The notes under the pieces are model-generated. The model was not told the origin of the DNA and did not search any database. It saw nothing but the letters and a program-made list of their open reading frames with translations. From Bacteroidales bacterium (GTDB lineage Bacteria; Bacteroidota; Bacteroidia; Bacteroidales; UBA932): 64,000 bases of DNA. The translations under genes were made by a program, and so were the position numbers. This document shows, piece after piece, positions 1 through 64,000 of this stretch (position 1 is its first letter; each line of letters begins with the position of its first letter). Location of the stretch: assembly GCA_017400135.1 (NCBI GenBank), contig JAFPVJ010000012.1, positions 175,172 through 239,171 on the forward strand, given 5' to 3'.

Positions 1-1
1 C

Positions 2-1810
2 GTTGCGAAGGTCTTGCTGAACGGCAGGCCCGTTGCGTTCCAAGAAAGTGTTGTCGGCGAAAGTCACTATGTCGACTTTTCTGCCGGCAGGCTGAAAGGC
101 CGTGCCGACATCGAGATCCTGTTCTTGAAACCGTCGGCAGAAACGGTCGGCAGCGTTGTCGCCTGGCTTGAAAAGGCTGTGGACACCACCTCTTCCGGAA
201 TCTTTGTCCGGGAACGCTACGATATGGATGCGAAGCAGTGGATATCCCTTTACAGGCCGGACTGCAACATCGAAACGGCGTATGCCTTCCTTCAGGCCTG
301 GCGCTTGACAGGGAAAGATAAATATCTATCCCTTGCAAGGGAAATCTTCCACGCCGTGTCCGGGATGCGCAATCCCGACGGGTCCTTTCCCTTTGCCGAC
401 AGGAAAGACCGCCACGTGTACACCAATGACAATTCGGAGGTCCCGATATTCTTGATGCGAATGGCGGAAACAGACACCGCCCATGCAACGGAATACATAT
501 CGGCGGCCCTTGAGAGCACGTCCTTCCTGTTGCAAATCCAAAACGAGGATGGTTCCTGGCGGGTCGTGGACAATGACACAAGCCGTACCGCGATGTTCAC
601 CGCCCATGCAGTCGCCGCGTTGGCGATGGCTGCGCGTTATGCTGACAAACCCGAAGATTATTTGGCTGCCGTCACCCGGGGAATCGCTTTCATCGGCACC
701 CGGATCCTTCCGGAAGGGAGAGTCCGGACCTGTTGCGAAGAGCATCCGGGGACCGAATACTGGCGTCCCCCTTCGAGCGACCAGGCCATATGCATCCGGG
801 GCATAGCGATGGCGGAATACTATCTTGGCACCGCTCCCCAGCGCGAGGAATGGAGAAGGATGCGTCATCTCCTTACCACGTGGATGGACGCATTGATAGA
901 CCCTTCAGGGGCGCTGCGCAACGGCTGTGGGGAAGGAATCAACGGCGCAGACATCCCCGGGCTTACCGATAATGTCTATACTACTGCCTTCGGAATGGAG
1001 GCATATTACTGGAACTGGCTCTTGGACGGCCGGAAAAAGGATCTCGAAGCGCTGAAAGGGATGATCAGGTTCTGCGACGGCAATCTGTGGCACAGCGACG
1101 ATCCCGATGCTGACGGGGTCTTCCGCGGCGCTTACAATCTCGAAGAGGGGAATTGGGACAGTTCGCGCCTTGTCCTCAACTCCGGGAAGGAAGGAGGTTC
1201 GTCCATGATTTACTCAGGTTGGGCCAATGCTCCTATCGTGAGCTTCCTGCTTGCCTTCTGCAAGCCGCCGGTTGTTGACTCTGTAGCTGTTGAAAATGCT
1301 GTTTCAACTCAATTGGAACGCTTTCCGGAATCCCGGCTTCAAGATTTATACAAATCGTTCTTCCAAGATCGGTTCGGTCCGGGGCACCTCATCGCGGACC
1401 GTGAGTCGGCATTGAGGTTTATTCTCACAGAGCTGGCAGAAGCAGATACCCTGATGGGGCCGAAAACCGAGTTGTGCGGCTGGCAAAGTAATTATGTAAG
1501 GGTGAATCTATCCGTCATTCCCGATGGTCAGATGACAGCCGACGAACTGGTCGACGCCTTGATGGCGAGCGCGAAGGAAGTGACAAAGGATGATATAGAA
1601 CGTTGGAAGACAGAATGGGCCCAAATCGAGGCCATCATCGAGAAGAATCATCCGAATCTACCGGACCTTGCAGAAGATAAGGCAAGGATCAAGGAACTGC
1701 TTGATGCCGGCCAATACGCATGCCACCACAGTCCGGCATACGAAACCGCGTATCATCCTCATTATCGAATCATCTTGACAAAGCAACTGGATCCTCTTAT
1801 CATTCGGTAA
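2..1810 (+). CDS. Alpha/alpha-barrel glycan-processing-like protein with uncharacterised C-terminal domain (5' partial)
   Basis: The frame is open to the left edge of the window, so the true start and any signal peptide lie outside it; the TTG at 14 is not convincing as a start. Residues about 35-430 alternate helices and aromatic-rich turns (NPDGSFPFADR, NEDGSW, a second half with Trp-rich turns), as in the alpha/alpha toroids of glycoside hydrolases, lyases and prenyltransferase-like folds. No catalytic residue can be assigned. Residues about 440-598 form a separate domain with SRLQDLYKSFFQDRFGPGHL near its start and a His/Tyr-rich end (CHHSPAYETAYHPHYRI). From memory this resembles stand-alone hypothetical proteins of about 220 aa common in Bacteroides, so the gene looks like a fusion. 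Function unknown; a secreted role in glycan processing is inference. Confidence 0.6.
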   Translation, partial: VAKVLLNGRPVAFQESVVGESHYVDFSAGRLKGRADIEILFLKPSAETVGSVVAWLEKAVDTTSSGIFVRERYDMDAKQWISLYRPDCNIETAYAFLQAWRLTGKDKYLSLAREIFHAVSGMRNPDGSFPFADRKDRHVYTNDNSEVPIFLMRMAETDTAHATEYISAALESTSFLLQIQNEDGSWRVVDNDTSRTAMFTAHAVAALAMAARYADKPEDYLAAVTRGIAFIGTRILPEGRVRTCCEEHPGTEYWRPPSSDQAICIRGIAMAEYYLGTAPQREEWRRMRHLLTTWMDALIDPSGALRNGCGEGINGADIPGLTDNVYTTAFGMEAYYWNWLLDGRKKDLEALKGMIRFCDGNLWHSDDPDADGVFRGAYNLEEGNWDSSRLVLNSGKEGGSSMIYSGWANAPIVSFLLAFCKPPVVDSVAVENAVSTQLERFPESRLQDLYKSFFQDRFGPGHLIADRESALRFILTELAEADTLMGPKTELCGWQSNYVRVNLSVIPDGQMTADELVDALMASAKEVTKDDIERWKTEWAQIEAIIEKNHPNLPDLAEDKARIKELLDAGQYACHHSPAYETAYHPHYRIILTKQLDPLIIR

Positions 1811-1818
1811 ATTGCACC

Positions 1819-1925
1819 ACGAAAGGAACATGAACGCTATGAGACTCCTTTCGTCGCCAGAATACAAGCCAAATGCCCATAATCGCTGCCACGAAAGGAC
1901 TGAGAGCCCCGTCCCATTCCTTTCG
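1819..1925. repeat. Tandem pair of hairpins with the same stem and loop length
   Basis: Two hairpins follow the stop codon at 1810. The first has arms ACGAAAGGA (1819-1827) and TCCTTTCGT (1846-1854). The second has arms CGAAAGGA (1892-1899) and TCCTTTCG (1918-1925). Both loops are 18 nt but differ in sequence. There is no T-run after either, so a simple intrinsic terminator is not supported. The region 1811-2411 contains no convincing gene; it holds these hairpins and the repeats listed next. Confidence 0.6.
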
Positions 1926-1949
1926 CGGATCAAAAGTGGAGGTCTTGGA

Positions 1950-2121
1950 TGGTGACCAAAAGGTGACCAAATTCGGGAGATACAAAAAGGAAGACTTTGC
2001 AGGGTGCTTGAAAATCAGTAACTTACAAAGTCTTCTTGTGCCCGCAAGCGATATCTTCTCGAACTCGTTTTTAGAGGATCTGGACAAACTCTGGCTCCTG
2101 TGGGAATGGATACCGGGTCCT
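1950..2121 (+). repeat. Long direct repeat A, copy 1 (left of DUF1016 gene)
   Basis: This roughly 170-bp segment is repeated at 3580-3765 on the other side of the DUF1016 gene. It starts with two GTGACCAAA units 11 bp apart (1952 and 1963). A perfect 9-bp hairpin follows: AAGACTTTG at 1991-1999, a 26-nt loop, CAAAGTCTT at 2026-2034. Next come TTGTGCCCGCAAGC and a stretch that reads as a conserved peptide (LVPASDIF...EDLDKLWLL). Between the two copies the peptide part differs mostly at synonymous positions, while the hairpin stem differs by paired changes. An open frame of 106 codons (1873-2193) runs through it, but a frame slip between the copies upstream of the peptide argues against an intact gene; it may be a gene remnant. 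Confidence 0.75.
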
Positions 2122-2170
2122 AAAAGCGCAGAAATACACTATCCGTCACGCTTTCCCAAGATTCTGCGGC

Positions 2171-2330
2171 TCAATGGCGTGATTTTCCATTGAGCGCACC
2201 AGAAAACCCAAAACCGTGCGGTTGACCCCCGTTTTGGCGCTTGACCGCACCGGAAAGGGCATATTCGTGCGGTCTATGGTGAAAATGCAGGGCAAAGACA
2301 CAGGGAGCCCCAATTCCGTGCGGTCTGGGC
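2171..2330. repeat. Cluster of GTGCGGT palindromes
   Basis: TCAATGG/CCATTGA (2171-2193) forms a 7-bp hairpin. GACCGCAC (2243-2250) and GTGCGGTC (2267-2274) form a perfect 8-bp hairpin with a 16-nt loop. Additional GTGCGGT half-sites lie at 2216 and 2318. The same hairpin recurs near 5345-5376, and the string CCCAATTCCGTGC recurs near 6254. This is a dispersed palindromic repeat of unknown role. Confidence 0.65.
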
Positions 2331-2380
2331 TGGCCGACAATTAAGTCATTGTGCGGTGGGTTGAAATAACTCCCGAAAAC

Positions 2381-2429
2381 GGTGACCGAAAGTGACCGAA
2401 TTTGAAGCGCGGTGACCGAAAGTGACCGA
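2381..2429 (+). repeat. GTGACCGAAA iteron-like repeats before the DUF1016 gene
   Basis: GGTGACCGAAAGTGACCGA occurs at 2381-2399 and again at 2411-2429, 30 bp apart. Each holds two GTGACC hexamers spaced 10 bp. The long repeat A copies have the same hexamer twice at 11-bp spacing. All pairs therefore sit about one helical turn apart, as expected for a protein-binding array. Confidence 0.7.
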
Positions 2430-2485
2430 CAAAATCAGACATCGTCCCAAAACAACAGAACAATACCTACATCCAATTCTTTTTA

Positions 2486-2493
2486 TATCTTTG
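2486..2493 (+). promoter_or_regulatory. Bacteroidota -7 box for the DUF1016 gene
   Basis: TATCTTTG matches the TAnnTTTG consensus and lies only 8 nt before the ATG at 2502. It supports that start over the in-frame upstream ATG at 2412, which lies inside the iteron repeats, and predicts a leaderless or nearly leaderless mRNA. Confidence 0.65.
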
Positions 2494-2501
2494 CATACAC
2501 T

Positions 2502-3584
2502 ATGGACGAGAAACAAGTCATATCGGTCATTCCCTACGCTGGCGGCGGAGACCTCCTCACCGACGCCCGCACCATCATCGACGGTGCCAGGCAATACGCC
2601 TACTCCGCTGTCAACGTGGCGCTCGTTCAGCGTAACTGGCTTCTGGGAAAGCGTATATCTGAAGAAGAACTCAAGGAGGACGGAAAAGCGAACTACGGTT
2701 TGGAAATCGTCAAGAACCTCTCCCGAAAGCTTACCGCCGAATATGGAAAGGGCTTCTCTGGCACTGATCTGTACTGGTGCGTCAGGTTTTACAAAGCCTA
2801 TCCGGAGATTTTTGCATCAGTGAGTAAAAAATCTCTTCCCGCACTTTCCTGGACCCACTACCGCGTCTTGCTACAGGTCGAAGACACGAAAGCCCGCGAC
2901 TGGTATATGAACGAAGCCTCTGCGCAGACTTGGAGCGTCAGGACCCTCCAGCGAAACATCTCCTCCCAATACTATCACCGCCTTCTCCAATCCCAGAACA
3001 AAGACCTTGTGGAGAAGGAAATGCTGCAGATGACAACACAGACGCAAGTTCCCGACAAACTGGAATTTGTCAAGAATCCCGTTGTTGCCGAATTCCTCGG
3101 GCTTGAGTCCAGGTCTGACTTCACGGAGAACACGCTTGAAGGAGCCATCATCTCCAACCTTCAGAAGTTCTTGATGGAACTCGGCAAAGGTTTCGCCTTC
3201 GTCGCCCGTCAGCAGCACATTCAGACCGAAAAGCAGGACTATTACATCGACCTCGTATTCTACAATTACATCCTCAAGTGCTTCTGCCTTATCGACCTGA
3301 AGACAACCAAAGTCACCCACCAGGATGTCGGCCAGATGGATATGTACGTCCGGATGTATGACGAGCTCAAACGTAGCGAAGGCGACAACCCCACCATCGG
3401 CATTATCCTCTGCTCCGATACCGACGAAGACATTGCCCGTTACTCCGTCCTCCATGGCAACGAGCAACTCTTCGCCAGCAAATACAAACTCTATCTCCCC
3501 ACCGAGGAAGAACTCCGCGCTGAAATAGAAGCCCAGAAGACTATCTATTACCTCCAACAAGCAGACGGCTCGCCACAGCGGTGA
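2502..3584 (+). CDS. DUF1016 / YhcG-type PD-(D/E)XK nuclease
   Basis: A 360-residue protein with the two-part DUF1016 layout. The N-terminal helical domain (about residues 15-165) includes RNWLLGKRISEEEL, KNLSRKLTAEYGKGFS and LSWTHYRVLL. The C-terminal PD-(D/E)XK nuclease domain (about 200-360) includes an N-terminal Glu, YYIDLVFYNYILKCFCLIDLK with the D...DLK core, and an IGIILC strand. Family members are presumed DNA nucleases linked to defence or mobile DNA; their biology is poorly known. The gene stands alone. Its stop codon lies inside the right copy of repeat A, and GTGACC repeats lie on both sides, so it may be the cargo or driver of a small mobile unit. Start chosen from the promoter at 2486. 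Confidence 0.88.
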   Translation: MDEKQVISVIPYAGGGDLLTDARTIIDGARQYAYSAVNVALVQRNWLLGKRISEEELKEDGKANYGLEIVKNLSRKLTAEYGKGFSGTDLYWCVRFYKAYPEIFASVSKKSLPALSWTHYRVLLQVEDTKARDWYMNEASAQTWSVRTLQRNISSQYYHRLLQSQNKDLVEKEMLQMTTQTQVPDKLEFVKNPVVAEFLGLESRSDFTENTLEGAIISNLQKFLMELGKGFAFVARQQHIQTEKQDYYIDLVFYNYILKCFCLIDLKTTKVTHQDVGQMDMYVRMYDELKRSEGDNPTIGIILCSDTDEDIARYSVLHGNEQLFASKYKLYLPTEEELRAEIEAQKTIYYLQQADGSPQR

Positions 3585-3765
3585 CCAAAAGGTGACCAAA
3601 TCTGGGGGATTCACAAAGAAGAGACCTTGTATGGTGCTTGAAAATCAGCAACTTACAAGGTCTTTCTTGTGCCCGCAAGCGATATCTTCTCGAACTCATT
3701 ATTCGAGGACCTGGACAAACTTTGGCTCCTACGGGAATGGATACCAGATCCAAGGAGCCTTCAAT
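3580..3765 (+). repeat. Long direct repeat A, copy 2 (right of DUF1016 gene)
   Basis: This is the second copy of the segment at 1950-2121. It starts with GGTGACCAAAAGGTGACCAAA, here containing the DUF1016 stop codon. The hairpin is AGACCTTGT (3622-3630), a 24-nt loop and ACAAGGTCT (3655-3663), framed by CACAA and TTGTG. TTGTGCCCGCAAGC and the conserved peptide stretch follow, ending in a stop after PDPRSLQ. Relative to copy 1 the stem has changed from ACTTTG/CAAAGT to ACCTTG/CAAGGT, which keeps the pairing. Confidence 0.75.
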
Positions 3766-3793
3766 AACGTGACTTAAAAAACCACTCTAACCT

Positions 3794-3877
3794 TCCCCCG
3801 AAAGTCGAATTTATGAACCTGTGGTGGGACTTCCGTAAGGTGGTGGATTATATCCAGCGAAATGAAAAGTGGATACT
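3794..3877. repeat. 84-bp direct repeat B, copy 1
   Basis: 81 of 84 bases are identical to 5421-5504. Read on the plus strand it encodes NLWWDFRKVVDYIQRNEKW in an open frame in both copies, so it may be a duplicated fragment of a coding sequence. The two copies bracket the pair of minus-strand secreted-protein genes at 3893-5256. Nothing else is recognisable in 3766-3892. Confidence 0.8.
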
Positions 3878-3892
3878 TTCTTATTGTTTGTC

Positions 3893-4459
3893 TTAAAATG
3901 CTATTCCAACCCCACCGATATACGCCTTGTTTGTCAACTCGGAAAACTCTGCAAGGACAAAGGAATCTTCCTTAGGTAAAATCGGTACGAAATCCTCTAC
4001 CGCAAGGCCCTGCTTCTCGACGTACTTGACAAGCTTTTCCGGCATATCTTGTCCTTCTAATGAAAAGAGTACCTGCCTATGGGACATTTTTCCTTGGTGA
4101 ACAGATTTGTATTTTCCCATAAAATAATTCGTATTGGGAAGTATCTCTATCGTACCAAAAAGCCCCCGTACTTCAGAAGACTCATTCCAATATCTCCTAT
4201 CCCCAAACGGGATTTCAATCCTGCATACTTCATACAATCCCGCAGGAATTTTTTCTATCACGGCATTGTCTGAGATAGCGTGAAGGCACTTTGATTCGTA
4301 AATCTGATGTGTCTCAATATTCTCAATGGTGAGAATAATCCCGTGTCCTGACATTCCCGTGGAGCGAGCAGATGCTGAAATCGCAATCATTGATTCTTGA
4401 GCCGAGCAGAGCAGCGGAAACAAGAGGCAGAAACAAGCAGTAAGGATATGTCTTTTCAT
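3893..4459 (-). CDS. Secreted protein of unknown function
   Basis: 188 residues. An N-terminal signal peptide (MKRHILTACFCLLFPLLCSAQ) ends in a signal peptidase I-like AQ site, so the product is probably periplasmic or exported. The rest is beta-rich (GHGIILTIENIETHQIYESK, IPAGLYEVCRIEIPFG) and looks like a small beta-sandwich that might bind or decorate something; I do not recognise the family. The gene is AT-richer than the bulk of the window. It lies 53 bp downstream of the secreted DUF5683-like gene on the same strand and may share its promoter. Confidence 0.7.
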   Translation of the reverse strand: MKRHILTACFCLLFPLLCSAQESMIAISASARSTGMSGHGIILTIENIETHQIYESKCLHAISDNAVIEKIPAGLYEVCRIEIPFGDRRYWNESSEVRGLFGTIEILPNTNYFMGKYKSVHQGKMSHRQVLFSLEGQDMPEKLVKYVEKQGLAVEDFVPILPKEDSFVLAEFSELTNKAYIGGVGIAF

Positions 4460-4512
4460 AACTATCGTTTTTTGTGTCTTTTGCGAGGTAATGATGATAC
4501 CCCTGAAAGTAA

Positions 4513-5256
4513 CTAGAAACTAAGCTTTAGGGTTAGACCGGTAGTCGGTGTAAAGGTGTTGTTAATGCCGGAAGGTGTAAAGGCGAAATAGGGCTCAAGA
4601 TTGAAATCGACTGAAGCACGCATACGAATATCTTGATAATACATGTTCTTGATTTTCGCAATGCGAACGGCGTCAACGGTACTCCAAATGTTATAGAAGA
4701 TTCTTGCGACGGATGCAATACTGCCTACTGTGCCATAGTAACGCATGCCGTTCTGATCGTATGAGTCGGAAAGCATAATCGCATACAAACCGATATTTCC
4801 AAGGCAGACAAGAGCTCCCCGTCCCCATTCTCCATCAAAGCCTTCTCCTAATCCGGGAATCAAGAATGAAGCAAAGCCTGCCCAAAAACGGGTGTAAGGA
4901 TCATCATCTTGAGGAATATAGTATTTCGGGCTATAATAGGATTTGTATTGCCGGTACGTCATTCCCGGATAAACCTCATAAACCGTGTTAGGCTTGTAAC
5001 CGGACGTTTCGGATTCGAAGTGCTTAAATACTTCATTCTCACCATTTTCGTATCGGACAATAAGAATCTCCGATTTATTCATGGTATATGTGGGACCATT
5101 AAGGTTATCGTATTTTTTGTACTTTACCTCCGTTGGAGTAATCTCAAGAATCTTTGCAATAATGTCGGTACCATCATTCGTGGTGATTAAGTCTTGAGCA
5201 TAAGAACAAATTACGGCACCAAACAGAAAACAAATAACGGACAATGGTCTTTTCAT
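4513..5256 (-). CDS. Secreted/membrane protein, DUF5683-like with N-terminal beta domain
   Basis: 247 residues. The signal peptide MKRPLSVICFLFGAVICSYA is followed by a small domain with the pattern DLITTNDGTDIIAKILEITP...VKYKKYDNLNGPTYTM, which is very common in Bacteroidota exported proteins. The middle (about residues 120-200) has small-residue-rich hydrophobic segments (FWAGFASFLIPGLGEGFDG, GALVCLGNIGLYAIML) like DUF5683-type membrane domains. The C-terminus returns to beta strands (GLTLKLSF) and ends in Phe, as outer-membrane-associated proteins often do. Function unknown. AT-rich for this window; probably cotranscribed with the gene at 3893-4459. Confidence 0.75.
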   Translation of the reverse strand: MKRPLSVICFLFGAVICSYAQDLITTNDGTDIIAKILEITPTEVKYKKYDNLNGPTYTMNKSEILIVRYENGENEVFKHFESETSGYKPNTVYEVYPGMTYRQYKSYYSPKYYIPQDDDPYTRFWAGFASFLIPGLGEGFDGEWGRGALVCLGNIGLYAIMLSDSYDQNGMRYYGTVGSIASVARIFYNIWSTVDAVRIAKIKNMYYQDIRMRASVDFNLEPYFAFTPSGINNTFTPTTGLTLKLSF

Positions 5257-5319
5257 ATCAAGCAGCGATAAAAACCGGGTGAATAATATGCAACCTATAT
5301 CTATCAGTAGGTTATGGTG

Positions 5320-5327
5320 TAAAGATA
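5320..5327 (-). promoter_or_regulatory. Minus-strand -7 box upstream of the 4513-5256 gene
   Basis: On the minus strand this reads TATCTTTA, one base from TAnnTTTG, and lies about 63 nt before the ATG at 5256. It probably drives the two secreted-protein genes down to 3893. Confidence 0.45.
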
Positions 5328-5344
5328 GTTCATTTATTTATTAT

Positions 5345-5376
5345 GACCGCACCATAGAGACCATTTTCGTGCAGTC
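5345..5376. repeat. GACCGCAC...GTGCAGTC palindrome
   Basis: GACCGCAC (5345-5352) and GTGCAGTC (5369-5376) are separated by 16 nt, the same arm and loop lengths as the hairpin at 2243-2274. The loops also share an ending of the form CATATTC/CATTTTC. This is another copy of the dispersed palindrome family; one arm position has mutated to a wobble pair. Confidence 0.6.
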
Positions 5377-5385
5377 AATGACAAC

Positions 5386-5414
5386 AAAAAAGCGCCGGCA
5401 TCTCTGCCAGCGCT
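5386..5414 (-). terminator. Intrinsic terminator, minus strand
   Basis: On the minus strand the imperfect hairpin AGCGCTGGCA...TGCCGGCGCT is followed directly by six T. It would end transcription of the lipoprotein gene at 5511-6017. The 84-bp repeat B copy 2 sits between the gene and this terminator. Confidence 0.65.
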
Positions 5415-5420
5415 TTCTGC

Positions 5421-5504
5421 TCCCCCAAAAGTCGAACTTAAGAACCTGTGGTGGGACTTCCGTAAGGTGGTGGATTATATCCAGCGAAATGAAAAGTGGA
5501 TACT
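5421..5504. repeat. 84-bp direct repeat B, copy 2
   Basis: This is the second copy of the segment at 3794-3877, with three substitutions. It ends 6 bp before the stop codon of the minus-strand gene at 5511. The plus-strand peptide is preserved as KNLWWDFRKVVDYIQRNEKW. Confidence 0.8.
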
Positions 5505-5510
5505 GCCAGC

Positions 5511-6017
5511 CTAGTCGTGACGCATGGAGGAAGGAAGTTGGACAAGAACCGATTGCTTGCCTTCCGAGAAGGGACGGTATTCTTCCCAGACAACTTCAAA
5601 ATGATGCTCAGGATCCGTTTCCCTGTCTCCGTTAATCAAGGTGTACCGCATCAAAACAGAACTATCCATAGTCGGTGAACTGACCGTGATTTGTTCCGTT
5701 TTTGAGAAGGACGAGCCACGAGCCACATAGGTCACCCAAGAACCATTTTCATAGACGATCTTTCCATCTACGGTATCGTAGTTCTTCGGAGGATTAAAAC
5801 CGTGGTCACCCGATTGGTAGACTTCCACCCTGAGCGTGACAAAGTCTCCTTCCTCCCAGGTAATGTCGGGTCCTGTCTCATCGTGACTGTTCAAGGTGGC
5901 TTTTGTCTGGATTTCGTCCGACACATCAAACTTGTACTGCGCGGAATACTTAAACGCATTGCAGGATGGTAGCAGCACGGTCACCACGATAGCGAGTATT
6001 ATCTTTCTCATAATCAT
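5511..6017 (-). CDS. Small lipoprotein of unknown function
   Basis: 168 residues (or 166 from the second Met at 6011). The signal peptide ends in a lipobox-like LLPSC, with the Cys as the likely lipidated residue. The mature part is beta-rich (ITWEEGDFVTLRVEVYQSG, ENGSWVTYVARGSSFSK), consistent with an Ig-like or fimbrial-type sandwich. I cannot name a family. The gene is isolated on the minus strand, AT-rich like its neighbours, and has a terminator at 5386-5414. Confidence 0.7.
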   Translation of the reverse strand: MIMRKIILAIVVTVLLPSCNAFKYSAQYKFDVSDEIQTKATLNSHDETGPDITWEEGDFVTLRVEVYQSGDHGFNPPKNYDTVDGKIVYENGSWVTYVARGSSFSKTEQITVSSPTMDSSVLMRYTLINGDRETDPEHHFEVVWEEYRPFSEGKQSVLVQLPSSMRHD

Positions 6018-6410
6018 ATGATTGTATTATTTTTTTCTTTTATCCTAATCCTTATTGTTCCTTCGGGTTAAACGATGTATTCAATAGACAGTACCGTATA
6101 GTAAATGTCTATTACCCCCAAATCTTGCATGGTTAGAGCAAAATAAAGCCCTGGGCCAGCGCATTATTTGTTGGACAATTATTACATAGTCCCCCTCATC
6201 CTTGCAGGGTTAGCGTTTCGATCCGTGAAAGTCATCCCGCCTCCCTGGGTGCGCCCAATTCCGTGCAGTTGGGGCCCAATCAACTTCGCTCGCCCGACAA
6301 GAACGTCCATCCAGGTGCAAACAAGGTCGTTTTTACACCGCGGACTCACGTTTAGTAGCTTTGAGGGGCAGAAATGGGGTGATTTGCACCTCGTGACACC
6401 CGGGGTAATC
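6018..6410. other. Intergenic region without a supported gene
   Basis: No convincing coding region on either strand. The only recognisable item is GCCCAATTCCGTGCAGTTGG near 6253-6272, which matches the palindrome-associated string at 2308-2323. The open frame starting at 6168 runs into the composite repeat and has no family-like content. Confidence 0.5.
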
Positions 6411-6673
6411 GGAGGCCGCAGGCCGACGGGAGGAGTTTGAGGGGGTTCTCCCCCTCAATGAATCATAGGCGCCCTTGGGCGCGAGCAAGACCGGAAGGGC
6501 GGTGATACAAAGAGCGACCGTCGGCAAATCACGGACGTTGAAGTGAAATGCCGACGGTCTTTGTCTTGCTCGTGCCCGCAGGCAATGTTTTATCAAACCG
6601 CCTTTTAGAAGACCTGGAACGTCTCTGGGCTTTGCGAGAGATCATCCCGGATCCGTGCAATTTCCAAGATTAA
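6411..6673 (+). repeat. Composite hairpin repeat C, copy 1, with conserved peptide remnant
   Basis: It begins with GGAGGCCGCAGGCCGACGGG (6411-6430), found again at 7829-7848. Three hairpins follow: TTGAGGGGG-TTCT-CCCCCTCAA (6437-6458), GCGCCC-TT-GGGCGC (6469-6482), and GACCGTCGGCA (6516-6526) with TGCCGACGGTC (6549-6559) around a 22-nt loop, framed by ACAAA and TTTGT. Next comes GCTCGTGCCCGCAGGC and a peptide stretch LVPAGNVLSNRLLEDLERLW that clearly matches the end of repeat A and stops at 6671-6673. It looks like a third, diverged member of the repeat A hairpin-peptide family. Confidence 0.7.
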
Positions 6674-7641
6674 TCAAAACTTTCCCAAATAGGTTTCTTG
6701 CCAAACTTTTCTATCAGTGGGAGGAATCGTGGCTTTTCTTTTTCTTTGGAATAGGCCCGGTATAAAATCTCACCTTCATCGTCTCGCAATGAATAAATCT
6801 CTTTATTCTCGAACAAATCTTCTATGAGAACGTATGCCCAGTCATTATCATAAGCCATAACGGCTTTATAAAACAGCATCTCACGATAATAGTAGGAATA
6901 CCCCTGAAACAAGCAGCTGTCCTTTAGTTCTTCCAATATCGGAACAAAAGCGTCGTTTGGCCAATTCATCACCGCAGCCAAAGCATCATCAGTCCTCCCA
7001 AGGATGTAGGTATGATATTCTCCGTAATCAAATAGTCTATACTCCCGAAGTGCATCGACAATCAAGGGAATATCTCCCGGATTCTTATAATCTGCCAGAA
7101 TAGGCAAAAGGTTAGAATCCCCGCTGAGATACAACTCCCGGATTCTTTCATATAAGCCATCATAACCAAAGAGCCTCGAAGCGGAGCCGCTCTTGTCAAG
7201 ATGCTCGAGTCCGGAACCAAATACGATTGCACTATCAATCGTAAACGTTTGTTCTTTTGTGAAGAGGAGCGAATCTTCAAATGAAATGTTTAGCATCAAT
7301 TCAGATACGGTTGCCTTTCCCCACAAATCACCCCAAGAAATCCAAAGGCTATCCTTGTCCGTTATTTTATTGAGAAGGACATCAAAACATTTGTCACTCC
7401 GCCTGGATGCCAAACCATAATATGCAGCGACTCGCTTTGAAGGTTTCTTGGCGTACTGAGCCTGTTTTGCCAGCATTTCGTCTGAAGATGTTTTATACAT
7501 CAACTGTTGTCTAAACCATCCCATAAAGAAACCGCCGATTCCATTATTGCTTGCCCTATAAAAGACATTTCTTGGCTCACAACTAACCATTGCGCATAAG
7601 AGTAGAGCTGTGAAAAGAATTATGAAGGGGCGTTTAAACAT
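6670..7641 (-). CDS. Lipoprotein of unknown function, helical-repeat type
   Basis: 323 residues. The signal peptide MFKRPFIILFTALLLCAMVSC ends in an SC lipobox, so a lipidated envelope protein is expected. The rest is helical with short repeated helix-turn-helix units (KRVAAYYGLASRRSDKCFDVLL, PILADYKNPGDIPLIVDALRE, ALAAVMNWPNDAFVPILEELKD), reminiscent of HEAT or TPR-like solenoids. No catalytic motif is seen. It is AT-rich, stands alone, has its own promoter 4 nt before the ATG, and its stop codon overlaps the end of the repeat-encoded peptide on the other strand. Confidence 0.72.
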   Translation of the reverse strand: MFKRPFIILFTALLLCAMVSCEPRNVFYRASNNGIGGFFMGWFRQQLMYKTSSDEMLAKQAQYAKKPSKRVAAYYGLASRRSDKCFDVLLNKITDKDSLWISWGDLWGKATVSELMLNISFEDSLLFTKEQTFTIDSAIVFGSGLEHLDKSGSASRLFGYDGLYERIRELYLSGDSNLLPILADYKNPGDIPLIVDALREYRLFDYGEYHTYILGRTDDALAAVMNWPNDAFVPILEELKDSCLFQGYSYYYREMLFYKAVMAYDNDWAYVLIEDLFENKEIYSLRDDEGEILYRAYSKEKEKPRFLPLIEKFGKKPIWESFD

Positions 7642-7645
7642 ATCT

Positions 7646-7653
7646 CAAAGATA
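7646..7653 (-). promoter_or_regulatory. Minus-strand -7 box immediately before the 6670-7641 gene
   Basis: The minus strand reads TATCTTTG, an exact TAnnTTTG match. Only 4 nt separate it from the ATG at 7641, so the transcript should be leaderless. Confidence 0.65.
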
Positions 7654-7704
7654 GCACTTTTCTCTTAATTCTGACAAGTGTAAGAGCAGACCGGTTCGGG
7701 CGTC

Positions 7705-7787
7705 GCAGGGGCTCCATCCCGTGGCTGCCCCTGCGTCATTTTTACCGTAAAAATGCAGCAAGGGCTCCATCTTTCAGCGGCCCTTGC
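7705..7787. repeat. Two covarying hairpins flanking a perfect palindrome
   Basis: GCAGGGGC (7705-7712), a 14-nt loop and GCCCCTGC (7727-7734) form the first hairpin. GCAAGGGC (7758-7765), a 14-nt loop and GCCCTTGC (7780-7787) form the second. The stems differ by a G-C to A-T pair change, and both loops start with TCCATC. Between them lies CATTTTTAC-C-GTAAAAATG (7737-7755), a perfect palindrome around a single base. The gap 7642-8029 contains no supported gene. Confidence 0.7.
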
Positions 7788-7828
7788 TACAGTATGAATC
7801 ATACCCAGAAAGACTGGAAGTTAAATAT

Positions 7829-8020
7829 GGAGGCCGCAGGCCGACGGGGGGCGGGGAAGGTGGGATTTTTCGGCTTACACCTTCCCCGGCAAAAATGCCA
7901 TTCAAGGGCCCGAGAAGCTATTTCAGTGAGGAAGGTGTCGGGGCTTTTATTCCACCTTCCCCAAACAAAGGAAGACCGCCGGCAAATTATCAGCGTTCGA
8001 TAAAGTACCGGCGGTTTTTG
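7829..8020 (+). repeat. Composite hairpin repeat C, copy 2
   Basis: It begins with the same GGAGGCCGCAGGCCGACGGG as at 6411. It contains GGGGAAGGTG/CACCTTCCCC (7853-7887), a second GGAAGGTG/CACCTTCC hairpin (7930-7960), and ACCGCCGG (7975-7982) with CCGGCGGT (8008-8015) around a 25-nt loop, framed by CAAA and TTTG. The copy ends at the 3' end of the tRNA-Leu gene and has no peptide remnant. On the minus strand the last hairpin is followed by a moderately T-rich stretch and could also serve as the tRNA terminator. Confidence 0.65.
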
Positions 8021-8029
8021 CCTTTCTCG

Positions 8030-8114
8030 TGCCCAAAGCCGGGGTCGAACCGGCACGTCTTTAAGGGACACTGGATTTTGAGTCCAGCGCGTCTACCAAT
8101 TCCGCCATTCGGGC
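8030..8114 (-). tRNA. tRNA-Leu (anticodon CAA)
   Basis: On the minus strand the gene runs from GCCCGAA (complement of 8108-8114) to TTTGGGC plus discriminator A. This gives a 7-bp acceptor stem with one G-U pair. It contains GGCGGAATTGGTAGACGCGC in the D-arm region, the anticodon arm CTGGA-CTCAAAA-TCCAG with anticodon CAA, a long variable arm, and the T-arm GCCGGTTCGACCCGGC. The length of 85 nt fits a class II leucine tRNA. CCA is not encoded. Confidence 0.95.
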
Positions 8115-8172
8115 AGTCTTGCCATCGGATGCTGGCAGGTGCAAAGGTATTGATTTTTCGAAAAAAATATCC

Positions 8173-9552
8173 TCAACGGACTGTGGCGGTGGCGGACAGG
8201 GCGTTGCTTTCGGCGTCCCAGGAGTCGCGCGCGGTCAGGCTCACTTCGTAGCTGCCGGGCTCCAGGGGTATCTCCAGGCTCCAGGCCTTTTTCATGGCAG
8301 ACGGCTGCGGGACGTGGTAGAAATCAGCGAGGACCTTCTTCGTGCAGACGGCTTTCCCGTCCCGGCTCACCGTGACGAAATACGTATGCACGAATTCGTC
8401 ATCTTCACCCGCAGCCCAGCGGACGATCACCTTCCCTTCCAGTCCCTCCGCCTCCAGCGAACGAAGCACCGGGGCGTTGTTCATCGCCGCGCGGACCTGG
8501 TGGGAATACGTCTTCAGATGGCTGCCGTCCTTACGCGGATGCCGGAGCACCCAGGGCTCCCCGATCGTGGTCTGGTTGTAGAAATCCATGCGCTGGACGC
8601 GCAGGTTGCCTTTGTTGTCGAACTGCAGCAGGAGGCCCTGGGAGAATTCATCCTTGTCCTTCATGATGGTCAGGCCCGCCATGGCTTCATAGCCGCCGTT
8701 GTCGATCGCCATGTAGCGCACGGAGGCCGTTCCCATCGAGGTAAAGTCCCCCTGCCAGATGCTGCGCGGGTCGTTGAGGGGGAAGTGAAGATGCCCGCCG
8801 AAGGCGATGGCCTGGGGGTATTTTTTCAGGACATCGGTCAGTACCTTCGTGCTCCAGTAGCCGTTCCCCTTGGGATAGACGTCATCCAGCAGGCTGCCGT
8901 ACACGGTACCGTAGATCATCGCATGCGTGAGCACCAGGACATAGCGGTCGGGGTGCTCCTTCGTGATTTGGGCGAGCGTCTCGTCCAGCCAACGTATCGT
9001 CTCTTCCGGGTAGACGACGGGATTCCGTCCGTCCGGGGTGACGCAAAGAATATGGACGTCCCCGATCACGCAGTGGCGGCATTCCAGGCTGTCCCGCATC
9101 ACGGGATCGCCCACGTCGGTCCGGTAGTAATCGGGCCCGAAACGATGGGTGAACTGCTTGGCCTCCCGATAGGTGTCGGGCGTCCATTCCTTCCAGACGT
9201 CGTGGTTGCCCACGGCATAGACCATCGGCACTTCCACGGGATTGAACACGCTCTCATAGAGTCGCTTCCAGTCGTCGATCTGGGTGTATTTGCTTGCATT
9301 CCAGGCCGGACTGTCCACCAGGTCTCCGACCAGCAGCACGCCGTCCAGGCCGCCGTAAGGGGCGGCGAAGTCGCGCTCCTGGATCAGGGCGCTGCGGAAT
9401 TTGTAAGCGGGGACGGTGTTGTACGCGTCCACGTGGGTGTCGCTCATGACGGCGAGGTTGAGGACGACTTTCTTTCCGTTGAAATCCTTGGAGAAGGCGG
9501 CCGTGCCCAGCAGAAGGGCGGCCAGAAGGGCGAGATGGCGGATTTTCGACAT
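8173..9552 (-). CDS. Secreted calcineurin-like metallophosphoesterase
   Basis: 459 residues with a signal peptide (MSKIRHLALLAALLLGTAAFS). All metallophosphoesterase blocks are present in order: the DxH of MSDTHVD (about 37-43), GDLVD (about 76-80), GNHDVW (about 115-120), a THAMIYG histidine and GGHLHF. These bind the two-metal centre that hydrolyses phosphomono- or diesters. The C-terminal 150 residues look like a fibronectin/Ig-type beta domain (VIVRWAAGEDDEFVHTYFVTVSRDG). The substrate cannot be read from the sequence. It is divergent from the acyltransferase at 9618 across a shared promoter region. Confidence 0.88.
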   Translation of the reverse strand: MSKIRHLALLAALLLGTAAFSKDFNGKKVVLNLAVMSDTHVDAYNTVPAYKFRSALIQERDFAAPYGGLDGVLLVGDLVDSPAWNASKYTQIDDWKRLYESVFNPVEVPMVYAVGNHDVWKEWTPDTYREAKQFTHRFGPDYYRTDVGDPVMRDSLECRHCVIGDVHILCVTPDGRNPVVYPEETIRWLDETLAQITKEHPDRYVLVLTHAMIYGTVYGSLLDDVYPKGNGYWSTKVLTDVLKKYPQAIAFGGHLHFPLNDPRSIWQGDFTSMGTASVRYMAIDNGGYEAMAGLTIMKDKDEFSQGLLLQFDNKGNLRVQRMDFYNQTTIGEPWVLRHPRKDGSHLKTYSHQVRAAMNNAPVLRSLEAEGLEGKVIVRWAAGEDDEFVHTYFVTVSRDGKAVCTKKVLADFYHVPQPSAMKKAWSLEIPLEPGSYEVSLTARDSWDAESNALSATATVR

Positions 9553-9572
9553 GGTTCAGAACAAATGATACA

Positions 9573-9580
9573 CAAATATA
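9573..9580 (-). promoter_or_regulatory. Minus-strand -7 box for the metallophosphoesterase
   Basis: The minus strand reads TATATTTG, an exact TAnnTTTG match, 20 nt before the ATG at 9552. It lies back to back with the plus-strand box at 9594. Confidence 0.6.
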
Positions 9581-9593
9581 GACATTTCCTTCG

Positions 9594-9601
9594 TATCTTT
9601 C
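9594..9601 (+). promoter_or_regulatory. -7 box for the acyltransferase gene
   Basis: TATCTTTC, one base from consensus, lies 16 nt before the ATG at 9618. Together with 9573-9580 it forms a compact divergent promoter. Confidence 0.5.
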
Positions 9602-9617
9602 GGCAAAAGAGCATACG

Positions 9618-10781
9618 ATGGATAAACCTCGCGAAATCTGGGTGGACTGGATGCGGGTGGCCGCCTGCCTGATGGTAATGGTCGTCCATGCGACAGAGCC
9701 CTTCTATCTCGGTGGCGACGGGTCGCTGATCCTGACCCGGACTGACGCTTTCTGGGCGTCCTTCTTTGATTCACTGGTGCGCTGCTGCGTTCCCCTGTTC
9801 CTGGTGGCGTCCGGTTATCTGCAGTTCCCGCTGCATTATCCGACCGGGGAGTTTTTCCGCCGCCGGGCGGTCCGCATCCTGATTCCGTTTGCGGTCTGGA
9901 CCCTGGTCTACGCCCTGGTCTGGGGAAAGCCGGTGCAGAACTTCAAGGATCTGCTGTTCAATTTCAACTACGCGGCGGGACACCTCTGGTTCGTCTATAT
10001 GCTCGTCGGCATCTATCTGCTGATGCCGCTGCTTTCGCCTTGGGCGGAGCGGGTCGGCAGGAAGGAGCTGCTCTTTTATCTGGGCATCTGGCTCTTCACG
10101 ACGCTGATTCCACTGATTCGCGACTGGGCCGGCGGTGCACCAATGGTCATCTATGGCCCTTCCGGGCTTCCGCGCCAGTCGCTCTGGCCGCTCTGGGGCG
10201 AGGCCAGCTGGAACGCCTATGGCGTCTTCTATTATTTCAGCGGAATGATAGGTTACCTGCTGCTGGGCTTGTATTTCCGCAAGTTTGCGCCGGCGCTCTC
10301 CTGGGGCCGGACCCTCGCCGTGGCGATTCCCTTCTATCTGGCGGGTTTCGCCATCAGTTTCTGGGGCTTCCTGCGCCGCGCCTTCGAGACGGCACAGGGC
10401 GCTTTCCCGGTCGGAGGACTGGTGGAGAAGGCGGTCTGGTGGGAGACGACCTGGTGCAACGACACCCTCGGCGTGGCGCTGATGACCATCGCCCTGATCC
10501 TGATCTTCCGCAAGATCACGGCGGACGGAGGCTTCTACCGCCGCATCCTGCTGCCGGTCTCGAAGGCCAGTTACGGGATGTACTTGGCCCACTTGCTGGT
10601 GCTGGTTGCTTTCTCGGGCCTGTTCCGCCATGCGCTGGGCGTCGGAGAAGCCGGTTCGCTGGGCATCTGGACCACGCCCGTCGAGATCCTGCTGACGGCC
10701 CTCTGCACCTTCGTCACTACGGCCGTCGCCGCGGTTTGGGTCCGCAAAATCCCGCTTGTGGGGAAGTGGATTGCAGGTTGA
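9618..10781 (+). CDS. Membrane acyltransferase, acyltransferase-3 (OafA-like) family
   Basis: 387 residues with about ten hydrophobic membrane helices. The start IWVDWMRVAACLMVMVVHATEPF carries the N-terminal helix and the His characteristic of acyltransferase-3 proteins. The Arg-rich loop FFRRRAVRILIPFAVW and AGHLWFVYMLVGIYLLMPLL are also typical. Such proteins move acetyl or succinyl groups onto surface sugars or small molecules across the inner membrane. The acceptor is unknown. The gene lies just before the first SusC/SusD pair, but the 107-bp gap holds a separate promoter, so co-regulation is not implied. Confidence 0.85.
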   Translation: MDKPREIWVDWMRVAACLMVMVVHATEPFYLGGDGSLILTRTDAFWASFFDSLVRCCVPLFLVASGYLQFPLHYPTGEFFRRRAVRILIPFAVWTLVYALVWGKPVQNFKDLLFNFNYAAGHLWFVYMLVGIYLLMPLLSPWAERVGRKELLFYLGIWLFTTLIPLIRDWAGGAPMVIYGPSGLPRQSLWPLWGEASWNAYGVFYYFSGMIGYLLLGLYFRKFAPALSWGRTLAVAIPFYLAGFAISFWGFLRRAFETAQGAFPVGGLVEKAVWWETTWCNDTLGVALMTIALILIFRKITADGGFYRRILLPVSKASYGMYLAHLLVLVAFSGLFRHALGVGEAGSLGIWTTPVEILLTALCTFVTTAVAAVWVRKIPLVGKWIAG

Positions 10782-10817
10782 GTTGTCACATAGTGGACAC
10801 AATGGGTTATTTTTTCA

Positions 10818-10825
10818 TAAATTTG
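10818..10825 (+). promoter_or_regulatory. -7 box for the first SusC/SusD pair
   Basis: TAAATTTG matches TAnnTTTG and lies 62 nt before the SusC ATG at 10888. A leader of this length is typical for Bacteroidota susC genes. No clear -33 TTTG is seen. Confidence 0.5.
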
Positions 10826-10887
10826 AGCCATAAACAATAAAAACCATATCTAACGAACTATTCAATTAACCCAAAAATCCATTCAAG

Positions 10888-13800
10888 ATGAAAAGGAACA
10901 GAGTCCTTCGAGCATGCTTCATGCTCTTGTTCGTGTGTATGTCGGTGGCCCTTTCGGCCCAGACATACAGGACTATCTCCGGAACGGTGAAAGATGCCGC
11001 CGGAGAAGGCATCATCGGAGCGGGTGTCGTCGTTCAAGGTACATCGAACGGTGTCATCACGGCCCCCGATGGTTCTTTTACTCTCAAGAATGTACCGGAC
11101 GGCGCTTCCCTGGTCGTATCCTGCGTGGGATACAAGACCCAGGTATTCCCTGCGCAGAACGGGACCATCATCCTCGCCGAGGACAGTGAAGCGCTGGACG
11201 AGACCATCGTCGTTGCTTACGGTACGGCGAAGAAATCAAGCTTCACCGGTTCGGCGAGCGTCGTCAAGGCCGACCAGATTGAGAAGATTTCCGGTTCCGG
11301 TTTTTTGGAGACCCTGCAGGGTATGTCCACCGGTGTCCAGATCGTCAACAACGAAGGTAACCCGGGCGGTACCTCCCGCATCCAGATCCGTGGTATCTCC
11401 TCCATGGCCGGTGTGACCGACCCTCTGTATGTCGTCGACGGCATGCCTTACGACGGTACCCTGAACTCCATCAATCCTTCCGATATCGAGTCGATGACCA
11501 TCCTGAAGGATGCGGCTGCATCCTCCCTGTACGGCTCCCGTGCAGCTAACGGCGTCGTCGTGATCACGACCAAGAAGGGTAGGAGCGGCAAGCCGGTGGT
11601 CAACCTGCGTGCGGGTTGGGGTACGTCCGATGCGGCGGTCCCGTTCCATACCAAGGCGGATCCGAAGCAGCAGCTCCTCAACAACTGGCGTGCCCTTTAC
11701 AACGACCAGGTGTACTACCACGGCGCTGATTCCCAGACGGCCGGTGACTATGCCTCGGCTAATGCGGTCGGCCTCTGCGTCAACCCTGTCACCAATTCGA
11801 AGGGCGAGACCTGGTACGTCACTCCGTTCAAGTGGCCTGGGAGCGCTTCCAACTTCTTCTCCCATGACGGGAAAGGTAATGTCAGCCTCAACCCGAACCT
11901 GGAGTATGTCTGGGACAAGTCCGACTGGGAGTGGAATGATGTGGTCTTCCACCACAAGATCCGTTCGGACTACGGCGTCGACGTGAGCGGCACCTCCGCC
12001 AACGGCAAGACCAACTATTTCTTCTCCGGCGGCTACCTGGATGACCAGGGCTATGCCAACCGTGACTACTACAAGCGCTATTCCTTCCGTGCCAACGTGG
12101 AATCCGAGATTACGAAGTGGCTCCAGATGGGCGGCAGCCTGGCCTACAGCTATGCCCGCCGTACCACGCTGCAGTACAACCGAATGCTCAACTTCCACAA
12201 CTCCCTGTGTTCCCCGTACCTGCGTAACGCGGACAACACCGACTGGGTCTATTCCGAGAAGACGGGTGAACGCATGTATGACTATGCGACCAACAATGCC
12301 TTGTACTTCGGCATGCCTGCTGTCGGCAGGGGCGACTATTGGGACAATCCTAACGACGAGGACTTCGAAAGCCACGCCTATACGACCATGACGGCCAAGT
12401 ACTTCGTGAATTTCAAGCTTCCGTACGGTTTCAACTTCCGTTCTTCGATCAATATCGATGACAACCTCGTCACGGACTACAACTACGGCTCCGCCGTCCA
12501 TGGTGAGGATCAGGTAGCTCCTTACGGCATCACGGTGAAGACCACCGGTGGCTGGGCTGACCGGACCAACACCCATATCATGTCCTCCACCTGGAACAAC
12601 CTGCTGACCTGGGACAAGAACTTCGGCGACCATAACCTCAACCTGCTGGCCGGTCATGAGTTCTATTCCTACAACGATGAGTACAATTACGGCTATGGTG
12701 AGGGTATCATGAATCTGGGCCAGTTCGAACTGGCTTCCACGACGGCTAACTGGGAGACCGACTCCAATATCATCAAATACCGTCTCCTCTCCTTCTTCGG
12801 CAAGGCGGACTACAACTACGCCAACCGTTACTTCCTCTCCGCGTCCTTCCGCCGGGACGGCTCTTCCCGTTTCCATCCGGATAACCGTTGGGGTAACTTC
12901 TGGTCCGTGGGCGCTTCCTGGAGACTCAGCAACGAGCCCTTCATGAAAGACATCCCCTGGCTGGACAACCTCCTTTTCCGTTCCAGCTACGGAACCTCCG
13001 GTAACGACCGCCTCTATATCCGGCAGGCCAACAAAGGAAAGCCCGGCGACGAGATCTACTATGCTTATCAGGCCTATTATGAGCCGGACAACTTCATGGG
13101 TCAGTCCGGATACAAGCCTTCGACCGCTTACACGCCGGACCTGAAGTGGGAAAAGAACCAGCAGTTCAATGTTGCGACGGACTTCAGCCTCTTCCGCGGT
13201 CGCTTAACCGGAACGATCGAGTACTATGTCCGCAGTTCCAAGGACCTGCTCTATTATCTGGATCTTCCGATTTCCGCCCAGGTGGGCAATGCGGTCGGTT
13301 ACAACACCAACCTCGGCAACGTCCGCAACTCCGGTTTCGAGTTCACCCTCGGCATCACGCCGGTGCAGACCCAGGACTTCGTCTGGCAGATCGATGCCAA
13401 CCTGTCCACGCTCAAGAATGAGATCACCTACCTGCCCGTCGGCGCTTATACGTACTCCTACCGTTCGACGTCTCACCGTCTGGAAGAGGGGCACTCCCTG
13501 TTCGAATTCTATACTGTCCACAATGCGGGCGTGGATCCCCAGACCGGTCTCATGTCCTATGTCCTGAAGGACGGTACCATCACGACGGACTATGACGGAA
13601 AGGTTTCGACGGACGACTATGACTGGTGCGGTAGCGCCATTCCGAAGGCGTTCGGTTCCCTCACCAACAGCTTCCGCTGGAAGAATTTCGATGCTTCCAT
13701 CATGTGGTACGGCTCCTTCGGTTCCTACCTGTTCAACTACCTGTTCTTTGAGGCGGGTACCCTGCGTACCTGTGTCGGTCTGATGCAGGATGTGGCTGGC

Positions 13801-14157
13801 GTGGACGTCTGGGAGAAGCCCGGCGACCAGGCCAAGTACCCTCGCTGGAGCACCGAATACGACAGCCGCAACCGCAAGAACTCCGACTTTTTCATCATCA
13901 AGAACGACTACCTGCGCCTGCGTAACGCTTCCATCGGCTACACCATTCCGAGGAACCTTCTCAAGAAGGTCAACATCTCCAATCTCCGTGTTTACATCTC
14001 GGGAGACAACCTGCTGACCTTCGGTAACGCTGCCAAGCAGCACACCGATCCTGAAACGGGCATCAGCGGCAACAACTACAACGGTAACTCGCAAACCGAC
14101 TATGGTGTGCAGACTTCCCGCCGTGTTTATATGGCCGGTATCCAGTTAACTTTCTAA
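10888..14157 (+). CDS. SusC-like TonB-dependent outer-membrane transporter (pair 1)
   Basis: 1089 residues. The signal peptide (to about residue 25, LSAQ) is followed by a CarboxypepD_reg-like domain (about 28-105: ISGTVKDAAGEGIIGAGVVV...GTSNGVITAPDGSF). The TonB-box-like DETIVVAYGT leads into the plug (LQGMSTGVQIVNNEGNPGGTSRIQIRG, PLYVVDGMPYDGTLNSINPSDIESM, ILKDAAASSLYGSRAANGVVVITTKKG), and a long 22-strand-type barrel ends in QLTF. It should import oligosaccharides using TonB energy, with the SusD at 14170 as its lid. No glycosidase is directly attached to this pair, so the substrate is inferred from the neighbouring mannan locus and is uncertain. Confidence 0.95.
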   Translation: MKRNRVLRACFMLLFVCMSVALSAQTYRTISGTVKDAAGEGIIGAGVVVQGTSNGVITAPDGSFTLKNVPDGASLVVSCVGYKTQVFPAQNGTIILAEDSEALDETIVVAYGTAKKSSFTGSASVVKADQIEKISGSGFLETLQGMSTGVQIVNNEGNPGGTSRIQIRGISSMAGVTDPLYVVDGMPYDGTLNSINPSDIESMTILKDAAASSLYGSRAANGVVVITTKKGRSGKPVVNLRAGWGTSDAAVPFHTKADPKQQLLNNWRALYNDQVYYHGADSQTAGDYASANAVGLCVNPVTNSKGETWYVTPFKWPGSASNFFSHDGKGNVSLNPNLEYVWDKSDWEWNDVVFHHKIRSDYGVDVSGTSANGKTNYFFSGGYLDDQGYANRDYYKRYSFRANVESEITKWLQMGGSLAYSYARRTTLQYNRMLNFHNSLCSPYLRNADNTDWVYSEKTGERMYDYATNNALYFGMPAVGRGDYWDNPNDEDFESHAYTTMTAKYFVNFKLPYGFNFRSSINIDDNLVTDYNYGSAVHGEDQVAPYGITVKTTGGWADRTNTHIMSSTWNNLLTWDKNFGDHNLNLLAGHEFYSYNDEYNYGYGEGIMNLGQFELASTTANWETDSNIIKYRLLSFFGKADYNYANRYFLSASFRRDGSSRFHPDNRWGNFWSVGASWRLSNEPFMKDIPWLDNLLFRSSYGTSGNDRLYIRQANKGKPGDEIYYAYQAYYEPDNFMGQSGYKPSTAYTPDLKWEKNQQFNVATDFSLFRGRLTGTIEYYVRSSKDLLYYLDLPISAQVGNAVGYNTNLGNVRNSGFEFTLGITPVQTQDFVWQIDANLSTLKNEITYLPVGAYTYSYRSTSHRLEEGHSLFEFYTVHNAGVDPQTGLMSYVLKDGTITTDYDGKVSTDDYDWCGSAIPKAFGSLTNSFRWKNFDASIMWYGSFGSYLFNYLFFEAGTLRTCVGLMQDVAGVDVWEKPGDQAKYPRWSTEYDSRNRKNSDFFIIKNDYLRLRNASIGYTIPRNLLKKVNISNLRVYISGDNLLTFGNAAKQHTDPETGISGNNYNGNSQTDYGVQTSRRVYMAGIQLTF

Positions 14158-14169
14158 ATGACTGCCGTT

Positions 14170-15834
14170 ATGAAAAAGATATTGTATTCCATTGTTTCCG
14201 TCGTTTTCGCCGTGCTGCTGTGCAGCTGCGACAAACTTCTGACTACGAATGACGCGACCAAGGTGGGTGCCGAGAACTTCACGACCAGCGTTGCCGGCTT
14301 GAACCAGCTACTTACCTCTTCCTACAGGTCCTTCCTGATGGGTACGGGCTCTTATGGCCAGGATCGCGCTTCCTACCAGGGTGTTTCCGGCTTCCTCATG
14401 CTCTACGACATGATGGGGTCCGACATCTGCGTCAATACGAACTACGGTTCTTCTCCCGAAGACGTTTACAAGTTTGCTCCTTCCAGGACCCAGTCGGTCG
14501 GCGGTGCCCGCCATATCTGGGAGCACATGTACAACGTCATCAACATGGCGAACATCATCATCGACAATGCGTCCGGGGCGACGGGATCCGATGCGGACAA
14601 GAACGCGCTGGTCGGCCAGGCCCTGGCGATGCGTGGGTTCTGCTACTTCCACCTGCTGCTCAATTATCAGCAGACTTATGCTATTGCGAAGGACAAGCGC
14701 GGTGTCATCCTGCGCCTGCACGAGGACGACGATCCCAATATGCCTTTCTCCACTGTCGCCCAGTGCTACGACCAGGTCGTCGCTGACCTCAAGGAGGCCG
14801 AGACCAAACTTTCCAGCTTCAACCGTACCGAGAAATGGCAGCTGGACGCTTCCGTGGCGGCCGGCATGCTGGCCCGCGTCTATCAGGTGATGGGCGACTG
14901 GAAGAACGCTTACGCCGAGGCCAAGAAGGTCTACGACAAGTATGGCACCCTGATGTCCAAGACGCAGTGGTGCAGCGGTATGGACCACCTCATGGAAGAA
15001 GGCTGCGCCGAACTCGTCTGGGGTGTCAAATACACCAATCTCTCCAATGTCAGCTCCAACACGGTCTTCAACAACTGGTACAATTTCGATCCCAGTTACG
15101 GCGAGGGCATGACCACCGGTCCGCTCTATCACTTCCTCTGCAACTACGTGGACCAAACCTATGTCGACCTGTTCGAAGGTGACGATACGGATTACCGCGG
15201 CACCAAGTGCACGAAGACCTCCGGTGTCACGGACGAGGATGAGATCAACGTGATGTTCTGGCACAGGACCAACAACGACCTGGGCAATTACAACGACAAG
15301 AAATGGGCTTACAACAAGCTCAAATCTTATGGCGACGGTACCTATGAGGGCCACACCAACGCGAACCACAGCTATGGTTTCGACGTCCCGATGATGCGCG
15401 GCTCCGAGATGCTGCTCATCATGGCGGAGGCTGCGGCCCACGAGACGTCGCTGGGTAACGCTCAGACTTTGCTGAATACGTTGCAGAACGCCCGTCAGGT
15501 CAAGAACCCGACGAAAGCGTCCGGTGAGGCGCTGCTGGAGGCCATCTACGTCGAGCGCCGCAAGGAGCTCCTCGGCGAGGGCGTGACCGGGTCCTACGAC
15601 CTGCTCCGCCTGCAGAAGCCTCTCGTCCGCAAGGAGGCTTGCGCGGCCAACAACTATGCCGGCCACTTCTCTTGGGGTATGACGAACCTGGATGGTTATA
15701 ACGGTGCCGATGCCCAGCCGCAGGGCACGCTGCCTTCCAACGATTACCGCTTCATCTGCCAGATCCCGCAGTTGGAACTGACCAACAACCGGGCGATCAG
15801 CGAAAGCGACCAGAACCCGTTCCGCGGCCAGTAA
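14170..15834 (+). CDS. SusD-like surface glycan-binding lipoprotein (pair 1)
   Basis: 554 residues from the Met before KKILYSIV. An upstream in-frame ATG at 14158 abuts the susC stop and would add four residues. The lipoprotein signal ends in LLCSC. SusD features include the N-terminal LTTNDATKVGAENF region, SAWEHMYN-like RHIWEHMYNVINMANIIIDN, the TPR helices QALAMRGFCYFHLLLNYQQTY, and the C-terminal YVERRKELLGEGVTGSYDLLRL. It forms the lid over the SusC at 10888. A strong terminator follows at 15861. Confidence 0.94.
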   Translation: MKKILYSIVSVVFAVLLCSCDKLLTTNDATKVGAENFTTSVAGLNQLLTSSYRSFLMGTGSYGQDRASYQGVSGFLMLYDMMGSDICVNTNYGSSPEDVYKFAPSRTQSVGGARHIWEHMYNVINMANIIIDNASGATGSDADKNALVGQALAMRGFCYFHLLLNYQQTYAIAKDKRGVILRLHEDDDPNMPFSTVAQCYDQVVADLKEAETKLSSFNRTEKWQLDASVAAGMLARVYQVMGDWKNAYAEAKKVYDKYGTLMSKTQWCSGMDHLMEEGCAELVWGVKYTNLSNVSSNTVFNNWYNFDPSYGEGMTTGPLYHFLCNYVDQTYVDLFEGDDTDYRGTKCTKTSGVTDEDEINVMFWHRTNNDLGNYNDKKWAYNKLKSYGDGTYEGHTNANHSYGFDVPMMRGSEMLLIMAEAAAHETSLGNAQTLLNTLQNARQVKNPTKASGEALLEAIYVERRKELLGEGVTGSYDLLRLQKPLVRKEACAANNYAGHFSWGMTNLDGYNGADAQPQGTLPSNDYRFICQIPQLELTNNRAISESDQNPFRGQ

Positions 15835-15860
15835 CCGCAACGATTCGCATACTTGAAACG

Positions 15861-15889
15861 GAGGCGACCCGATCGGGCCGCCTCTTTTT
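15861..15889 (+). terminator. Intrinsic terminator after SusD pair 1
   Basis: The GAGGCG-A-CCC-GATC-style hairpin GAGGCGACCCGATCGGGC with CGCCTC closing is followed by five T. It separates the first SusC/SusD unit from the convergent epimerase gene, whose stop codon (15888-15890) overlaps it. Confidence 0.75.
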
Positions 15890-17072
15890 ATGCCAGTGTG
15901 GAAGCAAGGATTTCCATGCACATCCTCCCGTTGTGGTACGGGCATTTCCAGAAGCCGGCGCGGTCGTCGTCCGTGTTGGGCGTGCCGTCCGCCCGGATGC
16001 TCCAGTACCATTCCCCGTCGGGGCAAAGCAGATGCTTTTTGATGTAGCGCCAGTTCGCGAAGGCGCGGTCCAGCCAGGCCTCTTCACCGCGAAGGCGGTA
16101 CTGGTTGAGACAGCCCACGACGGTCTCGGCCTGCACCCACCAGTGGCGCTCCATGTCTGAAAAAACGGTCGCCGGGTCAGATTCATAAATCATGGAGCCG
16201 TCGGACTGCAGTCCCTCTGCCGCTGCATCCGCCGTCCGCATCGAGCAGGCGCGCACCTGCGCCAGCAGGGCCGGGTCGCCCAGTTCCTCCGCCGTCTCGC
16301 ACAACAGCCAGGACGCTTCGATGTCGTGCCCGTAGGAAACCGTCTCCGACTGCGCCTGCCAGTCTTCGTCGAAAAAGAGGCCCAGGTGCCCGTCATTCCG
16401 GACAATCCGGTCCAGGAAAATGCGGACCAGCGCCGTCAGGCTGCGTCTCAGTCCTTCGTCTTTCCAGACGCGGTACAAGGCGGTATAGCCTTCCAGGATG
16501 TGGAGGTGGGTGTTCATCGTCTTGGCGTCGTTGCGGTCCTTGGCGGACAGGCGCATGTCCGCAATCGGCGACCAGTCGCGGGCCGCGGCTTCCAGATAGC
16601 CGCCCTTTTCGAAATCCAGGCTGTGTCCCTCGATGTCCCGGAACAGGCGGATCGCCAGCTCCAGCGCCTCTTCCTCGCCGGTGGCGCGGAAAAATTCCGC
16701 CAGACCGTAGATGGCGAAGGCGATGGCGTAGAACTGTTTCTTGGTATCCAGCGGCTGCCCGACCGCATCCAGGCTCCAAAATACACCGCCATAGACCGGG
16801 TCGTAGAAGCGGTCCCGGATCTGGGTGAAAGCGTTCCGGGCCACGGTTTCACAGGCCGGATCGCCCAGCAGGCGATAAGCCGACGCGAAGGTCCAGAGGA
16901 TGCGGGCGTTCAGGATAGCCCCTTTCGGGGCATCCGCGTCCAGCCGGCCCTTCCCGTCGATGCGGCCATGGAAACCGCCGGTGCCGTCTTGCATGCGATG
17001 CTCCCAGAAGGGGAGGATGTCCCGGACCAGTTCCGTCCGGGTTTCTTGTCTGAGTTGCTGCAACCGCTCCAT
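15888..17072 (-). CDS. Cellobiose/mannobiose 2-epimerase (AGE family)
   Basis: 394 residues, the usual length for cellobiose 2-epimerases. It is an (alpha/alpha)6 barrel with FWEHRMQDGTGGFHGRIDGKG near the N-terminus, AKDRNDAKTMNTHLHILEGYTALYRVW carrying the central catalytic His region, SYGHDIEASWLLCETAEELG, and the C-terminal KHLLCPDGEWYWSIRADG and FWKCPYHNGRMCMEI with a further catalytic His. It epimerises the reducing-end sugar of beta-1,4 disaccharides. Beside GH130 and GH26 genes the likely reaction is mannobiose to mannosyl-glucose. No signal peptide, so cytoplasmic. The start at 17072 is set by the -7 box 4 nt upstream; longer in-frame starts read through that promoter and the AraC promoter. 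Confidence 0.9.
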   Translation of the reverse strand: MERLQQLRQETRTELVRDILPFWEHRMQDGTGGFHGRIDGKGRLDADAPKGAILNARILWTFASAYRLLGDPACETVARNAFTQIRDRFYDPVYGGVFWSLDAVGQPLDTKKQFYAIAFAIYGLAEFFRATGEEEALELAIRLFRDIEGHSLDFEKGGYLEAAARDWSPIADMRLSAKDRNDAKTMNTHLHILEGYTALYRVWKDEGLRRSLTALVRIFLDRIVRNDGHLGLFFDEDWQAQSETVSYGHDIEASWLLCETAEELGDPALLAQVRACSMRTADAAAEGLQSDGSMIYESDPATVFSDMERHWWVQAETVVGCLNQYRLRGEEAWLDRAFANWRYIKKHLLCPDGEWYWSIRADGTPNTDDDRAGFWKCPYHNGRMCMEILASTLA

Positions 17073-17076
17073 ATTG

Positions 17077-17084
17077 CAAAAGTA
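17077..17084 (-). promoter_or_regulatory. Minus-strand -7 box for the 2-epimerase
   Basis: The minus strand reads TACTTTTG, an exact TAnnTTTG match, with 4 nt to the ATG at 17072. It predicts a leaderless mRNA and lies 70 nt from the divergent AraC promoter. Confidence 0.6.
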
Positions 17085-17155
17085 GGAGAATGCATTTGAA
17101 AAACAGTTGTTTCCCCCAAAAAATGTAAAAAAAGTATTATTTCTTGCGAAAATTG

Positions 17156-17163
17156 TATATTTG
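17156..17163 (+). promoter_or_regulatory. -7 box for the AraC regulator
   Basis: TATATTTG, an exact consensus match, lies 23 nt before the ATG at 17187. The AT-rich interval 17085-17186 between it and the epimerase promoter is a good candidate for a regulator-binding site. Confidence 0.6.
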
Positions 17164-17186
17164 TGAGCGTAACCAAAGTATAATTT

Positions 17187-18062
17187 ATGTCCATAGTTCT
17201 TTCTGAAATCACAGGCTTGTCCGAGAAGGACTGCTTCTATATCGTGGAGCGCCACAAGAACAAGTTCACCTACCCGCTTCACCGTCACCGGGACTGCGAA
17301 CTCAATTTCATCAGCAACGGGGCCGGCGTGCGCCGCATCATCGGCGACAGCATCGAGACCATCGGGCCCTACGAACTGGTCCTGGTCACGGGCGAAAACC
17401 TGGAACATGTCTGGGAGCAGGGAACCTGCACCTCGGAGGATATTCGGGAGATCACCATCCAGTTCTCCCCGGACCTGTTCGATGCCGGCCTGCTCTCCAA
17501 GAACCAGTTCGAGTCGATCCGCAAGATGTTCGAACAGGCCCGTCAGGGGCTGAGTTTCCCGCAGGAAGCCATCATGAAAGTCTATTCCAAACTGGACACA
17601 ATCTCCTTGGAATCAGACAGTTTCACGCAGGTTCTCCTTTGTATCCAGATCCTGCATGAACTTTCCCAGTTCGAAGGCCGCAAGCTCGCCACGAGCGCTT
17701 TCGCCAAGGCGCCCCGCCACTCCGAAAGCCTGCGCGTGGAGGCCATCAAGGAGTACATCCATTCCCATTATGCGGAGCCGCTGACGCTGGATTCGATCGC
17801 CGACCAGATCAGCATGAGCCCGTCGTCCTGCAGCCGCTTCTTCAAGACCCACGCGGGTAGGACGGTCACCGACTACATCGTGGACGTCCGCCTGGGCAAC
17901 GCCTCCCGCGCGCTGGTCGACACCAACGAGAGCGTTTCGGTCATCTGCTACGCCTGCGGATTCAACAACCTGTCCAACTTCAACCGCGTGTTTAAGGCGA
18001 AAAAAGGGATGACTCCGCGCGAATTCCGCCACCTGTACAAGAAGAAAAAAGTCATCATCTAG
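17187..18062 (+). CDS. AraC-family transcriptional regulator
   Basis: 291 residues. An N-terminal cupin-like sensor (YPLHRHRDCELNFISNGAGVRRI, about residues 28-55) is followed by a helical linker. The C-terminal AraC DNA-binding domain (about 190-285) has two helix-turn-helix units: LTLDSIADQISMSPSSCSRFFKT and SVSVICYACGFNNLSNFNRVFKAKKGMTPREFR. It is divergent from the epimerase and directly upstream of the big mannan operon, so it is the probable activator of both, responding to an intracellular mannan or glucose-mannose disaccharide. No hybrid two-component or sigma/anti-sigma regulator is present in the window. Confidence 0.92.
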   Translation: MSIVLSEITGLSEKDCFYIVERHKNKFTYPLHRHRDCELNFISNGAGVRRIIGDSIETIGPYELVLVTGENLEHVWEQGTCTSEDIREITIQFSPDLFDAGLLSKNQFESIRKMFEQARQGLSFPQEAIMKVYSKLDTISLESDSFTQVLLCIQILHELSQFEGRKLATSAFAKAPRHSESLRVEAIKEYIHSHYAEPLTLDSIADQISMSPSSCSRFFKTHAGRTVTDYIVDVRLGNASRALVDTNESVSVICYACGFNNLSNFNRVFKAKKGMTPREFRHLYKKKKVII

Positions 18063-18117
18063 CAAAAAATTTGCGAATATTGACAATATCCTATTAGACT
18101 ATCTGCGCGTATCTGCC

Positions 18118-18125
18118 TATTTTTG
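18118..18125 (+). promoter_or_regulatory. -7 box for the 22-kb glycan operon
   Basis: TATTTTTG, an exact TAnnTTTG match, lies 80 nt before the susC ATG at 18206. It is the only recognisable promoter for the eleven genes to 40033, since all later gaps are 20 bp or less. Confidence 0.6.
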
Positions 18126-18205
18126 CAGTCACTTACACATATATTACCATATAGCTGAGACACAAACCAGAAATCAATCATATTATTAATCTCAAAACAG
18201 GTCCA

Positions 18206-21200
18206 ATGAAAAGCAAACTCATTACTTGCCTTCTGATGCTCCTCGCGTGCACGAGCCTGTTCGCTCAGCGGGTTTCCGTATCGGGAACCGTCAGCGATGC
18301 GATCGGAGCCGTGGTCGGAGCGAGCGTCGTCGAAAAAGGCACGTCCAATGGTGCAGTGACCGATTTGGATGGAAACTTCGCGCTCAGCGTCAAACCCGGC
18401 GCCACGCTCGTCGTTTCTTCGATCGGTTATGCAACCCAGGAGATTCCTGTCGGATCCCAGACCCGGTTCGCGATTACGCTCCACGAGGATAATGAATTCC
18501 TCGATGAAGTGGTCGTGGTCGGTTATGGAACCATGAAGCGCAGCGACCTTTCCGGCGCCTCTGTTTCCATGCGGGAAGAAGACCTCAAGGGTTCGATCAT
18601 CACGAACCTCGACCAGTCTCTCCAGGGACGTGCGGCCGGCGTTACCGCCGTGCAGACTTCCGGAGCCCCCGGCTCCTCTTCATCCATCCGCGTACGCGGC
18701 CAGGCTACGATCAACGCCGCCGCGGAGCCTCTCTACGTCATTGACGGTGTCATCGTCCAGGGCGGCGGCAACTCGCCCGGAGACTTCGGTCTCGGTGCCC
18801 TCGGCAACGGCCGCGTAGCTACCATCTCCCCGCTGGCGACCATCAACCCGGCCGACATCGTTTCGATGGAAATCCTCAAGGACGCCTCCGCCACCGCCAT
18901 CTACGGCGCACAGGGCGCGAACGGCGTCATCCTGATCACGACGAAGCACGGCAAGGCCGGCGAGGCGAAATTCACCTACGACGGCATGTTCGCCGTCAAC
19001 CGGCAGACCCGCCGCATCGACATGATGAACCTGCGCGAGTACGCCGAGTATTACAACGACATGGTCGATCTCGGTTACTTGAAGGCCAATCCTTACTATG
19101 CGGATCCTTCCATCCTCGGAAAGGGTACGAACTGGCAGGATGAGATCTTCCGCACCGCGCTCCAGCATCAGCATCAGCTCAGCGCCCAGGGCGGTACCGA
19201 CAAGGTGCAGTACTATGTGTCCGGGTCCTACATGGACCAGGAGGGTACCATCATCGGTTCCAACTTCAACCGCTTCAGCGTGCGCACCAACCTTGACGCG
19301 CAGCTCAAGTCCTGGCTCAAGCTCGGCCTCAATGCGACCTTCGCGAAGACGCGGGACGACCTCAAGCTGGCGGACGGCGGCGAGGGTATCATCTTCTATT
19401 CCCTTTCCGCCCTGCCGGACATCCCGGTCTATGATATCGACGGAAACTATGCCACGACCGTACGCGAAGGCTATACTTCCCCCAACCCGGTCGCGATCGC
19501 GATGCTCGACCAATATACCTTGGAACGTCAGAAACTGACCGGCAACATCTACGCCGAACTGACCCCCATCAAGCATATCACATACCGCTCCGAGGTCGGT
19601 TTCGACACCAGCAACGCCACGTCCACGATGTTCAAGCCGACGGTCGACCTGGGCAACTGGACCCGCAACTCCAACCAGATGAGCCTGCGGAAGAGTGACA
19701 ACACCTACCTCCAGTTCAAGAATTACCTGACCTACGCCAACACCCTTGGCAAGCACAGTGTCACAGCGATGCTCGGCCAGGAGGCCTGGGTGTCCCACTG
19801 GGGCGGTTTCAGCGGATCCCGCTCGAACCTGACCAGCGATGAGATCATCAACATCGGTAAGGGCGAAGGTACTCCCACGGTCGATCAGTACTACGGCAGT
19901 TCCTCCATGGCCTCCTTCTTTACCCGTGAGACCTACAACTACGACGACCGTTATCTCTTTACCTACACCTTCCGTTACGACGGTTCTTCCAACTTCGGTC
20001 CGGATAACCGCTGGGCCGGTTTCCATTCCTTCGCAGCCAGCTGGCGCTTCACCAACGAAGCCTGGTTCAAGGATTTCGCCGAATCCATCCGCATGAACAG
20101 CGGCAAGATCCGTGTCGGCTGGGGCCAGACCGGTAATGCCAATATCGGTGGCGGCGCCTGGGAGGCAAGGATGAGTTCCATGGCGTCTTCGCTGGGCACC
20201 AGCGAGCGTCCCGCCAACATTCCCAATACGGCGATCCACTGGGAGAAGCAGCGCCAGACCAACCTCGGTCTCGACCTGAGTTTCTTTGACAGCCGGGTCA
20301 ACCTGACGGTCGACGCCTACGACAAGATTTCTTCCGACATGCTGATGTCTCTCAACCTGCCGTCCTACATGGGTACGCAGGGCAATCCGTCTTCCGCCCT
20401 GGCTGCGCCGATGGGCAACTACGGAACCATTGAGAACAAGGGTCTCGAAATCACCCTCGACACCCACCCCGTCGTCGCCAAGAACTTCGGCTGGGACAGC
20501 AACTTCCAGATCTCCTTCAACCGCAACAAACTGGTCGCCCTCGACGGTACCGCCAACGTCAACCTCGTCGGTTACGGACAGTGGGAGGACGTCGTCTCCG
20601 TCACGGAGATCGGGCAGCCCCTGTACAATTTCTACGGTTATGTCGTGGAAGGCGTGTACAAGGATTTCGCCGATATCGAGAACAGCCCGCGGGCTGAGAA
20701 ATATCCGGCCGACGGTGTGTTCAACCCCAGCACCACGGTATGGCCCGGCGACCTCAAGTTCAAGGATATCAGCGGTCCCGACGGTGTGCCGGACGGCGTG
20801 ATCAACGAGCACGACCGCACCCACATCGGATCCCCGCTTCCGAAGTTTACCTTCGGCTGGACCAACACGTTCCGTTTCTGGAACTGGGACCTGAGCGTCT
20901 TCCTGAACGGAAGCTACGGCAACAAGATCCTCAACTACAACAAGATGGGCCAGGGTTACAACGGCCTGGTCTCGATGAACAGTGCCTGGATCAACCAGCA
21001 CAACGACATCCGCGACCGCGCCAAGCTCGTGATGATCGATCCGGCCCTGGGCATGTATGACGTCACCAACGTCTATGTCCAGAACGCCGACACGATGACG
21101 CCCCGTCCCGTGCTGGCCGACCCCAACGACAACGACCGCATCAGCACCCGCTACGTCGAGGACGGCAGCTATCTGCGCGTCAAGAACGTCACGCTCGGCT

Positions 21201-21415
21201 ATACCGTACCCAAAGAGGTCCTGAGACGCTGGAAGATGGACAACATCCGTCTCTACATGAACATCCAGAACCTCTATACCTTTACGAAGTACAGCGGCTA
21301 CGATCCCGAAGTCGGCGCATCCACCACGGACTCCAAAGGTATGACCTTCGGCGTGGACAACGGCCGTTATCCTTCTCCGCTGACCTGTTCCTTCGGGCTG
21401 AATCTGACATTCTAA
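18206..21415 (+). CDS. SusC-like TonB-dependent transporter (pair 2, mannan locus)
   Basis: 1069 residues. The signal peptide ends at LFAQ. A CarboxypepD_reg-like domain (VSVSGTVSDAIGAVVGASVVEKGTSNGAVTDLDGNF) is followed by the TonB-box region DEVVVVGYGT, the plug (LDQSLQGRAAGVTAVQTSGAPG, PLYVIDGVIVQGG, MEILKDASATAIYGAQGANGVILITTKHG) and a barrel ending in GLNLTF. It imports oligosaccharides released at the cell surface. It is the first gene of the operon with SusD, two binding lipoproteins and six enzyme or transport genes, so the ligand is probably (gluco)manno-oligosaccharide. Confidence 0.95.
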   Translation: MKSKLITCLLMLLACTSLFAQRVSVSGTVSDAIGAVVGASVVEKGTSNGAVTDLDGNFALSVKPGATLVVSSIGYATQEIPVGSQTRFAITLHEDNEFLDEVVVVGYGTMKRSDLSGASVSMREEDLKGSIITNLDQSLQGRAAGVTAVQTSGAPGSSSSIRVRGQATINAAAEPLYVIDGVIVQGGGNSPGDFGLGALGNGRVATISPLATINPADIVSMEILKDASATAIYGAQGANGVILITTKHGKAGEAKFTYDGMFAVNRQTRRIDMMNLREYAEYYNDMVDLGYLKANPYYADPSILGKGTNWQDEIFRTALQHQHQLSAQGGTDKVQYYVSGSYMDQEGTIIGSNFNRFSVRTNLDAQLKSWLKLGLNATFAKTRDDLKLADGGEGIIFYSLSALPDIPVYDIDGNYATTVREGYTSPNPVAIAMLDQYTLERQKLTGNIYAELTPIKHITYRSEVGFDTSNATSTMFKPTVDLGNWTRNSNQMSLRKSDNTYLQFKNYLTYANTLGKHSVTAMLGQEAWVSHWGGFSGSRSNLTSDEIINIGKGEGTPTVDQYYGSSSMASFFTRETYNYDDRYLFTYTFRYDGSSNFGPDNRWAGFHSFAASWRFTNEAWFKDFAESIRMNSGKIRVGWGQTGNANIGGGAWEARMSSMASSLGTSERPANIPNTAIHWEKQRQTNLGLDLSFFDSRVNLTVDAYDKISSDMLMSLNLPSYMGTQGNPSSALAAPMGNYGTIENKGLEITLDTHPVVAKNFGWDSNFQISFNRNKLVALDGTANVNLVGYGQWEDVVSVTEIGQPLYNFYGYVVEGVYKDFADIENSPRAEKYPADGVFNPSTTVWPGDLKFKDISGPDGVPDGVINEHDRTHIGSPLPKFTFGWTNTFRFWNWDLSVFLNGSYGNKILNYNKMGQGYNGLVSMNSAWINQHNDIRDRAKLVMIDPALGMYDVTNVYVQNADTMTPRPVLADPNDNDRISTRYVEDGSYLRVKNVTLGYTVPKEVLRRWKMDNIRLYMNIQNLYTFTKYSGYDPEVGASTTDSKGMTFGVDNGRYPSPLTCSFGLNLTF

Positions 21416-21434
21416 AAGACAGGAGGAAAAGAAT

Positions 21435-23195
21435 ATGAAACAATATATCAATATTTTGGCTGCCGTCCTGATCCTGGTTTCCGCCGTTTCCTGCGAGAAA
21501 TTCCTCGACCGGCCGACGGAGGATTCCCTTTCCAACGCGACTTATTATCAGAACGATGCCCAGGTCGAGCAGGGCGTGAACTATCTTTACAGTTCTCCCT
21601 GGTACGACATGATCCGCTTCTACGCATACGGCGGAGAGACGATGTGCGGCAATGTCTATATGGGCCAGAGTCCTTACCTGACCCTGACGGTCAACGGTAC
21701 CGACAAGGACCTTATGAATATGTCCTATTCCTGCTGGTCTGTCAACGGACATTGCAACACCGTTATCGAAAACATCCGGAATTCCACCGGAACCGCTTCC
21801 AAGGAAGTGAAAGACAGAGCGATCGGAGAAACCCTCGTCTGGAAGGCGATGGCCTATTTCTTCCTGGTCCGCACGTTCGGCGACGTCCCCATCATCCACG
21901 ACAACTCCGCCATCATCAAGGAAGGCACTTACAACGAGGTTTTCAAGGTGGAGAAATCTGACGTTTATGACTATATCCTCATGACGCTCGAGAAGGCGAT
22001 GGAGTTCCTGCCCAAGAATGCCTACATCGGCAAGTACAACCGTATCGACTATTATGCGGCCGAGGCCCTGATGGCGAAGGTCTATCTGACCCGCGCCGGC
22101 GTCAGCGGCACGCTGGACAACGGCGACCTGACCAAGGCCCGCGACCTGGCGAAGGACGTGATCGACAATTCCGGCCGCAGCCTGACGCCCGTCTATTCCG
22201 ACGTGTTCCGTCTGGCTCCCGCCCTCTTCCAGCAGACCGGCGAATGCCTGATCTCCTGGCTGTGGACCTCGAGCCCGCAGCGGTGGACGTCCCAGAACTC
22301 CATCCAGAGCGACGTGGGTATGGTCGGCTTCGACGAATTCGGCGACCTCTGGGGTGACTGGAAGGGTCCTTCCGTGAACCTTCAGGATGACTTTGGCGTC
22401 TCCGCCCTGGACAATCCCCAGGCCCGTGTGGACAAGGATGACCGCCGCAAGGCGACGATGATGATGTTCGGCGACCAGTACAGCTATTTCTGGCAGGACA
22501 TGGGCGGTTTCGATTTCTACCGTTTCGAGTACGATCCCGATTACTCGCCCAACGCCACGAGCGGCGCTTTCGGCAGCGGCAGCGGCGCCAACTATGCCAA
22601 ACACCTTTATGGCAACGGCACGGACCACATGTCCGCCCTCGGCATCACCGCCGACTACATGTACAACGCCCTTCCGACGCACTTGCTCCGCCTGAGCGAC
22701 CTGTACCTCATCTATGCGGAGGCTTGTTTCCTGACCGGCAATTCCGGCGAGGCCCTGACCTATGTCAACAAGGTGCGCGAGCGCGCCCATGCCGAACCTT
22801 TCGAGTCCATCGACTTCGAGAAGATCTGGAAGGAGCGCCGCCTGGAACTCGCCCTCGAAGGTGACCGCTGGTATGACCTGGTCCGCCGTTCCTACTACGA
22901 CGTGGATGCCGTCATCGCCGAGCTCAAGGCCCAGCGCCGTTCCACCTACGCGTATCTGGATGACGTCTACAAGGCTTTCGTCTGCGACGAGAAAGGCAAG
23001 TATGTCGGCCCCGGCGCGAACCCTTGGGATGCCAGCAAGGCCGTCTACAACGCCAACGAGGAGCTGACCGATGTCAAGCCTTCCATGTTCACCATGCCGT
23101 TCCCGACCGAGGACGTCGTCCTCAACCCGAACGTGGCTTCCACCGCCCAGCCGATCCATGTCGACGTCCGCGAGACCTACACCTACGATTTTTAA
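21435..23195 (+). CDS. SusD-like surface glycan-binding lipoprotein (pair 2)
   Basis: 586 residues. The lipobox is VSAVSC after a short signal peptide. SusD marks are EKFLDRPTEDSLSNATYY, YSCWSVNGHCNTVIENI, IGETLVWKAMAYFFLVRTFGDVPII, YNRIDYYAAEALMAKVYL, and the C-terminal FEKIWKERRLELALEGDRWYDLVR. It lies 19 bp after SusC and is its partner lid. The exposed aromatic-rich segments (LISWLWTSSPQRWTS, SYFWQDMGGFDFYRFEY) could form the glycan platform. Confidence 0.94.
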   Translation: MKQYINILAAVLILVSAVSCEKFLDRPTEDSLSNATYYQNDAQVEQGVNYLYSSPWYDMIRFYAYGGETMCGNVYMGQSPYLTLTVNGTDKDLMNMSYSCWSVNGHCNTVIENIRNSTGTASKEVKDRAIGETLVWKAMAYFFLVRTFGDVPIIHDNSAIIKEGTYNEVFKVEKSDVYDYILMTLEKAMEFLPKNAYIGKYNRIDYYAAEALMAKVYLTRAGVSGTLDNGDLTKARDLAKDVIDNSGRSLTPVYSDVFRLAPALFQQTGECLISWLWTSSPQRWTSQNSIQSDVGMVGFDEFGDLWGDWKGPSVNLQDDFGVSALDNPQARVDKDDRRKATMMMFGDQYSYFWQDMGGFDFYRFEYDPDYSPNATSGAFGSGSGANYAKHLYGNGTDHMSALGITADYMYNALPTHLLRLSDLYLIYAEACFLTGNSGEALTYVNKVRERAHAEPFESIDFEKIWKERRLELALEGDRWYDLVRRSYYDVDAVIAELKAQRRSTYAYLDDVYKAFVCDEKGKYVGPGANPWDASKAVYNANEELTDVKPSMFTMPFPTEDVVLNPNVASTAQPIHVDVRETYTYDF

Positions 23196-23207
23196 CGGAT
23201 GTGCCCT

Positions 23208-24482
23208 ATGAAATCAATGACAAAATATATCGGAATCCTCGCGGCGCTTCTTCTTTTCGCCGCCTGTGACCTCCAGGACTACCCGGATCGCTTCCGCGCG
23301 ACTTCCGGCGTCCCTTCCATCGATTTCGTCCGCTACGCCGACCGGGATGTGTTCATCACCCAGGCCTATATGGACGAGGTCCTCTGTGTGGTTGGTTCCA
23401 ACCTGTGCAGCGTCCACGAAGTGTACTTCAACGACCAGCCTGCCATCCTCAACACCAGCTACATCACCGACCATACGCTCTTGGTCTCCGTCCCCAGCAA
23501 GGCTGCGACGGAAAAGACCGACAAGATCTATTTCAAGACCGCTTCCGGCGACGTGGTCACCTACGACTTCAAGGTCCTTCCGCCTGCCCCGAAGATCAAT
23601 GCGATGAGCAACGAGTGGGCGAAGCCCGGTGAAACGGTGACCCTGTCCGGCCGCTATTTCATCGACGTGACCGGTGTCCAGATGCCCGGCGTCGAGGTGA
23701 CGGAATACACCGTCGACTCCGGCGAGAGCATTACCTTCACCGTGCCCGAGGGTGCGAATCCCGGTCCGGTCGAAGTGTATACCGCATCCGGAAGCGGACG
23801 CAGCAGTTTCCAGTACAAGGACAGCCGCAACATGCTCTTCGACTGGGACGGTACGTACGGCATGGCCCTTGGCTATGGCTGGCGCGCCGGCGACAAGGTG
23901 CTCTGCGCACCCGGTACGCACGCGTTCCCGGCCCTGGACGGCAACTACATCGCTTTCTCTTCCGACTTTGACGGTACCCCGTACGGCGCTTGGGCGGAAG
24001 ATCCCTGTTCGTTCGACTACTGGCCCGGCGAGGTGGGCAGCGCGCATGCGCCGCTCTATTCCTTCGATACCTTCTCCCAATACATCAACAAGTATGGTGT
24101 GGGCGGTCTGTGCCTGAAGTTCGAGATCCTGGTTCCGACTTCCAACCCCTGGACCGGCGTCGCCCTGCAGCTGATGTTCTCCAGCGAGAATCAGGTCTCC
24201 GAGAGTGACATGAACAACAACTACTTCTCCGATGACGATTTCCCGCGCGCCGTCTGGGAGCCCTGGATCGCGACCGGATCCTTCGATACGGGTGACAAGT
24301 GGCAGACCGTTTCCATCCCGCTGACCGATTTCAACAAGAAGAGCAACGGCAGTGCCTGCGCGACCAAGTTCGACGACAGTTACCTGCATGGTCTGGCCTT
24401 CTTCGTGTGGGGCGGTTCCGCGGAAGGAAAAGCCGGAACTCCGATCATCGCGATCGACAATATCCGCGTAGTACCCCTTTAA
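23208..24482 (+). CDS. Surface glycan-binding lipoprotein with IPT/TIG domains (SGBP-B-like)
   Basis: 424 residues from the Met before KSMTKYIG; an earlier in-frame ATG at 23199 would add three. The lipobox is LFAAC. Two IPT/TIG Ig-like domains (about 35-110 and 112-195; VCVVGSNLCSVHEVYFND, NEWAKPGETVTLSGRYFIDVTGVQMPG) are followed by a C-terminal beta-sandwich (about 200-424; MLFDWDGT, GNYIAFSSDFDG, GGLCLKFEILVPTSNPWTG, WEPWIATGSFDTGDKWQTVSIPLTDF). The latter resembles the C-terminal glycan-binding domain of SGBP-B proteins from xyloglucan loci. The stop overlaps the next start region (TAATG). Confidence 0.85.
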   Translation: MKSMTKYIGILAALLLFAACDLQDYPDRFRATSGVPSIDFVRYADRDVFITQAYMDEVLCVVGSNLCSVHEVYFNDQPAILNTSYITDHTLLVSVPSKAATEKTDKIYFKTASGDVVTYDFKVLPPAPKINAMSNEWAKPGETVTLSGRYFIDVTGVQMPGVEVTEYTVDSGESITFTVPEGANPGPVEVYTASGSGRSSFQYKDSRNMLFDWDGTYGMALGYGWRAGDKVLCAPGTHAFPALDGNYIAFSSDFDGTPYGAWAEDPCSFDYWPGEVGSAHAPLYSFDTFSQYINKYGVGGLCLKFEILVPTSNPWTGVALQLMFSSENQVSESDMNNNYFSDDDFPRAVWEPWIATGSFDTGDKWQTVSIPLTDFNKKSNGSACATKFDDSYLHGLAFFVWGGSAEGKAGTPIIAIDNIRVVPL

Positions 24483-24493
24483 TGAATCCGCGT

Positions 24494-26902
24494 ATGAAAA
24501 AGATATTCCAATTGATATGCTTTGTCGCCGTCGTTGCGCTTTTCGCCACGGCCTGCAAGCAGGAACAGCTCGAAACCTATCCCTACGGATCTGAGCTTTC
24601 ATTCGCGTCCTTTTCTCCCAATCCGATCTATCGCGGAGGTGAACTCACGATCATCGGCAGCCACCTCGAGGATGTCTCGCAGGTCCTGATCCCGGGCATC
24701 GACCCGATCACGGACATCCGCGTCCTCGAGACCGGCGAGAAGAGCCGCATTGCGGTCACGCTGCCCAACACTACGGAGGAGGTTGGCAAGATCTCCATCG
24801 TGGGCAAGGACGGCCGGGTCCTGACCAGCCTGGCCGAGCTGACCTACACCGAGCCCATCGTCTTTGACGATTTCTCTCCCAAGTCGGCCATGCCCGGTGA
24901 CGTGATCACCGTGACGGGCGACTATATGAACCTCATCCAGGAGGTGATCTTCGCCGACGGCGTGATCGCTTCCGGAGATGCCATCCTGTCCCGCACCCGC
25001 AAGTCCCTGACGGTCGTCGTACCGGCCCACGCCGTTACCGGCCTCATCATCCTGGGTGATGCCGACGAAGTGGCCGACCCCGACAACGTGGCCAACAAGA
25101 GCTACTCCGAGGTGGAACTGACCATCGGTGACCCGACGGTCAGCTCGCTTGAGATCGAGACCGTGAAGCCCGGGCAGACCGTCACCATCAGTGGCGTCCA
25201 CCTGGAGATGATCGAGAAGGTTTCTTTTGCGGGCGATGTCGTCGTAACGGACTTCACCGTCTCCGAAGACGGCAAGACCATCACCCTGGCCCTGCCCGCC
25301 GCGGCGCAGTCCGGCGACGTGGTCGCCACCAGCTTTGCCGGCAAGGAATTCAAGGCCGGCGCCATCGAGGCCATCGTGCCCACCGGGCTGTCCGCAGCTC
25401 CCGCACCGGTCAAGGCCGGCGCTGAATTGAAGATCTCCGGCAAGGACCTGGATCTGGTGACCGCGGTCAACCTGCCCGGCGCGGACGGCACATCGTTCGG
25501 CCTCGTGGACGGCGAGATCGTCCTGACCGTGCCTGCCAAGGCTCAGGAAGGCGATATCACGCTGGACATGGCCAACGGCAGCCAGGTTTCCGTCGCCTAC
25601 ACGCTCGTCCATCCGACCGTCACCGGCATCTCTCCCGTCGAGTTGATGGCCGGCGAGACCTTCGAGATCACGGGTACCGACCTGGATCTCGTCACCGCTG
25701 CCACCCTGGGCGGCAAGCCCGTCGAGATCGAGGCGTCGGAGGAAAAGATCACCGTCACGACGGCCAACACCTCCGTATCCGGCAAGGTGGTCCTCAGTCT
25801 CGCCAACGGTGAGAAAGTGGAGCCTTCCGAGACGATCACGCTCAGCTATGACTCCTTCATCGTCGTCAACGAGATGCCGTCCGCCGAGCATATCGGTGCG
25901 ACCGTCACCCTCAAGGGCGAGAATTTCATGATGATCGAAAACATCTTCATCGGCGACGCGAAGGTGTCCCAGTACATTACCCGCAGCGACAATGAGATTT
26001 CCTTCATCATGCCGTTCAACAAGGTCGGCACCTACAGCATGTATTTCGACCTGTTGAGTGGTGAGCGCGAAACCTGCCCGCAGAGCATCGATGTCCTGCT
26101 GGAGCTCAAGTACATCATCGCCTGGGAAGGTGAAATGGACATCACCTGGAATCCGGGCCAGCGTATCGTCATCCCGGCTATCCGCTTCAACGATGTCAAG
26201 GCTGGAGCGAAGATGCGCCTGTACTACAGCCAGAAGGATCAGGTATGGGCGCAGGCCCAGTTCGACTACGGAGACTGGACGACCATCAACTTCGACGATC
26301 CTGCCGGTACCACCTTCAACGGGACCCTGGTCCCTACGGACATCTACGGCTGGTTCCCGGATGGCATCCTCGACCGTTGCACGGAAGTGGTACTGACCAA
26401 GCAGATTCTGGACAACATCCAGGCGAAACAGGCAGACAACGACGATGTAACCAACGTCGGTATGATCATCATGGGTTCCGACCTGATCTTCCGCAAGGTC
26501 GAAATCGTGCAGGAGATCCCGCAGGAGAAGACCGTCTGGGAGGGCTCGTTGGAAACGGGCGATTATGCCAACAACCTGGAACTGGGTACCGAAGACGACT
26601 GGGTCAACGCCGGGCTGAAGGAAGGCGACGAGGTGAAGATCTACTTCACGCCCGCCGATCCTGCCGACTGGTCGATGCAGCTCTTCAGCGGCCACTGGGC
26701 GGCGATGAACATGTTCTATCCCGACCTTCCGGACCCCAACCAGTTCAACATGACCCGGAATCCGGATGCAGCCGCCAATGGTTACATTTCCTTCACGGTA
26801 ACCCCGGAGATCTACAGCATCTTCACGGAGAAACAGTGGTGGGGATCAGCCATCATCGTCCAGGGCAAGTTCCTGACAGTTACAAGAGTTGCTTTCCTGT
26901 AA
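24494..26902 (+). CDS. Large surface lipoprotein with about six IPT/TIG repeats and two tandem C-terminal domains
   Basis: 802 residues from the Met before KKIFQLICF; an upstream ATG at 24482 would add four. The lipobox is LFATAC. About six IPT/TIG domains run from residues about 28 to 540, each with a G-[DE]-x-[FILV]-x-[IL]-[ST]-G-x-x-[LF] signature (GGELTIIGSHLEDV, GDVITVTGDYMNL, GQTVTISGVHLEMI, GAELKISGKDLDLV, GETFEITGTDLDLV, GATVTLKGENFMMI). Residues about 542-675 and 681-802 are two related modules, each starting with WEG and holding a G-x-W turn (FDYGDWTTINF; LFSGHWAAMNM). Probably an extended stalk with two binding heads at the tip. The exact ligand is unknown; mannan is inferred from the operon. 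Confidence 0.85.
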   Translation: MKKIFQLICFVAVVALFATACKQEQLETYPYGSELSFASFSPNPIYRGGELTIIGSHLEDVSQVLIPGIDPITDIRVLETGEKSRIAVTLPNTTEEVGKISIVGKDGRVLTSLAELTYTEPIVFDDFSPKSAMPGDVITVTGDYMNLIQEVIFADGVIASGDAILSRTRKSLTVVVPAHAVTGLIILGDADEVADPDNVANKSYSEVELTIGDPTVSSLEIETVKPGQTVTISGVHLEMIEKVSFAGDVVVTDFTVSEDGKTITLALPAAAQSGDVVATSFAGKEFKAGAIEAIVPTGLSAAPAPVKAGAELKISGKDLDLVTAVNLPGADGTSFGLVDGEIVLTVPAKAQEGDITLDMANGSQVSVAYTLVHPTVTGISPVELMAGETFEITGTDLDLVTAATLGGKPVEIEASEEKITVTTANTSVSGKVVLSLANGEKVEPSETITLSYDSFIVVNEMPSAEHIGATVTLKGENFMMIENIFIGDAKVSQYITRSDNEISFIMPFNKVGTYSMYFDLLSGERETCPQSIDVLLELKYIIAWEGEMDITWNPGQRIVIPAIRFNDVKAGAKMRLYYSQKDQVWAQAQFDYGDWTTINFDDPAGTTFNGTLVPTDIYGWFPDGILDRCTEVVLTKQILDNIQAKQADNDDVTNVGMIIMGSDLIFRKVEIVQEIPQEKTVWEGSLETGDYANNLELGTEDDWVNAGLKEGDEVKIYFTPADPADWSMQLFSGHWAAMNMFYPDLPDPNQFNMTRNPDAAANGYISFTVTPEIYSIFTEKQWWGSAIIVQGKFLTVTRVAFL

Positions 26903-26908
26903 TCATCG

Positions 26909-28387
26909 ATGGACCGGTCTTTTGCCATAATCCTGATGGCTGTGGCCTTACCGCTGCTGGTCCTTTCCTGCGGTGACCCCGGCGGAGTGGTACCTGACAC
27001 TCCGCCGGAGGCCCCCGCCCTGGTGTCGGTGGATCCCGCCGACGGGACGGACGGCCTGACCGGTACGTCGCTCAGCGTGGTGTTCACCTATGACCAGAAC
27101 GTCAAGCTGCCCACGGCCGACCAGGGCAAGGTCAGCATCACGGGAGGAGGGACCGTCACCAAGGTCAACGCCTATGCCCAGGCCGTCACCGTGCAGGTGG
27201 ACGGCCTGGAGCAGGGCAAGACCTATACGGTGTCCATTCCGTTCGGGATCGTGACCGGATTCAAGGAGAACCAGCCAGGCGCCGCCGCTGCCTCCGTCCG
27301 TTTTACGATGAAAGCGGAGGTCAGCTACGGCCGCGATCCGCAAAAGACTCTTACCGACCCCCACGCCACGCGGCGGGCCGCAGCTCTGTACGAGTTCCTT
27401 CTCTCCCAGTACGGAAAGAAGTCGCTCAGCGGTGCGATGGCCTGCAGCAACGGCTGGGACAATACTTTTACCGATATGCTGGGACCCCTTGCCGGGGCCT
27501 GTCCCGCCATATCGGGATATGATTACCTCTTCCTGAACTGGCCTCCGAAGGCTTGGAACGGCTGTCCCGACTACGGAGACATCACCCCGGTCCGGGAGGC
27601 CTGGGAAGCGGGTTCCCTGATCCAGGTGTGCTGGCACTGGAGCGTGCCGAAATCCCAGGCGGCCTACGAAGCCCGGGACCCCAACCAGTACGCTTTTTAT
27701 GTGTCTGACAACAAGGCTTTCCGGCCGAAGGATGCACTGGCGGCAGGAACCTGGCAGCATGCGTGCATCGACGGTCAGATTGAAAAACTGGCCGGGTATC
27801 TCAAGCTCCTCGCTGACGCCGACATCCCGGTTATTTTCCGCCCGCTCCACGAAGCGGCGGGGGACTACACCTGGGGTGCCTGGTTCTGGTGGGGTGTCGA
27901 CGGTGCCGACCCTTGCAAACAACTCTGGAAATATCTCTACGACAAGTTGACCGGAACCTACGCTTTGCACAACCTGATTTGGGTCTGGACCGTGCAGACC
28001 AGCGATGCCGGCCAATTGGCCGACGTGGAGAAACTGGAGGCCTGGTATCCCGGGGACGACTGCGTGGACCTGGTCGGCGCCGACCTCTATGTGGCGAAAG
28101 GCACGACCCAGTCCGCTGTCTTCAAGCGGGTCAACGATTCCGTCAAAGGCCGCAAGATGGTGGCCCTGAGCGAGTTCGGCAACCTGCTGGACATCGACGG
28201 CTATTTTCGGGAAGATGCGCCCTGGCTCTACTTCCTCGCCTGGAACGACTATGAAAACGGTGTCCCCGTCCTCTATTCCAAGGACGATCAGGGCAACTAC
28301 AACTGGAACAACTCCGCCTCGGACTGGAAGAGCGCCCTGGGCAACTCCCACGTCCTGAACCGCGGTAGCGTAACCGATTGGAAATAA
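26909..28387 (+). CDS. GH26 beta-mannanase lipoprotein with N-terminal Ig-like domain
   Basis: 492 residues. The lipobox is VLSC. An Ig-like domain of the Big_5 type occupies about residues 32-135 and is a clear relative of the one in the next gene. The GH26 barrel (about 145-490) has the acid/base Glu315 in FRPLHEAAG and the nucleophile Glu422 in VALSEFGN, with HWSVPKSQ and WWGVDG lining the cleft. GH26 enzymes cut beta-1,4-mannan. Lipidation and the spacer domain point to a surface enzyme making oligosaccharides for SusC/D. It lies 6 bp after the TIG lipoprotein. Confidence 0.92.
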   Translation: MDRSFAIILMAVALPLLVLSCGDPGGVVPDTPPEAPALVSVDPADGTDGLTGTSLSVVFTYDQNVKLPTADQGKVSITGGGTVTKVNAYAQAVTVQVDGLEQGKTYTVSIPFGIVTGFKENQPGAAAASVRFTMKAEVSYGRDPQKTLTDPHATRRAAALYEFLLSQYGKKSLSGAMACSNGWDNTFTDMLGPLAGACPAISGYDYLFLNWPPKAWNGCPDYGDITPVREAWEAGSLIQVCWHWSVPKSQAAYEARDPNQYAFYVSDNKAFRPKDALAAGTWQHACIDGQIEKLAGYLKLLADADIPVIFRPLHEAAGDYTWGAWFWWGVDGADPCKQLWKYLYDKLTGTYALHNLIWVWTVQTSDAGQLADVEKLEAWYPGDDCVDLVGADLYVAKGTTQSAVFKRVNDSVKGRKMVALSEFGNLLDIDGYFREDAPWLYFLAWNDYENGVPVLYSKDDQGNYNWNNSASDWKSALGNSHVLNRGSVTDWK

Positions 28388-28388
28388 A

Positions 28389-30002
28389 ATGAAGATTCGC
28401 ATACTCCTACTGCTGGCGGCCGTTTCCGCCATCCTCGTCTCCTGCGGGGAGAAACCCGTGACGCCGGAGACCCCCGAGGCCGCTCCCGTGCTGGTCTCTT
28501 CCGAGCCCGCCCAGGGTGCGACGGACGTCCCTATAAAAACTTCGTCCGTTATCCTGACCTACGACCAGAACGTGAAATGTCCCACGTCATCTCAGGGTGG
28601 CATCTCGATTTCGAACGGTGCTTCCGTTACCAAAGTATCGGCCTATGGGGCCGCGGTGACGGTAACCATTTCGGGGCTGGACTACGAGAAATCCTACACG
28701 CTTTCCGTCCCGGCCGGCGCCGTCCAGGGCTATAAGACCAACCAGGATGCCGCCGCGGCCGTGTCGGTCTCCTTCACGACGGAAAAGAATCCGGATCAGG
28801 GAACGGACGAGCACGAGTCCGAAGTGGCCTGGAATCTGGCCGCCAAGCTCGGCCTGGGCTGGAACATGGGCAACCACATGGATGCGCTTTACAACTGGCA
28901 CTACGTCGATGCGAACGGGTTCGACTGGTACAATTATCCCAACGAAACGGTCTGGGGCAACGATCCCTGCACGCAGGCCACCTTCAACAACGTGAAGAAG
29001 GCGGGCTTCGCCAGCGTCCGCATCCCGGTCACCTGGATGAATTACATCGGCCCCGCCCCGGACTACAAGATCGACGAGACCTGGATGAACCGGGTGTACG
29101 AGATCGTCGGTTATGCCCACAATGCCGGGCTCAACGTGATCGTCAACATGCATCACGACGAGAACCACGGGGACGACCATTGGCAGGACATCAAGAACGC
29201 CGCCAAGAACGCTGAACTCAACACCCAGATCAAGAATGAGATCCGGGCCACCTGGACACAGATCGCGGAGAAATTCCGGGACAAGGGGGATTGGCTCATC
29301 TTCGAATCTTTCAACGAGATCAACGACGGCGGCTGGGGCTGGAGCGACGATTTCCGCAAGGATCCCACCGTCCAGTGCAACATCCTGAACGAGTGGAACC
29401 AGGTCTTCGTGGATGCGGTCCGCGCTACGGGCGGCAACAATGCCACCCGCTGGCTGGGCGTACCGACCTACGCCGCCAATCCGGGCTATGAGGTCTATGC
29501 CAAACTGCCCACGGATCCGGCCGGCAAGCTGATGCTATCCGTGCACTTCTATGATCCCTCCGACTACACCATCGGGACTGCACAGTATTCCGACTGGGGC
29601 CACACCGGCGCGGTCGGAAAAAAGGCCAGCGGCGGGGATGAGGACCATGTGAGGAATACCTTCAACAACCTGACCCGCAAGTATGTCAACCGGGGTGTTC
29701 CGGTGTATATCGGTGAGTTCGGATGTTCGATGCGGGCCCAGTCCGATACCCGCGCCTGGTCCTTCTATCTCTACTACATGGAGTATGTTGCGAAGGCTGC
29801 GAAAACCTACGGCATGCCCGCTTTCCTCTGGGACAACGGAGCCAAGGGTACCGGCCAGGAGCAGCACGGCTATATCAACCACGGAGACGGCTCCTATATC
29901 GGCAACAGCAAGACCGTGGTCGATCTGATCGTAAAAGCGATGACAGACAATTCCGACTCGTACACCCTGGAATCCGTGTACAACCGGGCGCCCAAATTCT
30001 AA
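28389..30002 (+). CDS. GH5 endo-glucanase lipoprotein (GH5_4-like) with N-terminal Ig-like domain
   Basis: 537 residues. The lipobox is LVSC. An Ig-like domain (about 35-135) is strongly similar to that of the upstream GH26. The GH5 barrel (about 150-535) has GLGWNMGNHMDA, VRIPVTWMNYI, VIVNMHHDE, the acid/base Glu310 in FESFNEIND and the nucleophile Glu443 in VYIGEFGC. The GWN-GN start and the ESFNE block resemble subfamily 4, which holds endo-beta-1,4-glucanases, xyloglucanases and glucomannanases. The subfamily call is from pattern only. It is a probable surface enzyme attacking the glucose-containing parts of glucomannan or xyloglucan. Confidence 0.9.
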   Translation: MKIRILLLLAAVSAILVSCGEKPVTPETPEAAPVLVSSEPAQGATDVPIKTSSVILTYDQNVKCPTSSQGGISISNGASVTKVSAYGAAVTVTISGLDYEKSYTLSVPAGAVQGYKTNQDAAAAVSVSFTTEKNPDQGTDEHESEVAWNLAAKLGLGWNMGNHMDALYNWHYVDANGFDWYNYPNETVWGNDPCTQATFNNVKKAGFASVRIPVTWMNYIGPAPDYKIDETWMNRVYEIVGYAHNAGLNVIVNMHHDENHGDDHWQDIKNAAKNAELNTQIKNEIRATWTQIAEKFRDKGDWLIFESFNEINDGGWGWSDDFRKDPTVQCNILNEWNQVFVDAVRATGGNNATRWLGVPTYAANPGYEVYAKLPTDPAGKLMLSVHFYDPSDYTIGTAQYSDWGHTGAVGKKASGGDEDHVRNTFNNLTRKYVNRGVPVYIGEFGCSMRAQSDTRAWSFYLYYMEYVAKAAKTYGMPAFLWDNGAKGTGQEQHGYINHGDGSYIGNSKTVVDLIVKAMTDNSDSYTLESVYNRAPKF

Positions 30003-30004
30003 GC

Positions 30005-31117
30005 ATGAGATACGTACTGAAACCTGTACTAACCGCCGCCGTTGCCCTCGTCCTCGCATCCTGCGGGGGCGGGGACAAGACGGCTCCCCGCCAGCAGCTG
30101 CTGGACCGCCTGTCGGCTTCCGTAGCTGAGGGCAAGATTCTCTATGGCCACCAGGATGACCTGGTCTATGGCCATGCCTGGAAGGTGGAGGATGTCGACG
30201 GCGATGCGTTGGAGCGTTCTGATGTAAAGGATGTCTGCGGCCATTTCCCCGCCGTCGTCGGCTTCGACCTGGGCGCCATCGAGTCCGGGGGACCGGACAA
30301 TATCGATGACGTCCCCTTCGCGCTGATGCGCCGCGCCGCGCTCACCCATGTCGCACGCGGGGGCATCGTCACCTTCTCCTGGCATCCCTGGAATCCGCTG
30401 ACCGGCGAGAATGCCTGGGGCATGCCGGCCGGCGCGGCTGTCGCTTCCGTCCTGCCGGGCGGGGAGAAACATGAAAAATTCCAGGGCTGGCTGCAGGCGG
30501 TCGGAGATTTCTTCGACACTCTGCGCGATGCGGATGGGAATCGCATTCCCTTCATCTTCCGCCCCTGGCACGAGCATACCGGAAGCTGGTTCTGGTGGGG
30601 CCGCGACCACTGTACCGTGGAAGAATATGTGGCCTTGTTCCGCATGACCCATGACTACCTGGCCGTGGAGCGCGGGATGGACAACATCGTCTGGTGCTAT
30701 TCGCCCGGACGGGAGTCCGACGAGGCGATGTACATGGAGCGCTGGCCCGGCGACGACGTCGTGGACCTGATGGGCCTGGACTGCTACACCTACCTGGGTG
30801 AAGACGGGATCGCGCCTGCCGTGGCCCGCTACCGGGAGCAGGTCGGTTCCGCCCTGGCCTACATGACGAGGCTTGGCCGCGAGCACGGCAAGCTGATCTG
30901 CCTGTCGGAGACCGGCTTCGAAGGCATTCCGGACCCGACCTGGTGGACGGAGACCCTGTATCCCACGATCCAGGATGCGCCCATCGCCTATGTGCTGACC
31001 TGGCGTAATGCCTGCGATAAGCCGAACCACTTCTATGCTCCCTGGGAAGGGTTTGAGCATGCCGTTGACTTCAAGGCGTTCAGCGAGAAAGAAGATATCG
31101 TGTTATTGAATCTTTAG
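30005..31117 (+). CDS. GH26 mannanase / mannobiohydrolase lipoprotein
   Basis: 370 residues. It starts at MRYVLKPVL, 2 bp after the previous stop; longer in-frame starts lie inside the GH5 gene. The lipobox is VLASC. The GH26 barrel has ILYGHQDDLVYGH, FSWHPWNP, the acid/base Glu190 in FRPWHEHTGSWFWWG, and the nucleophile Glu302 in CLSETGFEG. There is no spacer domain, which suits a periplasmic or close-to-membrane enzyme. The compact form resembles Bacteroides mannobiose-releasing GH26 enzymes, which would feed the epimerase-GH130 route; the exo mode is inference. Confidence 0.9.
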   Translation: MRYVLKPVLTAAVALVLASCGGGDKTAPRQQLLDRLSASVAEGKILYGHQDDLVYGHAWKVEDVDGDALERSDVKDVCGHFPAVVGFDLGAIESGGPDNIDDVPFALMRRAALTHVARGGIVTFSWHPWNPLTGENAWGMPAGAAVASVLPGGEKHEKFQGWLQAVGDFFDTLRDADGNRIPFIFRPWHEHTGSWFWWGRDHCTVEEYVALFRMTHDYLAVERGMDNIVWCYSPGRESDEAMYMERWPGDDVVDLMGLDCYTYLGEDGIAPAVARYREQVGSALAYMTRLGREHGKLICLSETGFEGIPDPTWWTETLYPTIQDAPIAYVLTWRNACDKPNHFYAPWEGFEHAVDFKAFSEKEDIVLLNL

Positions 31118-31121
31118 GCCT

Positions 31122-32285
31122 ATGACATTCAATGAGAGACTGGTCGACCTGACCTGGAACCATGAGCAACTGATTGCGTGCCCGAACGAACCCCTCGAGG
31201 GGAACGGTGTCTACGAGCGTTATAAATATCCCATCCTGACGGCGGAACATGCTCCCTTGTTCTGGCGCTATGACCTGGATGAGCAGACGAATCCCTACCT
31301 GATGGAGCGCTTTGGCATCCATGCGACCTTGAACGCCGGTGCCATCAAGTGGAACGGGAAATACGTGCTGATGGTGCGCGTGGAAGGGGCCGACCGGAAG
31401 AGTTTCTTCGCTGTGGCGGAGAGCCCGAACGGGGTGGATCATTTCCAGTTCTGGGACCGGCCGGTCACGATGCCGGAGTGGGGCGAACCCGCGACGAATG
31501 TCTATGACATGCGCCTGACGGCTCACGAGGACGGCTGGATCTATGGCATCTTCTGCGTGGAGCGTAAAGATCCGGCGGCGGCCCCGGGAGACCTTTCTTC
31601 CGCTGTCGCCGCGGCGGGCATCGCCCGGACGAAGGACCTTGTGAACTGGGAGCGCCTTCCGGATCTCCAGTCGGGAAGCCAGCAGCGGAATGTGGTCTTG
31701 CATCCCGAGTTCGTAGAAGGGAAATATGCCCTTTATACACGTCCGCAGGACGGTTTCATCGACGCCGGGAACGGCGGCGGCATCGGCTGGGCTCTGGTGG
31801 ATTCGATGGAGCATGCGGTCGTGACGGAAGAGAAAATCATCAACGCCCGCCACTATCATACCGTCAAGGAATGTAAGAACGGGGAAGGTCCGGCGCCGAT
31901 CAAGACGGACCGGGGCTGGCTGCACCTGGCACACGGCGTACGGGGTTGCGCGAGCGGCCTCCGTTATGTCCTGTATCTGTATATGACCGCCTTGGACGAC
32001 CCGTCCCGCGTGATTGCGGAACCTGCGGGATTCTTCATGGCGCCGGAAGGTGAAGAGTATGTCGGAGATGTGATGAACGTCCTCTTCTCCAACGGATGGA
32101 TCGCAGATGAGGACGGTACCGTCTACATTTATTATGCTTCCAGTGACACCCGCCTGCACGTGGCCGTCTCCAGCGTGGACCGGCTCGTGGATTATTGCCT
32201 GCACACGGAGCCGGACGGCCTGCGGACCGGCCGCTCCGTCGAGACCCTGAACCGACTGATCGACAAGAACCTCAACAACAAGTGA
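31122..32285 (+). CDS. GH130 mannosylglucose phosphorylase
   Basis: 387 residues, no signal peptide, so cytoplasmic. It has the five-bladed propeller pattern of GH130 with the catalytic Asp129 in NVYDMRLTAHEDGWIYGIFC. Also seen are KYVLMVRVEGADRKSFFAVAESPNG, LHPEFVEGKYALYTRPQDGF and YHTVKECKNGEGPAPIKTDRGWLHL (phosphate and sugar contacts). Length and motifs fit subfamily 1, 4-O-beta-mannosylglucose phosphorylase, giving mannose-1-phosphate and glucose. It completes the pathway started by the 2-epimerase at 15888. Confidence 0.92.
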   Translation: MTFNERLVDLTWNHEQLIACPNEPLEGNGVYERYKYPILTAEHAPLFWRYDLDEQTNPYLMERFGIHATLNAGAIKWNGKYVLMVRVEGADRKSFFAVAESPNGVDHFQFWDRPVTMPEWGEPATNVYDMRLTAHEDGWIYGIFCVERKDPAAAPGDLSSAVAAAGIARTKDLVNWERLPDLQSGSQQRNVVLHPEFVEGKYALYTRPQDGFIDAGNGGGIGWALVDSMEHAVVTEEKIINARHYHTVKECKNGEGPAPIKTDRGWLHLAHGVRGCASGLRYVLYLYMTALDDPSRVIAEPAGFFMAPEGEEYVGDVMNVLFSNGWIADEDGTVYIYYASSDTRLHVAVSSVDRLVDYCLHTEPDGLRTGRSVETLNRLIDKNLNNK

Positions 32286-32286
32286 T

Positions 32287-34833
32287 ATGGGAAAGATCCG
32301 GACCTCCTTTGCGGAAAAAGTAGGATACGGCTTCGGGGATATGTCTTCCTCGATGTTCTGGAAGATATTCTCCTACTACCTCCCCTTCTTTTATAGCAAT
32401 ATTTTCGGCTTGCGGCTGGACCAGGTGGCCCTCCTGCTGGTCGTAACCCGCATTTGGGACGCCGTCAGCGACCCGATGATGGGCATCCTGGCGGACCGTA
32501 CCCGGACCCGCTGGGGCAAATACCGTCCCTACCTGCTGCTGATGGCGGTGCCATTCGCTTTGAGCGGTATCCTGCTCTTCACGACGCCGGACGCCAGCCC
32601 GACGATGAAACTGGTCTGGGCCTATGTGACCTATATCCTGATGATGACCGTCTATACCGGCATCAATGTCCCGTACGGGGCGATGCTGGGCGTGATGACC
32701 GACGATTCGGACACCAAGACGGTCCTCAGCTCCTTCCGCATGTTCTTCGCGTATGGCGGCAGTTTCATCGCGTTATTCTGCTGGGAGCCCCTCTGCAACG
32801 CCTTGGGCGGCTATGGCACGACGGGTGGCTGGCAACACGCGATGTTCGTGGTCGCGACGGTGTGCCTGGTGTTCTTCCTCCTTTGCTTCCTGATGACGCG
32901 GGAGAAACTCCACACCGTCAGCACGGTGTCCGTGGGCAGTGACCTCAAGCTCCTGCTCAAGAACGCTCCCTGGTGGATCCTGATCGGCGCGGCCCTGTGC
33001 TCGAACCTCTTCAATACGGTCCGGGGCAGTACGGTGGCTTATTTCTTCAACGATGTGATCGGTTCGGACGTCCACCTGCATCTCGGTGCCTGGAGCTTCT
33101 TGTTCTACGCGGGCCTGTTCCTGTCCATCGGCGAGGTGTGCAACATGATCGGCGTGGCCCTGGCCGTGCCGCTCTCCGCCAAACTCGGCAAGAAGACGAC
33201 CTACATGCTTTCCTTCGCCGCCCTCATCGTGCTGAGCATCCTGTTCTTCTACATCCCCGTGACCGGCAGCGGTTACTGGTGGATGCTGGTCTTGCAGGTG
33301 GTCATCAGCATTTTCACGGGCGTCATCTCGCCTCTTGTCTGGAGCATGTACGCGGATGTCAGCGACTACGCTGAGAACCGAGACGGCACCGCCTCCACCG
33401 CCCTGATCTTCTCTTCTGCTTCGATGGCGCAGAAGTTCGGAGGCGCGTTCGGCGGCGCAGCCGTGATGTGGATCCTGGCGGCCTTTGGCTATAATACGGC
33501 CGCAGGTGCCGTACAGACGCCCGAAGCCATCCACGGCCTGAAGATCCTGATGAGCTGGATTCCGGCCGCGGTGGCCGCCCTGGCTGTGCTCATCGTCTTC
33601 TTCTACCCCCTGACCCGCAAGCGTATGGATAAGATTCAGGACGAGCTGGCGCTCAAGCGCGGCTTAACGGGCGAGGAAGAGTCGGCATCGGCAGACTTGG
33701 TGCGGTCCGGCGCGGGCATCGGGGAGCCGGAAAGAACCCTGTCGGGGAAGGCTCCCCTCAACCCATCGCCGGCCCCGCAGACGTCCGCCGATGGGCAATC
33801 TTTCTTCAAGGGCCTCCCTGCCGTAATGCGCTGGGTGCTCGGCGTACTGGGCATCCTGATGCTGCTGGAGCTCGCCTTCGTGCTCTTCAAGGGCACGGAC
33901 AAGACGGCGGAACCCGTCGCGGCGGCCCTCCTGCCGGCCCTGTATGTGGAAGGGACGGCGCTCAAGGCGCAAGGCTCGGATCAGCCGGTGGTGTTCCGGG
34001 GTGTCAGTTTCGGCTGGCACAACATCTGGCCCCGCTTCTACAATGCGGGTGCGGTGAAGACCCTCAAGGAAGACTGGGGCGTCCCCATCGTGCGGGCCGC
34101 CATCGGTGCCGACGACCATGCCAAGGCAGACAATCCCGGCATTCGCAGCGGCTACATGGGTGAGCCCGAATGGGCCCTCGAATGCCTGTACAAGGTCATC
34201 GACGCAGCCATTGAAAACGGCATGTACGTCATTGCGGACTGGCATTCGCATGTCCTGCACAAGGCGGAGGCCGCGGAATTCTTCCGTGCCGTCGCCACCC
34301 GCTACGCCGACTGCCCCAATGTCATTTACGAACTGTACAACGAACCGGTGGAAGACAGCTGGGCGGACCTGAAGGCTTACGCCGAAGAGCTCTGCGCTCT
34401 GATCGACAGCATTTCTACGGTACACCCCCTCATCCTCATGGGCTGCCCGCACTGGGACCAGGATATCCACATTGTTCCGGAAGATCCGGTCACCAGTTAT
34501 GACAACCTGATGTACACCGTCCATTTCTACGCCGCCACCCATAAGGACTACCTGCGGGAGCGTTGCGACCTGGCCCTGGCCGCGGGCATCCCGGTCTTCA
34601 TCTCCGAGTGCGCTTCCTGCGAGTGCACGGGAGACGGGCCGATGGACGCGGAGTCCTGGAAGGCCTGGAGCGACTGGGCCACTGCCAGGGGCATCACGAT
34701 GCTGACCTGGAGCATCTCGGACAAGGTCGAGACCTGCTCGATGCTGACTAAGGAGGCTTTTTCGGAAGGCCCGTGGGAAGAGGAAGTCGTCAAGCCCTGG
34801 GGCCGGGATGTACAGGCCTGGATCCAAGAATAG
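32287..34833 (+). CDS. Fusion: GPH-type MFS sugar transporter plus GH5 hydrolase
   Basis: 848 residues in one uninterrupted frame. Residues 1 to about 455 are a twelve-helix glycoside-pentoside-hexuronide transporter with WDAVSDPMMGILADRTRTRWGKYRP carrying the cation-site Asp residues. A charged linker (about 460-510) leads to a further hydrophobic helix from Met514 (RWVLGVLGILMLLELAFVLF). Residues about 555-848 are a GH5 barrel: GVSFGWHNIWPRFYN, VIADWHSH, the acid/base Glu686 in YELYNEP and the nucleophile Glu774 in VFISECAS. With N- and C-ends of the transporter in the cytoplasm, the 13th helix should place GH5 in the periplasm. The extra helix looks like a retained signal peptide of a once separate GH5. 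The likely job is trimming oligosaccharides at the transporter mouth. Confidence 0.9.
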   Translation: MGKIRTSFAEKVGYGFGDMSSSMFWKIFSYYLPFFYSNIFGLRLDQVALLLVVTRIWDAVSDPMMGILADRTRTRWGKYRPYLLLMAVPFALSGILLFTTPDASPTMKLVWAYVTYILMMTVYTGINVPYGAMLGVMTDDSDTKTVLSSFRMFFAYGGSFIALFCWEPLCNALGGYGTTGGWQHAMFVVATVCLVFFLLCFLMTREKLHTVSTVSVGSDLKLLLKNAPWWILIGAALCSNLFNTVRGSTVAYFFNDVIGSDVHLHLGAWSFLFYAGLFLSIGEVCNMIGVALAVPLSAKLGKKTTYMLSFAALIVLSILFFYIPVTGSGYWWMLVLQVVISIFTGVISPLVWSMYADVSDYAENRDGTASTALIFSSASMAQKFGGAFGGAAVMWILAAFGYNTAAGAVQTPEAIHGLKILMSWIPAAVAALAVLIVFFYPLTRKRMDKIQDELALKRGLTGEEESASADLVRSGAGIGEPERTLSGKAPLNPSPAPQTSADGQSFFKGLPAVMRWVLGVLGILMLLELAFVLFKGTDKTAEPVAAALLPALYVEGTALKAQGSDQPVVFRGVSFGWHNIWPRFYNAGAVKTLKEDWGVPIVRAAIGADDHAKADNPGIRSGYMGEPEWALECLYKVIDAAIENGMYVIADWHSHVLHKAEAAEFFRAVATRYADCPNVIYELYNEPVEDSWADLKAYAEELCALIDSISTVHPLILMGCPHWDQDIHIVPEDPVTSYDNLMYTVHFYAATHKDYLRERCDLALAAGIPVFISECASCECTGDGPMDAESWKAWSDWATARGITMLTWSISDKVETCSMLTKEAFSEGPWEEEVVKPWGRDVQAWIQE

Positions 34834-34836
34834 AAG

Positions 34837-37233
34837 ATGAAACAATACGGTTTTTTTGATGACGACGTACGGGAATTCGTAATCACCGATCCCGCCACGC
34901 CGTGGCCCTGGATCAACTATCTGGGCTGCGAAGATTTCTTCTCTTTGATCAGCAATACCGCCGGCGGCTATTGCTTCTGCAAGGACGCCAAGTTCCGCCG
35001 TATCCTGCGTTACCGCTACAACGGCGTGCCCATGGACAACGGGGGCCGGTATTACTACATCAAGGACGGAGACAGCGTCTGGAATCCCGGCTGGAAGCCG
35101 TGCAAGACGCCGCTGGACCGCTATGAGTGCCGGCACGGGATGGGTTACACCCGTATCCTGGGCGAGAAGGACGGCCTGCGGGCCGAAACGCTCTTCTTCG
35201 TGCCCCGCGGCAGCCGCTGCGAAGTACATCGCGTCCGCCTGACCAACACCGGCGCCGCACCGAAGCGGGTGCAGCTCTATTCCTTCGTGGAATGGTGCCT
35301 CTGGAACGCCTCCACCGACATGGAGAACTTCCAGCGCAACCTCTCCACCGGCGAGGTTGAAATCGGAGACCGTATCCTGTACCACAAGACGGAATACCGC
35401 GAGCGCCGGGACCATTACGCTTTCCTGGGCGCCAACCGGCCTTTCGACGGCTTCGACACCGACCGGGAGGCGTTCCTGGGTCGGTACAACGGCTTCGATG
35501 CCCCGCAGCAGGTGCTGCAAGGCACATCCGGCCAGTCTGTCGCCCACGGCTGGAGCCCGGTTGCCGCGCAGCGTTTCGACCTGACCCTGGCGCCTGGCGC
35601 CACGGAGGAAGTGATCTTTGTGCTCGGCTATGTGGAGAATCCGCCCGAGGCCAAATTCTCCGCTCCGGGCGTCATCAACAAGGCCCCGGCCGAAGCGATG
35701 CTGCACGCCTTCGACACGACGGAGAAGGTGGATGCCGCTTTTGCGGCCCTGCGCGCCTATTGGGATGACCTGCTGGGCCGTTTCCGGCTTCAGTCCTCCG
35801 TCCCCGAACTGGACCGGACGGTCAACATCTGGAACCAGTACCAGTGCATGGTCACCTTCTTCATGAGCCGCAGCGCCAGCTATTTCGAGAGCGGCATCGG
35901 CCGCGGCATGGGTTTCCGCGACTCCAACCAGGACCTGGCGGGCATCGCCCACCTGATCCCGGACCGCGCCCGGCAGCGCATCCTGGACATCGCCGCCACC
36001 CAGTTCCCCGACGGGGGCTGCTACCATCAGTACCAGCCGCTTACGAAACGGGGCAATCACGACATCGGCGGTGGTTTCGGGGATGACCCCCTGTGGCTGA
36101 TCTTCGGTACGGTCACCTATATCAAGGAGACCGGCGATTTCGGCATCCTGGAGGAGCGTGTGCCCTTCGACAACCAGGCTGGGACCGAAGTCTCGCTGCT
36201 GGAACACCTGAAAATCAGCTTCTCTCGCGTGGCCGGAAACCTGGGCCCCCACGGCTTGCCCCTCATCGGCCGGGCCGACTGGAACGACTGTCTCAATCTG
36301 AATTGTTTTTCCGACAATCCGGACGAATCCTTCCAGACCACCGAAAACAAGACCGCGGGCAGCCGGGCCGAGTCCCTGATGATCGCGGGCCTGTTCGTGG
36401 CCGAAGGCAAGGACTTTGCCGAACTGCTTTCGCACCCGGCCGTGGCTGCCGATCCGGCCTACATCGCCGAGGTACGTGCAGCCGTCTCCGCGATGGAGCA
36501 GGCCGTGAAGCAGCACGGCTGGGATGGACGCTGGTTCCTCCGTGCATACGATTATTACGGACGGAAGATCGGCTCTGCCGAGAATCCGGAAGGCAAGATC
36601 TTCATCGAGAGCCAGGGCTGGTGCGGCATGGCCCGCATCGGGGCGAAGGAAGGGCTCTGTGACCAGGCGCTGGACGCCGCCTCGAAGTTGCTGGAATGCG
36701 AACACGGCCTGGTGCTCAACACCCCGGCCTATACCTCTTACCTGAAAGAATACGGCGAGATCAGTTCCTATCCCGAAGGGTACAAGGAGAACGCCGGTAT
36801 CTTCTGCCACAATAATCCCTGGATCATCATCGCTGAGGCGATGGCAGGCCGCCCGGAAGATGCCTGGCGGCACTATTGCAAGATCACGCCGTCCTTCGCC
36901 AAGGACCAGGACCTCCGCAAGGTTGAGCCTTACGTCTTCTGCCAGATGGTGGCCGGCAGGGATGCCGCCCGTCCCGGCGAGGGCAAGAACAGCTGGCTGA
37001 CCGGTACGGCCGCCTGGACCTGGAAGACGGTCAGCGAGTATATCCTTGGAATCAAGCCACAGTACGACGGCCTCCTGATCGAGCCCTGCATTCCGGCGCG
37101 CATCGGCACCTACCGGGTGCTGCGCCGTTTCCGCGAGGCGGAGTACGACCTGACCATCCACTATACCGGCCAAGGCGGGAGCCATTGGATTCCCTACAAG
37201 CCCGGAAAGCATTCCTTGAACATCGAACTCTAG
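34837..37233 (+). CDS. GH94 cellobiose phosphorylase
   Basis: 798 residues, close to the about 810 of cellobiose phosphorylases, without a signal peptide. An N-terminal beta-sandwich domain (about 1-280, YGFFDDDVREFVITDPATP...NYLG) precedes the (alpha/alpha)6 barrel. There RGMGFRDSNQDLAG, TQFPDGGCYHQYQPLTKRG, FGDDPLWLIFG and GRADWNDCLNLN (the ADWND motif at 480-484 carries the catalytic Asp) are all intact. The C-terminal SWLTGTAAWTW and GIKPQYDGLLIEP blocks are also typical. The predicted reaction is phosphorolysis of cellobiose, or a closely related beta-1,4-glucoside, to glucose-1-phosphate and glucose in the cytoplasm. Confidence 0.9.
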   Translation: MKQYGFFDDDVREFVITDPATPWPWINYLGCEDFFSLISNTAGGYCFCKDAKFRRILRYRYNGVPMDNGGRYYYIKDGDSVWNPGWKPCKTPLDRYECRHGMGYTRILGEKDGLRAETLFFVPRGSRCEVHRVRLTNTGAAPKRVQLYSFVEWCLWNASTDMENFQRNLSTGEVEIGDRILYHKTEYRERRDHYAFLGANRPFDGFDTDREAFLGRYNGFDAPQQVLQGTSGQSVAHGWSPVAAQRFDLTLAPGATEEVIFVLGYVENPPEAKFSAPGVINKAPAEAMLHAFDTTEKVDAAFAALRAYWDDLLGRFRLQSSVPELDRTVNIWNQYQCMVTFFMSRSASYFESGIGRGMGFRDSNQDLAGIAHLIPDRARQRILDIAATQFPDGGCYHQYQPLTKRGNHDIGGGFGDDPLWLIFGTVTYIKETGDFGILEERVPFDNQAGTEVSLLEHLKISFSRVAGNLGPHGLPLIGRADWNDCLNLNCFSDNPDESFQTTENKTAGSRAESLMIAGLFVAEGKDFAELLSHPAVAADPAYIAEVRAAVSAMEQAVKQHGWDGRWFLRAYDYYGRKIGSAENPEGKIFIESQGWCGMARIGAKEGLCDQALDAASKLLECEHGLVLNTPAYTSYLKEYGEISSYPEGYKENAGIFCHNNPWIIIAEAMAGRPEDAWRHYCKITPSFAKDQDLRKVEPYVFCQMVAGRDAARPGEGKNSWLTGTAAWTWKTVSEYILGIKPQYDGLLIEPCIPARIGTYRVLRRFREAEYDLTIHYTGQGGSHWIPYKPGKHSLNIEL

Positions 37234-37234
37234 T

Positions 37235-40033
37235 ATGAAATCTTTCTTCCGTTTTCTCCTTCCGGCACTGCTGGCACTGGTTTTCAATGCCTGTCAGTCC
37301 CGGATCAGGTACTTCGTCCAGGGAAATGAAGTGACAGTGTGCGTAGTCCCCTCGGAAGAGGGACCATCACGGGTCCGTCTGCAAGTGCTGGACGAGGAGA
37401 TCGTGCGCGTCAGTGCGGTTCGGGGCGGGCGCTTCGCCGACCGGCAGAGCCTGGTCGTCGTCCCGCAGCCGGATTTCCGTGATTTCCGGGTGGAAAAGAC
37501 GGAGCAGGGTGTACGGGTTTCGACGGCGAAGATGGCTGCGGTGGTGCATCCGGATGGGAACGTTTGGTTTTACGACGACGAAGGCCGGCTCCGGCTCGGA
37601 GGCGGACAGCTGTCTCTTCAGGCGCGGGAAGTCGAAGGAAAGAAGGGCTTTTCCACCCGTGTGAGTTACGAGACCTGGGACGATGAATCCTTGTATGGTC
37701 TGGGCCAGCACCAGACCGGCGAGTTCGACCGAAAAGGGACAGACGAAGAGTTGTATCAGTACAATACCAAGATCAGTGTTCCGTTCGTTGTGTCCACTTA
37801 CGGCTACGGCCTGCTCTTCGATGCCTATTCCTACAGCCGCTGGGGCAATCCGGCTCCGTATGGCCAACTCGGAGAGCGTTTCCGCCTCTTTGACAAGGAC
37901 GGCGTGGAAGGCGCTTTGACAGGCACCTATATGGCTGCTGACGGAACGGAGCTTGTGCGCCGGGAGGATAGCCTTTATTTCGAGAATGAATGGGCGATCC
38001 GGAATCTGCCGGCAGTCAACCTGAACGGTGCAAAGGTCGTTTACGAGGGTTCTATTGAGGCCCCGGAGACCGGAGAATACCGTTTCACGCAGTATTATGC
38101 CGGCTTCCAGCGCACCATCGTGGACGGGCAGGAAGTGATGTCCCGCCGCTGGCGTCCGGCCTGGAATCCCAACAGTTTCCGTTTCTCCGTCTCTCTGGAG
38201 AAGGGAGTCCGTACGCCCGTGCGGATCGAATGGGAGCCGGATGGCGACGTTTCATATCTTGGCCTGCGCGTGGCGCCCCTTCAGGCGCCCGAGGAGCGGA
38301 CGCGCCTTAGTTTCTGGTCCGAATTTGAGCCGCAGATCGACTATTATTTTATCGCCGGACACAATTATGATGAAGTGTTGAAGGGCTACCGTCAATTGAC
38401 CGGCAAGGCGCAGGTCCTGCCCAAATGGGCCCTGGGCTTCTGGCAGAGCCGGGAACGCTATTCCACCCAGGAAGAACTGGTCGGAACGCTCCGCGAATTC
38501 CGCCGCCGCGGCATCCCGGTGGACAACATTGTCCAGGACTGGCAGTATTGGAAGCCGGACCAGTGGGGGAGTCACGAATTCGAAGCGGAGCGCTATCCTG
38601 ATCCCGAACAGATGCTGGACGACGTGCATGCCCTGCACGGGCGTTTCATGATCAGCGTCTGGCCCAAGTTCTACACCGCCACCGACAATTACAAGGAACT
38701 GGAAAAGGGTGGGTATGTATACCATCATGCCGTGGAGGATTCGCTCAAGGACTGGCTGGGACATTATCAGACCTTTTATGATGCCTACGCGGAAGGGGGA
38801 CGGAAGCTGTTCTGGAAGCAGATGGACGAGGACCTGTACAGCCGTTACGGCCGCAAGATAGACGCCTGGTGGATGGACGCCAGCGAGCCCAACCTGCGCG
38901 ACTGCCTGCCCAAGGAATATATGCAGTGGTTGCTGACACCCACGGCCCTGGGCCCTGCGACGGAATACTACAATGCCTACGCCCTGGTCAACGCCCAGGC
39001 CATCTATGAGGGCCAGCGGAGCGTGGATTCTGACAAACGCGTGTTCCTGTTGACCCGCAACGGTTTCGCGGGCCTGCAGCGCTATTCGACCGCCTCCTGG
39101 AGCGGTGATATCGGCACGACCTGGACGGACATGAAGATGCAGATCACGGCCGGACTCGGCTATTCGATGAGCGGTCTTCCCTTCTGGGGCATGGATACCG
39201 GCGGCTTCAGCGTACTGTCGAAGTTCTACGACGCGGCGAACCGGGATGAGTGGCAGGAGCTGCAGGCCCGCTGGCACCAGTTTTGCGCTTTCGTGCCCCT
39301 GTTCCGCGCTCACGGACAGTGGCCGCAGCGCGAGATCTGGAACATCGCGCCCAAAGGATCCCCGGCCTACGAGAGCATCCTTTACTATATGCGGCTGCGC
39401 TACCGCCTGATGCCCTACCTGTATTCCCTGGCTGGGGCGGTTCATTTTGAAGACTATACGCTGATGCGGGGTCTGCCGATGGATTTCCCGTCAGACTTGC
39501 AGGCCCGCCAGGTCGCGGACCAATGGCTGTTCGGTCCGGCGCTGATGCCCTGCCCGGTCTGCGAATACAAAGCCCGCAGCCGGGAAGTGTATTTCCCTGT
39601 AAGTGCAAGAGACCGGGGGTGGTATGACTTCTACACGGAAGAGCCGGTCGCAGCCGGGCAGACGCTGACCGTTCCTGCCCCTTACGGGCGCATTCCGCTG
39701 TTTGTGCGGGCGGGATCGATCCTCCCGCTGGGTCCCGACATGCAGTGGTCCGACGAGAAAGCGGCCGATCCGATTGAACTGCGGATCTACCCCGGCGCTG
39801 ACGCGGACTTCCGCCTTTACGAGGACGACGGCGTCAGTTATGCATACGAAAAAGGGAATTATTCAGTCATCCCGATTCATTGGGACGACGCTTCGCGCAC
39901 GCTCACGATCAACTCCCGGGAAGGCTCCTTCCCCGGGATGCTCCAAAGCCGGACCTTCAACGTCCGTCTGGCCGGTGCTTCCACATCCGCCAGCTTGACA
40001 TATGAAGGCCAGGCCGTTTCCTTGCGAATGTAA
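37235..40033 (+). CDS. GH31 alpha-xylosidase-like lipoprotein with PA14 insert
   Basis: 932 residues. The signal peptide ends in VFNAC. An N-terminal GH31 beta domain is interrupted by a PA14-like module at about residues 263-350 (NLNGAKVVYEGSIEAPETGEYRFTQ...). The catalytic barrel has WQYWKPDQWGSHEF, the nucleophile Asp548 in WWMDASEPN, LTRNGFAGLQRYSTASWSGDI with the acid/base Asp, and GLPFWGMDTGGF. PA14 plus WxDASEP is the layout of xyloglucan alpha-xylosidases from Bacteroides. As the last gene of the operon it widens the substrate range beyond plain mannan, unless it acts on another alpha-side-chain. Confidence 0.88.
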   Translation: MKSFFRFLLPALLALVFNACQSRIRYFVQGNEVTVCVVPSEEGPSRVRLQVLDEEIVRVSAVRGGRFADRQSLVVVPQPDFRDFRVEKTEQGVRVSTAKMAAVVHPDGNVWFYDDEGRLRLGGGQLSLQAREVEGKKGFSTRVSYETWDDESLYGLGQHQTGEFDRKGTDEELYQYNTKISVPFVVSTYGYGLLFDAYSYSRWGNPAPYGQLGERFRLFDKDGVEGALTGTYMAADGTELVRREDSLYFENEWAIRNLPAVNLNGAKVVYEGSIEAPETGEYRFTQYYAGFQRTIVDGQEVMSRRWRPAWNPNSFRFSVSLEKGVRTPVRIEWEPDGDVSYLGLRVAPLQAPEERTRLSFWSEFEPQIDYYFIAGHNYDEVLKGYRQLTGKAQVLPKWALGFWQSRERYSTQEELVGTLREFRRRGIPVDNIVQDWQYWKPDQWGSHEFEAERYPDPEQMLDDVHALHGRFMISVWPKFYTATDNYKELEKGGYVYHHAVEDSLKDWLGHYQTFYDAYAEGGRKLFWKQMDEDLYSRYGRKIDAWWMDASEPNLRDCLPKEYMQWLLTPTALGPATEYYNAYALVNAQAIYEGQRSVDSDKRVFLLTRNGFAGLQRYSTASWSGDIGTTWTDMKMQITAGLGYSMSGLPFWGMDTGGFSVLSKFYDAANRDEWQELQARWHQFCAFVPLFRAHGQWPQREIWNIAPKGSPAYESILYYMRLRYRLMPYLYSLAGAVHFEDYTLMRGLPMDFPSDLQARQVADQWLFGPALMPCPVCEYKARSREVYFPVSARDRGWYDFYTEEPVAAGQTLTVPAPYGRIPLFVRAGSILPLGPDMQWSDEKAADPIELRIYPGADADFRLYEDDGVSYAYEKGNYSVIPIHWDDASRTLTINSREGSFPGMLQSRTFNVRLAGASTSASLTYEGQAVSLRM

Positions 40034-40040
40034 GCTTCTT

Positions 40041-41300
40041 TTACGCCTCGGTGTTTTTCTCCTCCTGCCGCGTCAGGTTGCGGGTCAGGTACATGATGGC
40101 GACCAGGATTGCAAAGAGAATCAGCGTGCCGGTCAGGAAGGCGTAAGTGTCCATTTGCAGCAGGATGTAGCTGACGGCGTAGGCCAGCGCGACCAGGATG
40201 CCCAGCAACCAGGCCTTGCGGTCCCGCAGGATGCCCCGGAAGTACCCCAGCAGGGCCGCCGTCGTCATGACCGCGGAAAGCGCGTATGCGGCCGGGAATG
40301 CCATGAACTCCGAGAAGGACAGCACCAATGCGTAAAACAGGACCAGCGACAGGCCGATGATTCCGTATTGCACCAGGCTGATTTCCTTCTTCCCGACCAG
40401 TTCGACGGCTAGTCCGGCTACGAAGACCAGCAGGATGATGAGGATGCCGTATTTCACGGCCCGCTCGGTCTGGCGGTACTGTGTCACGGTCTGGAGCATC
40501 TTCACGCCGAAGGTGGTGTCATCCGGCTTGCCCCGGTTGATCTGGGACACGACCCATTTCGCATCGAACCCGTCCTCGCGGACATCCCGTTCCGACGGGA
40601 GAAAATCACCGGTGAAGGAAGGATCGGGACAATCGGAGCGGATGCTGACTTCCGTCATTTCCCCGTATGGCTTGACCATCAGGTATTCCGATCCCTTCAT
40701 CTTGAACGTCAGACGGAAGGGCAGGGCCGTCACGCCGTCCATCGCCCGCTTGTCCAGGGTCAGGACTTCCCGGACATGCGACTTTTCGTCCCGGGCTCCG
40801 GCGCTGCCTTCGGTGAAGGTGTAGGTCCGGCCGTCCAGTTCGAGGTCCACGTTCCCTTCGATGCCTCTCAAGTCGCTGATTCCAAGCGTGATGGCGCATT
40901 CCGTGACCGTCAGGTCCGAGAATTCCTCCGGCAGAACGAAACTGCCTTCGGCTACCACGTCGGAGCGATAGACCATGATGTCATAAATGGAACGGTGAAG
41001 TTTCTGCGTGGCGGCTGAGACATCGTAGCGGAGGGTCTTCGGATAAACGGTCCTTTTCAGGTGCTGGACGGTCTTCTTGCCTTCGGCGTCCGTTCCGGTC
41101 TGGTCATACCGGAATTCGATAGAAGGGCCGGCCAGGGTCTGGGCATTGCCCCAGCTTTGGGAGACTTCGTGGCGGCAGCTGTCCGCATAGTTCTGGCGTT
41201 CCCGCACCTGGTTCTTGACCAGGGCCAGCGGTATCAGCATCAACAGGGCGATCGCCGCAACGACGGCGATCTTCAGGAAAAGGGATGAAGAGGGTTTCAT
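40041..41300 (-). CDS. creD: CreD family inner-membrane protein
   Basis: 419 residues. One N-terminal helix (LFLKIAVVAAIALLMLIPLALV) is followed by a large periplasmic domain with the RQNYADSCRHEVSQSWGNAQTLAGP block that defines CreD. After it come five or six C-terminal helices (LIILLVFVAGLAVELVG, IIGLSLVLFYALVLSFSEF). CreD-type proteins are linked to envelope integrity and beta-lactam tolerance; their activity is unknown. The start at MKPSSS is preferred over an ATG 42 bp upstream because it gives a normal N-terminus. It lies downstream of gltS on the same strand and convergent with the GH31 gene, 7 bp away. Confidence 0.88.
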   Translation of the reverse strand: MKPSSSLFLKIAVVAAIALLMLIPLALVKNQVRERQNYADSCRHEVSQSWGNAQTLAGPSIEFRYDQTGTDAEGKKTVQHLKRTVYPKTLRYDVSAATQKLHRSIYDIMVYRSDVVAEGSFVLPEEFSDLTVTECAITLGISDLRGIEGNVDLELDGRTYTFTEGSAGARDEKSHVREVLTLDKRAMDGVTALPFRLTFKMKGSEYLMVKPYGEMTEVSIRSDCPDPSFTGDFLPSERDVREDGFDAKWVVSQINRGKPDDTTFGVKMLQTVTQYRQTERAVKYGILIILLVFVAGLAVELVGKKEISLVQYGIIGLSLVLFYALVLSFSEFMAFPAAYALSAVMTTAALLGYFRGILRDRKAWLLGILVALAYAVSYILLQMDTYAFLTGTLILFAILVAIMYLTRNLTRQEEKNTEA

Positions 41301-41357
41301 ACGGATAGGGAATGAACGGTTGTTACGCCCATCAAATACCATGCCCTCCGGCCCGGT

Positions 41358-42590
41358 CTAAGGCAGGAGATTGAGGAAGACGGTCAGGATGCCCGTGTTG
41401 ATCAGGTCAGCGAACATGGCTCCGATGATGGGCACGATGATGAAGGGCACCGTCGCGTAACGGTACTTGAAGCAGACTGCCGACATATTGGCCATCGCAT
41501 TCGGCGTCGCGCCCAGGCCGAAGCCGCAGAGTCCGCTCACCAGCACAGCCGCATCGTAGTCTTTCCCCAGGACGGGGAAGGCCACCCAGCGCGCGTACAG
41601 GGCGATGAAGACCACCTGCGCGAGCAGGATGACGCAGAGCGGTAGCACCAGGCTGGCCAACTCCCAGAGCTTCAGCGTGGCCATCGCGATCCCGAGGAAG
41701 AGCGAGAGGCAGATATTGCCCAGCGAAATGATCTTGTCCATGCCCAGCACGTCCCGGCCCTTGCAGACCCCCTCGCAGACGTTGCGGATGATGCAGGCGA
41801 CGATCAGCGAGCCGAAATAGGTCGGGAAGGTGATGCCCGTGCGGACCAGCAGCTTGCTCAGGCCCACGCCCAGCGCCATCGTCAGCACCAGGATGTAGAC
41901 GGCCTTGGCATAGTCCCGGAAGGTCTTCTCCTCCGAGCGGGCGTGTTTCTCCTTGTTGTCGGGTGCGGCCGTGTTGCTCTCCATCCCCGCGACGACGTCC
42001 GTCGAATGGGATTCCGGGGCCAGGTGATGGCGCCGGATGATGCGCTCCGCGATCGGGCCGCCGATCAGGGAACCGGCCACCAGGCCGAACGTAGCGCAGG
42101 CCATGGTGATGGAAGCCGCTCCCTGCAGGCCCATGTCTTCCAGCACGGGGGCGAATCCGCCCGAAGTCCCGTGGCCGCCGGTCATCGGGATCGAGCCGGC
42201 CGCCATGCCGACGAGCGGGTCCAGCCCCATTCCCTTTGCAATACCCAGCGAAAGCAGGTTCTGGACGGCGATCAGGATGGCGACCAGGATGAGCATGACG
42301 ACCAGGGGGCGGCCGCCCTGCTTGAGGGAGAACAGGTTGGACTGGTAGCCCACGGAGGTGAAGAACAGCATCATGCAGATATCCTTGATCGTCCCGTCGA
42401 AACTGATGTCCGTCTTGAGCCAGCCGTGGCCGGCGAGGATCAGCAGGGAGACCAGCAGTCCCCCGGAGACGGGTGCGGGGATGCAGTAGCGTTTCAGGAA
42501 GGGGATGCTCTTCGTGAAGAAGAACCCCAGCAGGAGCGCCACGACGCCGACGCCGGCGGTCTGGAACAGGTCTAAGGATAATTGATGCAT
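41358..42590 (-). CDS. gltS: Sodium/glutamate symporter GltS
   Basis: 410 residues from MHQLSLDLF. Around ten to twelve membrane helices are arranged as two inverted halves. Each half carries a Gly-rich re-entrant segment (AGSIPMTGGHGTSGGFAPVL and GLCGFGLGATPNAMANM), the hallmark of the ESS/GltS family. It imports glutamate with sodium. A charged cytoplasmic linker (about residues 205-240, including NKEKHARSEEKTF) separates the halves. It is upstream of creD with a 57-bp gap, probably cotranscribed, and driven by the -7 box at 42613. Confidence 0.92.
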   Translation of the reverse strand: MHQLSLDLFQTAGVGVVALLLGFFFTKSIPFLKRYCIPAPVSGGLLVSLLILAGHGWLKTDISFDGTIKDICMMLFFTSVGYQSNLFSLKQGGRPLVVMLILVAILIAVQNLLSLGIAKGMGLDPLVGMAAGSIPMTGGHGTSGGFAPVLEDMGLQGAASITMACATFGLVAGSLIGGPIAERIIRRHHLAPESHSTDVVAGMESNTAAPDNKEKHARSEEKTFRDYAKAVYILVLTMALGVGLSKLLVRTGITFPTYFGSLIVACIIRNVCEGVCKGRDVLGMDKIISLGNICLSLFLGIAMATLKLWELASLVLPLCVILLAQVVFIALYARWVAFPVLGKDYDAAVLVSGLCGFGLGATPNAMANMSAVCFKYRYATVPFIIVPIIGAMFADLINTGILTVFLNLLP

Positions 42591-42612
42591 GGGCAAAAGG
42601 CAAATGCTGACA

Positions 42613-42620
42613 CAAAGATA
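42613..42620 (-). promoter_or_regulatory. Minus-strand -7 box for gltS
   Basis: The minus strand reads TATCTTTG, an exact match, 22 nt before the gltS ATG at 42590. The plus-strand gene at 42676 has only a weak TATCTTGC in the same interval. Confidence 0.6.
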
Positions 42621-42675
42621 CAATTTTTTCCGTCAGGATTTTTGCTTATCTTGCAGTACTATCCAGATGGTCGCC

Positions 42676-43872
42676 ATGAAACGTATCCTGCTTTCGTTTT
42701 CCATTCTTTTTGTTTTGTCCGGCTGCGGCCGCGTATCCACCCCTTTCGACCCGGCCCAGGCCGCCGTCATCAATGAAGACTGCGACCTGATGGCGCACTG
42801 CTCCGCCTTCCTTCCAGTCGGGGACGGTGTAGTCTATTTCGCCTATTACCGCGATTCGACCCAGACGCTGGAGGCGCCTGGCAAGACGACGATCACTCCG
42901 GTCCTGGCCAAGGCGACGGGTTTGCGGAAGGGACGTCCCGGCGAAGGGGTTTCCGTGGCCTTTGAGTCCATCTGTCCGCAGGAGTTCATCCATTCGGGCG
43001 AGACCGTGGGAGACTATACCCATAGTCCGGACCGGGCACCCTATGATCCCAATCTGCTCCTGCTTGGGGATACGCTGATGGTGTATTTCGTCGGTTGCAT
43101 CGACGGGACCGTGACGACCTGCGTCCGGCGTTACGACATCCGCACGGACCGCTTCGAAGATGCGGTGGAAGTCTGCACGCTGAGCTATGGCGACAAGACG
43201 GTTCCCTTTGACACCAAGGGACTGTTCGGGATGTATGAGGATCTGGGCTTCAAGGCGACGTTCAACAACGACCTCCTGATGTCGGGCGCCTTCGTCCCGT
43301 ACAAGGGGGCCTGGTACTGCGCGCTCGGGACCGCCTTCCTGCCCCGTTCCTGTCCCGTGATCGTCAAGACGGAGAACGGGGTGGACTTCGATCTCGTGAT
43401 GCTGTGTCCGGAGTTCCTGTATGGCTGTGCCGAGGCGTCCGTGGCGATCTGGAAGGATGATTTCTATGTGGTGATGCGCAACAGTGGCGTGGAGCGCGGA
43501 GGCCGGGGTTGCTACGTAGCCCGTTATGATGCGACGGGCTACTGCCTGAACGGCCCGGTCTACCTGTCTGAGGCGCAGTCCAAGCCGGCCATCGCTCTGC
43601 ATAAAGGGCGGATGTATTTGTTCTATAATGCGAATCCTTTCCTGCAGACCGACTGGGGACTGGTGTCCCGGAGCCGCCTGCGCATCTCGGAAATCGACCG
43701 GAACTGCCGCATCCTGCGCAGCTGGGACATCACCGACCCGTACGGCATCCATTATCCCTACGTCAAGGAAATGGACGGAGGACTCTGGATGAGCTTTACG
43801 GAAGACCGCAAGCAACTGGACGTCAATCAGACGCGCACCAACATCTCCTTTACGCCCGTGCACCTGCCCTGA
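42676..43872 (+). CDS. Predicted beta-propeller lipoprotein of unknown function
   Basis: 398 residues starting at MKRILLSFS; the lipobox is VLSGC. Repeating strand pairs with Asp/Gly turns (DGVVYFAYYRDSTQ, DTLMVYFVGCIDG, GAWYCALGTAFLP, DDFYVVMRNSGVERGGRGC, GRMYLFYNAN, GGLWMSFTEDRKQ) suggest a five- or six-bladed propeller like sialidase-fold or GH43/GH117-type proteins. No confident catalytic set can be read. Earlier in-frame starts would overlap the gltS promoter. It is alone on the plus strand, divergent from gltS and followed by a glycosyltransferase gene with its own promoter. Confidence 0.72.
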   Translation: MKRILLSFSILFVLSGCGRVSTPFDPAQAAVINEDCDLMAHCSAFLPVGDGVVYFAYYRDSTQTLEAPGKTTITPVLAKATGLRKGRPGEGVSVAFESICPQEFIHSGETVGDYTHSPDRAPYDPNLLLLGDTLMVYFVGCIDGTVTTCVRRYDIRTDRFEDAVEVCTLSYGDKTVPFDTKGLFGMYEDLGFKATFNNDLLMSGAFVPYKGAWYCALGTAFLPRSCPVIVKTENGVDFDLVMLCPEFLYGCAEASVAIWKDDFYVVMRNSGVERGGRGCYVARYDATGYCLNGPVYLSEAQSKPAIALHKGRMYLFYNANPFLQTDWGLVSRSRLRISEIDRNCRILRSWDITDPYGIHYPYVKEMDGGLWMSFTEDRKQLDVNQTRTNISFTPVHLP

Positions 43873-43896
43873 TTCTGCAAAGTCGAAATAGTTTCG

Positions 43897-43904
43897 TATC
43901 TTTG
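43897..43904 (+). promoter_or_regulatory. -7 box for the glycosyltransferase
   Basis: TATCTTTG, an exact match, is followed by GCAGCCGCT and then the ATG at 43913, giving an 8-nt gap and a near-leaderless mRNA. Confidence 0.65.
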
Positions 43905-43912
43905 CAGCCGCT

Positions 43913-45067
43913 ATGAAAATTCTTTTTGTCGTAAACAATTACTATGCTTCCGGCAACGGCCTGTCCGCCTCCGCCCGGCGTACCGTCCAATATCTCCGCG
44001 AAGCCGGTCAGGAAGTCCGTATCCTTTCCGGACGGAACCATGAAAGTGAAGAACCCCAGCCGGACTATGTCCTGGGTGATTTCCATGTCCCGGTCTTCGA
44101 CGGACTCGTCCAGTCCCATGGATACAAGTTTGCCAAGACGGATATTTCCCTCATCGAAGAAGCGGTCAAGTGGGCGGATGTCGTCCATCTTGAGGAGCCC
44201 TTCATCATCCAGATGGTGACGGCGCGCATCGCCAAGCGCCTGGGCGTTCCCTGCACGGGCACCTACCACCTGCATCCGGAAAATCTGTTTTGCTCGATCA
44301 ATCTCGGTGACTGGAAGTTCTTGAATTACAATACGCTGCGTCTTTGGCGCGACACTGTGTTCAACTATTGCACGGACATCCAGTGCCCGACGGAGAATGT
44401 GCTGGAGCGTCTGCAGAAATTCGGCTTCAAGTCGCGTCTGCACCTGATTTCCAACGGCATCATCCCGGATCCGTCGATCCGAAAGAAAATGCCGCCCAAA
44501 GATCCGGACGCTCCGTTCCTGGTCGCCTGCATCGGCCGCCTGGCGGTCGAAAAGGACCAGCCGACCCTGCTGGAGGCGATGAAATATTCGAAATATGCGC
44601 GGAAGATCCAGCTTTTCTTTGCCGGCCGGGGTCCGGAAGCGGACGCTGTCAAGGAGAAGGCCCATGCCTTATATGAAGAAGGGATCGTTGCGTATGATCC
44701 GATCTTTGAATTCCGGGACCGGGCCGGACTGCGCCAACTGGCGGCCGAGGCGGACCTGTATATCCATTGCGCCACCGTCGAAGTGGAAGGTTTGTCTGCC
44801 TTGGAAGCCCTCCAGCAAGCGGTCGTCCCCATCATCGCGGAAGGTGACCTGACGGCCACCTCCCAATTCGCGCTGGACGAGCGCAGCCTCTTCCCGACCA
44901 AGGATGCGAAGGCCCTGGCCGACTGCATCGACTATTGGCTGGATCACCCTGTCGAGCGGGAACTGATGGGCTGGAAATACGCCGAATCCACGGAAGGATA
45001 CGACATCCACAAGTCCATCGATGCCCTGATCGACATGTTCCGCCACGCCGTCAGCACGGCGCAGTAA
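43913..45067 (+). CDS. GT4-type glycosyltransferase
   Basis: 384 residues, two Rossmann-like halves (GT-B fold). The N-terminal acceptor half starts with ILFVVNNYYASGNGLSASARRTVQYLREAG. The C-terminal donor half has FLVACIGRLAVEKDQPTLLEAM, the GRGPE turn and HCATVEVEGLSALEALQQAVVPIIAEGDLTATSQFA, with the E-x7-E donor-site pattern. It is a retaining transferase, with a glycolipid or surface polysaccharide as plausible product. It is cytoplasmic or membrane-peripheral with no signal peptide. Acceptor and donor cannot be read. It converges on the GH3 gene, 7 bp away. Confidence 0.88.
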   Translation: MKILFVVNNYYASGNGLSASARRTVQYLREAGQEVRILSGRNHESEEPQPDYVLGDFHVPVFDGLVQSHGYKFAKTDISLIEEAVKWADVVHLEEPFIIQMVTARIAKRLGVPCTGTYHLHPENLFCSINLGDWKFLNYNTLRLWRDTVFNYCTDIQCPTENVLERLQKFGFKSRLHLISNGIIPDPSIRKKMPPKDPDAPFLVACIGRLAVEKDQPTLLEAMKYSKYARKIQLFFAGRGPEADAVKEKAHALYEEGIVAYDPIFEFRDRAGLRQLAAEADLYIHCATVEVEGLSALEALQQAVVPIIAEGDLTATSQFALDERSLFPTKDAKALADCIDYWLDHPVERELMGWKYAESTEGYDIHKSIDALIDMFRHAVSTAQ

Positions 45068-45074
45068 TCAAGGT

Positions 45075-47345
45075 CTATTTCAACTGAAACTCCGCCGTGG
45101 TGCGGATGTCGGTGCTGGAGGATCCGACCAGGATCTGGAAAGTGCCGGGCTCTGCGACCCAGCTATGATTCCCGGCGTCAAACCAGCTGAGGGCCGCACG
45201 GTCCAGGTCGAAGGAAACGGTCTTTGCCTCTCCGGGCTGCAGGAAAACCTTTTGGAATCCTTTCAGTTCCTTGGCGGGGCGGTCTACGGATGCTTCCGGA
45301 TCGGCCACATAGAGCTGGACGACTTCGGCGCCCGCGACGGGGCCGGTATTCTTCACGCGCACCGTCACGGTCTGCAGGGTCTTGCCGGATCCCGTGGCTT
45401 CTGACACGGCTGTCGTTCCGGCGCCCTTTACGACTTTATGGGCGACTTTGGCATCCGAATACTCGAATGTCGTATAGCTCAGTCCATAGCCGAAGGGGAA
45501 CTGCACGGGGATTCCCTGCGTGTCGTACCAGCGGTAGCCGATGTAGACGCCCTCGTCATAATACTCGTCCCAATAACGCTGGCCCTCTTCCCGGATGCCG
45601 GGATACTGGCGCTCGGTCTTCAGCGGACCGTCCTCCAGACGGAACGGCACCGTGAACGGGAGCTTGCCCGAGGGATTGACGGCGCCGGTCAGCACATCCA
45701 CCAGCGCCCGGCCGTTCTCCGAGCCTCCGTACCAACCCTGGACGATGGCCCCGGCCACGTCGGCCCAGGGCATTGCGATGGCCGAGCCGGAAATGTTGAC
45801 AACTACCAGCGGTTTACCCGTCTCTGCCAGGGCCCGGATGACCTCTTCCTGTCCGTATGGCAGTTCGAGCTGCGTGCGGTCGGTGCCCTCGTTGTCCTGG
45901 TTGGCGCTCTTGTTGAGGCCGCCGATAAACAGGATGACATCCGCCTCCGCGGCTGCGGCGACGGCATCGGCAATCAGCGTCTCCGGAGAGCGCTCGTCAC
46001 GAAGGTCCTGTCCGGTATCCACGCGGTCGAAGGTCGTCGTGATGTCGCCCACATACCCGCGCTCCCAGCTGACCTTTACTTTGCCGTCAAAATACTCGTG
46101 CAGCGCTTCCAGCGGAATGATTTCCTGTTTGGTCTTCAGGTTGGTGCTGCCGCCGCCGACCGTCAGTTTCTTGTAGGCGTTCTCGCCCACGACCAGCAGG
46201 GAGCCTCCGTCAGCGATCTGCAGGGGCAGGACGCCGTCGTTCTTGAGCAGGACGATGCTCTCTGCGGCGATTTTGCGGGCCGCGGCATAATGCTCCGGTG
46301 AAACGAAACGACCATAGTGCGCTCCGGGGCTCATACTGGTCTGGAAAATGGTCCGAAGGATGCGGCGCGCCTTGTCATCCAGCCCGGCTTCGTCGGCACG
46401 TCCGTCTTTCAGGCGCTCCAGGTAAGGATTCGCCAGGTGGTACAGGTCGTAGGGGTTGCCGGAGCCGGTCAGGCCGTCGGTGCCGGTGCCCATTTCGATG
46501 TCCAGGCCGTTGGTGACCGGCTCGTCGTCGTCGCGGCAGCCGCCCCAGTCACTCACGACCACGCCGTCGAAACCCCACTCGCCTTTCAGGATGTCGCAGA
46601 GCAGGCGTTTGTTATGGCAGTTGAACTGGCCGTTGTAGAGGTTGTAGGAACCCATGATCGCCCAGGCGTCTCCCTCAGTGACGGCCGCCTTGAAGGCAGG
46701 CAGGTAGATTTCATACAGGGTGCGGTCGTCCACGATCGAATTGGTCTCGGTCCGGCGCACTTCCTGGTTGTTCATCGCGAAATGCTTCACACAGGCAGCG
46801 ACGCCGTTCTCCTGGACGCCCCGGACGTAGGGGACGACCATCTGGGCGGCCAGATAGGGATCCTCGCCCATATATTCGAAGGTCCGGCCGTTGAGGGGTG
46901 TGCGTCCCATGTTGACGCCGGGCCCCAGCAAGATATCCTTCTTCCGGTAGCGGGCCTCCTCGCCGATGCTGCGACCGAACAGCAACGCCAGATCCCGGTC
47001 CCAACTCGCCGCCAGGGCGGAAAGGGCAGGAAAAGCGGTGCTGGAGTCGTTGGTCCAGCCGGCCTGGCTCCATTTGTCCCAAAGTACTTCGGGCCGGATG
47101 CCATGGGGACCGTCGGTATGCCAGACCTCGGCAATGCCCAGGCGCGGCACGCCGGGCGAACTGAACTTCGACTGGGCGTGCGTCATCGCCACCTTCTCCT
47201 CCCGGGTCATGCGGGCGAGGGCGTCTTCGACCCGCTGTTCCAGGGGAACGGAAGGGTCCAGGTAGGCGGGGGCATTCTTCTTTTCGGGGGCCGTGCAAGC
47301 GCTGAGCGTCAAGGCGAGCAGCAGGGGAATGAGGATACGTTTCAT
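45075..47345 (-). CDS. GH3 beta-glucosidase-like lipoprotein
   Basis: 756 residues starting at MKRILIPLL; the lipobox is LSAC. The GH3 TIM-barrel domain has GIAEVWHTDGPHGIRPE, LGPGVNMGRTPLNGRTFEYMGEDP, CVKHFAMNNQEVRRTETNSIVDDRTLYEIYL and the nucleophile Asp266 in VVVSDWGG. The alpha/beta sandwich domain and a C-terminal fibronectin III-like domain (VRVKNTGPVAGAEVVQLYV) follow. It likely removes terminal beta-glucose (or similar) in the periplasm. It is not in the mannan operon but could act on its products. Confidence 0.92.
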   Translation of the reverse strand: MKRILIPLLLALTLSACTAPEKKNAPAYLDPSVPLEQRVEDALARMTREEKVAMTHAQSKFSSPGVPRLGIAEVWHTDGPHGIRPEVLWDKWSQAGWTNDSSTAFPALSALAASWDRDLALLFGRSIGEEARYRKKDILLGPGVNMGRTPLNGRTFEYMGEDPYLAAQMVVPYVRGVQENGVAACVKHFAMNNQEVRRTETNSIVDDRTLYEIYLPAFKAAVTEGDAWAIMGSYNLYNGQFNCHNKRLLCDILKGEWGFDGVVVSDWGGCRDDDEPVTNGLDIEMGTGTDGLTGSGNPYDLYHLANPYLERLKDGRADEAGLDDKARRILRTIFQTSMSPGAHYGRFVSPEHYAAARKIAAESIVLLKNDGVLPLQIADGGSLLVVGENAYKKLTVGGGSTNLKTKQEIIPLEALHEYFDGKVKVSWERGYVGDITTTFDRVDTGQDLRDERSPETLIADAVAAAAEADVILFIGGLNKSANQDNEGTDRTQLELPYGQEEVIRALAETGKPLVVVNISGSAIAMPWADVAGAIVQGWYGGSENGRALVDVLTGAVNPSGKLPFTVPFRLEDGPLKTERQYPGIREEGQRYWDEYYDEGVYIGYRWYDTQGIPVQFPFGYGLSYTTFEYSDAKVAHKVVKGAGTTAVSEATGSGKTLQTVTVRVKNTGPVAGAEVVQLYVADPEASVDRPAKELKGFQKVFLQPGEAKTVSFDLDRAALSWFDAGNHSWVAEPGTFQILVGSSSTDIRTTAEFQLK

Positions 47346-47363
47346 ACTTTGGGTTTTACTGTC

Positions 47364-47371
47364 CAAAAATA
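47364..47371 (-). promoter_or_regulatory. Minus-strand -7 box for the GH3 gene
   Basis: The minus strand reads TATTTTTG, an exact TAnnTTTG match, 18 nt before the ATG at 47345. Confidence 0.55.
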
Positions 47372-47394
47372 CAAAATAAAGCGGAAAAGATTGT

Positions 47395-47402
47395 TATCTT
47401 TG
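47395..47402 (+). promoter_or_regulatory. -7 box for the 47430 membrane protein and aroD-aroA
   Basis: TATCTTTG, an exact match, lies 27 nt before the ATG at 47430 and back to back with the GH3 promoter. The fused aro gene starts 6 bp after the first gene ends, so it is probably transcribed from here. Confidence 0.55.
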
Positions 47403-47429
47403 TATCTCTACACCTTGTATTTGATTGGA

Positions 47430-48539
47430 ATGGAACCCAATAAAAGACTCCTTTCACTGGATACCCTCCGGGGCTTCGACATGATATTCATCATGGGTTT
47501 CGCGGCTGTCATTTCAGCGATCTGCCGCCTCTTTCCCGATGGCGGGAACAGCTGGCTTTGCCTCCAGATGAGTCATGTCCCCTGGGAGGGGTTGCGCCAC
47601 CACGATACCATCTTCCCCTTGTTCCTGTTCATTGCGGGTATTTCCTTCCCCTTTTCCTACGCCAAGCAGCTTTCCAAGGGGGCGACACGGGGGCAGATTT
47701 ATGCAAAGATTTTCACGCGAGGCATTGTCCTGGTGTTGCTGGGATTCGTCTACAGCGGTTTTTTTGAATTAAAATTCAGCACCTTGCGCTTTTACAGCGT
47801 GTTGGGGCGCATTGGCCTGGCCTGGATGTTCGCCGCGCTCCTGTTCATCAACTGTAAGCCCCGCACGCGGATCGTGATCGCCGTTGCCCTGCTGGTCGGC
47901 TACTGGCTGCTGCTGAAATTCGTTCCGGCGCCGGATGCACCGGGGGCCGGTCCCTTTTCAAAAGAGGGCAACCTGGTCGGTTACATTGACCGCTGTCTTT
48001 GGCCGAACCATCTTTTGCAGCGGGGCCTGTTCGACCCCGAGGGCTTGTTGAGTCTCCTTCCGGCCATCGTGACGGCGATGCTGGGCATGTTCACGGGTGA
48101 GTTCGTCCGTATCGATGAGAGTCGGATATCCGGTTCCCGGAAATCGCTTTACATGGCGCTTGCCGCCGTCGTGATGCTGGGCCTGGGCTTGTTGTGGAGC
48201 CTGGATTTCCCGGTCATCAAGGCGCTGTGGTCCAGCTCTTTCGTGCTGGTCGTGGGGGCTTACTCGCTGGGCCTGTTCGCGTTGTTCTATTATTTGATCG
48301 ACGTGCGGGGTTGGAAGAAGTGGACGAAGTTCTTCGAGGTGATCGGACTCAATTCGATCACGATCTATTTGGCACAGAGAATCCTTCCTTTCGGTGCCGT
48401 CAACAAGTATTTCCTGGGTGCTGCGGCGAAGTTGCTGCCGGCGGCGTGGGGGGAATTGCTGCTGAGCGTAGGTTATTTCGCGCTCAGTTGGCTGTTCCTG
48501 TGGTTCCTGTATAAGAAGAAAGTGTTCCTGAAGGTGTAG
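47430..48539 (+). CDS. HGSNAT-like / DUF5009 membrane acyltransferase
   Basis: 369 residues, about ten membrane helices. The start LLSLDTLRGFDMIFIMGFAAVI is the family signature of proteins related to heparan-alpha-glucosaminide N-acetyltransferase. It is followed by HHDTIFPLFLFIAGISFPFSYAKQL, RGIVLVLLGFVYSG, VLGRIGLAWMFAALLF and GLNSITIYLAQRIL. These are thought to acetylate sugars across the membrane. It has no direct link to the glycan operon. Upstream in-frame codons lie opposite the GH3 gene and are not used. It is followed 6 bp later by the aro fusion gene. Confidence 0.85.
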   Translation: MEPNKRLLSLDTLRGFDMIFIMGFAAVISAICRLFPDGGNSWLCLQMSHVPWEGLRHHDTIFPLFLFIAGISFPFSYAKQLSKGATRGQIYAKIFTRGIVLVLLGFVYSGFFELKFSTLRFYSVLGRIGLAWMFAALLFINCKPRTRIVIAVALLVGYWLLLKFVPAPDAPGAGPFSKEGNLVGYIDRCLWPNHLLQRGLFDPEGLLSLLPAIVTAMLGMFTGEFVRIDESRISGSRKSLYMALAAVVMLGLGLLWSLDFPVIKALWSSSFVLVVGAYSLGLFALFYYLIDVRGWKKWTKFFEVIGLNSITIYLAQRILPFGAVNKYFLGAAAKLLPAAWGELLLSVGYFALSWLFLWFLYKKKVFLKV

Positions 48540-48545
48540 GCGCGT

Positions 48546-50528
48546 ATGATTTGCATTACGATACAGGGTAAGACGCGGGATGAGATTTTCGAGATTCTGG
48601 ACCGCCCGGAGGTGGAGATGGCGGAGATCCGGCTGGATCGTTGTCCGTTGTCTGACGAGGAGATCGAGGAGGTTTTTTCGCTGACGGATGTGCCGCTCAT
48701 TGCGACCTGCCGCATTGGAAGTTTTTCTGCGGCGGAGGCGGAGCGGCGGCTTTCGGTTGCAATCACGACGGGGGCGGCGTTTGCGGACCTGGAGGTGGAG
48801 GCACCGCCGGCAATGGGCAAGCGCCTGCATCGCCTGACCCGCGAGTCGGGGACCACCTTCATCCGTTCGTGGCACGATTTCGATGGGACGCCTTCCATCG
48901 AGGCGCTCCGGGATATGGCCGGTCGCTGCCGGCGTTTTGGAGGGGAGATCGTGAAAATCGTCACGACCGCTCGTTCCGAAGAGGATGTCCGGACCTTGCG
49001 TGCGCTTTATGACGAAGATTCGGAGGGCCGCCTGGTGGCCTTCTGTATGGGTGCCCGGGGCCGGGAGAGCCGCTTGCAGTGCCTTTCCTGGGGGGCGCCG
49101 TACACTTACGCGTCCCTGACGCAGGGCGAGGAAGCGGCGGACGGGCAGATTCCCTTCACGGAAATGGCGGACGCCCTGTACGGAGATGCGCCCTGTCCTT
49201 CGATGGAAGTCATCCGCATGCCGGCGTCCAAGAGTTTTGCCCAGCGGGCCATCGTGGCTGCAGCGCTGGCCGAAGGCGTTTCGACCCTGGGCGGTTACCA
49301 GCCTTGTGCGGATTCGGAGGCGGCCGTTGCCGCTGCCCGTTCGCTCGGTGCCGAAGTGCATCGCAAGGGGGACGTGCTGACCATCCGGGGCATCGGCCCC
49401 TTGGACCATCCTTTGGCGCTGGATACGCTGGACGTCGGAGAATCGGGCTTGCTGACGCGGCTGATGATTCCCATTCTAGCCCGTTTGAACGGGGCCCCGG
49501 TCACGGTCAACGGTCGGGGAACGCTGCCAGGACGCCCGCTGAGCGGGGCGAATGACATCATGGCGGCGTTCGGCGTCGTGCTGACCAATCTGGGCCAGAC
49601 CTCCCGCAAGGATGTTTATGTCCCGTTGCGCATCGACGGGACGCTGCTGCCCGGCCGGGCGGACATTTCCGGTAAGGGTGGTTCGCAGTTGATTTCCGGC
49701 CTGCTGATGGCGCTCCCCCTGGCGGAAAAGAACTCCGCCCTTTTCGTCCACGAGCCCCGCAGCATTCCCTATATGTTCATCACCCTGGATGTGCTTCGCA
49801 AGTTCGGGATCCGCATCGCCAACGAGATGGAGGGGGATGAGGAGTTCCTCGAAACGCGTGACTGGGGGCTTTGCACGGCGATCAATTTCAAGATCCGCGG
49901 CGGCCAGCGCTACGAGGCCGCTTCCTTCGACATCGAAGGGGACTGGAGCGGCGCAGCTCCGTTCCTGGTGGCGGGGGCGGTGTTCGGCGGCGTGCGTCTG
50001 TCCGGACTGGACACCTCTTCGCTGCAGGCGGATCTGACGATGATGGACATCCTGGTGGAAGCGGGCGCCTGCGTCTCCCAGGACGAGGATGGGACGATCA
50101 ATGTCCGCAAGGCACCGCTGCGTGCCTTTGGCGTGGATCTCAACAACGCGCCGGATCTCTTCCCCGCTGTGGCGATGCTCGCTGCTTTCTGTCCCGGCGA
50201 AAACCGGATTGCGGGCGTCGGACGGCTGGTGAACAAGGAGAGCGACCGCGCCGCCGCCCTGGTCGACATCCTGTCACGGATGGGGGTGGACGTGTGGATC
50301 GAGGGGGATGAGTTGTTTATCGTCGGGCATTCCCTTTCCTGGCGGCTGCTGAACGGGGCCCTGCTCAAGGGCGGGTCCTATTCATCCCGTCACGACCATC
50401 GGCTGGTGATGGCCCTGTCCGTCGCCGCCCTGGGTGCGGACGGCCCCGTCGAAATCGACGACACGGCCTGCGTCGCCAAATCTTTCCCTTCTTTCCCGGA
50501 ACTCTGGCGGCGCTTTACAGGCCTTTGA
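48546..50528 (+). CDS. Fused 3-dehydroquinate dehydratase (type I) and EPSP synthase
   Basis: 660 residues in one frame. Residues 1 to about 215 are a type I dehydroquinase: EIRLDRCPL, the general-base His110 in SWHDFDGTP and the Schiff-base Lys137 in EIVKIVTTA. Residues about 220-660 are EPSP synthase: PASKSFAQRA with Lys229, GRGTLPGRPLSGANDIM, GKGGSQLISGLL, LNNAPDLFPAVAML, NKESDRAAALV and DHRLVMALSVAALG are present. The usual NAGTxxR block reads ESGLLTR, which I believe is common in Bacteroidota but matters for glyphosate response. The two fused enzymes are shikimate steps 3 and 6, not consecutive. Its 3' end overlaps the convergent hydrolase gene by 14 bp. Confidence 0.93.
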   Translation: MICITIQGKTRDEIFEILDRPEVEMAEIRLDRCPLSDEEIEEVFSLTDVPLIATCRIGSFSAAEAERRLSVAITTGAAFADLEVEAPPAMGKRLHRLTRESGTTFIRSWHDFDGTPSIEALRDMAGRCRRFGGEIVKIVTTARSEEDVRTLRALYDEDSEGRLVAFCMGARGRESRLQCLSWGAPYTYASLTQGEEAADGQIPFTEMADALYGDAPCPSMEVIRMPASKSFAQRAIVAAALAEGVSTLGGYQPCADSEAAVAAARSLGAEVHRKGDVLTIRGIGPLDHPLALDTLDVGESGLLTRLMIPILARLNGAPVTVNGRGTLPGRPLSGANDIMAAFGVVLTNLGQTSRKDVYVPLRIDGTLLPGRADISGKGGSQLISGLLMALPLAEKNSALFVHEPRSIPYMFITLDVLRKFGIRIANEMEGDEEFLETRDWGLCTAINFKIRGGQRYEAASFDIEGDWSGAAPFLVAGAVFGGVRLSGLDTSSLQADLTMMDILVEAGACVSQDEDGTINVRKAPLRAFGVDLNNAPDLFPAVAMLAAFCPGENRIAGVGRLVNKESDRAAALVDILSRMGVDVWIEGDELFIVGHSLSWRLLNGALLKGGSYSSRHDHRLVMALSVAALGADGPVEIDDTACVAKSFPSFPELWRRFTGL

Positions 50529-51741
50529 TCCAGGAAACGATGTCGGAGATGACCTTCTCGGACATCGTCTCTTCAATATTGGCGTATTCGGCGCTCAATC
50601 CGGTTTCGCAGGGCTGGAACAGATGGTTGAGTCCGGGATAGAGCCGGCAGTCGGCTGAAGGACAGAGCGCCTTCACTTTCTCGAGATTGAATTCGGGGAT
50701 GACCTGCGTGTCCAGGCCCCCGTTCAGGGCCAGGACCGGGCAGCTGATGCGGGAGATATACGGGGCGGGATCCATTGCGACGAAATAATCCATCCAGACC
50801 GACTTCTGCTTCAGGATCTTCTTGTACATCTTTTTGGCTGCGAAGGTCGCGACCTTTTCCGGGGCGCCCTGCAGCTCAAGCATCTTGGCTGTCTGGCGCA
50901 GCAGGGTGCTGTCGCCACGGTCTGCCATGCCGGCCAGGCTGACGATGAAGTCCGGGGTACCCGCGTCAGGGGTTTCGGCTCCGGCCAGCATGAATGCGAC
51001 GGTGCCGCCTTCGCTGTGCCCCAGGATACCCACCTTGGAAAAGCCCTTGTCTCTCAGGAACTGCACGGCCGACGCGGCATCGGTGGCGAAATCGGCCGTG
51101 GTGGCGTCGGCGAAGACTCCGGCGGATCCGCCGCATCCCCTGTCGTCATAACGCAGAGAAGGGATGCCCGCCCGGGCGAAAGCGTCCGCCAGGACGGCGA
51201 ACGGCTTGTGCTCCATCAAGGTCTCGTCCCTGTCCTGCTGGCCGCTGCCGCTGACCATCACGACCACGGGTACGTCCCGCGGGCTGTCAGGCAGTGTAAA
51301 CGTGCCGGCCAGGGAGATGTCCCCATTGTTGAATGTGACATCTTCAGCCTGGTAGGGGAGTGGCGACACCGGCGTCTGGGGACGGTTTCGGACGATGGGT
51401 CCGTGGGCCATCGCGATGCGTTTCTGGATGACCAGCTGCTGGAAGGTCCCCACCAGGGAATCCCCCTGCAGGGTAGCCTTGAGGCCGGCGTGGAATTCGG
51501 GGAACTTGACATTTATGGATTCTTCCGAAATGTCCTTGATCTCAGCCTTGAGTCCGAAGGCGCCCTGGTCCGGGGAATCCACGGTGCAGGTGTCGCCCAG
51601 GTGAAGGGTGAGCGCGAGGCCGAGATCCTCAATGACACCGCTCCAGGTTCCCGCCAGGTTTTCGGGAATCGTGGGAGACTGCGTGGTGGTGCAAGCCATC
51701 GTCAGGGCTGCGGCCGCCAGGAAGAGGAAAAACTTTTTCAT
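50515..51741 (-). CDS. Secreted alpha/beta hydrolase lipoprotein (S33-like)
   Basis: 408 residues starting at MKKFFLFLAAA; the lipobox is LTMAC. An N-terminal beta domain (about 25-120, LAGTWSGVIEDLGLALTLHLG) precedes an alpha/beta hydrolase with VVVMVSGSGQQDRDE (oxyanion region), LRYDDRGCGGS, the nucleophile Ser in GILGHSEGG, an Asp in ALNGGLDTQV and the His in YPGLNHLFQ. This is the layout of serine-aminopeptidase-like acyl hydrolases of Bacteroidota; the substrate is unknown. It is the third gene of a ybaK-pepT-hydrolase unit with gaps of only a few bases. Confidence 0.87.
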   Translation of the reverse strand: MKKFFLFLAAAALTMACTTTQSPTIPENLAGTWSGVIEDLGLALTLHLGDTCTVDSPDQGAFGLKAEIKDISEESINVKFPEFHAGLKATLQGDSLVGTFQQLVIQKRIAMAHGPIVRNRPQTPVSPLPYQAEDVTFNNGDISLAGTFTLPDSPRDVPVVVMVSGSGQQDRDETLMEHKPFAVLADAFARAGIPSLRYDDRGCGGSAGVFADATTADFATDAASAVQFLRDKGFSKVGILGHSEGGTVAFMLAGAETPDAGTPDFIVSLAGMADRGDSTLLRQTAKMLELQGAPEKVATFAAKKMYKKILKQKSVWMDYFVAMDPAPYISRISCPVLALNGGLDTQVIPEFNLEKVKALCPSADCRLYPGLNHLFQPCETGLSAEYANIEETMSEKVISDIVSWIKGL

Positions 51742-51748
51742 ATCCAGG

Positions 51749-52969
51749 TTATTTGGCAAACAGACTGATCAGGTTGAGGATGACTCGCGAGGCCGCCTCC
51801 ATGTTTTCCAGGGGGACGAACTCCATCTTTCCGTGGAAATTGAGCCCGCCGGCGAAGAGGTTGGGGCAGGGAAGGCCCATGAAAGAGAGGTTGGCGCCGT
51901 CCGTCCCGCCGCGGATGGGCTGCACCTTGGGCTTGATTCCTTCCATCTCCATGGCCTTGATGGCCTTTTCGATGATGTGGTAATGGGGCTCCACTTGCTT
52001 GCGCATGTTGTAATACTGGTGACGGATCTCGGCCGTTGCGGTACCTTCTCCGTATTTTGCGTTGATGAAGTCCACGCAGCGGCGCACAACGGCCTTCTTT
52101 TCTTCATACAGGTCCAGGTCGTGGTCGCGCAGGATGTAGGTGACCGTCGCTTCCTCCACGCTGCCGTTGAAAGCGATCAGATGGTAGAAGCCTTCGTAGC
52201 CTTCGGTGTATTCGGGTTTCTGGTTGGCCGGGAGCAGGCTGTCCAGCTCCTCCGCGATGCGGATGGCATTCTTCATCTTGCCTTTGGCGTAGCCGGGATG
52301 GACGTTGCGGCCCTGGATGCGGATCGTGGCCGCTGCGGCGTTGAAGTTCTCGAACTCCAATTCGCCGATGTCCCCGCCGTCCATCGTATAGGCGTAATCC
52401 GCCCCGAATTTCTTGACGTCGAACTTGACAACGCCACGGCCGATCTCCTCGTCGGGCGTGAAGCCGATCTTGATCTCGCCGTGCGGGATCTCGGGATGCT
52501 CGACCAGGTATTGGACGGCGTCCATGATCTCCGCGACACCGGCCTTGTCATCGGCGCCGAGCAGCGTCGTGCCGTCCGTCGTGATCAGGGTCTGGCCCTT
52601 GTGCTCCAGCAGTTCCGGGAATTCGGAGGGCTTGAGATACAGGCCGGGAACACCGCACAGGGGAATGTCGCTGCCATCATAGTCCTCGATGATCTGGGGC
52701 TTGATGTCAGCGCCGGAGGCGTCGGGGGCCGTGTCCACGTGGGCGATGAAGCCCAGTTTGGGTGCCTTTACACCCGGCGTGGCGGGCAGGGTGCCCATCA
52801 CATAGCCATATTTATCCAGCGTGGCTTGGATACCCATCGCCTTCAGCTCATCCCGAAGCATGCGCAGCAGTTTCAGCTGCTTTTCGGTGCTGGGCTGGGT
52901 CTCGGAGGTCTCGCAGGACTGCGTGTCGACGGACACATATCTCAAAAAGCGGTCAAGAATCTTTTCCAT
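51749..52969 (-). CDS. pepT: Peptidase T (tripeptide aminopeptidase)
   Basis: 406 residues, the normal PepT length. M20 metallopeptidase blocks: [11 protein letters not shown] (first zinc His and Asp), [15 protein letters not shown] with the bridging Asp, the catalytic Glu-Glu in [27 protein letters not shown], and [32 protein letters not shown] near the end with the last zinc His. It releases the N-terminal residue of tripeptides in the cytoplasm. It is tightly spaced between ybaK and the hydrolase gene on the same strand. Confidence 0.96.
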
Positions 52970-52972
52970 ATA

Positions 52973-53455
52973 CTAGCATTTGATGATTTCGGCGAATTGG
53001 GCCCCGACATAGCCGGCCAGGGCCTTGGGATCAAGCTTGAACTGGAGACCGCGCACGCCGGCGCTGACATAGATGTAGGGCAATTCCGCAGCGGTGGCAT
53101 GGAACCAGGTGGGGAAGGGCTTCTTCATCCCGACCGGGCTGCAGCCGCCCCGGATGTAGCCGGTCCGCGGCAGGAGTTCCTTCATCGGGATCAGGTCGCA
53201 TTTCTTGTTGCCGGAGACCTTGGCCGCGGCCTTCAGATCCACTTCCTTGTCTCCGGGAATGACGCAAACGAAGAAACCGGTCCGGTCTCCCTGCAGCACC
53301 AGGGTCTTGAAGACGCAGGCGATATCCTCCCCGAGCTGATCGGCGATGTGGGTCGCTGCGAGGTCGTTTTCATCGACCTCGTAAGGAATCAGTTCGTAGG
53401 AGATGCCGGCCTTGTCCAGGAGTCGGGCCGCATTGGTCTTTTCCAGTTTGGGCAT
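52973..53455 (-). CDS. ybaK: Cys-tRNA(Pro)/Cys-tRNA(Cys) deacylase YbaK
   Basis: 160 residues from MPKLEKTNAARLLD. It shows the YbaK fold with the family pattern ISYELIPYEVDENDLAATHIADQLG, VFKTLVLQGD with the catalytic Lys, VIPGDKEVDLKAAAK, and GYIRGGCSPVGMKK. It removes Cys mischarged on tRNA(Pro). The start follows a -7 box by 7 nt. First gene of the short minus-strand unit with pepT, 3 bp downstream. Confidence 0.93.
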   Translation of the reverse strand: MPKLEKTNAARLLDKAGISYELIPYEVDENDLAATHIADQLGEDIACVFKTLVLQGDRTGFFVCVIPGDKEVDLKAAAKVSGNKKCDLIPMKELLPRTGYIRGGCSPVGMKKPFPTWFHATAAELPYIYVSAGVRGLQFKLDPKALAGYVGAQFAEIIKC

Positions 53456-53462
53456 ATCTTTA

Positions 53463-53470
53463 CAAATATA
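53463..53470 (-). promoter_or_regulatory. Minus-strand -7 box for ybaK-pepT-hydrolase
   Basis: The minus strand reads TATATTTG, an exact match, 7 nt before the ybaK ATG at 53455, again implying a very short leader. Confidence 0.6.
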
Positions 53471-53481
53471 GCGATTTTGTT

Positions 53482-53489
53482 TATTTTTG
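53482..53489 (+). promoter_or_regulatory. -7 box for the NlpC/P60 gene
   Basis: TATTTTTG, an exact match, lies 26 nt before the ATG at 53516. It is divergent from the ybaK promoter. Confidence 0.55.
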
Positions 53490-53515
53490 CGTTTGGATCC
53501 TTTTGTGTGCGCCCC

Positions 53516-54583
53516 ATGAACAGACGTATCTTTCTGCCGGTCCTGACCGGCGTCTTGCTTTCCTTGTTGACGGTTATTCCCGCTCCTTCGCAGACCCGCT
53601 GGGCGGTCGTGGATTTCTCGACCAGCTACCTTCGGGCGGCTCCGGACTATGAATCCGCCCTGGAAACCCAGGCCCTGATGGGCACGGTCGTCGAGATCAT
53701 CGGGGAACAGGGGTACTGGCGTCAGGTCGTGCAGCACGATCCCTCCTACGTCGCCTGGGCGACGGAACTGGGACTCGTGGAGATGACTCCCGAAGAGTTG
53801 GACGAATACGTCGCCGCGCCGAAATACATCTGCACCGTTCCCCTTTCGCGCGTCTATAACCGGCCTTCGGCCCGGAGCGAAATCCTGAGCGAGTTGGTGA
53901 TGGGAGATTTGCTTCGGATGGTGATTGGCGACAAGGGGCGTGCGGTCCGCAGCATGGGCTTCTGTCAGGTCGTCCTGCCCGACGGCCGGATCGGGTACAC
54001 CCAGGCCCGGGATCTCGCTTCCTTTGATGACTGGACCCGTACCCGCAAGGCCAGTCAGGCCAACCTGGAAAAGACGGCCCGCCAGTTCCTGGGCATCCCT
54101 TATCTCTGGGGCGGCGTTTCGGTCAAGGGAATGGACTGCAGCGGGCTGATCTGGATGACGTATTTCCTCAACGGCATCCTGCTTCCCCGGAACGCTTCTC
54201 AGCAGGCGAAATGCGGCGTCGAGGTTCCGCTCAACAAATTGAAAGCCGGGGACCTGATCTTCTTCGGCACGCCGGGCAACGGAGTCGAGCCCGACCGCGT
54301 CGCGCATGTCGGCATGAGCCTGGGCGGAAAGGAATTCATCCATTCCTCCCACCTCGTGCGCATTTGTTCGCTGAATCCGATGGACCTCAATTATTACTCC
54401 AACAAACCGGCCCTTTTCGCCGTCCGTATCGTCGACCGCGCCGGCGTCCTGACCGAGAACGCAGACGCCTATTTCACCCGGACGGGCCGGGGCGCCCGTT
54501 ATGGGTATAATTATGAGAATGTAGGGAGCACCGGCACCATCTATCACGCCATTCCGCTGAAAGACAGTCCCTGGTATTTCTGA
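53516..54583 (+). CDS. Secreted NlpC/P60 peptidoglycan endopeptidase with SH3 domains
   Basis: 355 residues. The signal peptide runs to about residue 25 (VIPAPSQT). Two SH3-like domains follow (about 30-95, FSTSYLRAAPDYESALETQALMGTVVEI; about 105-175, SRVYNRPSARSEILSELVMGDLLRM). The NlpC/P60 domain has the catalytic Cys in KGMDCSGLIWM, the His in DRVAHVGMSLG and a following polar third residue (HSSH). It probably cleaves peptidoglycan stem peptides such as D-Glu-diamino acid bonds. Its stop codon abuts the stop of the convergent OstA-like gene with no gap. Confidence 0.92.
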   Translation: MNRRIFLPVLTGVLLSLLTVIPAPSQTRWAVVDFSTSYLRAAPDYESALETQALMGTVVEIIGEQGYWRQVVQHDPSYVAWATELGLVEMTPEELDEYVAAPKYICTVPLSRVYNRPSARSEILSELVMGDLLRMVIGDKGRAVRSMGFCQVVLPDGRIGYTQARDLASFDDWTRTRKASQANLEKTARQFLGIPYLWGGVSVKGMDCSGLIWMTYFLNGILLPRNASQQAKCGVEVPLNKLKAGDLIFFGTPGNGVEPDRVAHVGMSLGGKEFIHSSHLVRICSLNPMDLNYYSNKPALFAVRIVDRAGVLTENADAYFTRTGRGARYGYNYENVGSTGTIYHAIPLKDSPWYF

Positions 54584-57496
54584 TTATTTGCTGCGCTTAA
54601 CGGATTTCGGCTTGGAATCCGCCTTTTTCTTGGACGCCGCTTTGGGCTTTTCGGCGTCGGCCTGCGCTTTTTCAGCCTTTTTGGCCTCGGCTTCCTGTGC
54701 CTTCGCCGCCTTCTTTTCTTCAGCGGCCTGGGCCTTCAAGGCCTTCTTCAGTTCGGCCTCCGCTTTCTTCCGGGCACGCTCGGGATGCTTGGCCGCACGC
54801 TCGTCGCGCCGGGCCTTGATCTTCTCGAAATGCCGGACGTACTTTTCTAGGCGAGCCTGCTCGCGGGCCAGTTCCTTGTCCCGGATTTCCAGTTTACGGG
54901 CGACCTCCTTGCGGAATTTCGCCAGTTTCTTGGCTGTCTTGATGGAGTCTTTGATGGCATCCTTGCGGTCAAGTTCGGCCCAGCGGGCTTCCCGCTTCTC
55001 TTCCTTGACCTGACGGACCGAATCCCTGACTGCCTTCTTCATGGCCAACAGGGCGTCCTTGGCTGCCTGGATGGAGTCCTGGACGTGCTTGACGGAATCC
55101 CGGGCCGCCTTGATGGCCAGCAGTGCGGCGCGGGTGGAGTCACGCACGGCTTTGGCGCGGGCGATGGAATCCGCAACGTGCGGATCTATTTCCGGAGCCT
55201 TCACTTCGGGCACCTCAGTTTCTTCTCCTTCCGGACTTTCGGTATTCTCGGGCTTTTCTTCCGGCGGAGTCGTTTCGTTTTCCGGCTGCGTCGGCGCCTC
55301 CGGTGACTCCGGATTCTCATTTTCGGGTTCCTGTCCGATTTCCTCCGGTTCCTCCTCCGGATTCACTTCCTCTTCGTCGGGCATTTTCGGCACGTCGGCC
55401 TGCGTCGTGTCCGGCGGCGGAACGATCCGGGGCTTGTCCAGCTCCAGGGAGTCGCGCATCCGGCGGCTGGCCCGCTGGGCGGAATCACGGGCGGCCAGAC
55501 CGGCATACACCTCCTTCATATAACCCGGGAAGTATTTCTCGGTCTGGGGGAATTTCGCCTGCGGCCGTGCCTCGTACGCGATGCGTTCGGACAGGCGCGG
55601 CTTGTAGGGAGTGATGTCGATCATTCCCGTCGGGCGCTTGTCGGGATCCCAGCGGAATCCTTTCATCTGCCGGTCGTCGTGCGGCAGCTGCACCGTCGGA
55701 TAGGCGTCGTTGTGCGGATTGTCGAAATAGTAGATGCGCTGGATCTCGCCGTCCTTGAAATAGGCGGACAACATCTTACTCTCCACCTTGTTGACCGTGG
55801 CCAGGGCGTCGTTCTCTTCCAGATAGAAAACGGCGCTGGCACCTCCCAGGGCGTCGAAACGCTGCAGAACGGTGGCGGTGTCGAAATAGGCCATCATTTC
55901 CGCTCCCCGGATCTGGTCGAAACTGATCGAATCCTCCTGGATGGTGATGAAGGCGTTGGACATCAGGCTCGCTTTCTTCATCCGGCTGTTCTGGATCACG
56001 ACCGTGATGCTGTCAGAGACATACTGACGGTTGCCTTCGTTCCAGACGACCGGGTCCAGATATAGCAACGCCAGCGAATCCAGGTCGGAATACAGGAGCG
56101 AATCGCAGCGGGCCTGCATGTCGGACTTGAACACGCGCACCTTGCCGACGGCCTTGATGAAGGAGATGCGGCTCGTGTCGGGAGCCTCTTCCTGCGGCGT
56201 GTCGGGCGGCGTCGCCGGCTGATCGGCATCGCTCGGGTTGTCGGTGTCGGCAGGCCCGTCGGTATCGGTCGGTTCCGGCTGGTCTGCCTTCTTTTCCTTC
56301 GGGGGCTTCGCCGTGTCATCCTTGGGTTTGGCCGCCTTGGCAGCGGGATCCTTGGTCTTCTTGCCCATGGCCTCGTCCCGTTTGCGTGCCTCTTCATCCG
56401 CTTTCTTCTGGGCCTCTTCGCTGGCCTTCTTGCGGTAGGCGGAGACGGGATCGATTTCCAGGTCGCTCAGCCTTTTATTCGAATCTTTGACCAGACCCTC
56501 CGGCAGCTCGTTGCGGGCGAGACTGTGTCGCTCGATCTTGTCTGCGGCCATGTACAGCGTATCCCGGGGCTTGGTCTTGTTGTTGGCATCTTCCAGTTCT
56601 GCGATGATAGTCGCATCGACGCTCATGGTCAGACGGTCCAGCGAATCCACATACCAGATGTGCTCGCCGAGACCGGAGACCTTGCGCGAATCATCCGTGA
56701 CCTGTACGTTGCCATGGAGCTCGATGTCCTGCGTGATCTTGTTGAAATGGAGCGTATCCGCCCAGCCCTCCTGCTTGTCGGTCATGCCGTGCACTTCGTC
56801 GTAGAAGTGGAAGAGCTCCTCTTTCCGGTCATAGTCGCCGCGTCGGGCGGAAAGCATGTTGGCGTTTCTCCAGATGTCGACGCCGTAGTCGAAAGTGGCC
56901 AGGCTGGTGTTGCCGTGGTAGACCAGTTCTTCGGTCTTGACGAACACGGAATCCGTGAACATGTTGACATTCCCCTGGAAGTGGAAGATCTTGGTCTTGG
57001 AGTCGTAGGATCCGTTGTTGCTCTCGATCAGCTGGCCGTCCTTGTCCCGCATCGCGCCGCCGTTCTTGAAAATGGCGACGGAGTCCTTGGTGTTGTAGTC
57101 CAGATGGCGGGTGCGCAGGGTATTGCGTTCCTTGTCCTGGAGCTGCACCACGGTGCCCCGGAACTGGGCCAGGTCGTCGTCGATGAAATAATCCAGCTTT
57201 TCGCTGGTCAGCACCGTCTCGTCCTGCAGGATGCGCACGTGGCCGAACGCCTTGATGATGTGGACATCCACGTCCCAATAGGCCGTGTCACAGATCAGAT
57301 AGGTCTTGTTGTGGAGGAATCTCGCCGGTCCGATGACTTTCCTGTAGTTCCTGCCCCGCTCCTGGATGAGCTCCGCGGACTGCGCGCTCATCAGACGCAC
57401 GAGACTGTCCGTCGGCTGCTGGCCTTTCTGGCGTTTCTGGGCCGTAAGGGGCAGGGCGGCGGACAAGAGAAACAGGATGACGAGAAGTCTCTTCAC
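54584..57496 (-). CDS. OstA-like periplasmic protein with long charged tail
   Basis: 970 residues. The signal peptide is MKRLLVILFLLSAALPLTAQ. Residues about 35-330 and 440-600 carry OstA/LptA-type beta-jellyroll repeats (TYLICDTAYWDVDVHIIKAFGHVRI, LDYFIDDDLAQFRGTVVQL, IFHFQGNVNMFTDSVFVKTEELVYHG), as in the LPS transport proteins. They are interrupted by a Lys/Pro/Asp-rich linker (about 360-440). After about residue 690 the chain becomes Pro/Glu-rich and then an about 240-residue Ala/Lys/Arg/Glu stretch, probably a long helix or disordered. It is the last gene of a three-gene envelope unit with two SurA-like proteins, so a role in outer-membrane biogenesis is likely. Confidence 0.85.
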   Translation of the reverse strand: MKRLLVILFLLSAALPLTAQKRQKGQQPTDSLVRLMSAQSAELIQERGRNYRKVIGPARFLHNKTYLICDTAYWDVDVHIIKAFGHVRILQDETVLTSEKLDYFIDDDLAQFRGTVVQLQDKERNTLRTRHLDYNTKDSVAIFKNGGAMRDKDGQLIESNNGSYDSKTKIFHFQGNVNMFTDSVFVKTEELVYHGNTSLATFDYGVDIWRNANMLSARRGDYDRKEELFHFYDEVHGMTDKQEGWADTLHFNKITQDIELHGNVQVTDDSRKVSGLGEHIWYVDSLDRLTMSVDATIIAELEDANNKTKPRDTLYMAADKIERHSLARNELPEGLVKDSNKRLSDLEIDPVSAYRKKASEEAQKKADEEARKRDEAMGKKTKDPAAKAAKPKDDTAKPPKEKKADQPEPTDTDGPADTDNPSDADQPATPPDTPQEEAPDTSRISFIKAVGKVRVFKSDMQARCDSLLYSDLDSLALLYLDPVVWNEGNRQYVSDSITVVIQNSRMKKASLMSNAFITIQEDSISFDQIRGAEMMAYFDTATVLQRFDALGGASAVFYLEENDALATVNKVESKMLSAYFKDGEIQRIYYFDNPHNDAYPTVQLPHDDRQMKGFRWDPDKRPTGMIDITPYKPRLSERIAYEARPQAKFPQTEKYFPGYMKEVYAGLAARDSAQRASRRMRDSLELDKPRIVPPPDTTQADVPKMPDEEEVNPEEEPEEIGQEPENENPESPEAPTQPENETTPPEEKPENTESPEGEETEVPEVKAPEIDPHVADSIARAKAVRDSTRAALLAIKAARDSVKHVQDSIQAAKDALLAMKKAVRDSVRQVKEEKREARWAELDRKDAIKDSIKTAKKLAKFRKEVARKLEIRDKELAREQARLEKYVRHFEKIKARRDERAAKHPERARKKAEAELKKALKAQAAEEKKAAKAQEAEAKKAEKAQADAEKPKAASKKKADSKPKSVKRSK

Positions 57497-57502
57497 GGGA
57501 CG

Positions 57503-58879
57503 CTATTTCTTCTTGATCTTTTCGTACCAGGCTTCGTTGCGGAATTCGCAGTCCTTGAACATGGGATCGATCTTGACCTTCGACTCCTTGATCTTTTTCC
57601 GGAGATAATCGTCTATCGCCCGCATCTGCATGTCGTTCTGCACCTGCTCCGAGATTTGCGTGAAGTCGTTCTCGAAGGTGGCGGTGTGGGCGGGGATGAT
57701 CTTGTCCACGCGGAGGATCTTATAGACGAGGTTGCCGTTGCGGCCTTCGTTGTCGAGGGACTCGATCGGCTCGGAGACCTCCCCTTCCTTGAGGTCCTTG
57801 ATGGCCAGATAGTCCTGGGGCTTCAGCTGGTCGATCTCGAAGTAGGCGCTTCCGGTGTTGGGATCGGCCATCTGTCCGCCGTTGGTCCGGGTGGCGTTGT
57901 CCTCGGAATAGAAACGGGCCGCCAGTTCGAAGGGAAGGGCCTTGTTGTTGATCTCGGTGCGGATGGAGTCCAGCACGTGGAAGGCGTGCTCGCGGTCCTC
58001 TGCCGTATACTGGGGTTTGAGAAGGATGTGGCGGGCGTTGAACATGTCGCCGCTCTTCTCGATGACTTCGATGATGTGGAAGCCGTCCGGCGTCTCAACC
58101 ACCTGGGAGATGATGCCCGGTTTGAGGGACATCGCCACATCGGAGAAGGCCGGCCAGAAGATGCTCCTGGAAGCCATGCCCAGTTCTCCGCCCTTGCGCG
58201 CGCTGCCCGGATCCTCGGAATAGATGCGGGCGAGGGTCGCGAACTTCTCGCCGTTGAGGATGCGTTCCCGCAGGGAAAGGAGTTTCTCCTTCACCGCCAG
58301 GTTAGCTGCTTCGCGGTCCGGATACAGGCAGACCTGGCTGAGCTGGTATTTGATCGGGACGATGGGGAGGTCCGCCGCATCGGTCGTGTCGATATAGCGC
58401 TTGACGTCCGAGGGCGTGAGATCCGGCACTTTCTTGGCGATCTCCATCTGCTCCTGCTGGGTGAGGGACATGTCCTCCATCTGCTTCCGCCATTCCTGAC
58501 GCAGCTTGTACAGGGGTTTGCCGAAATACTCTTCCACGGCCTCGTCTCCGCCGAGCGCGGTGCGGACCTGGTCGATCCGCTGTCCGACCGAACTCTCCAC
58601 CATGTCCTGGTTGACCGACAGGGAGTCCAGCCGGGCCTGCAGGAGGAAGAGTTTGGATTCGAGCATCCGCTCGAGCAGTTCGCAGCGGGCTTTTTCATCG
58701 GAAGAGCCTCCCTGGGAACGGGAGACCTGGATTTCCTGCTCCAGATCGGAGATCGTGATCATATCGTTGCCGACGACGGCGATGGTCTTGTCGATCACCC
58801 GGTTGTAGCGTTGGGCGGCGGCGCCTGTGCAGAGGGTCAGGAGGACCGTTACGGCCGCCAGTTTGAGCGTATGGTTCAT
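57503..58879 (-). CDS. SurA-like periplasmic peptidyl-prolyl isomerase
   Basis: 458 residues starting at MNHTLKLAAV with a signal peptide ending AAAQ. The N-terminal SurA-type chaperone domain (about 30-170, VIDKTIAVVGNDMITISDLEQEIQ) precedes two parvulin domains (about 175-275, YSEDPGSARKGGELGMASR...FAFSDVAMSLKPG-type, and 280-390, ARHILLKPQYTAEDREHA...GGQMADPNTGSAYFEID). A C-terminal helical return follows. It should chaperone outer-membrane proteins in the periplasm. It sits between the PpiC-like lipoprotein gene (2-bp gap) and the OstA-like gene (6-bp gap). Confidence 0.92.
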   Translation of the reverse strand: MNHTLKLAAVTVLLTLCTGAAAQRYNRVIDKTIAVVGNDMITISDLEQEIQVSRSQGGSSDEKARCELLERMLESKLFLLQARLDSLSVNQDMVESSVGQRIDQVRTALGGDEAVEEYFGKPLYKLRQEWRKQMEDMSLTQQEQMEIAKKVPDLTPSDVKRYIDTTDAADLPIVPIKYQLSQVCLYPDREAANLAVKEKLLSLRERILNGEKFATLARIYSEDPGSARKGGELGMASRSIFWPAFSDVAMSLKPGIISQVVETPDGFHIIEVIEKSGDMFNARHILLKPQYTAEDREHAFHVLDSIRTEINNKALPFELAARFYSEDNATRTNGGQMADPNTGSAYFEIDQLKPQDYLAIKDLKEGEVSEPIESLDNEGRNGNLVYKILRVDKIIPAHTATFENDFTQISEQVQNDMQMRAIDDYLRKKIKESKVKIDPMFKDCEFRNEAWYEKIKKK

Positions 58880-58881
58880 CT

Positions 58882-59745
58882 TCAATAAATTATCAGTTTT
58901 TCTTGCTCCAGGGCGTCTTTCAGCAAGTCTTGTTCCAAACCGGCCAGCAACGCGTGTTTTCGGTTGCTGAGAATGATTTCCCGGATGCGGTCCGTACAAT
59001 ATTCGAGGGGCGCGACCGTCCCGGGCTTGCGCATTTCGCAGACATAGCCGATCTTGACGTCAGCTTCACCTTCGTCCATTACGATGAAGCCGTCGGGGCG
59101 GAGTTTGGACAGGACCGTGCCGTAGTCGTAGCCGAAATACTTGGCGTAGACCGGCATGTCGAGCCATTCTCCGGAACGGTCCGCATAGCGCAGGGCGGAA
59201 CCGAACGCGAGACTGTCCACCATCGCTTGGTCTTCCTCCTTGTCTGCAGACATCATCTTCCTGAGGGACTCCAGGTCGGCAGACTCCTTCAAGACGTCCA
59301 GGAAACGGGCCCGAACGATGGGCACCTGCAGGGCGAACAGGTCCTGATGGTCCTGGTAATAGGATTCGATCTCGGAAGCCGCCACCACGGTGTCGAGGCG
59401 CTCGTGGAGGTATTGCTGCTCGTAGCGGTATTTCAACAGGGAGCGTCGGTAGTCTTCCACTTCCGTGGTCACGTCGCTGTCCGTCCTGGACAGTTGTTCA
59501 CCGGCCAGGTCGACGAACAGGATCTCCTTGGCCCAGGTGTTGATATACTGTCCGGCCAGCCGGGCGCTGTCTTCCGGAGATGCGTCGTGGGGGATGAATC
59601 CGGCCAGCTCGGAACGGTACAGCTTGTGCTTCCCGATGCGCGCGACCACCTCGCCGTCGTGAATCAGGTCGGAGACCCAATTGCAGGACGCCAGGACGAA
59701 AAATGTGGCCGTGAGAAGGACGAATCTATGTATCAATTGCTTCAT
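58882..59745 (-). CDS. SurA/PpiC-related lipoprotein
   Basis: 287 residues; the lipobox is LASC after MKQLIHRFVLLTATFFV. The N-terminus (VVARIGKHKLYRSELAGFIPHDASPEDSARLAGQYINTWAKE) matches the SurA N-domain pattern. The C-terminal half (IVRARFLDVLKESADLESLRKMM, LDMPVYAKYFGYDYGTVLSKLRPDGF) is weakly parvulin-like but lacks a clear isomerase active site, so it may be only a chaperone. First gene of the envelope unit, with its own -7 box. Confidence 0.8.
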   Translation of the reverse strand: MKQLIHRFVLLTATFFVLASCNWVSDLIHDGEVVARIGKHKLYRSELAGFIPHDASPEDSARLAGQYINTWAKEILFVDLAGEQLSRTDSDVTTEVEDYRRSLLKYRYEQQYLHERLDTVVAASEIESYYQDHQDLFALQVPIVRARFLDVLKESADLESLRKMMSADKEEDQAMVDSLAFGSALRYADRSGEWLDMPVYAKYFGYDYGTVLSKLRPDGFIVMDEGEADVKIGYVCEMRKPGTVAPLEYCTDRIREIILSNRKHALLAGLEQDLLKDALEQEKLIIY

Positions 59746-59764
59746 GGGCGATTATTCCAATCTG

Positions 59765-59772
59765 CAAATATA
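59765..59772 (-). promoter_or_regulatory. Minus-strand -7 box for the SurA/OstA unit
   Basis: The minus strand reads TATATTTG, an exact match, 19 nt before the ATG at 59745. It separates this unit from the OPT gene that ends at 59795. Confidence 0.55.
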
Positions 59773-59794
59773 ATACATTTATTTGTCTCTGCGC

Positions 59795-61768
59795 TTATTT
59801 TCTCTCGGGCCGGGTCGCGAAGATCATGTAAAGGATGAGGCCCACGAAGGGGATGATGGCGATGGCTTCGCCGTACTGCGCATTCCAGCCGGTCAGGAAC
59901 CAGTCGACATTGGCGAACTTGAGGATGGCGCTCACGACACCCATCAGGGCGCCGCCGGCGATGAAGCCGCTGGCGATCAGGGTTCCCTTCTCCTGCCGTG
60001 CCGCATTGACGGCGGCATCCTTGCTGCGGGTGCTCACGAACCAGGCGACGGCGCCTCCGATGAGCAGCGGGAGGTTGAGGTCGATCGGGATGAACATGCC
60101 CAGGCAGAAGGCGAGGGCCGGCACCTTGAAGACCGTCAGGAGTATGGCGATCACGGCACCGATGCCGTAGAGCAGCCAGGGAGCGTTGCCGCCGTTCATC
60201 ATCGGCTGGATGACGGCCGCCATCGCGTTGGCCTGCGGAGCGACGAGCGCGCCTTCTCCGGTGAATCCGTAGGTCTTGTCCAGGATCATCATGACGCCGG
60301 CGACAGTCGCGGCGGCCACCAGGGTTCCGAGGAATTTCCAGGTCTCCTGCTTGGCGGGCGTCGTGCCGATCCAGTAGCCGATCTTGAGGTCGGTGATGAA
60401 ACCGCCGGCCATCGAAAGCGCGGTGCAGACCACGCCGCCGATGATCATCGCGGCGCACATGCCGGCGTTGCCTTTCAGCCCGACGGCGACAAGTACCAGG
60501 GCGGTGATGATCAGGGTCATGATGGTCATGCCGCTGACCGGGTTGGTGCCGACGATGGCGATGGCGTTCGCCGCCACGGTGGTGAAGAGGAAGGCGATGA
60601 CGGCAACGATCAGGACGCCGATGAGCGCCTGCCAGACATTGTTGACGACGCCGCCGAAGGCGAAGAAGGCGAAGACGGCGAGCAGGGCGATGACGATGCC
60701 GGTGACGACGGTCTTCATCTTGATGTCCTTGTCGGTCCGGGGGACTTCGGCTGTCGTCTCACCGGGCTTGCGCCTGAATTCGCCGGCCGCCAGGCCGACC
60801 GCGGACTTGATCACGCCGGCCGACTTGATGATGCCGATGATGCCGGCGGTCGCGATGCCGCCGATGCCGATGTGGCGGGCATATTCCTTGAAAATCTGTT
60901 CGGGCGCCATCGCGCCGATGGTCTGGGTGATGCCGGAGCCCATCAGGTCGATGACGCTGCCGCCCCAGATCAGGTTCATCAGCGGGATGATGACCAGCCA
61001 GACAAGGAAACTGCCGCAGCAGATGATGAAGGAATATTTGAGGCCGATGATGTAACCCAGGCCGAGGACGGCCGCGCCCGTATTGAGCTTCAGCACGACC
61101 TTGGCCTTGTCGGCGACGACCTGGCCCCAGTGCATGACCGTCGTGGTCAGGGTTTCGCTCCAGGCGCCGAAGGTAGCCACGATGAAATCATATAGACCGC
61201 CGATCAGACCGCTGATCAGCAAGGTCTTGGCGCTCTTGCCGCCGCTCTCCCCGCTGACCAGGACCTGGGTGGTCGCGGTCGCTTCCGGGAAGGGATACTT
61301 GCCGTGCATATCCTTGACGAAGTATTTCCGGAAGGGAATGAGGAAGAGGATGCCGAGCACGCCGCCGAGGAGCGAGGAGAGGAACATCTGCCAGAAGTTG
61401 ACTTCCAGGCCCAGGATGTAGATGGCGGGCAGGGTGAAGATGGCACCGGCCACGATCACGCCCGAGCAGGCGCCGATGGACTGGATGATGACGTTCTGGC
61501 CCAGGCCTCCCTTCTTGCCGAGGGCGGAGGTGAATCCGACGGCGAGGATGGCGATCGGGATGGCCGCTTCGAAGACCTGGCCGACCTTGAGGCCGAGGTA
61601 GGCCGCGGCGGCGGAGAAGATGACGGTCATCAGCAGGCCTATGATGACGGAATAGGCGGTGACTTCGGGATAGCTTTTCCCCGCTTTGAGCAGGGGCTCG
61701 TAGGTTTCGCCCGGTTTCAGCTCGCGGCTGGCGTTTTCCGGCAGGGAAATGGGTTTGTTCTCGTCCAT
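59795..61768 (-). CDS. OPT-family oligopeptide transporter
   Basis: 657 residues starting at MDENKPISLP. About fifteen membrane helices. Family blocks are SYPEVTAYSVIIGLLMTVIFSAAAAYLGLKVGQVFEAAIP, GLGQNVIIQSIGACSGVIVAGAIFTLPAIYIL, GKYPFPEATATTQVLVSGESGG (the conserved P-x-P-E-A-x-A loop), and FCLGMFIPIDLNLPLLIGG. It probably imports small peptides with protons. Longer starts on this strand would run into the rRNA promoter region and lack the normal Met-Asp-Glu start. It is divergent from the 23S rRNA gene. Confidence 0.92.
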   Translation of the reverse strand: MDENKPISLPENASRELKPGETYEPLLKAGKSYPEVTAYSVIIGLLMTVIFSAAAAYLGLKVGQVFEAAIPIAILAVGFTSALGKKGGLGQNVIIQSIGACSGVIVAGAIFTLPAIYILGLEVNFWQMFLSSLLGGVLGILFLIPFRKYFVKDMHGKYPFPEATATTQVLVSGESGGKSAKTLLISGLIGGLYDFIVATFGAWSETLTTTVMHWGQVVADKAKVVLKLNTGAAVLGLGYIIGLKYSFIICCGSFLVWLVIIPLMNLIWGGSVIDLMGSGITQTIGAMAPEQIFKEYARHIGIGGIATAGIIGIIKSAGVIKSAVGLAAGEFRRKPGETTAEVPRTDKDIKMKTVVTGIVIALLAVFAFFAFGGVVNNVWQALIGVLIVAVIAFLFTTVAANAIAIVGTNPVSGMTIMTLIITALVLVAVGLKGNAGMCAAMIIGGVVCTALSMAGGFITDLKIGYWIGTTPAKQETWKFLGTLVAAATVAGVMMILDKTYGFTGEGALVAPQANAMAAVIQPMMNGGNAPWLLYGIGAVIAILLTVFKVPALAFCLGMFIPIDLNLPLLIGGAVAWFVSTRSKDAAVNAARQEKGTLIASGFIAGGALMGVVSAILKFANVDWFLTGWNAQYGEAIAIIPFVGLILYMIFATRPERK

Positions 61769-61855
61769 TGTTTTCGTTTTTACCTTGTAAATATAATATA
61801 AAAAAGGGCCGGAGGGATGCCTGGAAGTGGAAAAATCAAAAAAAACCAAAAAAGA

Positions 61856-61886
61856 TTTGCAAGTCCGAAAAAAGTCCTTATCTTTG
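61856..61886 (+). promoter_or_regulatory. Strong rRNA promoter upstream of 23S
   Basis: TTTG at 61856-61859, a 19-bp spacer and TATCTTTG at 61879-61886 match both parts of the Bacteroidota housekeeping promoter exactly. An A/T-rich stretch precedes it. The leader to about 62103 contains GTTCATTGACAAG, which resembles the leader normally found before 16S genes, but no 16S rRNA or tRNA gene. The 335-nt gap 61769-62103 holds only this promoter and leader. Confidence 0.8.
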
Positions 61887-62103
61887 CAGCCCGTTTTGAA
61901 AAAAGCGGTAGTTCATTGACAAGTTTGAGAAAGATAACGAGGTAAAGAAAAACAAGAAGCAAATTGATCAGTTTTATTTTCTTTTAAACACAACGAGTTT
62001 TTTCGAGAGTTGAAGAAAGGGACTGCAATTTCATAGGCAACGAGTACAATTATTTGAGACGTTGAAGTGCAATAAATTCAAAGTCGCGAATGATTCACTT
62101 ACG

Positions 62104-64000
62104 GAGAAAGAGAAGAAGAGCGAACGGAGGATGCCTAGGCTTCCGGTGGCGACGAAGGACGCGGTAAGCTGCGAAAAGCTCCGGGGATCCGCAAACAGGA
62201 AGTGATCCGGAGATGTCCGAATGGGGCAACCCATGCAGTTGAAGGCTGCATACCGGCAATTGCCGGGGCGAACGGGGGGAACTGAAACATCTTAGTACCC
62301 CCAGGAAGAGAAAGAAACATCGATTCCCTGAGTAGTGGCGAGCGAAAGGGGAAGAGCCCAAACCGCCGACGTTACGGCGCCGGCGGGGTTGTAGGAGTTA
62401 TCATGAAGAGTCGAGCGTCGAACTGGAACGGTCTGGAAAGTCCGTCCGCAGAGGGTGATAGTCCCGTACAGGCAAGACCTGCCCGACCAAGATAACCACC
62501 TGAGTAAGGCGGGACACGTGGAACCCTGTCTGAATCCGCGGCGACCATGCCGCAAGGCTAAATACATCCGGAAGACCGATAGTGAACCAGTACCGTGAGG
62601 GAAAGGTGGGAAGCACCCCGAACAGGGGAGTGAAACAGAACCTGAAACCGTTCGTTTACAAGCGGTCGGAGCCCGAGAGGGCGACGGCGTGCCTTTTGCA
62701 TAATGAGCCTACGAGTTGCTTCATACCGGCGAGGTTAAGTCCTTCAGGGACTGGAGCCGCAGCGAGAGCGAGTCTGAACAGGGCGCTTATAGTCGGTATG
62801 AGCAGACGCGAAACCTAGTGATCTACCCATGTCCAGGGTGAAGTGGAGGTAACACTCCATGGAGGCCCGAACCAGTTTCCGTTGAAAAGGGCTTGGATGA
62901 GGCGTGGGTAGGAGTGAAAGGCCAATCAAACTGGGAGATAGCTCGTACTCCCCGAAATGTCTTTAGGGACAGCCTCGGTCATGACTGCGTGAGGTAGAGC
63001 TACCGATAGGAAGAGAGGGCTTCATCGCCTATCGATTCCTGACGAACTCCGAATGCGCGCAGCCCAGAGACCGGGAGTGAGTCGTCGGGTGCTAATATCC
63101 GTCGGCGAAAGGGTAAGAGCCCAGCCCACCGGCTAAGGCCCCCAAGAGCAGTTTAAGTTGAGACAGAACGAGGTGACATCGCATGGACAGCTAGGATGTT
63201 AGCTTGGAAGCAGCTATTCATTCAAAGAGTGCGTAACAGCTCACTAGTCGAGCGATGACGCGTGGATGATGACCGGGCATCAAGACTGCCGCCGAAGCCG
63301 TGGACGCGCGAGAGATCGTGCGTGGTAGGGGAGCATTCCGCTCGGCGCCGAAGGCGGACCCGCGAGGGCCGCTGGAGCGTGCGGAAACGAAAATGTAGGC
63401 ATAAGTAACGACAATGATTATAGAAATAATCACACCGAAAACCCCAGGTTTCCTCAGCAACGCTAAACGTCTGAGGGTAAGTCGGGACCTAAGGGGAAGC
63501 CGAGAGGCGCACCCGATGGCAAAAAGGTTAACATTCCTTTACCCGCATCACGGGAGAAGCAGAGACCGAGGAGTGACACTGCCGCCACCTGACGGAATAG
63601 GTGGTTGAAGGGCGTAGGCGAAAGTTGAACCCCGACAGTACCGCGCGTCTTCGGACAAGCGGACAGTGCAGGTAATCAGACTTGCAAGAAAATCTGCGGA
63701 TCGTTAAGAGTGATGCGGCCCGTACCGTAAACCGACACAGGTGGGTGAGGAGAGAATCCTAAGGTGCTCGAGTGAATCATGGCTAAGGAACTAGGCAAAT
63801 TGACCGCGTAACTTCGGGAGAAGCGGACCCTGGCGACAGGGCGCAGAGAAATGGCCCAGGCGACTGTTTACCAAAAACACATGGCTACGCTAAATCGTTA
63901 AGATGACATATGTGGCCTGACACCTGCCCGGTGCCGGAAGGTTAAGAGGGGGGCTCAGCGCAAGCGAAGGTCTGAATCGAAGCCCCGGTAAACGGCGGCC
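62104..64000 (+). rRNA. 23S ribosomal RNA (5' part, cut by the window end)
   Basis: CGGAGGATGCC near 62125 aligns with the conserved start region of 23S rRNA, which sets the 5' end near 62104. Hallmarks follow in order: GAACTGAAACATCTTAGTA near 62278, GAGTAGTGGCGAGCGAA near 62330, GGTGATAGTCCCGTA near 62454, GTAACAGCTCACTAGTCGAG near 63234, and GACACCTGCCCGGTGCCGGAAGG ending with GTAAACGGCGGCC at the window end (near E. coli position 1920). About two thirds of the gene is present. The small open frames inside it are not genes. Confidence 0.97.

Follow-up and report, generated by a model that had tools for sequence, protein, structure and literature searches.

A probable fusion of a GPH importer and a GH5 hydrolase in a glucomannan-type locus of a gut Bacteroidales genome

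In a 64,000-nucleotide stretch of a Bacteroidales genome (hereafter the window), a GPH cation symporter and a GH5 glycoside hydrolase are encoded by one gene at 32287–34833 of the forward strand. Judging from sequence comparison, this gene probably arose when two neighbors in a glucomannan-type locus, one encoding the GPH importer and the other an exported, endoglucanase-like GH5, became a single frame, and the GH5 part is predicted to lie in the periplasm beside the importer. The gene appears as a real-looking, convergently evolved importer-enzyme fusion.

The gene, from a gut bacterium, runs from ATG to stop over 848 codons with zero internal stops. The GPH half (aa 1–459, 32287–33663), a putative 12-helix MelB-type cation symporter part, matches TIGR00792 at aa 11–455 over positions 1–435 of the 437 in the profile (E 6.5e-106; score 354.6 bits, cut-off 231.35) and the whole Pfam MFS_2 profile at aa 13–444 above its cut-off. 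Among solved structures, its closest relative is MelB (4m64, E 4.9e-33). A simple hydropathy scan shows 11 of the 12 expected helices in this half; since an unfused relative likewise scores 11, the missed helix is not specific to the fusion. The GH5 catalytic domain (aa 550–848, 33934–34830) matches Pfam Cellulase at aa 564–813 (E 2.8e-42) and is the sole copy in its own genome at E<=1e-20. Glu686 (34342–34344) within YELYNEP and Glu774 (34606–34608) within FISECA stand in columns that are invariant in an alignment of 14 GH5 sequences; from knowledge of the family and its NEP motif, we take these two to be the catalytic residues. A sequence-only reading of this DNA had claimed a complete GPH and a complete GH5 in one frame, with both catalytic Glu residues present, and the profile matches, the uninterrupted 848 codons and the invariant columns bear this out.

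The fused gene is flanked, on the same strand, by genes assigned with Pfam to GH26, GH130, GH94 and GH31, and the order GH130-GPH-GH5-GH94 is conserved. GH26 (30014–31117, PF02156) and GH130, a mannoside phosphorylase family (31122–32285, PF04041, with the same order in relatives), are located upstream, and GH94, another phosphorylase family (34837–37233, PF17167 and PF06165), is located downstream. Two of the nearest related loci (L102 and L104) have, after GH5, an ORF of 884–886 aa without a match to the window GH94. As to the substrate, 26 solved relatives of the GH5 half are found at E<=0.001, with the cellulase 5i2u at the top (E 5.9e-95); the top-ranked ones carry the names cellulase or endoglucanase, not mannanase, in this ranking by nearest solved match. 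Presumably, the Bacillus-type endoglucanase group of this family is the one labeled GH5 subfamily 2, which is a candidate label for the window enzyme. Read from its nearest solved enzymes only, the window GH5 looks like an endoglucanase, which would make the locus point to glucomannan rather than plain mannan. The GH5 family named in the earlier assignment of the enzyme to a mannan locus is kept, while plain mannan would give way to glucomannan, the nearest solved relatives being cellulases and endoglucanases. In Segatella copri, GH130 is reported to act specifically on disaccharides that carry mannose at the non-reducing end, while cellobiose and glucosyl-mannose are the substrates proposed for GH94 (PMC12704710).

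Between the two halves lie the linker start LTGEEESASAD... (33664–33695), at the position where the GPH of relatives ends (..KRNL-stop), a dispersed repeat (33696–33783, see below), and a hydrophobic segment, the putative signal anchor or 13th helix FFKGLPAVMRWVLGVLGILMLLELAFVLF (33802–33888). The hydrophobic core of this segment at aa 516–534 has a hydropathy score of 2.03, which is well inside the range of the GPH helices in the same scan, and the preceding loop (aa 440–515) is rich in K/R, with eight of these residues near the loop ends. In the nearest unfused loci (L101, L102, L104, L105, and L086), the GH5 gene starts 1–6 nt after the GPH stop, and the separate GH5 begins with a homologous anchor without a lipobox; for example, MALFKDLPKVMRIVLAVLAAVILCEAVFVLAKG of L101 (also numbered L084) is homologous to FFKGLPAVMRWVLGVLGILMLLELAFVLFKG of the window. 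Because the separate GH5 of unfused relatives starts in this way, the 13th helix is best regarded as an inherited signal anchor, which supports a periplasmic GH5. In MelB-type carriers, the C-terminus is cytoplasmic; with a 13th helix crossing the membrane behind it, the GH5 would be placed on the periplasmic face of the inner membrane. The earlier idea that an old export signal puts the enzyme into the periplasm thus gains support from the homologous anchors of the five loci. The extra hydrophobic segment itself also stands, but Met514 was not the ancestral start of GH5, because the anchor homology to the unfused proteins begins about eight residues ahead of this residue (FFKGLPAVM...). When a lipobox was called by a simple pattern on GH5 N-termini, it was found in none of 14 adjacent loci of GPH1 type and in 18 of 21 loci with other GPH types.

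A dispersed repeat, putatively an imperfect palindrome, accounts for most of the linker; its in-frame translation is VRSGAGIGEPERTLSGKAPLNPSPAPQ, and its core is AAAGAACCCTGTCGGGGAA. The 88 bases at 33696–33783 are 92% identical to C9:44330–44417 of the same genome, a 92-base stretch at the same place is 88% identical to C9:46698–46789, and shorter matches are found elsewhere. A “charged linker” between the halves, as it had been described, is indeed present, but these same-genome copies identify it as mostly repeat DNA. The core of about 22 bases, AGGAAAGAACCCTTCGGGGAAT, occurs at 10 places of its own genome with <=3 mismatches (none for the reversed control) and, at <=2 mismatches, in only one of 121 genus genomes, the window's own. 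A comparison of 16 copies shows a conserved core between divergent arms (left arms with a median identity of 11 of 28), yet the two arms of a copy pair with each other: at as many as 28 of 28 positions, at 25–28 of 28 in several copies, and at 19 of 28, ungapped, in the window copy. Folded alone as DNA, the window copy has a z of -1.10, and 29 of 200 shuffles are equally stable; an exact-seed search for inverted repeats in the linker, this copy included, gave none. Rfam gave nothing above gathering score for the repeat, and six sub-threshold matches (five microRNA families and one malK-III), far below the gathering scores, were treated as chance. Members of the family are located in L002, L003, L005–L008, L010, L012, and L064–L070 (near position 1500) in addition to the window.

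Members of this family are also found inside other reading frames. tsaB (L004) has 54 extra residues including one repeat arm without the core, at a site where the flanks are 0–9 bases apart in relatives (the seven genomes in which both flanks are listed); hrpB has, in comparison with Escherichia coli HrpB, 25 extra residues including the core; and the frame of the L002 gene is 662 aa against 618–633 aa in 15 of 17 close matches (661 and 517 aa in the other two). Coding sequences of the host genome therefore carry such inserts, and the copies in L002 and L004 are read in the same phase as the window linker. Copying of a hairpin arm from the insertion site is not supported at tsaB, where relatives lack the entire insert. 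A second translated repeat, GGRDGAEGDVGSPGAAGDSRGQSPL, and its near copy occur on the reverse strand in two unrelated frames of L004 (tsaB) and L064, partly in the tsaB insert.

Separate genes are the rule. From a public genome collection, 80 of 343 related loci were retained, comprising 35 with adjacent separate GPH and GH5 genes, three with fused ones, and 42 with GH5 without an adjacent GPH, so that the genes are separate in 35 of the 38 loci where they adjoin or are fused. In the genus, GH5 is found at E<=1e-20 in 62 of 400 genomes, four of which carry a GPH-GH5 fusion: the window genome, G352, G534, and G540 (the last three corresponding to L111, L116, and L113, respectively). The other 58 were judged by open-frame length, plus direct reading for long frames and fetched loci; they include G320, whose contig ends upstream of GH5 and leaves a fusion undecidable. 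The fusion is rare, in line with the sequence-only reading, and the same architecture does occur elsewhere in the genus, so that homologous loci do not always have two separate genes. Since these 58 genomes, the undecidable one among them, show no GPH fusion, tethering is dispensable for the pathway.

Order-wide, GH5 is found at E<=1e-60 in 36 of 393 genomes with frames of <=470 aa, except for the window and one frame of 810 aa (G584:C42), whose contig begins 270 bases ahead of the match so that an upstream GPH cannot be judged. In a GPH search of 295 genomes of the order, with at most five candidates scored per genome, only the window (857 aa) and G727:C31 (781 aa) have frames longer than 534 aa among the 87 matches listed. 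The latter was rejected as a hydrolase fusion because its extra length is an internal insertion: at L253 (G727:C31:71000–78500, reverse strand), this GPH lies next to GH94 and has about 300 extra residues between two helices, which resemble Ig/cadherin-type repeats and are perhaps a periplasmic domain. Frames of 1040–1136 aa in eight genus genomes were likewise rejected as GPH fusions, since GH5 is N-terminal in them (with a downstream GH36 seen in G118 and G072), and two frames, of 675 and 693 aa, proved to be GH26-GH5. Overall, L025, L026, L117–L122, L133, L135, and L141 have the GH5 domain in one frame with a GH36 downstream of it, and L081 and L082 have it in one frame with a GH26 upstream. 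Because it is also joined to GH36 in several genomes and to GH26 in two, the GH5 gene seems fusion-prone.

The GPH-GH5 fusion arose at least twice, separately in the window lineage and in a sister lineage. The sister fusions (G352, G534, and G540) have another GPH subtype, 37–39% identical to the window GPH, and their joint is free of the repeat: where unfused relatives have the GPH stop, these genes read CAG, AAG, or AAA, with ATG directly behind it. A hydrophobic segment between the halves is likewise found in them by the hydropathy scan. In maximum-likelihood trees, one of 42 rows for GPH and one of 35 rows for GH5, the four fused rows require two changes each time; well-supported branches force these two changes, and single-origin trees make up 0% of 200 bootstrap trees. 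The window locus is, furthermore, a mosaic, because its GPH groups with those of L101, L102, L104, and L105, all unfused and 80–85% identical, but its GH5 catalytic domain groups with L091–L094 (81% to L093), lipoprotein-type enzymes from loci with another GPH. At 33802–34830, an anchor of the L101–L105 type stands on an L091–L094-like catalytic domain, which is a sign of recombination within the GH5 gene.

A single frame in one draft genome (28 contigs, 88.58% complete) may also result from an assembly or base-calling error, in which case the GPH would really stop near codon 460, the repeat would be intergenic, and GH5 would have a start of its own, such as Met514 or one further upstream. The two halves meet in GC-rich repeat DNA around a hairpin core, where errors are typical, and in the +1 frame a TAA at 33665–33667 coincides with the GPH stop position of relatives, so that a one- or two-base error, or a real frameshift, at this place would split the genes. 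Moreover, a linker of 45 codons with such a base composition stays open in 36% of shuffles and, with an assumed factor of one-third, would be open and in frame in about 12%. Nevertheless, this explanation is unlikely, since GPH-GH5 fusions are found at the same gene boundary in the sister genomes, which come from three separate assembly projects all distinct from that of the window, and since copies of the repeat family are in frame in other genes, with the phase of the window in L002 and L004. It is mainly these independent sister fusions from other projects that lead us to believe that the architecture exists.

Even if the gene is fused, the protein may be split, by a cut behind the 13th helix or by a second start that yields a free anchored GH5, and the fusion would then be near-neutral. 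There is a precedent in the Bradyrhizobium cytochrome b/c1, whose precursor unites a polytopic protein with an exported one and is cleaved at a signal inside the chain; a literature search for internally cleaved bacterial membrane precursors returned, as far as the retrieved records go, mostly viral polyproteins and no paper on this precedent. In-frame candidate starts are present at 33826 (ATG) and 33697/33700 (TTG/GTG). In L111 and L116, a lipobox-like motif (LSAGC and LTAGC, respectively) is retained at the helix end, and cleavage after synthesis is therefore possible in those two fusions. The window protein and L113, however, are without such a Cys, and the window-type anchor without lipobox is also found in the four adjacent unfused loci L101, L102, L104, and L105, so that uncleaved anchoring is likely ancestral; a split protein is accordingly an improbable outcome for the window gene. 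It is far less probable still that the 13th segment fails to span the membrane and that GH5 acts in the cytoplasm on imported oligosaccharides, because the segment is homologous to the export anchors of separate GH5 proteins, its hydropathy is that of true GPH helices, and a former lipoprotein signal occupies the same place in the sister lineage.

An intact fusion protein with a periplasmic GH5, the reading we favor, would have formed along two routes. In the window lineage, the dispersed hairpin-type repeat at the joint either took the place of the stop of GPH and the start of GH5 or bypassed them, while in the sister lineage the GPH stop turned into a sense codon adjoining the GH5 start. The C-terminus of GPH and the linker would be cytoplasmic, the old signal anchor of GH5 would span the membrane as the 13th helix, and the GH5 would be held on the periplasmic face with one enzyme per importer. 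Most likely, glucomannan is first shortened by GH26 and GH5 enzymes outside the cell or in the periplasm; the tethered GH5 would then cut the remaining beta-1,4-glucosyl links of gluco(manno)oligosaccharides at the inner membrane beside the symporter, GPH would import the short products, and the disaccharides among them would be split by phosphorolysis through GH130 and GH94. The tethering, as read from homology, may couple hydrolysis to uptake. More tentatively, and with more doubt than trust on our side, the protein could be an importer with a permanent periplasmic endo-hydrolase domain that cuts oligosaccharides at the importer's mouth, with at least two origins in the genus, one of them by way of a translated hairpin repeat as a ready-made linker.

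In Bacteroidales loci, the final cut in the periplasm and the uptake through the inner membrane are regarded as separate steps carried out by separate proteins. The separate occurrence of a similar fusion in relatives hints that the joining is useful, and if one genus has acquired a covalent unit on two occasions, the proximity of enzyme and importer would seem to pay, for example, by less product loss or a fixed 1:1 ratio. Fused and unfused pairs at one locus are natural material for a direct test. Furthermore, a dispersed hairpin repeat that is tolerated in genes and connects the two newly joined domains of this protein would be a concrete example of a role for small repeats in gene fusion.

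Compared with known systems, the GPH half resembles the GPH (TIGR00792) symporters of Bacteroidales mannan and glucomannan loci in its full-length profile match and its position after GH130, but its C-terminus, unlike that of ordinary GPH symporters, runs on into the linker, the 13th helix, and the enzyme. The separate GH5 proteins of L101, L102, L104, L105, and L086 are homologous to the window GH5 in both anchor and catalytic domain but have, unlike it, their own start codon 1–6 nt past the GPH stop. The fusions of L111, L113, and L116 share with the window the two partners, their order, and the locus, and differ in the GPH subtype, the repeat-free joint, the lipoprotein-type helix, and the separate origin. 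The repeat can be likened, by description and not by comparison of sequences, to the Rickettsia palindromic elements (RPEs), small palindrome-like dispersed repeats that are found in frame in unrelated genes and are translated (PMC10969869). Unlike RPEs as described in that source, the window family keeps the apical core while the stems vary by copy, and one copy has come to lie at the junction of two fused genes. The open-access literature, subscription papers being outside its scope, yielded no description of a GPH-GH transporter-hydrolase unit in what was retrieved. The bimodular GH26|GH5_4 of Segatella copri likewise joins two partners of one glucomannan locus but consists of two enzymes, is extracellular, and has no transporter part (PMC12704710). 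Joining of neighboring locus genes is already known from such cases.
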